From contig CABXVU010000003.1 in the NCBI GenBank assembly GCA_902515775.1, positions 1-32,347 of the forward strand: a stretch of DNA of 32,347 nucleotides, written 5' to 3'. Origin of the DNA: an uncultured SAR86 cluster bacterium. Lineage in GTDB: Bacteria; Pseudomonadota; Gammaproteobacteria; Magnimaribacterales; D2472. This document shows positions 1-32,347 of this stretch, in pieces. Position 1 is the stretch's first letter. Every line of letters begins with the position of its first letter. The notes beneath the pieces were generated by a model. It made no database searches and had not been told where the DNA came from. It was given only the letters and a program-made list of their open reading frames with translations. A program made the translations under genes and the position numbers.

Positions 1-1
1 T

Positions 2-1489
2 GAGCCACAGGGTTTAGACCCTCATATTGTCACTGGTGTACCGGAGCATCATTTACTTATTTCACTGTGTGAAGGCTTAACAATTGCAAATCCAAAGGGT
101 GGTGAAAACCTTCCTGGCGTTGCTGAGTCATGGGAAATTAGTGAGGATGGAAAGACATATACCTTTTTTCTTAATCAGAACGCTAAATGGTCAAATGGAG
201 ATCTAGTAACAGCTCAAGATTTTGTTTGGTCATGGATGAGAATTTTGACTCCATCACTTGGGTCTCAATATCCTGATATGCTTTATTATTTGAAGGGTGC
301 TGAAGATTTTCATCAGGGCAAAATTAGTGATTTCTCTGGTGTGGGAGTAAGCGCGATTAATGATCATGAGCTAAGAGTTGAGCTAAAAAATCCTACACCT
401 TTCTTTATAAGACTTTTAAGCCACTACAGTACATATCCTGTTCACAAGGAAACTATTTTGAAATATGGGACCATTGATGATAGAAATGGTCAGTGGACCA
501 GACCGGGAAACTTTGTTTGCAATGGACCAATGAATTTAAAAACCTGGGAATTAAACAAGCAAATCATTGTTGAAAAGAATCCATTGTATTGGGATGCTGA
601 TAGAGTTAGGTTGAATGAAATTAGGTACTTCCCTGTTTCTAATGAATCAACTGAAGACAGAATGTTTCGAGCAGGCCAATTACATGTAACAAATGTAGTT
701 CCATTAGAAAAATGCCCTATATATATTGAGAATGGAAATCCTAACCTCAGAATTGAACCATATATGGGAACTTATTTTTATAGGATAAATACCCTTCATC
801 CAATTCTTAAAAATAAAGATATTAGATTGGCATTAGCTTTCGCAATTAATAGAAAACAAATCGTTGAAAAGGTTTCAAAATGTGGTCAAGCAGCCGCTTA
901 CTCTTTTACTCCACCAGGATCTGCTGGATATCAGCCAGACACTGATGTTCCATATGATCCTGAGCTTGCAAGATCACTGCTTGCAGATTCTGGTTATGAA
1001 AATGGTGATGGGTTTCCAGTATTAGAAATACTCTTTAATACATCAGAGGGTCATAGAAAGATAGCTTTAGCTATTCAGCAAATGTGGCAAGAAAATTTAG
1101 GAATTTCAGTTGAATTAGTTAATCAAGATTGGAAGGTATACTTAGCAAGGGAAATGACTGGCGACTTTCAAATTTCAAGGGCAGGCTGGATAGGTGATTA
1201 TGAAGATCCGAATACATTCCTTGATACTTTGAGACCAAACAGAGGCAACAATAAAACTGGCTGGGAGAATGAGGAATACGATCAGTTATTAGAATTGGCG
1301 AATTCTACAAATGAACAGTCATTAAGATATCAATATCTTATGGAAGCTGAAAGATTATTAATAAGTGAGATGCCTATCATTCCAATTTATACATACGTCC
1401 GACAATATCAATTATCAGATGACGTAAAGGGTTGGCATCCTAACCTACTAGACACACATCATCCTAAATTTGTCTATTTAGAAAGATAA
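2..1489 (+). CDS. oppA: Oligopeptide ABC transporter substrate-binding protein, 5' end cut off by the window
   Basis: This is a family 5 extracellular solute-binding protein, the periplasmic receptor that hands peptides to an Opp-type permease. The reading frame is open from base 2, so 495 residues are visible and the signal peptide and first few dozen residues lie outside the window. The visible part opens with EPQGLDPHIVTGVPEHH, the typical start of the mature OppA fold, followed by the family motifs AESWEISEDGKTYTF and NAKWSNGDLVTAQDF. The ATG at 236 lies inside this conserved region and is not the real start. The gene ends 8 bases before oppB, in line with one operon. Family assignment is firm. 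That the ligand is a peptide, rather than for example a murein peptide, is inferred from similarity and from the two permease genes that follow. Confidence 0.93.
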   Translation, partial: EPQGLDPHIVTGVPEHHLLISLCEGLTIANPKGGENLPGVAESWEISEDGKTYTFFLNQNAKWSNGDLVTAQDFVWSWMRILTPSLGSQYPDMLYYLKGAEDFHQGKISDFSGVGVSAINDHELRVELKNPTPFFIRLLSHYSTYPVHKETILKYGTIDDRNGQWTRPGNFVCNGPMNLKTWELNKQIIVEKNPLYWDADRVRLNEIRYFPVSNESTEDRMFRAGQLHVTNVVPLEKCPIYIENGNPNLRIEPYMGTYFYRINTLHPILKNKDIRLALAFAINRKQIVEKVSKCGQAAAYSFTPPGSAGYQPDTDVPYDPELARSLLADSGYENGDGFPVLEILFNTSEGHRKIALAIQQMWQENLGISVELVNQDWKVYLAREMTGDFQISRAGWIGDYEDPNTFLDTLRPNRGNNKTGWENEEYDQLLELANSTNEQSLRYQYLMEAERLLISEMPIIPIYTYVRQYQLSDDVKGWHPNLLDTHHPKFVYLER

Positions 1490-1497
1490 TCTTATAC

Positions 1498-2421
1498 ATG
1501 CTGCAAATTATTTTAAAAAGAATTGCAATCGCAATCCCTGTGATTTTAATTGTAGCTTCATTAACATTTTTTTTGGTTCGAATGGCTCCTGGTGGGCCTT
1601 TCGATGCTGAAAAAGTAGTCCCTCCCCAGGTCATGAAAAATCTAAATGCTGTTTACAATTTAGATGCTCCCTTAATTATTCAATATAGGGACTATATGTT
1701 AAATCTTGTTCAAGGTGATTTTGGTCCGTCATTTCGATATCCAGGACGCTCGGTAACCGAGATGATTTTTACTGGTTTACCAGTTACTTTTGAGTTAGCT
1801 TTCTACGCAATTATTGTTGCCATGATTATTGGTAGTCTTGCGGGAGTCATTGCAGCTGTTAACAGGAATACACTTTTAGATTATGTGCCCATGACAATAG
1901 CTATGATTGGAATTTGTATGCCAACCTTTTTGCTAGGACCCTTGCTGGTATTATATTTCGGAATCTATCTTGAGGCTTTACCTGTTTCTGGATGGGATTC
2001 ATTGCCTGGAGATAAGATTTTGCCTTCAATTACTTTAGGGGCTGCCTATGCCGCTTATATAGCTAGGCTGAGCAGGGGAGGGATGCTAGAGACCCTCAGT
2101 CAAGATTATATTCGAACAGCAAGAGCAAAGGGCTTACCAGAGCATCAAGTAATTATTAAGCACGCATTGCAGGGTGGATTGGTTCCAGTAGTTTCTTTTT
2201 TAGGCCCAGCAGTTGCAGGCTTGATTGGCGGGTCTTTTGTCGTTGAAACTATTTTTCAAATTCCAGGGCTTGGACGTTTTTATGTTGAAGCTGCCTTTAA
2301 TCGTGATTACACAATGATTCTGGGAACTACTATTTTCTTTTCTACTTTAATAATATTCTTTAATTTATTATCTGATATTGCTGTACTGTTGATGAATCCT
2401 CGTGCAAGGAGTCAAACGTGA
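1498..2421 (+). CDS. oppB: Oligopeptide ABC transporter permease OppB
   Basis: This is an inner-membrane permease subunit of a peptide/nickel-type ABC importer, 307 residues, the usual OppB length. A first membrane helix is visible at residues 9-28 (IAIPVILIVASLTFFLVRMAPGG region), followed by the OppB-type periplasmic segment (NLDAPLIIQYRDY, GDFGPSF). The cytoplasmic EAA loop that docks the ATPase lies around residues 197-225 (SQDYIRTARAKGLPEHQVIIKHAL). It ends with the typical NPRAR tail. It starts 8 bases after oppA and overlaps oppC by four bases (GTGA), so the three are likely co-transcribed and oppC is translationally coupled to it. Confidence 0.94.
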   Translation: MLQIILKRIAIAIPVILIVASLTFFLVRMAPGGPFDAEKVVPPQVMKNLNAVYNLDAPLIIQYRDYMLNLVQGDFGPSFRYPGRSVTEMIFTGLPVTFELAFYAIIVAMIIGSLAGVIAAVNRNTLLDYVPMTIAMIGICMPTFLLGPLLVLYFGIYLEALPVSGWDSLPGDKILPSITLGAAYAAYIARLSRGGMLETLSQDYIRTARAKGLPEHQVIIKHALQGGLVPVVSFLGPAVAGLIGGSFVVETIFQIPGLGRFYVEAAFNRDYTMILGTTIFFSTLIIFFNLLSDIAVLLMNPRARSQT

Positions 2422-3272
2422 ATCAAGAAAGTTCATTATGGTCGGATGCATGGAGAAGATTGCTTGCAAATAAAGCAGCTGTGGCAGGTGGAATTATTTT
2501 ACTAGTCTTAATTTTCCTTGCAATTTTTGCTCCATGGATTGCACCACATTCTTATTCGTATCAAAACCTTGAGTTAGGGGCTCAACCTCCTTCTTCTGAA
2601 TTTTTACTTGGTACAGATACATTGGGCAGAGATCTTTTCAGCAGGATCTTGTATGGTGCAAGAGTTTCATTGCTGGTAGGTTTTGTTGCTACAAGTGTTG
2701 CGCTGGTTATAGGCGTCAGCTGGGGCATAGTTGCGGGATATTTTGGTGGAAGAATTGATTCTGTGATGATGAGGATTGTAGATGTTCTTTATGGTCTCCC
2801 GTTTATTATTTTTATAATTTTACTCATGGTAATTTTTGGAAGAAATATATGGCTGTTATTTGCTGCCATTGGAGCCGTGGAGTGGCTTACCATGGCAAGA
2901 ATTGTTCGAGGACAAGTCTTAACAGTTAAAACTCAAGAATATGTCTTGGCTGCTCAGGCTATGGGAGTATCAAACATTCAAATGTTTAGAAAACATATAT
3001 ATCCGAATATTCTTGGACCCATAGCTGTTTATGCAACCTTAACAATTCCTCAAGTTATGCTACTTGAAGCATTTTTAAGTTTTCTTGGTCTTGGTATCCA
3101 GCCGCCTATGAGCAGCTGGGGCACATTAATAAGATATGGTGTTGAATCAATGGAAGAGTATTCTTGGTTATTAATTTATCCGGGGTTAACTTTCACACTT
3201 ACATTATTTGCCCTTAATTTTTTTGGCGATGGTCTTAGAGATGCATTGGATCCGAAAATATCCTCTGATTAA
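2418..3272 (+). CDS. oppC: Oligopeptide ABC transporter permease OppC, GTG start
   Basis: This is the second permease subunit of the peptide importer, 284 residues. The cytoplasmic N-terminus carries the OppC-type pattern SLWSDAWRRLLANKAAVAG, followed by a helix and the conserved GTDTLGRDLFSRILYGARVS segment. The EAA loop is QEYVLAAQAMGVSNIQMFRKHI, and the C-terminus has the family signature FFGDGLRDALDPK. The start is GTG at 2418, with AGGAG seven bases upstream inside oppB, and the start overlaps the oppB stop as GTGA. The stop codon overlaps the stop of the convergent mltD. No ATPase genes (oppD/oppF) follow, so the ATPases must be upstream of the window or elsewhere. Confidence 0.94.
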   Translation: MNQESSLWSDAWRRLLANKAAVAGGIILLVLIFLAIFAPWIAPHSYSYQNLELGAQPPSSEFLLGTDTLGRDLFSRILYGARVSLLVGFVATSVALVIGVSWGIVAGYFGGRIDSVMMRIVDVLYGLPFIIFIILLMVIFGRNIWLLFAAIGAVEWLTMARIVRGQVLTVKTQEYVLAAQAMGVSNIQMFRKHIYPNILGPIAVYATLTIPQVMLLEAFLSFLGLGIQPPMSSWGTLIRYGVESMEEYSWLLIYPGLTFTLTLFALNFFGDGLRDALDPKISSD

Positions 3273-4720
3273 AAAGCCTTTATTATAATTTTTAGTACTT
3301 GACCAGGAGTAATCTCATTTTTTTCTAACTCATTAATCTTTTTTATATCTGAAATCTCAATATTAAAAATATCGGCTATTCGATAAAGACTATCTCCCTG
3401 TTTTACGCTGTATAGAATGGTTCTTTTTTTTGAATTGATTGTTCGATAAATATTTTTGTTTCCTATATTTAATTCTTTTCCTATTGTTAAGGGAGTATTT
3501 AATCTCAATCCATTATTTTTTGCTATCTCAGCTGGCGCCACTTTATACTTTTTGCCAAGTTTCCATAATGTATCACCTTCACTAATAATGTGAGCTTGAT
3601 AGGGAATAAATGCTTGATTTTGATCATTGCTAAGAGGAATAAGTAGCTCTTGATAAAGACTTAAAATATTGGATTTTAAATAATTAACTTTCTTTAATAT
3701 ATTTACCTCTGTGTCATATTGCCTAGCTATTTTCCAAAGACTATCTCCAGATAAAACCTTATGGGTAACCCAATTAATTTGGTTGTTTTGAATGAACTGA
3801 TCCTTTTTAAGATTTAGTTCTTTCTCTAACTCAATTGGAATATTAAAAGAAGTTTTTTTTCCAGGAGGAGATGCCCATTTTGTATATCCCGCATTTAATT
3901 TGTATACAAATTCAGGCTTTAAATTGGCAAACTCACTAAAAGCTAGTATTTCAACCTGACCTTCTAGCTCAATAGAACCAAGCACAGGTTTATTTGGGAA
4001 ATTTGGTAAATTAATTCCATATTTTTCAGCGTTAATAACTAATTCTTTTATAGCCATAAATTTTGGAACATATTCCAATGTTTGTTTGGGCAATTTAAGA
4101 TTTTTATAATCGGTTGGTTTGCCTGATTGCTTATTAAGCTTAATTCGCTTTTCAAGAAGAGTTGGCCCGCCGTTATAAGCAGCAAGAGTATATGTAATAT
4201 CTTTATTAAACCTATTATGCAAATAAGCTAAATATCTTACTGCTGCCCTTGATGATACCAAGGGATCATGTCTTTGTTCATACCACCAATTATCTTTTAA
4301 ACCATAAATTCTTGCGGTAGCAGGCATAAACTGCCAAATTCCCATTGCCCCTGATGAGGAGATTGAAAATGGATCATAGCTACTCTCAATGTATGGAAGA
4401 AGTGATAATTCTGGAGGTAAACTATATCTTTCTAATTCTTCAAGAACAAAGTATATAAAGTACCTGCCTTTTTCGAAAAGCAAATCTAGCTGATCTGGAT
4501 TTTTAAGATATGCATTTATATATTTAACAGTTTTTTTATCTAAGTACCCTTGTTTATTTTCACTGGTAATTCTTATGCGGCCCCAAACATCATCAGCGAT
4601 CAGAATATTTTCTGTAATATTTTCCGGAATAGGCTCAATATATTGATCAGCTTTAATGACTGAAGGTAATTCACAACTTGTTATCAAAAGCATTGCTAAA
4701 GCAATTATAAAAATTTTCAT
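3269..4720 (-). CDS. mltD: Membrane-bound lytic murein transglycosylase D, three LysM domains
   Basis: This lytic transglycosylase cleaves the glycan strands of peptidoglycan, leaving 1,6-anhydro ends, and acts from the periplasmic face of the outer membrane. Residues 1-16 form a lipoprotein signal ending in the lipobox ITSC, with Cys16 as lipidation site. The SLT domain covers about residues 90-230: catalytic Glu112 in IESSYDP, then GAMGIWQFMPATA (124-136) and AYNGG (181-185). Three LysM peptidoglycan-binding modules follow at about 318-363, 375-418 and 436-480, each with the (G)D(S/T)LW/Y pattern. Total length of 483 is normal for MltD. It is divergent from rnhA, as in many gammaproteobacteria, but gloB, which often sits between them, is absent. 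Confidence 0.95.
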   Translation of the reverse strand: MKIFIIALAMLLITSCELPSVIKADQYIEPIPENITENILIADDVWGRIRITSENKQGYLDKKTVKYINAYLKNPDQLDLLFEKGRYFIYFVLEELERYSLPPELSLLPYIESSYDPFSISSSGAMGIWQFMPATARIYGLKDNWWYEQRHDPLVSSRAAVRYLAYLHNRFNKDITYTLAAYNGGPTLLEKRIKLNKQSGKPTDYKNLKLPKQTLEYVPKFMAIKELVINAEKYGINLPNFPNKPVLGSIELEGQVEILAFSEFANLKPEFVYKLNAGYTKWASPPGKKTSFNIPIELEKELNLKKDQFIQNNQINWVTHKVLSGDSLWKIARQYDTEVNILKKVNYLKSNILSLYQELLIPLSNDQNQAFIPYQAHIISEGDTLWKLGKKYKVAPAEIAKNNGLRLNTPLTIGKELNIGNKNIYRTINSKKRTILYSVKQGDSLYRIADIFNIEISDIKKINELEKNEITPGQVLKIIIKAF

Positions 4721-4870
4721 AATTCTAAATTATATGAATATTAAGTTGAGAATGAATTTCTTGAGTAGAAAGAAAGATTATCTTCATTAGTTACAATTAA
4801 CCAAATATAATTATCATTATAAGCGTTTAAAAATAAAATAGTCATTAGTATTGATGTCATATTCCTAACA

Positions 4871-5305
4871 ATGAAAGAGATAGTTATTTACACAGACGGA
4901 GCTTGCAGAGGCAATCCTGGTCCAGGAGGTTGGGGCGCGCTAATTAAATTTGATTCTTCCGAGAAGGAGATTTTCGGCGGACGACATAATACAACAAATA
5001 ATCAAATGGAACTTTCTGCTGCTATTGAGGGACTCTCAATTTTAAAAGAGCCTTGTAACGTTGAGTTATTCACTGATTCAAAGTATGTGATGGATGGAAT
5101 AACTCAATGGATACAAAATTGGAAAAAAAATAATTGGAAAACCTCTGCTAAAAAAGAGGTTAAAAATAAAAGATTATGGCAACAATTAGATCAGTTAATG
5201 GCTTATCATCAAGTGCAATTGCATTGGGTAAAAGGCCATTCTGGAGATCCTGGTAATGAGATGGCTGATCTATTAGCAAATAAAGGAATTGATTCTATAT
5301 TATGA
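4871..5305 (+). CDS. rnhA: Ribonuclease HI
   Basis: This enzyme removes RNA from RNA:DNA hybrids during replication and R-loop clearance. At 144 residues it is close to the usual length of about 155. The four carboxylates are visible: Asp9 in [17 protein letters not shown], Glu47 in NQMELSAA, Asp69 in LFTDSKYV and Asp133 in NEMADLLAN, with the active-site His123 in KGHSGDPGN. The start is the ATG that places the TDG motif at residue 8, as in other family members; no good Shine-Dalgarno sequence precedes it. Its stop overlaps the dnaQ start (ATGA), a classic rnhA-dnaQ pairing, here in the same orientation and co-transcribed. Confidence 0.97.
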
Positions 5306-6000
5306 CAAAAAAACTTATTGTTCTTGATACTGAAACAACAGGACTTGAAGTTGATCAAGGTCATAGGATTGTTGAGGTTGGGGCGGTCGCGCTTGAAGAT
5401 AGAAGAAGAACAGATGTGCATTTTCACTCATATCTCAATCCCCAAAGATCTATTGATGAGGAGGCTGAAAAAGTTCATGGTCTTTCAATGGAAAGACTTG
5501 CAAATGAACCAGAATTTTCAGAAATAGCTGAAAGTTTTTTAGAATTTATAGAAGGCAGTATATTGGTTATTCATAATGCTTCATTTGATTTAGGTTTCCT
5601 TAACTCTGAGTTAAAAAGAGCATCCTCAAATTATCCATTTCTTGAAGAAATATGTGATGTTGAAGATACTTTGTTGATGGCAAGAAATAAGTTTCCTGGT
5701 CAACGAAATTCTTTGGACGCTCTGGCATCTAGGTTTGAAGTTAGTGGATATGATAGAAGTTTTCATGGAGCTTTATTAGATGCAAACATTCTTGCTGATG
5801 TTTACATACACCTGACAGGTGGCCAAAGTAAATTTGAATTTATATCATCCAATACAACTTCTAATACAGATTCAAATAATAGTAATTTAAGTGTTGATTT
5901 TAAAAAATTCCCTATATCCAAAGTAAAGATTTCTATAGAAGATATCACTGCCAATGATCAAAGAATGCAAGAGATTAATTTAAACAGAGATTCTTCATGA
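5302..6000 (+). CDS. dnaQ: DNA polymerase III epsilon subunit, 3'-5' proofreading exonuclease
   Basis: This is the proofreading subunit of the replicative polymerase. It is a DEDDh exonuclease of 232 residues. Exo I is VLDTETTG with Asp9 and Glu11, Exo II is [12 protein letters not shown] with Asp96, and Exo III is [16 protein letters not shown] with His155 and Asp160. The N-terminal 180 residues form the exonuclease domain. The remaining C-terminal tail is Asn/Ser/Lys-rich and corresponds to the segment that binds the polymerase alpha subunit in Escherichia coli. The start overlaps the rnhA stop and its stop overlaps the gltX start, both as ATGA, so translation of the three genes is probably coupled. 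Confidence 0.96.
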
Positions 6001-7394
6001 CAAAAGTAACAAGATTTGCTCCAAGCCCAACTGGGCCTTTGCATATAGGAGGTGTCAGAACAGCTTTATTTAATTATGTATACGCTAAACAAAATAAAGG
6101 AAAATTTTTAATTAGAGTTGAGGATACAGATGCTGAAAGATCAACTGAAGAGTTTGAAGAAAATATTTTAAGAGGGCTGTCCGATATAGGAATTAATCCA
6201 GACGAGACTCCCGTTCGTCAATCTGAAAGATCTGAGCTATACATGCTGGCCGCAGAAAAAATCTTAGATTCTGGTAATGCGTATTGGTGTGATTGTTCAA
6301 AAGAAACGCTTGATGAGATGCGTAAAGAGCAGGAAGCAGCTGGAAAAAAACCTATGTATGACGGAAGAAGTAGAAATCTTGGTCTTGAACGAACAAATAA
6401 CTCTGTATTAAGACTTAAAACACCTCAAGATGGCAAGTTAGTTTTTCATGATTTGGTAAGAGGCGAAGTAATTTTTCAAAATTCTGAACTAGATGATTTA
6501 ATTCTTTTAAGAAGCGATGGATCTCCGACTTATCATTTATGCAATGTTGTTGATGATTTTAATCAAGGAGTTACGACTGTTGTTCGGGGAGAGGATCATT
6601 TAAGTAATACGCCAAGACAAATCCATATTCAAAATGCACTTGGCTATGATTCTCTTGAATATGCACACTTACCAATGGTTCTAGGGCAGGATAAAAAAAG
6701 ATTATCTAAAAGGAATGCTGTAACTAGCTTACAGGATTTCTTCGACCAAGGTTACCTAGAGTCATCTATGATAAATATGCTTGCTCGACTAGGTTGGTCA
6801 AAAGGCGATAAAGAAATTTTCTATTTAGACGATTTAATTTCAGATTTTAGAATTCAAGAAGTTCAAAAAGCTGGCGCTATTTTTGATCCCTCCAAACTTG
6901 ACTGGATAAACAATCATCATCTAGCAGCTTTATCTTTTGATGACTTTAAAAATAGACTAATTCCATTTTTAGATGCGCTTGGTCTTGATTACATGCAAAA
7001 GAAAAATAATAATGAAATCATTGCAGCAATGAGAAGTTCAAAACCTAATCTTCTAGGTGTAGCGCAAGATTTAATACCCTATTTTTCTGAATTAAGTTCT
7101 TATGATGATAAAGCAGCAAATAAATTTTTAATTGGATCAGAGGTAGTTTTAGAATATGTTCAAAGAAAGTTAAATGGTCTCGAAGAGTGGAGTGAAGATT
7201 CAATTGATAAAGCTTTAAAGGAGGCTCAAACAGGATTAAGTTTGCCGACTCCTAAATTAAATCAACCAATAAGAATTGCTATGACTGGCTCCACTCAGTC
7301 TCCCTCATTAGGATTAACTCTTTCGTTGTTTAATCTAGAAGAGGTTAATAAAAGAATTAATGCTGCGTTAGAGTACCTTTCTCACAAGAACTAA
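5997..7394 (+). CDS. gltX: Glutamate--tRNA ligase
   Basis: This class I synthetase charges tRNA-Glu. It is 465 residues, normal for bacterial GluRS. The HIGH-type motif is PSPTGPLHIGG (residues 9-19), and the KMSKS-type motif is KRLSKR (234-239). GluRS-specific blocks include FLIRVEDTDAERS and VVRGEDHLSNTPRQ. The C-terminal anticodon-binding region keeps the RIAMTGSTQSPSL block. The zinc-knuckle region keeps CDC (Cys98, Cys100), but the second pair is replaced (YDGRSRN), so this copy probably does not hold zinc there. The start overlaps the dnaQ stop. The stop codon overlaps that of the convergent EthD-like gene. GlnRS was considered, but the RVEDTD and VVRGEDHLSN blocks are those of GluRS. 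Confidence 0.96.
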   Translation: MTKVTRFAPSPTGPLHIGGVRTALFNYVYAKQNKGKFLIRVEDTDAERSTEEFEENILRGLSDIGINPDETPVRQSERSELYMLAAEKILDSGNAYWCDCSKETLDEMRKEQEAAGKKPMYDGRSRNLGLERTNNSVLRLKTPQDGKLVFHDLVRGEVIFQNSELDDLILLRSDGSPTYHLCNVVDDFNQGVTTVVRGEDHLSNTPRQIHIQNALGYDSLEYAHLPMVLGQDKKRLSKRNAVTSLQDFFDQGYLESSMINMLARLGWSKGDKEIFYLDDLISDFRIQEVQKAGAIFDPSKLDWINNHHLAALSFDDFKNRLIPFLDALGLDYMQKKNNNEIIAAMRSSKPNLLGVAQDLIPYFSELSSYDDKAANKFLIGSEVVLEYVQRKLNGLEEWSEDSIDKALKEAQTGLSLPTPKLNQPIRIAMTGSTQSPSLGLTLSLFNLEEVNKRINAALEYLSHKN

Positions 7395-7945
7395 GAAACA
7401 CAAGATGCAATTATTGCTTTAGGATGCTCTTGTATCAAGTTTTCTAGAGTATCAAAAGATGTTTTTTGAGAAATTCCATACTCAGCAATGCCTTTTATAT
7501 CATTTGGTTCAAGAAGTATGTTTTCAGAGATTTGCTTTAAACCTTCATAAGAATTTAATGAATCCAAGTCTTCAATCTTATTACAAGGATAAAAAATTTT
7601 TTTCTTGAATTCTTGTTCTGTTAATTGAACTGACTGAGTAAGCACAAAATAATTTTTTTCGACGTTCATAAATTTTAGCTCATCTTCTCTTAGGATATCT
7701 CCTACATTTGAAGACATTTTCTCTTCTATAATTTTTAACGACTCAATTGATTGATACTGGAAAATACTAATAGATCCAAGAGATGAATACAGAGGATTGA
7801 TCTTAGTGCTAATATAATTCCTTTCATAACCTTCAAAAGTTAGAAGGGATGTTGCTAATGGAGCATGATTTTTTTCGTAATAATCTTTAAAGTCATTATC
7901 AGAAAAATCATTCTTTTTATGAATGAATGCTAAAGCTTTAATCAT
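7391..7945 (-). CDS. EthD-like dimeric alpha-beta barrel protein
   Basis: The N-terminal half matches the EthD family, small ferredoxin-like alpha-beta barrels found near oxidative degradation genes: MIKALAFIHKKNDFSDNDF followed by KDYYEKNHAPLA. EthD proteins have no firmly established general activity. I use the ATG at 7945 (MIK) because EthD proteins begin this way and GGAG lies 12 bases upstream. The ATG at 7966 would add seven residues (MQEWPFK) unlike the family. With the MIK start the gene overlaps the end of the gamma-glutamyltransferase gene by eight bases. Total length is 184 residues, about twice a single EthD domain. The C-terminal half has no motif I recognise and may be a degenerate second copy. 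Last gene of the minus-strand run. Confidence 0.72.
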   Translation of the reverse strand: MIKALAFIHKKNDFSDNDFKDYYEKNHAPLATSLLTFEGYERNYISTKINPLYSSLGSISIFQYQSIESLKIIEEKMSSNVGDILREDELKFMNVEKNYFVLTQSVQLTEQEFKKKIFYPCNKIEDLDSLNSYEGLKQISENILLEPNDIKGIAEYGISQKTSFDTLENLIQEHPKAIIASCVS

Positions 7946-9641
7946 TTTGAATGGCCACTCCTGCATTAGGTCTTCTTAGGTCTGCAAAACCCTCAACGCC
8001 CTTTGAGGATATTAAAATGCTTTGAGTAGAACCCATTGTCTTTGATTCTTCGACTTTATGACCAAATGATTGAAGAATATTAATAGTATCCTTGCTAAAA
8101 CCTCTTTCTAAAAGTAAATTTTCTTTTGGCCAATCTTTATGAATTCTAGGAAGCATAGATGCTTCACCTAATGTCAATTCAAAATCTATAATTCCAGTCA
8201 GCATTCTCAAGATAGCTGCTGGAATTAAAGCACCTCCAGGAGATCCTGTAACAAGCTTTATAGAGTCATTTTTATCAAATACTATGATAGGAGACATGGT
8301 ACTCATAGGCCTTTTTCCAGATTCAAATCTATTACCAATACTTGCAGATCGATCAATTACACCAGATTCTCCATATTGATATGCAAAATTATTCATTTGA
8401 TTGTTTAAGAGAATACCTGTTCCAGGAATTGTTACTCCAGAGCCAAAAGAGTATCCCAAAGTATATGTGTTGGAGACGACATTACCATTACTATCTATAA
8501 TTGAATAATGAGTAGTATTTTCACCTTCTTCAAATAATGATTCTGGGTTAATTGATTCTGATTTTGTGACCAAGTTCAAATTAATATCTTTCGCAAGAGT
8601 TTTAGCTCTTTGTTTAGAAATAATTTTTTCTATTGGCACGTTATAAAATAGAGGATCTCCCATAAATCTGGATCGATCCATGTGTCCTCGCTGCAATGCC
8701 TCTGCAAAAATATGAATAAAGTCTGCTGAGTTTGGACCCATTTCATTAGTTTTAAAGTTTTCAATAATATTTAATCCTTCAAGCAGCACTGCAGCTCCTC
8801 CAGCAGGCGGAGGATGAGCAAAAATTTTGTAATTTCTATAAGTTGTAAGAATAGGTTCTGAAAATCTTGGCTTATAATTTTTGAGGTCTTCTGCTGAAAT
8901 ATAACCATTATTCTGTTTCATAGCTTTAACAATTTTTTTTGAAATCGAACCAGAGTAAAAAGCCTCTTGACCATTATTTGCAATTTCATTTAATGTCCAG
9001 GCTAAACCAGTTCTTTTCACAAGATCATTCTCCATGAGTGGCGCGTCGTTTTGATAATAAATACTTTTAGATTCATCATCTAATTTTATTTGGTCAGCAC
9101 TTCCAATTGCTTGATTGAGGTCATAGCTAACATATATTCCCTTTTTTGCCTGTGAAATAACCGGATTTAGGATTTGCTTGAGTGACAATTTTCCATAACG
9201 TTTGTGAGTTTCCAATAAACCTGCCACTGTTCCAGGGACAGCTGATGCTTTATAGCCGTATCTTCGTTGGTCATAATTTTTTTTCAAAAATAAAAAATCT
9301 TTTTCTATAAGATTATTTGGCGCAGAGCTTCTGAAATCTACAGCTATAGTTTTTTGTTCATCTTGCAGATAAACCAGCATAAAACCTCCGCCACCAAGGT
9401 TTCCTGCTCTTGGAAGAGTTATCGCAAGTGAAAATCCAACTGCAACCGCTGCATCAATAGCATTGCCGCCCATGTTTAAAATTTCTACACCTATATCTGA
9501 AGAAGCTTGATTTTGAGAAACAACCATCCCTGATTTTCCAATCTTTGAATGGAAGGGCGATGGATAATCAATATATCTGACCTGTGCCCAAGAGCTTATT
9601 GATATAAATAGAAATGAAAAGATTATATTTCTATAAGCCAT
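7938..9641 (-). CDS. ggt: Periplasmic gamma-glutamyltransferase
   Basis: This N-terminal nucleophile hydrolase cleaves or transfers gamma-glutamyl groups, for example from glutathione, and matures by cutting itself into two subunits. Residues 1-19 form a signal peptide ending SSWA. The large-subunit motifs GMVVSQNQASSDIG, GGNAIDAAVA and LPRAGNLGGGGFM are present. The self-cleavage site and nucleophile are Thr376 in GENTTHYS, followed by the small-subunit motifs NTYTLGYSFGSG, LNNQMNNF, RPMSTMSP and GSPGG. At 567 residues the length is typical, and the enzyme should be active and periplasmic. It starts five bases after the DASS transporter and overlaps the EthD-like gene, so the three are probably one transcript. 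Confidence 0.95.
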   Translation of the reverse strand: MAYRNIIFSFLFISISSWAQVRYIDYPSPFHSKIGKSGMVVSQNQASSDIGVEILNMGGNAIDAAVAVGFSLAITLPRAGNLGGGGFMLVYLQDEQKTIAVDFRSSAPNNLIEKDFLFLKKNYDQRRYGYKASAVPGTVAGLLETHKRYGKLSLKQILNPVISQAKKGIYVSYDLNQAIGSADQIKLDDESKSIYYQNDAPLMENDLVKRTGLAWTLNEIANNGQEAFYSGSISKKIVKAMKQNNGYISAEDLKNYKPRFSEPILTTYRNYKIFAHPPPAGGAAVLLEGLNIIENFKTNEMGPNSADFIHIFAEALQRGHMDRSRFMGDPLFYNVPIEKIISKQRAKTLAKDINLNLVTKSESINPESLFEEGENTTHYSIIDSNGNVVSNTYTLGYSFGSGVTIPGTGILLNNQMNNFAYQYGESGVIDRSASIGNRFESGKRPMSTMSPIIVFDKNDSIKLVTGSPGGALIPAAILRMLTGIIDFELTLGEASMLPRIHKDWPKENLLLERGFSKDTINILQSFGHKVEESKTMGSTQSILISSKGVEGFADLRRPNAGVAIQND

Positions 9642-9646
9642 AAATA

Positions 9647-11083
9647 TTAAAATATCATTGGAGCAAGATAGAAGGCAAAAATAGTAACTAAAAATATTCC
9701 AATAATATTTAATGCAAAACCAGCTATTATCATATCTGGAATAGTTAGTTTGCCTGAACCAAACACAATTGCATTAGGTGGAGTAGCTACAGGAAGCATG
9801 AAAGCACAACTTGCAGCTAAAACCACTGGTATCGTTAAAGATATTGGGGCAATGCCTAAAGCAACAGCAACTGCGCCAACAACAGGTAAGAAAGTGGAGG
9901 TTGTTGCGACATTAGACGTAATTTCTGTCAAAAATATAATCATGGTTGCTACAGCTAATATAAGAATAATTGAAGGTACATTCTCTAAAACAGTGAGGCC
10001 TTGCCCAATCCATCCACCCAGACCTGATGAGCCAATTGATGCTGCTAGAGACAAACCACCGCCGAATAGAACAAGTAAGCCCCATGGAAGCTTATTTGCT
10101 TGTTCCCAAGTCAGTAGATCAGTTTTCTGATTTTCTGAGGGAATAAAAAAGAAACTTAATGCTGCAATTATTGCAATGCCAGCATCTGTAAGACCAGAAA
10201 ATGGGGTGTAATTATCAAGCAGTGTTCTAAACATCCAGGCACTTGCTGCTAAAGAAAAAATTGTCAAAACTTTTTTTTCATCTTTGCTCAGAGGACCTAA
10301 ATCATTCAGCATATTTTGTAGCTGAAGCTTTGTTTCAATACTTGCTATGAAATTTACTGGATAGACAATTTTTGTGATTGCATACCACGAAGAAAATAAC
10401 ATAAATGTTGCAATAGGAACTCCAAGTTTCATCCAATCAGTAAAAGAGATTTCAAGACCATATGTTTCTTGCATAAAACCTACAAATATTATGTTTGGCG
10501 CTGTTCCTACTAAAGTAGACATACCCCCAATGGATGCAGCATATGCAATGCCTAATAGAAGTGAAATTTCAAAATTCCTTCTATCTCTTTGAGAAAAATT
10601 TGGAATGGTTTCAGCTACACTCGCGCAAACAGCTAGACCAATTGGGAGCAGCATTAACGTTGTGGACGTATTCATTACCCACATGCTGATTATTGCTGAT
10701 ACCAACATAAAACCACCTATAAGTTTTGCTCCGCTATTGCCTACTGCAATAAGCATCTTTAAAGCAAGACGTTTATGAAGACCTGAGGATTCAATCCCTA
10801 AAGCTAAAATAAAACCACCCATAAACAAATAAATATTTGGATTAGCATAGGGAAGGGCAGCAGTTTTAAAATCTGTGACTCCAAGCATTGGAAAGCAAGC
10901 AAGTGGCAAAAGTGCTGTAACAGCTACCGGAACTGCCTCAGTTGCCCACCAAATAGCCATTAACAAAGTTACTGCAGCAACAGCCCACCCAACAGAAGAC
11001 AGAGATTCTGGATTGGGTGAAAGAAGAATAAAAAAGAAGGCTGCTAAACCAATCCAAAAACCTTTTTTGTTATAGGCTTGCAT
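9647..11083 (-). CDS. DASS (SLC13) family anion:sodium symporter
   Basis: This is an inner-membrane carrier of the divalent anion:sodium symporter family, which imports dicarboxylates such as succinate, malate or related amino acids, or sulfate. It is 478 residues with many hydrophobic segments. The paired substrate/sodium motifs appear as NTSTTLML (138-145) and SNVATTSTF (390-398). The PROSITE-type family signature is complete: ASCAFMLPVATPPNAIV (424-440). GGMSTLVGTAPN (187-198) is also conserved. The substrate cannot be read from sequence; a carboxylate is more likely than sulfate given the neighbours. Its ATG overlaps the stop of the upstream hydrolase-like gene by one base (TAATG), and gamma-glutamyltransferase follows five bases later. 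Confidence 0.92.
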   Translation of the reverse strand: MQAYNKKGFWIGLAAFFFILLSPNPESLSSVGWAVAAVTLLMAIWWATEAVPVAVTALLPLACFPMLGVTDFKTAALPYANPNIYLFMGGFILALGIESSGLHKRLALKMLIAVGNSGAKLIGGFMLVSAIISMWVMNTSTTLMLLPIGLAVCASVAETIPNFSQRDRRNFEISLLLGIAYAASIGGMSTLVGTAPNIIFVGFMQETYGLEISFTDWMKLGVPIATFMLFSSWYAITKIVYPVNFIASIETKLQLQNMLNDLGPLSKDEKKVLTIFSLAASAWMFRTLLDNYTPFSGLTDAGIAIIAALSFFFIPSENQKTDLLTWEQANKLPWGLLVLFGGGLSLAASIGSSGLGGWIGQGLTVLENVPSIILILAVATMIIFLTEITSNVATTSTFLPVVGAVAVALGIAPISLTIPVVLAASCAFMLPVATPPNAIVFGSGKLTIPDMIIAGFALNIIGIFLVTIFAFYLAPMIF

Positions 11084-11943
11084 TATTTTAATCTCGCGTA
11101 AAACATTTCTGCTGCATAAGGCACCATTTGCTCAGTATTACCATGACCTTTTTTTGTAGGAACTTCAACCATTCCCCATTTAAAAAATTGGTTGACCTCC
11201 TTTGATTTTGCAACAGCAGATTCAAAAAAATTTCTTCCTCTATCTAATCTGTGCTTTCCTTGAAGATTTATAGTATCCCAGTGCTCTTTAACATAACCTG
11301 AATTAGGTCTGGTAGATGTATCAGCTCTGCCAAGCATGAGTAAAAAATATTTACTAAAAGATTTTTTAAGTTGTTCATTATTTATATTTGCATCGGTCAA
11401 ACCAAATGGCCATTTTTGGTCAGTCATAGATAAATACCAACCTAAATTTGCGGCAATTGCCAAAGTATGTGTTGCTTCTGGGTAGTGAAGTACATATCTG
11501 TGGACAAAATGTGCACCAGCCCCATGGCCGTATATTCCCCAGTTATTTGATTTAATTTTAAATTTTTTTAGAGTAGATTTTACTAGAGGATCAATGACTG
11601 AAAATAAATGTTTATCAGTCGAAATAAATTCATTATTTTCTGTGAAAACATTTCCATAATTAAATTGATGAACACCTGGAAAATTCTTTTCACTAAACTG
11701 AGGAACAATTATGAATAAATTTAATTCCTTAGCTTTAACTATCCATTGATCTCTATATTCTTTGCCATTTCTTTTCCTCCCATGCATTACAACAACCAGT
11801 CTGGTAGCTCGATTAATTTTTTCTGGAGCAACATAAAAAACAGGTATTTTAGCGAATGAATTATGTGAAAATGTAAACAAATCCTCCCCCTTAACCACTA
11901 CGGCAGAGATGAGCATTAATAATAAAATAGATATTTTTTTCAT
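11083..11943 (-). CDS. Exported alpha/beta-hydrolase-like protein lacking the nucleophile serine
   Basis: The protein resembles the polyhydroxybutyrate-depolymerase/feruloyl-esterase branch of alpha/beta hydrolases, 286 residues with a signal peptide at 1-18. The oxyanion segment VVVMHGRKRNG (50-60), an acid in LGRADT (Asp208) and a His in KKGHGN (His267) are in the expected order. The nucleophile elbow, normally G-x-S-x-G, reads GHGAG, with Gly141 (codon GGG) where Ser is expected. I checked the codons on the minus strand. It may therefore be a non-catalytic binding protein, or use another residue. No Shine-Dalgarno sequence precedes the start; the terminator hairpin of the receptor gene sits eight bases upstream. 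It is coupled to the DASS transporter by a TAATG overlap. Confidence 0.7.
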   Translation of the reverse strand: MKKISILLLMLISAVVVKGEDLFTFSHNSFAKIPVFYVAPEKINRATRLVVVMHGRKRNGKEYRDQWIVKAKELNLFIIVPQFSEKNFPGVHQFNYGNVFTENNEFISTDKHLFSVIDPLVKSTLKKFKIKSNNWGIYGHGAGAHFVHRYVLHYPEATHTLAIAANLGWYLSMTDQKWPFGLTDANINNEQLKKSFSKYFLLMLGRADTSTRPNSGYVKEHWDTINLQGKHRLDRGRNFFESAVAKSKEVNQFFKWGMVEVPTKKGHGNTEQMVPYAAEMFYARLK

Positions 11944-11949
11944 ATTAAT

Positions 11950-11973
11950 AAAAAGGGAGCAAAAGCCCCCTTT
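11950..11973 (-). terminator. Rho-independent terminator of the TonB receptor gene
   Basis: Read on the minus strand the site is AAAGGGGGC, loop TTTT, GCTCCCTTT, then further T residues. The stem is nine pairs with one G-T wobble. It lies 24 bases after the receptor stop and only about six bases before the start codon of the next gene, so it could act as an attenuator between the receptor and the downstream genes. Confidence 0.8.
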
Positions 11974-11997
11974 ATAGTATTTCCTAAGGAATTAATA

Positions 11998-14922
11998 TTA
12001 GAATTTTTTGTAAAATTCTACACTATAGTTTCTTCCATAGTCAGTATGAATATCACCCCAAAAATTTCCATAAGTTTCATCTGCGAGGGGGGCCCTTTCA
12101 TCTTCAATGTTTTTAACTTGTAATCTTATTCTTAAATCGTTTTTAAAAGTATATCCAAGAGTAAGGTTGATCATGGTCATTGAGTCTACCGTCCACATAA
12201 CTCTTTCACCATCAATTGTTTCCGTATGTCCTGATTCAAAGAACTCTCCCCATTGAGTACCAGAAACAAGCATTTGGAAAGAGCCATTTCTCCATCCAAG
12301 TCTCATTGTATATTTATCTTCAATAGAGCCATTCAAACCAAGAAGATCGTCTACGCCTCTAACTGGAGCCAAGCCTGCTAGGGTACCTCCAGACTGTCCG
12401 GCTACACTTAGTCTTTTTGCATCACCACCTGCTTCTTGATTTTTTGTATCGTAATGAACATTCACAAATTTTACAGAAAACGCGCCATAATTAGTGTCTA
12501 TTGAATAGATAACGCTTGTATCATAACCTTCTATTAGTCTGGTATCACCATTAACATAATAGTCATTCACTCTTTCAACAAGACCAGCAGGACAAAGGCT
12601 CGCTGCAGCCCAATTTACCGTATCCTCAGGAACAGGATTACGAATAACATTTGGATTACCTATGCATTCACTGGGACCTCCCTCAGCTCTAATAAGAGTA
12701 TCTAGCAAAATAGCATTGGTCATCCCAAAAATACCTACGGTGTCCTCAGTTTCTATAGACCATTTATCCAGGGTGATAATCAGATTGTCTAGAGGCTCCA
12801 GCACAAGGCCGATTGATTCATTTTCACCAAGCTCAGCTTTTAAGCCAGGATTGCCTTCAGTGACTCTTTGCATAGAGTAATCATCCTGATTGACTCCACT
12901 AGCAAATTCTAATAATGCATCATTTGTAGAAGTACTCCTTCCGAGAAACCCTTCATTAACTAGGATTAGTGCAGGAGCCCTAAATGTTTCAGATGCAGAA
13001 TATCGTAATTTAACTTGATCAATAGGCTGCCATCCAATTGCAAATTTACCTACTGTTGCATCTCCGTAATCATCTGAGTCTTCATATCTAACAGCGAGCT
13101 GCGCATCAATAGTTTCATGAAGAGGAATTTGTAACTCTCCAAAAAATGAACTTGTTGTTCGCGAGCCGGATGAGGCTGGAGTTGCACTAGAATTAACAAC
13201 ATCAGAAATAAGAGGGAAGGTAAGTCCAGCTTTTGGTCCAACTGGAACAACATAAGGAATTCTTCCATCAATTCTTGGATCTCTGCCATCGGTATATTCT
13301 TCATCTCTTGTTTCAAAACCTATCAGAGCACCAACTGGTCCTGCTGGAAGTTCAAAAATATTATTATTTGATAATTTAAAATCAAGTAAAAATAGATTAG
13401 TGGTATTTTCTCTAAAAATATCTATGGTAAATGAGCTCTCATCACTGCAACCATACCCCCCACAAAAAGGGTTATACGCGTTTGGAGTAGATAAAGCTAA
13501 TGCTTGATTGAGAAGAGTCATTGATTGTCTATTTTTATTTTTTTGTTTTGATTTAGCATCTGACCAAAGAACCGCGGTATCCCAATCCCAGTCTCCGATA
13601 GTTCCTCTGAAGCCTTGAAGGAATCTTAATGTTACTCTGTCAGAATCATAACCTCTTGGTGCATTAAACCTATGTCTAGCTTTAAATAAACCCAAACCAT
13701 TTTTAATCTGTGAAGAATCAACAAGCTTATTCCCATTGCCGTCAACTAATTGATTTAACCAATAGTTCGATAATGGCACTAAGAATGGTTGTGTACACGA
13801 ACCAGTTTTAGCACATGACCCTGCACCTAGTGTTGTGCCAGCAAACAGTTGCTGAGTTGCAAATGAATGGTAGTAACCTATCTCAGTATAAGCTTCAATT
13901 CCACTATCGAGTTCAGTATTTATAAAAACGAAAAGATTCTCTCTTTTGAGATCAGGTCTCATCCATCGAGTTTCATTGTATGCGGCTCTTAATGATGTTA
14001 ATGGATTACTTGATTTGCTAAGGTACAGACATGTATCTCCGCCAGTTCCAGTGTATGCACAGCCTCCTGAATTAGGTCTTGTGTGAATGTATCGGTTTCC
14101 TCCACCATGCCAAGTACCAAATTGAGAAGCTGCATTTCTATTTAACCATGTTGAATCATCCCAAGCAGTTCCATCATATTTACCTAGTCCAGGTGAAACT
14201 CTTGCATCTTGCGCTAGCCATTTAGGATCTTCATTACCTCTAATTTCGGCTCTTCTGTAGGCATCAAAATAAACAGAGACATTTGTATTTTCAAAATCTT
14301 GACCCCATTGAACGCTTAATTTTTGATCATTTGCAGCAAAATGCTCATAACCACTTAGTTTGTATCTAACTCTTGTACCGACAAAATTTGATTTGAGTAC
14401 TGTATTTATAACTCCCGCCAATGCATCTGCACCATATATGGCAGAAGCACCATCTCTAAGAATTTCAATTCTATCTGCCCCATTTACTGGAATAGCATTA
14501 GAGTTTGTGGTGAATACTGGCATTGATCCGCCAAGAATTGGTTCTGTCTGATATCCAGGTGAAGTAATGATTCTTCTTCCATTAAGCAGAGTTAATGTAG
14601 TACCAGCACTAATATCTCTCAAATTAAATGCACCAATATCCCCACGAGAGGCGTTGTATCCGCCACTAAACTCGTTTTGATTAAATGTGTTTTGGCCAAG
14701 TTCGGCAATATTATCAAGAAGCTCATCACCAGAATCTGCTCCAAGCGATTCAATATCTTCGCTCGATATAACTGATACAGGCAGAGCTCCTGTAATCCTT
14801 GCTCCTTTGATCTGAGAACCAACAACAACAATTTCTTCAACATCAGAAGTATTTTCTTGAGCTAAGATATTAATTGAAAATGGAATGACTAAGGCAATTA
14901 AAGCCAATTTTAAAGTTTTCAT
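11998..14922 (-). CDS. TonB-dependent outer-membrane receptor
   Basis: This is an outer-membrane channel powered by TonB, 974 residues. I start it at the ATG at 14922 because it gives a clean signal peptide (MKTLKLALIALVIPFSINILAQ is residues 1-22) and has GGGGA just upstream. The ATG at 14958 would add 12 residues without purpose. The plug domain begins at EEIVVVGSQIKG and includes LTLLNGRRI, IPVNGADRIEILRDGASAIYG split over two strands, and DALAGVINTVLK. The rest is a 22-strand-type barrel ending in the usual aromatic residue (EFYKKF). Eight cysteines form close pairs in likely surface loops. The ligand is unknown. An exported M20 amidohydrolase lies upstream and gamma-glutamyltransferase downstream, which suggests an amide or peptide-like nutrient. 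Confidence 0.93.
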   Translation of the reverse strand: MKTLKLALIALVIPFSINILAQENTSDVEEIVVVGSQIKGARITGALPVSVISSEDIESLGADSGDELLDNIAELGQNTFNQNEFSGGYNASRGDIGAFNLRDISAGTTLTLLNGRRIITSPGYQTEPILGGSMPVFTTNSNAIPVNGADRIEILRDGASAIYGADALAGVINTVLKSNFVGTRVRYKLSGYEHFAANDQKLSVQWGQDFENTNVSVYFDAYRRAEIRGNEDPKWLAQDARVSPGLGKYDGTAWDDSTWLNRNAASQFGTWHGGGNRYIHTRPNSGGCAYTGTGGDTCLYLSKSSNPLTSLRAAYNETRWMRPDLKRENLFVFINTELDSGIEAYTEIGYYHSFATQQLFAGTTLGAGSCAKTGSCTQPFLVPLSNYWLNQLVDGNGNKLVDSSQIKNGLGLFKARHRFNAPRGYDSDRVTLRFLQGFRGTIGDWDWDTAVLWSDAKSKQKNKNRQSMTLLNQALALSTPNAYNPFCGGYGCSDESSFTIDIFRENTTNLFLLDFKLSNNNIFELPAGPVGALIGFETRDEEYTDGRDPRIDGRIPYVVPVGPKAGLTFPLISDVVNSSATPASSGSRTTSSFFGELQIPLHETIDAQLAVRYEDSDDYGDATVGKFAIGWQPIDQVKLRYSASETFRAPALILVNEGFLGRSTSTNDALLEFASGVNQDDYSMQRVTEGNPGLKAELGENESIGLVLEPLDNLIITLDKWSIETEDTVGIFGMTNAILLDTLIRAEGGPSECIGNPNVIRNPVPEDTVNWAAASLCPAGLVERVNDYYVNGDTRLIEGYDTSVIYSIDTNYGAFSVKFVNVHYDTKNQEAGGDAKRLSVAGQSGGTLAGLAPVRGVDDLLGLNGSIEDKYTMRLGWRNGSFQMLVSGTQWGEFFESGHTETIDGERVMWTVDSMTMINLTLGYTFKNDLRIRLQVKNIEDERAPLADETYGNFWGDIHTDYGRNYSVEFYKKF

Positions 14923-14948
14923 AATTTTCCCCAAAAATATGTCCAACA

Positions 14949-14978
14949 AATATAGCAATAAGCCCTACATAAAGTAAA
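14949..14978 (-). promoter_or_regulatory. Candidate sigma-70 promoter of the TonB receptor gene
   Basis: On the minus strand TTTACT (14973-14978) and TATATT (14949-14954) are separated by 18 bases, matching four and five of six consensus positions. The start would lie about 20 bases before the receptor ATG. Read by eye in AT-rich DNA, so it is only a candidate. Confidence 0.4.
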
Positions 14979-15002
14979 TATTTTGATTGTAAAAAAAATA
15001 AG

Positions 15003-16439
15003 TTATTTTCTATAATCTAAGGGAGGTTTTCTTTCCCCAAGGAGGGGATAATACTCAAAATCTTCACCAACTGTATTTATGTACTCAGTTTTTGCCAACG
15101 TAATAATCTCAGGACTTAAAAATAGATCTTTTGCTGTATCAGCAAGAACTTGAGCAGCTAACTTAGTTCCTTTGAGGCCTATGGAATGGCCACCTGTAGA
15201 TACTGCTTGCCAAGAATGAGCAGCCGTTCCAGGAACCCACGTTGCAGTTCTTAAGCCGGCCTGTGGAACAACCCAGCTGACATCCCCAACATCTGTTGAG
15301 CCATATGTATGACTTGTTAAATAAGGCCTTATATTTTCTTGATCTCCAATCATACTCCCAGGAGAGATTAAAGTTTGATGAATTTTTTTTGCATATTCAT
15401 GTTCTGCTTTTGAATACTGAATTCCTCCACGTGATAGAAGGTTTTTATGCATAACCTTTTGAAGAGTTTCATTAGGAAGCTTGGAATAATTTCCATGCAT
15501 CACTTCATATGTAACATCAGTTTGTGTTCCAATGGCAGCGCCTTCTGCAGCTTCAACCACCCATTCAAATATTTCTTGTACTTTTTCCCTTCTTGGATGC
15601 CTAACATAGTAATAAACCTCAGCTAAATCAGGTATTACATTTGGCGCAAGACCTCCTTTAGTAATGACGTAATGAATTCTAGACTCTTGAGGTATATGTT
15701 CTCTCATCATATTAACCATCATGTTCATAGCCTCAACTCCATCAAGAGCAGATCGACCCTTGTGTGGAGACCCAGCAGCATGTGCTGAGATACCGGTGAA
15801 TCTAAATTTTGCAGATTTATTTGAATTTGAAGATTCAGCGTTTGCTGCATTGGAACTACTAGGATGCCAATGTAATACCGCATCAACATCGTCAAATAGT
15901 CCAGCACGAACCATGTATACTTTTCCTGAACCACCTTCTTCTGCTGGAGTACCATAGAACCTAATTGTTCCTTTAGTATTTGTTTCAATAAGCCATTCTT
16001 TAACTGCTATGGCTGCCCAAGCAGATGCTGCACCAAATAGATGATGTCCGCAGGCATGACCAGCAATGACATCATCTCTTTCTTCTTTGAATGGTGATGC
16101 AGTCTGCATTAATCCTGGCAAGGCGTCATATTCCCCTAAAATTCCTATTACTGGCCCACCATTAGAGTATTCTGCAATGAATGCTGTTGGTATTTCTGCA
16201 ACTCCAGATTCAATGGTGAAACCATTTGCTAATAATTCTTCTTTTAAAAGTGCTGAACTTTTATGCTCTTGATATCCAACCTCAGCCCAATCCCAGATTT
16301 TTAACGCTACATCTTCAAATGTTTTTTGATGTTTATTTAAAGCTTTATCGAGGCCTGGGTCGGCATGCAAATTAATGGATGTTATTAACCCAATGATAAT
16401 ACTTGATTGGATGAGTATTTTACTTTTAATCCTATACAT
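15003..16439 (-). CDS. Exported M20-family amidohydrolase, AbgB-like
   Basis: This is a metal-dependent amidohydrolase/carboxypeptidase of 478 residues, resembling aminobenzoyl-glutamate hydrolase subunit B, which splits p-aminobenzoyl-glutamate into p-aminobenzoate and glutamate. Metal and catalytic motifs are GHACGHH (127-133), PAEEGG (165-170, catalytic Glu167/168) and HWHP (190-193); the dimer-domain histidine is His220 in ISAHAAGSP. Unlike cytoplasmic AbgB it has a signal peptide ending SINLHA (cleavage after residue 26), so it acts in the periplasm. The next in-frame Met is at residue 111, past conserved sequence, so the start at 16439 stands even though it overlaps the thiolase-like gene by 55 bases. 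The actual substrate (aminobenzoyl-glutamate, acyl-amino acid or another amide) cannot be told from sequence. Confidence 0.88.
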
Positions 16440-17842
16440 TCTTCTTTTTCTACTTGTTTAATAATTTCTTTATCATTAGATGTTAATACTAATCTGTGAC
16501 CTTTGGAATCTTCTGCATAAAAAACAGCTTTTGATGCATTTTGTTTTTCATAAAGACTTGTACAACCAATCACCAAAGCTTCACCTTCTTTTTGATCAGA
16601 CATTGGAACAGCGAGTTCAAGTTTTTCAGCCTGTTTGGTGACGTCCCTGGATTCAAAGTCCATTGCTGGCTCTTTACCCCAAATTGCCAAAGATTGTTTT
16701 GTCATCATTCCTGAAACCCCTGTAACTAAACCTATTTCATTTGTTTCATCACGAATCTTTAGAAGCATTTGTGCCGAAGCATGTAACATATAGTTATTCA
16801 GTGGACCGCCTGCAAAGGGCATGCCTCCAGTCACAGTCTTATCTATGTTATCGGAAAGGTTTAATGCCATCGAAAACATCTGAACAGCGACAGGAAAGCA
16901 GCTATATAGTTCATAAATTGATGGATGTATCTTATTTTTTTGTGCAGTCTCAATGATGGAATCTGCTGCTAGCTTTAGACCCAAGGGATTTGTCATATTA
17001 GGTCTTTGTATAAGACCAATCATATGATTTGTTTCACTTGAAATTAATGGATAAACCCTTTTTGAAAAAGGGATATTAAGCTTATCTGCGATCTCTTCGC
17101 TAGTAAGTATTAAAGCTGATGACTGATTAACATTCCAGCTAGAATTATGAAGTTTATTGTATGGATAAGCTATTCTAGGATTTTTCTCAGAAGATTTTTG
17201 AATCTCATCCGAGGAGTAAATTGTTTGATTCCATGCATGTTGGTTCTCAGATGCAGTTTTTGAAAAATTTGCATAGAGATCACCGAGAAATTTTTCATGA
17301 TCTCTTATAGAATTTTTTTGTTCATAACGCATTGCGCTCTCAAGAATGGCGTAGTAACCAACTGCCATCATTCCCAATGCATCAAGCTCTTCCGTTACAT
17401 ACAAATCATCTTTTGCTTTTACATAATGATCAGGATTTTCAAGTAGTTTCATTTCTTCAAAATCTATCCCTTCTTTAAGGGCTTGAATTTTTTTATATCT
17501 AGCCTCTCCTCCAACAATAAGGCTAGCCCTAATTTCTTCATTAATAATTTTCTTGCACGCTGAATTTATTAAGTTCTGTTGCAGAACTCCGATTTTAGTA
17601 ACGCTAGTTGTTGTACCCGAAAATCCATGCCTTTCAGCGATCCATTTTCCGGGATCCCTATAAGCCCAATATCCTTTAGGAATTTGAATCTCATCAATGT
17701 AATTAACAATCGAAGAATTTTCAGTGTCTTGAATAGCGGCTAAAGTAGCTTGTTCCATCAAGATTAATGCTTCATCAAGTTCAGCAAAAGATCCTTTTTG
17801 TTGCAAGCAACCTATACCAACGAGAACAGGTCTATTTTTCAT
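16385..17842 (-). CDS. Thiolase-like protein with an added C-terminal domain (TLP1/SCP2-thiolase type)
   Basis: The 485-residue protein resembles the SCP2-thiolase/thiolase-like protein 1 group, which act on acyl-CoA or have unknown acyl chemistry. Visible blocks are [14 protein letters not shown] at the N-terminus, [23 protein letters not shown] (about 313-327) carrying a cysteine at the place of the second active-site region, and [17 protein letters not shown] (about 340-356). From about residue 400 a separate beta-rich domain ([13 protein letters not shown] to the end) matches the additional C-terminal domain of TLP1 proteins. Whether it performs thiolysis is uncertain. It is the first gene of the minus-strand run, and its last 55 bases also encode the signal peptide of the M20 amidohydrolase in another frame. 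Confidence 0.8.
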
Positions 17843-17888
17843 GAGGAATCAATATATCAAAAAAACTACTTCACAGATATTAGTGATA

Positions 17889-17894
17889 TATAAT
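17889..17894 (+). promoter_or_regulatory. Candidate -10 element of the tRNA-Ala gene
   Basis: A perfect TATAAT ends 11 bases before the mature tRNA 5' end, the expected distance. No good -35 hexamer is seen at 16-18 bases upstream (CTACTT is the nearest), so confidence is moderate. Confidence 0.45.
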
Positions 17895-17905
17895 TCATAT
17901 TTTTT

Positions 17906-17981
17906 GGGGCTATAGCTCAGCTGGGAGAGCGCTTGCGTGGCACGCAAGAGGTCGGCGGTTCGATCCCGCCTAGCTCCACCA
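17906..17981 (+). tRNA. tRNA-Ala, anticodon GGC
   Basis: A complete 76-base cloverleaf can be folded by eye. The acceptor arms are GGGGCTA and TAGCTCC, with one G-T pair. The D arm is AGCTCAGCTGGGAGAGC, and the anticodon stem CTTGC/GCAAG holds the loop GTGGCAC, giving anticodon GGC. The T arm is GGCGGTTCGATCCCGCC. Discriminator A and CCA are encoded. It reads GCC and GCT alanine codons. The next gene, on the other strand, ends seven bases later, with no terminator visible in between. Confidence 0.97.
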
Positions 17982-17988
17982 AATAATC

Positions 17989-18591
17989 TTATAAATTATT
18001 TGCGTATTCGTGATTGGTCTTACTGTGATGCTGCTCATCAGCTCGAACACATTTTATTACGTCTGACAGCTTCGCATTATTTGCAAGCTTATAGTAATCA
18101 ATTGCAAGGGGAGGCGCAGGAATGTCTTCTAACTTTCCTGATTCAACCATATTAAGATATTCGGTATAGCTATTTACAGCTTCGTCTTCAAAATAACCAA
18201 TCATTCTATGCGCAGTTCTTGTAAAGAACGCATACATAAAGAGATAAAATATTCCAAAAATTAACTGAGAGCATAGAACTATGAATCTTTCTATAATGTT
18301 TGGTTTAGCAATTTCAATGAAAAACATTAAGTGCATGCGTTCATTTTCAGCCTCTGCAAGCATCTCTCTAATTTTTTCCCCATAGCCTGCTTTCATTTTT
18401 CTTAAGCTTTTAAAATGCATCCAGACTCCAGCTACCATACCAGGTACACCAGCAACTGTTTCTAAGACTACAGCTCTATGTCCGTACCTTTTCAAAAAAA
18501 AGCTATCGGCAATAAGCCTAAAGAATCTTGTCATTGAAAAAGCAAACGCATCTGAAATTCGCGTTGATCCAATTTTTATAAGAGAGTACAT
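17989..18591 (-). CDS. aox: Alternative oxidase (cyanide-insensitive ubiquinol oxidase)
   Basis: This non-haem di-iron enzyme of the inner membrane passes electrons from ubiquinol straight to oxygen without pumping protons. At 200 residues it is the short bacterial form without a targeting sequence. All six predicted iron ligands are present: Glu44 in RAVVLETVAGVPGM, Glu84 and His87 in ENERMH, Glu135 in YFEDEAVNSYT, and Glu186 and His189 in RADEQHH. The catalytic Tyr142 and the TAHR motif (126-129) are also there. The start gives the normal RxxDxFxFxMTRFFR lead-in before RYGHRAVV; no Shine-Dalgarno sequence is seen. It stands alone, convergent with tRNA-Ala and divergent from an SGNH-like gene. 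No binding site for an NO-responsive regulator was recognised. Confidence 0.95.
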   Translation of the reverse strand: MYSLIKIGSTRISDAFAFSMTRFFRLIADSFFLKRYGHRAVVLETVAGVPGMVAGVWMHFKSLRKMKAGYGEKIREMLAEAENERMHLMFFIEIAKPNIIERFIVLCSQLIFGIFYLFMYAFFTRTAHRMIGYFEDEAVNSYTEYLNMVESGKLEDIPAPPLAIDYYKLANNAKLSDVIKCVRADEQHHSKTNHEYANNL

Positions 18592-18657
18592 AATAATAAA
18601 TATTTATAACATATTATATATATAATTTATATTAAGTAAAGTACTTATTTCTTAATC

Positions 18658-19494
18658 ATGTATTATAAAGTTATACCAATTATTTTTTTTATCTTGCGAA
18701 CAAAATTAAATCTACTATTGCCGCTGATGCTTCTAAGCATGCCAATGATTGCAAATTCTATTGATATATCGAATAAAATCTTAGAGAGTAAGAAGATTGA
18801 ATCCATAATGTATGTGGGTAATAGTTTCTTTTATTACAACAATAGTCTTCACAACCACGTAAGTTCAATTCTAAACAACCATAGTTCAAATCAATCTTTA
18901 AAACAGCGCTCAATTACCATCAATGGATCATCTCTTTCCTGGCATCCTTTGGATGCCTACCTAAATAATAGAAATATTGGTAATTTTAGAATTGATACTG
19001 CGAATGATAACAAGTATGTGAAAGTAGACGATACCTCAATTGATGCAGTAATATTCATGGATTGCAGTCTTTGCCCAATCCATCCGAAGACCAAAGATGA
19101 CTTTCACGAGAACGTTGCCAAATACACAAAAACCATTAGAGCCAATGGGATGGAACCAATCCTATTTATGTCATGGCCCTATAAAAATAAACCATCTATG
19201 ATCAAAGAGCTTAGAGAAGAGTTTTTTAAAGCTGCAAATGTTAATAATATCCTTTTAATACCAGTGGGCGAAGCATTCCATGCCTTTGAAAAGAAATATC
19301 CAGAGATTAACCTTTATACTGATGATTTTCGGCATCCTTCGAATGAGGGCACATACCTTGCTGCATCGGTTGTGTTTGCAACTCTTTTTAATCTTGATGT
19401 TAAGGGCACGCAAGGAAAGAAGGACATCGATGCTAAAACTACGCTTAAAATTCAAGAAATTGCTGACTTAACAGTTAAAAATTTTTTTAATTAA
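18658..19494 (+). CDS. Exported SGNH/GDSL-hydrolase-like protein
   Basis: The 278-residue protein has a hydrophobic N-terminus (residues 5-34), probably a signal peptide ending near IANS; a later start at Met24 or Met28 is possible. The SGNH block I appears as SIMYVGNSFFYYN with Ser56, and block V as DDFRHPSNEGTYLAA with Asp223 and His226. Block II may be INGSSL (88-93). The Asn of block III is not evident (LFMSWPY). Members of this superfamily are esterases, lipases or carbohydrate deacetylases; the substrate here cannot be told. It ends 164 bases before the second TonB receptor on the same strand, so it could serve the same nutrient, but the receptor seems to have its own promoter. Confidence 0.68.
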   Translation: MYYKVIPIIFFILRTKLNLLLPLMLLSMPMIANSIDISNKILESKKIESIMYVGNSFFYYNNSLHNHVSSILNNHSSNQSLKQRSITINGSSLSWHPLDAYLNNRNIGNFRIDTANDNKYVKVDDTSIDAVIFMDCSLCPIHPKTKDDFHENVAKYTKTIRANGMEPILFMSWPYKNKPSMIKELREEFFKAANVNNILLIPVGEAFHAFEKKYPEINLYTDDFRHPSNEGTYLAASVVFATLFNLDVKGTQGKKDIDAKTTLKIQEIADLTVKNFFN

Positions 19495-19571
19495 TCAAGA
19501 TTTCAATATTTTACAAAACTAAATGGCGTTTTTCTTTGCATTTTTAAATGTTACAAAATTGCTGAATTTTA

Positions 19572-19600
19572 TTGACTTTAAGGCATTTTTGTCACAGAAT
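19572..19600 (+). promoter_or_regulatory. Candidate promoter of the second TonB receptor gene
   Basis: TTGACT (19572-19577) and CAGAAT (19595-19600) are 17 bases apart, matching five and four of six sigma-70 consensus positions. This would give a leader of about 50 bases. Two TTGTCA words at 19589 and 19600 overlap it and might be an operator or alternative -35 boxes. Confidence 0.35.
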
Positions 19601-19616
19601 TGTCAAAATTATGGCG

Positions 19617-19634
19617 TAGCTGCGCATGTAGCTA
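19617..19634 (+). promoter_or_regulatory. Small hairpin in the leader of the second TonB receptor
   Basis: TAGCTG and TAGCTA flank the six-base loop CGCATG, giving a six-pair stem with one G-T pair. It lies just before the Shine-Dalgarno sequence (AAAGGGGA) of the receptor and could influence its translation. The stem is short, so the role is uncertain. Confidence 0.25.
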
Positions 19635-19658
19635 TTATTTAAAAGGAAAGGGGATATT

Positions 19659-22600
19659 ATGAAAAACAAACTTTTTTTATTGTTTGGGTTATTTGCAGTG
19701 ACTGCATTTGCTCAAGACAGCAGTAGTGATGCTGATGTCGAGCAAGTTGTAGAAGCTGAAGAAATAACAATTATAGGTTCTAGAATCAAATCAAAAACTA
19801 CTTTTGATAGTCCGGTACCAGTTACTATTGTTACAGGAGAAGACTTCGAAAATAGACTCTTTGATTATGCAGCTTCTGCGGTAACCCGTTTACCGTCTGC
19901 AGCTGGTGCTGAAAGCGGACCTAATGGAAGTCAGGCTATTAATAATTTAAGACTAGGTTCTCAAAGAACGCTTGTAACTGTGAATGGAAATAGATTTGTT
20001 TCTTCTAACGGATACGGCGGTGGCCAAGTTGATGTCAATAATATCCCAACTATGCTAATAGATAGAGTTGAAGTTATAAATATTGGTGGTGCTGCTGTAT
20101 ACGGTTCTGACGCAGTTGCTGGTGTTGTGAACTACATACTTAAAGATGACTTTGAAGGGTTCAAGTTCCAATACAATCACAACAATTTTTACGATAACTT
20201 AGCACTGCAAAGAGGATACAAAATGCTCTTCGGTGGTAATTTTATGGATGGAAGAGGTAATGTAACTCTATCGATCGACTATACAACAAACGGAAATAGA
20301 AGAATTAGAATTAACGAATTATCTGAGAGATGTAGAAGCCTTAACTCAGATTCTAATGGTCGTGTTCCCGGTCAAAGATTTGTTGTGCCTGAGTGTGAAA
20401 ACTTTACATATTTTGGAATTAGTCCAAACGGAAGTGTTTCATTTGGTGACCTTATCAACACTCCTGGTGCATATGGATTTGGTCCTAACTACTTTGGAAG
20501 ACCATGGCCTGGTACTCCTCAGACAGATTTTTATGCTTTTGATGACAATGGTAAGCTAAAAGTAGCTAACCTTGGTTTCCCTACAGATGGTGTATTAAGA
20601 TTTTGGGGCGGAGATGGTTTCAAGATTCAAGGTATTCATGATCCAAATGTTTGGTTAGAGCCTATTGAAAAATACAATTTTGTTCAAACTGGAAGATTTG
20701 ATATTACACCTAGAATGAGAGTTTCTGGATCAGTTTATCTAACTTCATATGAAGCAGAAGCTGCCGACGGAAGTCAAGGATTTTATACCACAGGTTTATT
20801 CGGCTCCCCATCAAATAGCTTGATTGTCGAATGTAATAATCCATTTTTAGATCCTGCAGACTCAGCATTTTTATGTGAGAACTGGGTTAGTGGTACAAAT
20901 TCATATGGCAATGATACTTTTATCATGAGTAAAGCATGGGGTCCATATGTTAGATCCATAGGTGGTGAGGACATTGATACTGTAGATAACAGAGTCTTTA
21001 ATTTAAGACTTGAGGGTGATTTTGATATTGGTGACAGAACATTTGATTACAATGTTGGTATCACAGATGGATCTTCAAGAAGAGTTAATTCTCGTGGTGA
21101 TATCATAAAAGCTAGACTATTTGCTGCTATCGACGCGGTTGTGCTTCCAGACGGAACAATAGACTGTAGAGTTAATACAGTATCTCGTTCTTCATATACA
21201 AATGAGTTTATTGAAGATCCATATTATCAGCCTGGCGGTACCATGGATCCTTCATATGCTATTCTAGGTGAGCCAGGAGACTGTTCTCCTTTAAATCCTT
21301 TTGGTGATGGTTCACAAATTACTGACGCTGCTGCTGACTATGTAGGCGGTCAAGTATCCACAAGAACTGCAACAAATCAAAATTACAATTTTGGTTATAT
21401 ATCAGGCCCTATAGTTGATTTACCAGCTGGTGAACTTTCTGTTTTAGTTGGCTATGAAGAAAGAACAGAAACTTATAAGTTTACTGACGCTCTAATTGAT
21501 GAAGCATACATAGCTGAGGGTTCTGGCGGCATGACTGCGCTTACAGGAAAGTTCTCAACGTCTGATACGTACATGGAACTTATTGCTCCCGTTATCTCTC
21601 CTGACATGAATATTCCCTTTGTAGAAGAGTTAACTGTTACCGGCGCATATAGAGAAATGGATCACAGTGTCTCTGGCGAGGATAACGTTGACAGTTTATC
21701 AGTGGTTTGGAGAGTAAATTCTGCATTAGCAGTTAGATACAACCAGCAGAATACTGTTAGATCTCCTGCTATTGGGGAGGCATTCCAACCACAGTTTATA
21801 TCTAGCTATATTATTGACGATCCTTGTGACGCTTCAAACATAAATAGTGGTCCTGCTCCAGAAAATAGAGCTACCAATTGTGGCAAACTTGGCAATCCTC
21901 CGGGATGGCTATCAAGAGCTGAAACAGCCTCTATATTTACCTATCGTGGTGGTAACCCAAATCTTTTAACTGAAAAATCTGATTCAGTAAACTACGGTTT
22001 GATTTATACACCTACTAATCTACCATTCACAAGTGTTGAAATTCCAGGTGATCTTAGAATTGCACTTGATTACATTGAAGTTGATTTAACAGATGCAATT
22101 ATTGATTTGAATCCTGATGAAGTTCTTTCAGCTTGTTATGATGCTGACCCATCATCTTATCCAAATTCATTCTGTAGCCAAGTTTTCCGTGATCCTGACA
22201 ATCAAATGTCAGGTTTCACGCCTGGAACTATTGGAGTGCAGGGAGGTACGTCAAATGGTTCTACATATGACTATCAGGGTTATATTGTTGAACTTGATTA
22301 CAGTCTTCCTTTAGACGATGTGTTTAGTTGGGGTATGGGTACTTTTGGATACAACCTTAAAGGATATCAAGAGAAAAAAGATGCTTTCCAGGCTACTGCT
22401 GCATCACCTGTAGTTGACACAACTGGCGCTATTTCAAAACCTGAAACAAGATATCTTCATACTTGGGATTGGTCTTACAATGACTGGTACGTTTTTGTCG
22501 ATGGTGTCTGGACAGACGGTGGTCTAACCGATTTCTATTGGGATAAAGAAGCATTTCCTGATAAGTATGTATACATGGACTTAACCGATGGATCTGCAAG

Positions 22601-22796
22601 TGATAGAGTGCTTGCTCATTCATTTGATGGATATTGGACGTTCAGCGGTGGTGTCGTTTACGATTACAATGAAAACCTTTCAGGTGTACTTCGTATCACA
22701 AATCTTAATGATGAACAGTGTTCAGGAGAAGAATGTTACTTTCCAGGTCCATTCTCACCAAGAACATTTAGTTTTGGTGTGAGATATCAGTACTAA
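19659..22796 (+). CDS. TonB-dependent outer-membrane receptor, cysteine-rich
   Basis: This is an outer-membrane active-transport channel of 1045 residues. Its signal peptide is MKNKLFLLFGLFAVTAFA, with a strong Shine-Dalgarno sequence (AAAGGGGA) before the ATG. The plug follows from EEITIIGSRIKSK, with LRLGSQRTLVTVNGNRF and IGGAAVYGSDAVAGVVNYILK. The barrel fills the rest and ends GVRYQY, the usual terminal aromatic. Its 12 cysteines fall into close pairs (for example CNNPFLDPADSAFLC and CSGEEC), suggesting disulfide-pinned surface loops. The length and loop cysteines resemble receptors for large nutrients such as glycans or peptides, but the ligand is unknown. A strong terminator follows, so it forms its own transcript. 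Downstream lie an LVIVD-repeat protein and an M16 peptidase. Confidence 0.93.
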   Translation: MKNKLFLLFGLFAVTAFAQDSSSDADVEQVVEAEEITIIGSRIKSKTTFDSPVPVTIVTGEDFENRLFDYAASAVTRLPSAAGAESGPNGSQAINNLRLGSQRTLVTVNGNRFVSSNGYGGGQVDVNNIPTMLIDRVEVINIGGAAVYGSDAVAGVVNYILKDDFEGFKFQYNHNNFYDNLALQRGYKMLFGGNFMDGRGNVTLSIDYTTNGNRRIRINELSERCRSLNSDSNGRVPGQRFVVPECENFTYFGISPNGSVSFGDLINTPGAYGFGPNYFGRPWPGTPQTDFYAFDDNGKLKVANLGFPTDGVLRFWGGDGFKIQGIHDPNVWLEPIEKYNFVQTGRFDITPRMRVSGSVYLTSYEAEAADGSQGFYTTGLFGSPSNSLIVECNNPFLDPADSAFLCENWVSGTNSYGNDTFIMSKAWGPYVRSIGGEDIDTVDNRVFNLRLEGDFDIGDRTFDYNVGITDGSSRRVNSRGDIIKARLFAAIDAVVLPDGTIDCRVNTVSRSSYTNEFIEDPYYQPGGTMDPSYAILGEPGDCSPLNPFGDGSQITDAAADYVGGQVSTRTATNQNYNFGYISGPIVDLPAGELSVLVGYEERTETYKFTDALIDEAYIAEGSGGMTALTGKFSTSDTYMELIAPVISPDMNIPFVEELTVTGAYREMDHSVSGEDNVDSLSVVWRVNSALAVRYNQQNTVRSPAIGEAFQPQFISSYIIDDPCDASNINSGPAPENRATNCGKLGNPPGWLSRAETASIFTYRGGNPNLLTEKSDSVNYGLIYTPTNLPFTSVEIPGDLRIALDYIEVDLTDAIIDLNPDEVLSACYDADPSSYPNSFCSQVFRDPDNQMSGFTPGTIGVQGGTSNGSTYDYQGYIVELDYSLPLDDVFSWGMGTFGYNLKGYQEKKDAFQATAASPVVDTTGAISKPETRYLHTWDWSYNDWYVFVDGVWTDGGLTDFYWDKEAFPDKYVYMDLTDGSASDRVLAHSFDGYWTFSGGVVYDYNENLSGVLRITNLNDEQCSGEECYFPGPFSPRTFSFGVRYQY

Positions 22797-22808
22797 ATAT
22801 TAATGAGT

Positions 22809-22840
22809 AAAAAAAGGGGTCCATCGGACCCCTTTTTTTT
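22809..22840 (+). terminator. Strong rho-independent terminator after the second TonB receptor
   Basis: GGGGTCC and GGACCCC form a perfect seven-pair stem around the loop ATC, flanked by a run of A before and eight T after. The A/T flanks can extend the stem. It separates the receptor from the DUF305-LVIVD gene, whose ATG is ten bases further on, and could work in both directions. Confidence 0.93.
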
Positions 22841-22850
22841 GTTTTAAGTT

Positions 22851-25022
22851 ATGAATACAAAAATAAAAATATATTTAACCTCAATTAATTTCAATTTTTT
22901 AATATTAATTATTACTTCAATAAATCTTTATGGAGCACCTATTATTTTACCAAGCGCGCCAGGCATTGAATCGATTGAAATTGACGAGCAAAAAGCAATT
23001 GCCATTGCAGATACAAGTTATAACTCTCATGATGTAAATTTTTTACAGATGATGATCATTCATCATGATCAGGCTATAATCATGTCAAGATTAGCTCCGT
23101 CCAGGACTAATTCAAAAAATATCCTTGATTTAGCAGGAAGAATTGATACCTCTCAAGAAGATGAAATGTTATTTATGAAAAGCTGGCTTCTTGAAAGAAA
23201 TGAGCCTATTCATAATCAGCATCAACAGAATGTAATGAAGATGGCAGGAATGGCATCATCAGATGAGATAAATGAACTACAAAATAGTAGTGGTGTTGAA
23301 TTTGATAGGCTTTTTTTAAGATTAATGATTCATCACCATGATGGAGCAATTGAAATGGTTGATGAGTTACGGGACCAATCAGGTACTGCTTATGATCCAA
23401 TTTTAAATGAGTTTGTTTCAGATTTAACAAATGATCAGGTTATTGAAATTGAGAGAATGAATGGCCTCTTGATAGGTTTATCAAATGATCCAAGAGCTAA
23501 CTTGTCGCCTGGTTTATATCATGCAGACGAAGCTATATATAATTTAGAAAGAATAGTTTCGCTTAAAAAACCAACTGGTTTTTTTGATCCCAGTAATCCT
23601 ATGGAGTTAAGGCCTCAAGATTCCACAGTTCAAGACTCAATGGATCCTAATCAGCCAAAATCAATTGAACAAAAATCCAAAAATAGTAGATATCCAATGC
23701 TCAGCTTTTCTAATACTGATATGGCATTTAGGGATAATATAATGATAGCTGGAAGCTATCATGGTTTTAATATCTACGAATTAAATGACAATGGTGTACC
23801 ATCTCTAAAAACCTCTGTGATATGTCCAGGAGGTCAAGGAGATGTTTCAATAGTTGGCGATTTATTAATTATGTCTGTCGAGCAAAATAGAGGTAGGGTG
23901 GATTGTGGCCTAGAAGGAGTAAATTCAGAACCTTCTAAAGAAAGGTTTAGAGGCATAAGAATTTTTGATATTTCTAATTTACTTAAACCTAAGCAAGTTG
24001 GTCTTGTACAAACTTGCAGGGGTTCGCACACGCATTCTGTAGTCAGAACTAATTCTGATGATCAAAAAATACTTGTATATAATTCTGGCACTTCAAATGT
24101 TAGGGATCAAGAAGAACTAGAAACATGTTTTGAGGATATACCTGGTGATAATAGAACTGCATTGTTCAGAATCGATATTATTGAAATTCCAATTAATCAT
24201 CCAGAAGACTCTAGAATTGTTAGCAGCCCAACAGTCTTTGCTGACAACGAAAGTGGTGTCTTGGCAGGCCTTTGGAGAGGTGGCGATCATGGTGATGACA
24301 CACAAAGAACATCAAGAACTGATGAGTGTCACGACATAACAGTTTTTCCCTCAGCTAATATAGCAGCAGGAGCGTGTTCAGGAAATGGAATATTGTTTGA
24401 TATTTCTGATCCGTATAATCCTAAAAGATTGGATGTTGTCTCTGATACAGGTTTTGCCTATTGGCACTCAGCAACCTTTAATAATGACGGAACAAAAGTA
24501 GTATTTACTGACGAATGGGGTGGAGGAGGCAGACCTAGGTGCAGAGCCTGGGATCCACTGACCTGGGGCGCAAATGCTGTCTATGACATTGTTGATAAAA
24601 AATTAATTTTTAAAAGTCATTATAAAATGCCTGCACCGCAAAAAGAATCAGAAAATTGTGTTGCTCATAATGGTTCAATTATTCCAGTGCCTGGAAAAGA
24701 TTTATTTATTCAGGCCTGGTATCAGGGTGGCTTATCATTAATGGATTTTACTGATTCCAGTAACCCAATTGAAATCGGATACTTTGATAGAGGCCCTATT
24801 GACGAAGATAATTTAATCACAGGAGGTTATTGGTCTGTCTACTATTACCAAGGAAAAATTTATGCTACCGAGATTGTAAGAGGATTAGATGTCTTTCAGT
24901 TAATTGAAAGCGATTTTCTCTCTCAAAAGCAGATAGAAATGGCCGCAAAAGCTTTACCTGCTTTTGGGCCAATTAATGTATTTAATCCTCAACAACAAGT
25001 TCCAATGCGTTGGCAAAATTAA
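22851..25022 (+). CDS. Exported DUF305 domain fused to an LVIVD-repeat beta-propeller-like domain
   Basis: The 723-residue protein has a signal peptide (about 1-28). Residues about 58-210 are a DUF305 domain, a ferritin-like four-helix fold often linked to copper or other metals, with its two histidine-methionine motifs QMMIIHHDQAIIM (66-78) and RLMIHHHDGAIEM (157-169). From about 285 to 690 follows an LVIVD-type repeat region, predicted beta-propeller, with repeats such as GFNIYEL, GIRIFDISN, GILFDISDPYNPKRL and GLSLMDFTDSSNPIEIG. This part carries well-spaced His and Cys residues (GSHTHS 391-396, CHD 493-495, WHS 538-540, CVAHNGS 603-609) that could bind metal. Biochemical function of this combination is not known to me. 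It is likely transcribed separately from the receptor and possibly with the M16 peptidase, 64 bases downstream. Confidence 0.82.
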   Translation: MNTKIKIYLTSINFNFLILIITSINLYGAPIILPSAPGIESIEIDEQKAIAIADTSYNSHDVNFLQMMIIHHDQAIIMSRLAPSRTNSKNILDLAGRIDTSQEDEMLFMKSWLLERNEPIHNQHQQNVMKMAGMASSDEINELQNSSGVEFDRLFLRLMIHHHDGAIEMVDELRDQSGTAYDPILNEFVSDLTNDQVIEIERMNGLLIGLSNDPRANLSPGLYHADEAIYNLERIVSLKKPTGFFDPSNPMELRPQDSTVQDSMDPNQPKSIEQKSKNSRYPMLSFSNTDMAFRDNIMIAGSYHGFNIYELNDNGVPSLKTSVICPGGQGDVSIVGDLLIMSVEQNRGRVDCGLEGVNSEPSKERFRGIRIFDISNLLKPKQVGLVQTCRGSHTHSVVRTNSDDQKILVYNSGTSNVRDQEELETCFEDIPGDNRTALFRIDIIEIPINHPEDSRIVSSPTVFADNESGVLAGLWRGGDHGDDTQRTSRTDECHDITVFPSANIAAGACSGNGILFDISDPYNPKRLDVVSDTGFAYWHSATFNNDGTKVVFTDEWGGGGRPRCRAWDPLTWGANAVYDIVDKKLIFKSHYKMPAPQKESENCVAHNGSIIPVPGKDLFIQAWYQGGLSLMDFTDSSNPIEIGYFDRGPIDEDNLITGGYWSVYYYQGKIYATEIVRGLDVFQLIESDFLSQKQIEMAAKALPAFGPINVFNPQQQVPMRWQN

Positions 25023-25050
25023 AACTAAGTATGCATTTTAATTGATTGTA

Positions 25051-25065
25051 AAGTAAACTTTACTT
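25051..25065. promoter_or_regulatory. Palindromic site upstream of the M16 peptidase gene
   Basis: AAGTAAACTTTACTT is a perfect inverted repeat of seven bases around a central C, 22 bases before the peptidase ATG. It could be an operator or a weak hairpin. A related word, AAGTAAAGTACTT, lies 11 bases before the SGNH-like gene. The AT-rich background makes chance likely. Confidence 0.25.
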
Positions 25066-25086
25066 ATTAATATTTTTAAATTTAGA

Positions 25087-27897
25087 ATGAAAAAAACCAT
25101 AGTACTTTTTATTATTATTTTTTTAAATGCATTTGGGCAAGATGTTTATGCTGATGGTTCAGTTAACAAGAGTCCAGCAGATAAAAGATCATATAACACC
25201 TTTACACTTAAAAATGGGATTGATGTTATAACTGTTAGTGATCCTGATTTGGTAACTTCTGCAGCAACATTGAGTGTTGGAGTTGGGCAATTTCAAGATC
25301 CTGATAATGCCCAGGGAATTGCTCATTTTCTTGAGCATATGTTATTTATGGGATCAAAAAAATATCCTAAACCTAATGAATATATGCAGTTCATTCAAGA
25401 AAATGGTGGGGACACCAATGCCTTTACTGCCGCAGAGCAAACAACTTACTTATTTTCAATTAATAGTTCAAAATTTGCTGCTGCTCTTGATAGACTTAGT
25501 TCTTCTGTCAAAGATCCTTTATTTGATCCTACTATGGTTGGCAAGGAAATCAATGCAGTTAATTCTGAGTGGCTGCTTAGCAGGCAAAGTGATTCATTTA
25601 TACAACAACGAACAGCTGCTAATACTGGTAATCCTGAGCATCCGAGATTAAAGCTGGGTGTTGGAAATAAAGATACTCTTTCAAGCAACGAAAAAGAACT
25701 TCTTCAACATCTCAATAGCTTTTATGATCAGTATTATTCAGCTAATCTAATGAAGCTTGTTTTGGTGGGCAAGCAAAGTCCTAAAGAGCTCAAGAAATTA
25801 GCAACAAAATATTTTGCAAAAATTAAAAATAATAATGTTGATCGACCACTAACATCAGTTAAGTCTTATCGAAAGCAGGATTTAGGTAAAAATATATTCA
25901 TTAAAAGTAGGGTCAAATCACCCCAATTAGTTATTGAATTTCCTGTAGATAATAATTCTGCATTATGGCGATCTAAGCCTAATGAATATATTGAGATGTT
26001 ATTGAATTCTCAAGAACCTAATTCATTAATGAGTTTTTTAAATGAGGAAGGCTTGATCGAGAATGGTTCAGCAAGTATTGATCCAATACTATGGGGTGCT
26101 GATGGCTCAGCCTTTATCTCTTATACACTTACTGATAAAGGTCTTAATGATAAAAATATTATTATTGAGAATACTTTTCGCTACTTAGATTTAATTAGAG
26201 CTAATGGAATTAAGAAAGAATTTTTTGATGAACTGGCTGGAATCAATCGAATTCAATTTGAAGACTATAGCGCTCCAGATGCTTTAAGCTTGGCAGTTGA
26301 ATTTGCTTTTAATATTTATGATATTCCGTTGAAAAATATTATCGATTATTCATATATCACATCTGATTATAAATCCGATGCTATAGAAAATGTTTTATCA
26401 AAGATGACGCCTCAATCTGCAAGGATATATCATATTAGTCCTGATGAGGAAGTTCAGATAGATCTAAAATATGCTGATGGAGGCTATCAAGTTGCCGATT
26501 TGAATTTCAATAAATATGATTTAAGTATCTTGTTTGCAGATCTTAGTTTGCCTGAGCCTCAAGTTATTAATCTTGACGATTCAGAAGATATCTTATTCAC
26601 CTCATCAGGTCAGTACGATACTCCAAAAAAAATTATTGACCAAAAAGGCGTCCAAGCATTTCTATCTCATACCCAGAACTTCATGGGCAGAGAGAGTGTT
26701 TTGATTATAAATCTTAAATCATCTGTTCCTTCCAGTAGCGCTCAAAATTTAACTTATGCTTTTATTTCAAATGCCGTTTTTAGAAAAAAGCATCGATTGA
26801 TCTTTCAAAGAGCCTTTCAACGTAATGGCGTTAGCATTTTTGCTAATTATGATCCTGATGGTAACGCGACTTTTGGATTACTTGGGAGGAAGTCAACTCA
26901 AATAAAGCATGCTTCAGAACTTTTAACAAAATTTGCAAATTTTCAATATACAGAGCGTGATCTTAAAGATGGCGTAAAGGCTTTAAGGGATTCGTTTGAT
27001 AGTATTTCTGAACAAGGTATCCCTGCTCAGCTTGGTTATTATGCTGCCACCGCAACTAAACAAGGGCCTTTCTTTTTCTCTAAGAATGAAATATCAGCTG
27101 CCCTTGATATGGCAACCTTAGAGGGACTAACAAATTTTCACAATGAATATATAGCTTCAATATTCATTGATATTTTTTCGCATGGAATTGAAAGTCCAGA
27201 AAAAATTGTAAGTTTTGCAAATAAAATGCGAGGTGTATATGGAGATACTACTCAGTTAACACCTTGGAAAATGGAAAATAATTTTAAAGTTACAGCTGGA
27301 ACAGGAAAAGTGACTAAAGTTACTACACCAAAAGATGGAGTTGGCATGACTGATATTTATATTTATCCTGAAAAATCACTAAAGATAGAAGCACAATTCG
27401 CCATGATTAATAAATTATTCAGCCCTTCATTTTTCAATGAGTTGAGATCAAACCAACAACTTGGCTATTCAGTTTTTAGTTTAGATTATGATATCCATGA
27501 TTATCCAGTCATTGGCATGACTATAGTAAGTGACAATACAAAACTTCAGGATATAAAGGAAAAAATGATGGAGTTTCAGTATGGTTTTGCTGCTGCACTT
27601 GAAAATATTGATAGCAAGACAATCAAGAATGTAAAAACAGCACTTTTAGAGGATCTTAACCAGAAGCCAGAAAATATTTATGTAGAAGTTTCTTCACTAC
27701 TTAATGATTGGGAAGAGGGAAACTATGATTTTGATTCTAAAAAAACAAGAATTAAACATATTGCAAACACTTCTAAGCAGGATCTCGTAAATCTAAATAA
27801 TAAATTTATCCTAGATGGTGAATTTATGAATGTAACTGTCCAGATTCGTGGCAATGATTTTCGCGATACATCATATTTTTCATGGGAAAACTTTTGA
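25087..27897 (+). CDS. Exported M16 (pitrilysin/insulinase-type) zinc peptidase
   Basis: This is a zinc metallopeptidase of 936 residues, the single-chain pitrilysin size, which closes around and cleaves peptides and small proteins. The signal peptide runs to about VYADG (24). The inverted zinc motif HFLEH is His80-Glu83-His84, and the third ligand Glu161 in NAVNSEW lies 77 residues on, exactly as in pitrilysin. KYPKPNEYMQFIQENGGDTNAFT is split around residues 92-113, and the C-terminal inactive half keeps the NELRSNQQLGYSVFS segment that helps shape the active site. It should degrade imported peptides in the periplasm. A TonB receptor two genes upstream recalls the receptor/M16 protease pairing of the ferredoxin-uptake (Fus) system, though similarity of role is inferred. 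Confidence 0.93.
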   Translation: MKKTIVLFIIIFLNAFGQDVYADGSVNKSPADKRSYNTFTLKNGIDVITVSDPDLVTSAATLSVGVGQFQDPDNAQGIAHFLEHMLFMGSKKYPKPNEYMQFIQENGGDTNAFTAAEQTTYLFSINSSKFAAALDRLSSSVKDPLFDPTMVGKEINAVNSEWLLSRQSDSFIQQRTAANTGNPEHPRLKLGVGNKDTLSSNEKELLQHLNSFYDQYYSANLMKLVLVGKQSPKELKKLATKYFAKIKNNNVDRPLTSVKSYRKQDLGKNIFIKSRVKSPQLVIEFPVDNNSALWRSKPNEYIEMLLNSQEPNSLMSFLNEEGLIENGSASIDPILWGADGSAFISYTLTDKGLNDKNIIIENTFRYLDLIRANGIKKEFFDELAGINRIQFEDYSAPDALSLAVEFAFNIYDIPLKNIIDYSYITSDYKSDAIENVLSKMTPQSARIYHISPDEEVQIDLKYADGGYQVADLNFNKYDLSILFADLSLPEPQVINLDDSEDILFTSSGQYDTPKKIIDQKGVQAFLSHTQNFMGRESVLIINLKSSVPSSSAQNLTYAFISNAVFRKKHRLIFQRAFQRNGVSIFANYDPDGNATFGLLGRKSTQIKHASELLTKFANFQYTERDLKDGVKALRDSFDSISEQGIPAQLGYYAATATKQGPFFFSKNEISAALDMATLEGLTNFHNEYIASIFIDIFSHGIESPEKIVSFANKMRGVYGDTTQLTPWKMENNFKVTAGTGKVTKVTTPKDGVGMTDIYIYPEKSLKIEAQFAMINKLFSPSFFNELRSNQQLGYSVFSLDYDIHDYPVIGMTIVSDNTKLQDIKEKMMEFQYGFAAALENIDSKTIKNVKTALLEDLNQKPENIYVEVSSLLNDWEEGNYDFDSKKTRIKHIANTSKQDLVNLNNKFILDGEFMNVTVQIRGNDFRDTSYFSWENF

Positions 27898-27957
27898 TTC
27901 GTAAAATATAATATATTTTTTCTATAACTTTCAATGAGCATGCGCTAGATTAAACCT

Positions 27958-29037
27958 ATGAAAATTGGAGTACCGGCAGAAGTAAAAAATAATGAAAATA
28001 GGGTAGGTCTTACACCTAATTCGGTTAAATATTTATCGAATCTAGGTCATTCTATTTATGTTCAATCCAATGCAGGAAATTCAATCGGATTTTCTGATAG
28101 TCTATATCATGAATCCGGAGCCATAATACTTAAAGAAGCTGCAGAAGTTTTTTATAATGCAGATCTTATTATCAAAGTTAAGGAGCCTGTTCATGAAGAG
28201 CTTGAATTTTTACGAGATGATCTTGGACTATTCACTTATCTTCATTTAGCAGGTAATTCAACCCAAGCTAAAAAATTACTTGAAACTGGAGTGACTGGTA
28301 TTGCATATGAAACAGTAACTGCATCAGATGGCTCTCTTCCTTTATTAGCTCCCATGAGTGCAATTGCTGGGCAATTAAGCATAGTAGTCGGCTCATATCA
28401 TCTTCTTAAGCCTTATAATGGAAGAGGTACTTTGATAAGTAACATCGATCCAAGAATAGTTACTGTTATTGGAGCTGGAGTAGCGGGAAAAGAAGCAATT
28501 GCTAAAGCAATATTAAATCATGCTGAAGTTAAAATCATTGATTTAGATCAGTCAGTTTTAGATGATCTAAAAAAAATTTATGGGGATGAAAATGTTGAAT
28601 ATATTTTATCAACCCCTGATTCAATTCAAGACGCCGTAAGCGTTTCTGATCTTGTAATTGGCTCTGTGTATGTTGTTGGCAAAGAAGCTCCAAAGGTAAT
28701 TAAAAAAGATATGCTAAAGAATATGGTTGATGGGAGCGTTATGGTCGATATTTCTATTGATCAAGGCGGATGTTTTGAGACGAGTAAACCTACCGATCAT
28801 GATAATCCAACTTTTGTGCATGATGGAATCCTGCACTATTGTGTTACAAATATGCCAGGAGCTGTTCCATTGACTGCATCCAATGCTCTAAATAAAGCAA
28901 CTCTACCTTTTATAAAGGAAATTGCAGAAAAGGGCATCATTAATGCATTGGATGAAAATAAACATTTGTTAAATGGACTAAATATTCAAAACGGAAAAGT
29001 AATTCATCCTGGTGTAAAAGAATCTTTAAATATATAG
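27958..29037 (+). CDS. ald: Alanine dehydrogenase
   Basis: This cytoplasmic NAD-dependent enzyme turns L-alanine into pyruvate and ammonia, or the reverse. The 359 residues are slightly short of the usual 371. Substrate residues are in place: Arg15 in NRVGLTP, Lys75 in IKVKEP, His96 in YLHLAG. The nucleotide-binding glycine motif is VIGAGVAGKEA (170-180), and Asp268 lies in SIDQGGCFE; the block MSAIAGQLS (133-141) is also conserved. N-terminal MKIGVPAEVKNNENR fixes the start. It is on the same strand as the peptidase gene, 60 bases downstream, and could use alanine released from imported peptides. The convergent oxidoreductase gene ends four bases after its stop, with no terminator seen. Confidence 0.95.
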   Translation: MKIGVPAEVKNNENRVGLTPNSVKYLSNLGHSIYVQSNAGNSIGFSDSLYHESGAIILKEAAEVFYNADLIIKVKEPVHEELEFLRDDLGLFTYLHLAGNSTQAKKLLETGVTGIAYETVTASDGSLPLLAPMSAIAGQLSIVVGSYHLLKPYNGRGTLISNIDPRIVTVIGAGVAGKEAIAKAILNHAEVKIIDLDQSVLDDLKKIYGDENVEYILSTPDSIQDAVSVSDLVIGSVYVVGKEAPKVIKKDMLKNMVDGSVMVDISIDQGGCFETSKPTDHDNPTFVHDGILHYCVTNMPGAVPLTASNALNKATLPFIKEIAEKGIINALDENKHLLNGLNIQNGKVIHPGVKESLNI

Positions 29038-29041
29038 ACTG

Positions 29042-30994
29042 CTATTTAAAGTAACTCACGGCATCTTTAGCAGTTTGAGGCAAATAGGCTAACCCATGCT
29101 TTGAATCACCAATTGTTTCAAGGTTATTTAAATTAACTTTAGATTTAAAAGTAGCATCAAGTGTAATATCAAATTCTCTTTCCAAGTATTCCTTTTCAGA
29201 AATTACAGGAACTTGATTTGCTAGTTCGTCTAAAATTTTCCATCTCAACACAACCGGCATTGAGCCTCCTAAAGGCTCACTGTTCTTAACTAAAAAAACG
29301 TTAATCCCAATTGAGCTTAAAAAAGAGGCTAAATGAAGTTGAATGGTATCTGTGCCAAGGATGGCACAATCAGCATAATTTTTTTCTTTAATAGCATGTT
29401 TTATAGAATTAATATCACCATTTGCGCCAATGATAAACGGTTGCAACCAAGATTGAATATTAATTGCGCCAGCAAGGGACGAGGATGGAACTCCTCCTGA
29501 TGCAATAATAATTTTTTGATCATTTGAAAGCTTCTTTTCAATTTCATCAGCTGAGATTTCGCTATTTAGATGCAAGTCAATTAATTTATTTTTAACAGAG
29601 GCTTGATAATATTTTAATAATTGTCTGTAAGGCTCATAAATTAAAGATGCTCCAATTAAATTGCCACCAATAAATGCTTTTCTTTCGTGTATTGAAACCT
29701 TTATATTTCTTTTTGCAGCTTGAAGCGCAAGTTCCAATCCAGCAGGTCCGGCACCGATAATTTCTAAGTCTTTTTGAGAAAATTTTTTGTCTTTTTTTCC
29801 TAATCCAACATCGGATGCACATACCATTTTTCCATTAAGAAAAATTCTGCTAACACACTGATAAGAATATTGGCATGGTTTAATTTTATCTTGTTCGTCA
29901 TTGATTAATTTATTTGGTAAGTCAGGATCAGCTAAAAGCTTTCTGCCCATGGCAAGAAAATTAAATTTTCCATCTGAAATGTATTTGTCTGCTTTTTGTG
30001 GTTCTATCCTACCTACTGCAATTATTGGAATTTGAACAGTATTTCTTATTAAACCTGTTACTTTCATAAAACCTTCTTTTTTATGATTCAAAGGAGCCTT
30101 TGTAAAATCGGGACCCGATGCAGGATTTGCATAGCTGCTTACATGAATAGCATCAATTCTAGACTCTATATGTTTTGCAATTTCGCATACTTCAGTTGAA
30201 GTAAGACCGTTTTTGATATTAATCTCTTCACCATCCAAGCGAACAATTACTGGAAAATTTCTTGGAACCTTTGTCCTAATTGCATCAATAATTTCATCTA
30301 GAATCCTCACTCTATTTTTCAATGAACCTCCGTATTGATCTGTCCTTAGATTTGTTGCCCTTGAAAGAAAGCTTGAGATTATGTAGCCATGTCCTGCGTG
30401 TATCTCAATACCATCAAGATTCGCTTTGAATGCTCTTTCAGCAGCATCCCTAAACTGCCTAATTACTTTTTCAATATCTTCTTGGTTCATAACTTTAAAG
30501 TTTCCAGCACCCTTAAGATTCGATACAAACTCGTTCATTTCAATAGGAGTTAACTTTTCAACCATACTTTTTCCATATTCAATGTCTCTTGGAGACATTT
30601 CTTTCTGCGAGGGGACCAGGAATGGAACACCAATAGATGCAGCATATGCTGCTTTTGAGCCTCCATGCTTAATTTGGGCAATTACTTTGCAATTGTTTGC
30701 ATGCATTAACTTTACAAATTTCTTATATTTTTCTATCAAACTATTAGATGCTAGAGATAACTCAAGCGGAGTAGCTTGTCCTGCTGGTCTGCTAATCCCT
30801 ACTGAGCCAAGGATTATTCCGGCACATCCTCCTTGGGCTCTGGCAAGAAAATAACTCTCTTGTTTTTTTGAGATTGAACCATCTTTATTGCAAAGATTAT
30901 CCCCCATAGGAGCAAGTAAAATTCTATTTTTAAATTCAAGCTCATTAATTTTGAATGGAGAAAATAATGATTTATATTGTTGATTAGTTTTCAT
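29042..30994 (-). CDS. Flavin/FeS oxidoreductase of the dienoyl-CoA reductase/trimethylamine dehydrogenase family
   Basis: This two-part oxidoreductase has 650 residues. Residues 1-360 are an FMN-binding old-yellow-enzyme barrel (LFSPFKINELEFKNRILLAPM; EIHAGHGYIISSFLSR with His199 and His202; NLRTDQYGGSLKNR). From about 408 comes a flavin/NAD(P)H-binding domain (DLEIIGAGPAGLELALQAA). The linker normally binds a 4Fe-4S cluster through four cysteines. Here the pattern is Cys374, Ser377, Cys380, Cys392, so one ligand is replaced by serine. Such enzymes reduce enoyl-CoA, dienoyl-CoA or enone bonds or oxidise methylamines; which applies is not clear. Divergent from the SnoaL-like gene with only 14 bases between start codons, and no Shine-Dalgarno sequence is visible. 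Confidence 0.85.
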   Translation of the reverse strand: MKTNQQYKSLFSPFKINELEFKNRILLAPMGDNLCNKDGSISKKQESYFLARAQGGCAGIILGSVGISRPAGQATPLELSLASNSLIEKYKKFVKLMHANNCKVIAQIKHGGSKAAYAASIGVPFLVPSQKEMSPRDIEYGKSMVEKLTPIEMNEFVSNLKGAGNFKVMNQEDIEKVIRQFRDAAERAFKANLDGIEIHAGHGYIISSFLSRATNLRTDQYGGSLKNRVRILDEIIDAIRTKVPRNFPVIVRLDGEEINIKNGLTSTEVCEIAKHIESRIDAIHVSSYANPASGPDFTKAPLNHKKEGFMKVTGLIRNTVQIPIIAVGRIEPQKADKYISDGKFNFLAMGRKLLADPDLPNKLINDEQDKIKPCQYSYQCVSRIFLNGKMVCASDVGLGKKDKKFSQKDLEIIGAGPAGLELALQAAKRNIKVSIHERKAFIGGNLIGASLIYEPYRQLLKYYQASVKNKLIDLHLNSEISADEIEKKLSNDQKIIIASGGVPSSSLAGAINIQSWLQPFIIGANGDINSIKHAIKEKNYADCAILGTDTIQLHLASFLSSIGINVFLVKNSEPLGGSMPVVLRWKILDELANQVPVISEKEYLEREFDITLDATFKSKVNLNNLETIGDSKHGLAYLPQTAKDAVSYFK

Positions 30995-31008
30995 TTACGA
31001 GGAAAATT

Positions 31009-31551
31009 ATGAATGATATTAATACTAAAATCCAAGAAATTATTGATAAAGATGCAATAAGAGAGCTTGTGAATATCTATTGTAGAGCAGCTGATCGACA
31101 CGACAATGAACTTATGCGCAGTCTTTATCATGAAGATGCGTTTGATGATCATGGGTCTTTTTTTAAAGGCAAAGCTATGGAGTTTATCGATATGCTTCCC
31201 GAAATTCAAAAACCAATGAACATTCTTCATCATAATGTTACTACCCATAATATTAAGCTTAACGGGGTACGTGCAGAAGGCGAGACATACATTATCGCGT
31301 TTCATCAAGTGCTCTCGGATTCAGGTAATTATGATGTATTGATTGGCGGGAGATATTTTGATGAATATGAGAAAAGAGAAGGCATATGGAAATTTTCTAG
31401 CAGAGCTGTAGATGCAGATTGGGCATATACAGCAGATCCATCAAAGGTAAATTTATCACATCCAATGATTGAAGGTGCAAATATCGGTGCGCCAGATTTT
31501 AGTGATCCATCATATACATATCTTAAGAATTTTAAGAGGGGTGAAAGATAG
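31009..31551 (+). CDS. SnoaL-like (NTF2-fold) protein
   Basis: This 180-residue protein has the cone-shaped NTF2/SnoaL fold used by scytalone-dehydratase-like and steroid-isomerase-like enzymes and by ring-hydroxylase small subunits. The tell-tale N-terminal pattern is KDAIRELVNIYCRAADRHDNELMRSLYHEDAFDDH (split over residues 14-48), followed by HHNVTTHNIKLNG and YFDEYEKREGIWKFSSR. GAGGAAAA precedes the ATG. The reaction is not predictable, but such proteins often accompany aromatic or steroid degradation genes, which fits the neighbouring flavin oxidoreductase and the Rieske oxygenase at the window edge. It converges with thymidine kinase, six bases apart. Confidence 0.82.
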   Translation: MNDINTKIQEIIDKDAIRELVNIYCRAADRHDNELMRSLYHEDAFDDHGSFFKGKAMEFIDMLPEIQKPMNILHHNVTTHNIKLNGVRAEGETYIIAFHQVLSDSGNYDVLIGGRYFDEYEKREGIWKFSSRAVDADWAYTADPSKVNLSHPMIEGANIGAPDFSDPSYTYLKNFKRGER

Positions 31552-31557
31552 CCCAAT

Positions 31558-32139
31558 TTAAATAAGTTGGGTCAGTTCTCTAAAATGTTTTCTACACAAT
31601 ACCTTGTATGAATCATTGCCACCAATTTTAATTTGATCGCCATCTTTAACAATTTTTCCATTTTCATCTAATCTGACTACCATGATTGCTTTTCTTCCAC
31701 AGTGACAAACTGTCTTTAATTCAATAAAGTTATCTGCTAATGCAAGTAATTCAGAGCTTCCTTCAAAAAGATTACCTTGAAAATCAGTACGAATTCCATA
31801 ACACATTGCCGGGATGTTGAGCTCATCGCTTACTTTACATATTTGCCTAATTTGTTCTCTTGATAGAAATTGAACTTCATCAATTAAAATACAACTAATT
31901 GATTTAGCTAATTGTTTTTGAGAAACATAATTAAAAAAATTGAAATTACTATCAACCGAAACAGCATCAGCTTTTAAGCCAATTCTTGAGTGAATTTTTC
32001 CATTATTTTTTTCTGCATCAATTTTAGGAAGAAATAAGAGAGTCTCCATTCCTCTCTCGTAATAATTGTAATTAGATTGAAGCAAGGCAGTGGATTTGCC
32101 TGCATTCATGGTTGAGTAAAAAAAGTGAACTTTTGCCAA
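31558..32139 (-). CDS. tdk: Thymidine kinase (TK1 type)
   Basis: This salvage enzyme phosphorylates thymidine to dTMP using ATP in the cytoplasm. The 193 residues are a little shorter than the Escherichia coli enzyme. The P-loop is STMNAGKST (9-17), the catalytic Glu88 is in IDEVQFL, and the zinc-holding residues are Cys145 and Cys147 (VCHCGRKA) with Cys182 and His185 (LCRKHF). The start follows the upstream Rieske gene by three bases, so the two are probably co-transcribed even though their functions appear unrelated. Confidence 0.95.
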   Translation of the reverse strand: MAKVHFFYSTMNAGKSTALLQSNYNYYERGMETLLFLPKIDAEKNNGKIHSRIGLKADAVSVDSNFNFFNYVSQKQLAKSISCILIDEVQFLSREQIRQICKVSDELNIPAMCYGIRTDFQGNLFEGSSELLALADNFIELKTVCHCGRKAIMVVRLDENGKIVKDGDQIKIGGNDSYKVLCRKHFRELTQLI

Positions 32140-32142
32140 AGA

Positions 32143-32346
32143 TTAGTTTTGCAATGGCACAGAATAAAACTGACTAACCCATTTACGAAATTTATTAATT
32201 GGACCATCTCCATCGCAAAGAATAGGATCTGAAACATAGCTTTTATTATCCCAGATAGGCATATCATCTAATACTCCATTTGCTATACCATCAATAATTG
32301 CCATTCCAAGTTCATCTTCGATATCTTTAGAAACTCTCATTGACCA
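32143..32346 (-). CDS. Rieske oxygenase, KshA-like, C-terminal end only
   Basis: Only the last 68 residues are in the window; the frame stays open to the right edge (two codons, Trp-Ser, precede the ATG at 32340, which is therefore probably internal). The tail DDMPIWDNKSYVSDPILCDG followed by DGPINKFRKWVSQFYS is characteristic of 3-ketosteroid 9-alpha-hydroxylase oxygenase and related Rieske sterol-modifying oxygenases. The Rieske cluster and mononuclear iron site lie in the missing part. The substrate is therefore open; a steroid or another alicyclic or aromatic compound is likely for this subfamily. Thymidine kinase follows three bases later. Confidence 0.72.
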   Translation of the reverse strand, partial: WSMRVSKDIEDELGMAIIDGIANGVLDDMPIWDNKSYVSDPILCDGDGPINKFRKWVSQFYSVPLQN

Positions 32347-32347
32347 T

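Follow-up and report, generated by a model that had tools for sequence, protein, structure and literature searches.

A CopM-type DUF305 domain paired with a seven-bladed propeller in SAR86 and other bacteria: a candidate exported metalloprotein

A gene in a 32,347-nucleotide contig of an uncultured SAR86 cluster bacterium (the window, that is, the whole stretch of DNA that was analysed) joins a DUF305 domain, of the family that includes the copper-binding protein CopM, to a seven-bladed beta-propeller whose closest match among solved structures is the phosphotriesterase Sb-PTE. The two domains are also found together in other bacteria, either fused or as neighbouring genes, and both carry invariant residues of the kind that bind metals. 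We consider it somewhat better than an even chance that the product is an exported metalloprotein in which DUF305 handles a metal and the propeller, probably an enzyme, uses one.

Layout of the gene and its DUF305 domain

The gene and its parts are as follows:

22851..25022, + strand: DUF305-propeller fusion gene, 723 aa, ATG start (open reading frame and homologues of like architecture)
22851..22934, + strand: hydrophobic N-terminus resembling an export signal, residues 1-28 (sequence inspection; helix at 2-24 in the model)
23031..23471, + strand: DUF305 domain (residues 61-207) of the helical, copper-binding CopM type (Pfam PF03713, E 3.7e-37; matches to PDB CopM and 3bt5)
23052..23066, + strand: first MxxHH motif, M68, H71 and H72 (unchanged in all DUF305 sequences compared, 138 fused and 25 separate)
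23325..23339, + strand: second MxxHH motif, M159, H162 and H163 (invariant in the same 138 and 25 sequences)
23529..24920, + strand: seven-bladed beta-propeller, residues ~227-690 (AlphaFold2 models; Foldseek top match 5hrm, Sb-PTE)

The N-terminus looks like a signal, so the protein would be exported. Its nearest named relatives (L021, L022 and L031) are SAR86 proteins with 80-86% identity. In the AlphaFold2 model, built from a 76-sequence alignment with a mean pLDDT of 79, the DUF305 part consists of helices and is followed by strands that we read as seven four-stranded blades, the last of which is closed by the strands at 227-239; the low-confidence stretches include 256-263, 272-283 and 473-487.

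Assignment of the first domain is secure: PF03713 scores 128 bits (cut-off 27) and is covered from position 1 to 151 of 151, and the two MxxHH motifs lie one in each half of the domain (residues 68-72 and 159-163). Met 109, 134, 159 and 169 are also unchanged in the 163 DUF305 sequences of the DUF305-propeller system. The NCBIfam CopM equivalog model NF049983 gives 55.4 bits, below its threshold of 90. CopM has a higher affinity for Cu(I), which it binds tightly, than for Cu(II); it has a part in copper resistance and is located in the periplasm and the medium (PMC4335983). Cu(II) is also bound strongly by a peptide with the CopM MxxHH motif (PMC11836926); by family, then, copper is the likely metal of the DUF305 domain.

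An earlier reading of the DNA, made from the sequence only, had called this protein a DUF305 domain fused to an LVIVD-repeat propeller, with no settled role for either domain. Its DUF305 call is borne out by the Pfam match above. The propeller is a seven-bladed one in the AlphaFold2 models and its relatives in Nonomuraea match Pfam LVIVD (PF08309; E 7e-7 and 3e-8), but the strict LVIVD label does not hold, since the fusion protein itself has no PF08309 match up to E 10; NCBIfam choice_anch_B (TIGR04312) reaches 49.3 bits, below its cut-off of 100. The remark on roles is apt for the DUF305-propeller pair but not for DUF305, which has a characterised copper-binding member in CopM.

Pairing and spread of the two domains

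Is the fusion a peculiarity of SAR86? Our homologue scan gave at least 521 confirmed stretches, and fused homologues come from SAR86, SAR92, Woeseiaceae, Microbulbifer, Halieaceae, Caulobacterales-type Alphaproteobacteria and Acidobacteriota. The more divergent alphaproteobacterial propellers, obtained in a phylum-wide search, all have genes of their own, each immediately preceded by a DUF305 gene (24 of 24, gap -4 to +44 nt), and these 24 loci are interrelated rather than 24 independent events. A strong full-length DUF305 adjoins the propeller gene in each of 16 alphaproteobacterial genomes checked, and in seven of the 16 it is the only DUF305 present; the fused copy is likewise the sole DUF305 found in its own genome, which is 78% complete. 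In Nonomuraea (L121:5094-8765) two tandem propeller paralogues have one DUF305 gene divergently adjacent. A possibly related arrangement has been published for Starkeya novella, where Snov_0990 (DUF305) lies 12 bp from the YVTN-propeller gene Snov_0991 and is highly expressed in growth on tetrathionate (PMC6527743).

A maximum-likelihood tree divides the fused from the separate forms at one branch and leaves the Nonomuraea pair outside both; a single change between the two forms suffices. This fits one fusion of two once-adjacent genes, with the direction left uncertain by a root on a long outgroup branch. Fusion together with conserved adjacency is strong evidence for a joint function, and these gene comparisons show DUF305 and the propeller to be dedicated partners. 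Each comes from a known family, and their pairing is new as far as the literature was searched: in that search, which covered few subscription papers, we found no paper joining DUF305 with an LVIVD-type propeller, and no description of the fused and two-gene forms or of their ligand set. The viral contigs searched held no relatives of the fusion protein.

Most homologues from outside SAR86 (L053-L100) are extended at the C-terminus by ~80-100 residues that look helical from the sequence and are absent from the SAR86 fusion protein and most of its SAR86 homologues. One homologue (G039:C1:543347-545437) has an in-frame TAG stop. On the SAR86 contig, an alternative oxidase gene (Pfam AOX, E 1e-66; 17989-18591, - strand) lies ~4 kb upstream of the fusion gene and is retained in the three nearest SAR86 loci, and a 485-aa open reading frame at 16385-17842 (- strand) could encode a thiolase-like protein, to judge by its one Pfam match, the sub-threshold TLP1_add_C (E 0.022).

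Conserved residues and the likeness to Sb-PTE

Conservation was counted in 98 and then in 138 fused homologues, down to ~58% identity. The HTH, CHD, WHS and CxxH motifs and both HH/Met motifs are invariant in the 138, as are four DUF305 His and eight propeller Cys; the propeller His at 304, 393, 395, 480, 494, 539 and 606 are also invariant, with one exception, at H480. H60, H121, H124, H161, H224 and H450 are unconserved and H590 is partly kept (62%), and because these other His vary freely the pattern reflects selective conservation and is not a by-product of composition. All 164 family members share D331, H393, H494, D495, H539, D554, E555 and H606. The propeller positions are:

23760..23762, + strand: H304 (138/138 fused; 16/24 separate, H or N; 0/2 Nonomuraea)
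23841..23843, + strand: D331, blade 2, candidate metal ligand at the Sb-PTE E201 position by blade counting (164/164)
24027..24035, + strand: H393-T-H395, blade 3, candidate metal ligand(s) (H393 164/164; H395 all but two)
24288..24290, + strand: H480, in a loop of low confidence that precedes blade 4, a distinguishing mark of the fused form (137/138 fused, 0/24 separate)
24327..24335, + strand: C493-H494-D495, blade 4, candidate ligand H494 (invariant in 164)
24462..24470, + strand: W538-H539-S540, blade 5, candidate ligand H539 at the Sb-PTE H389 position (invariant in 164; WHS also in Sb-PTE)
24510..24515, + strand: D554-E555, blade 5, candidate ligand E555 at the Sb-PTE E407 position (invariant in 164; aligned with AELG of Sb-PTE)
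24657..24668, + strand: C603-V-A-H606, blade 6, candidate ligand H606 (invariant in 164; haloarchaeal relatives and Sb-PTE have His here too)

The second Nonomuraea propeller has Leu at the H395 position. As markers of the fused form, H480 holds and H304 does so in part (16/24 separate); one may speculate that both contact the attached DUF305 domain.

Sb-PTE, from Sphingobium sp. TCM1, is a seven-bladed propeller with a binuclear metal centre, according to the title of a paper cited in PMC11656708. Foldseek places its structure, 5hrm, first with the full AlphaFold2 model (E 7.7e-13; next unrelated entry 2.7e-9) and with a propeller-only model (E 4.4e-15; next 5e-11), a lead over the next PDB match of 3-4 orders of magnitude in both cases, at a TM-score of only ~0.5 and an rmsd of 8.5. 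VIA-align ranks generic WD40 propellers highest and its list is filled by them. A sequence search of the PDB with the propeller recovers a weak stretch of Sb-PTE only, and an hhalign profile comparison gives 97.7% probability, which supports homology of the two propellers. No further relatives of Sb-PTE were found in the 289 alphaproteobacterial genomes searched.

Sb-PTE was compared blade by blade as follows: its sequence was read from a near-identical protein on a Sphingobium plasmid, in which the blades carry, in order, E201, H258, H317, H376 with E394, H462 and H532. We take the metal ligands of Sb-PTE to be E201, H258, H389, E407 and H475, and a 13-residue offset after 258 brings these to E201, H258, H376, E394 and H462, each a Glu or His at the motifs. 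The corresponding series in the fusion protein is D331, H393/H395, H494, H539 with E555, H606 and W661, and by blade counting the acid/His/His/His+Glu/His set of Sb-PTE matches its D331, H393/H395, H494, H539+E555 and H606. A global profile alignment agrees at blade 5 (WHS and the Glu that follows); on blades 3 and 4 the automated alignments are shifted and disagree with one another, and it is from blade counting that we infer the equivalence of the ligands on these two blades. Haloarchaeal, choice-of-anchor-B and other distant propellers keep the acid/His/His/His/Glu/His series at most positions.

The near-identical Sb-PTE gene (L120:1088-2800) is annotated as a hypothetical protein and lies on a conjugative Sphingobium plasmid beside an IS6100 transposase. 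Distant propellers with the acid/His/Glu pattern, also annotated hypothetical, are present on haloarchaeal plasmids (L186, L187), and Halorussus has two of them in tandem (L187:2709-5215).

The sequence-only reading had remarked on the richness of the protein in His and Cys, and the motifs that it named are real features of the family. It had also offered a way to fail, namely that these residues prove scattered in a model and unconserved in homologues. They are conserved without exception, and as to position they appear to sit at equivalent points on the blades. With the invariant metal-type residues, the kinship to CopM and a metalloenzyme as the closest solved structure, there is good support for its suggestion that the protein is exported and binds metal.

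Possible functions and relation to known systems

Metal-binding modules are strongly indicated in both domains. How might they work together? DUF305, with its two MxxHH sites, would capture a soft metal, with copper the most likely one, and might either supply it to the propeller site or keep it away from that site. From the models and the sequence comparisons we infer a metal centre at the mouth of the central channel, with D331, H393/H395, H494, H539, E555 and H606 placed on successive blades in an Sb-PTE-like geometry; the identity of its metal, catalysis there and metal transfer to it are putative in the same way. An Sb-PTE-like site is of the Mn/Zn type and DUF305 of the copper type, so direct supply of metal need not be the sole mode of cooperation. 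The propeller would probably act as a catalyst on a periplasmic or extracellular small molecule, by hydrolysis or by redox chemistry, and the balance favours its being an enzyme. A bolder version, in which DUF305, fused or co-transcribed, is the built-in metal supplier of a secreted metalloenzyme representing a new propeller enzyme class widespread in marine bacteria, we put forward only tentatively.

SBP56 methanethiol oxidases are the model for the main rival, in which the propeller His cluster is a copper site, loaded by DUF305, that oxidises a small reduced substrate, for example a sulfur compound. A dedicated partner from a copper-binding family and a His-rich propeller site speak for such an oxidase, and so does the tetrathionate-grown Starkeya novella DUF305/YVTN-propeller pair (PMC6527743), likened to ours by arrangement only; however, Pfam shows no SBP56 match in the fusion protein, D331 and E555, both invariant, rather suggest a carboxylate-containing binuclear centre, and the top fold match is a hydrolase, and we regard a copper oxidase as doubtful. 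Could the protein scavenge, store or detoxify copper without any catalysis, the propeller being a second binding or docking module? The Met- and His-rich DUF305 would suit this, as would the standing of CopM as a copper-resistance protein of periplasm and medium (PMC4335983). Nevertheless, the full acid/His set is invariant in 164 proteins and looks catalytic, and it is also present in distant relatives without a nearby DUF305, which makes simple storage unlikely. Nor did the loci compared, fused or separate, yield any recognisable conserved copper or copper-efflux neighbours (neighbours were clustered and partly annotated, with crude open reading frames in the high-GC loci).

The sequence-only reading had proposed that the protein helps an adjoining enzyme or receptor, and asked whether it always lies near M16 peptidases or TonB receptors. 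Such genes do adjoin it here and in the three closest SAR86 loci, but among 80 loci only four have a TonB relative next to the gene (three close SAR86 and one with 36% identity), and three, all closest SAR86, have an M16 relative there. The neighbours of the other homologues differ and the gene neighbourhood on this contig is otherwise ordinary. An accessory of either neighbour is thus very improbable, and the metal-handling and metal-using protein proposed above is the reading that we prefer.

DUF305 and LVIVD-type propellers are both common and mostly uncharacterised families, and their pairing, together with the metalloenzyme-like ligands of the propeller, turns them into one testable joint system. 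SAR86 genomes are small (1.26 Mb here), yet many retain the fusion gene, which is therefore probably useful in the ocean. The comparison also links Sb-PTE, a degrader of man-made flame retardants, to a natural family from which its activity could have come.

Among known systems, Synechocystis CopM is of the same DUF305 family and is exported, as the fusion protein appears to be from its sequence, and its copper-binding MxxHH motifs are invariant in the fusion family; CopM is a small stand-alone protein, whereas here DUF305 is joined to a propeller. Snov_0990 and Snov_0991 of Starkeya novella likewise set a DUF305 gene beside a propeller gene, unfused, and Snov_0991, described as YVTN-type, is compared with our family by its gene arrangement. 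Choice-of-anchor B (TIGR04312)/LVIVD proteins have the same type of propeller and share its His, acid and GG(I/V) motifs, but no DUF305 was seen near the distant members examined. The haloalkylphosphorus hydrolase Sb-PTE of Sphingobium (PDB 5hrm/5ioj), with seven blades and the best PDB fold match, is ~14% identical to the fusion propeller, lacks a DUF305 domain, and has Glu in place of D331 and a blade 7 His in place of W661.
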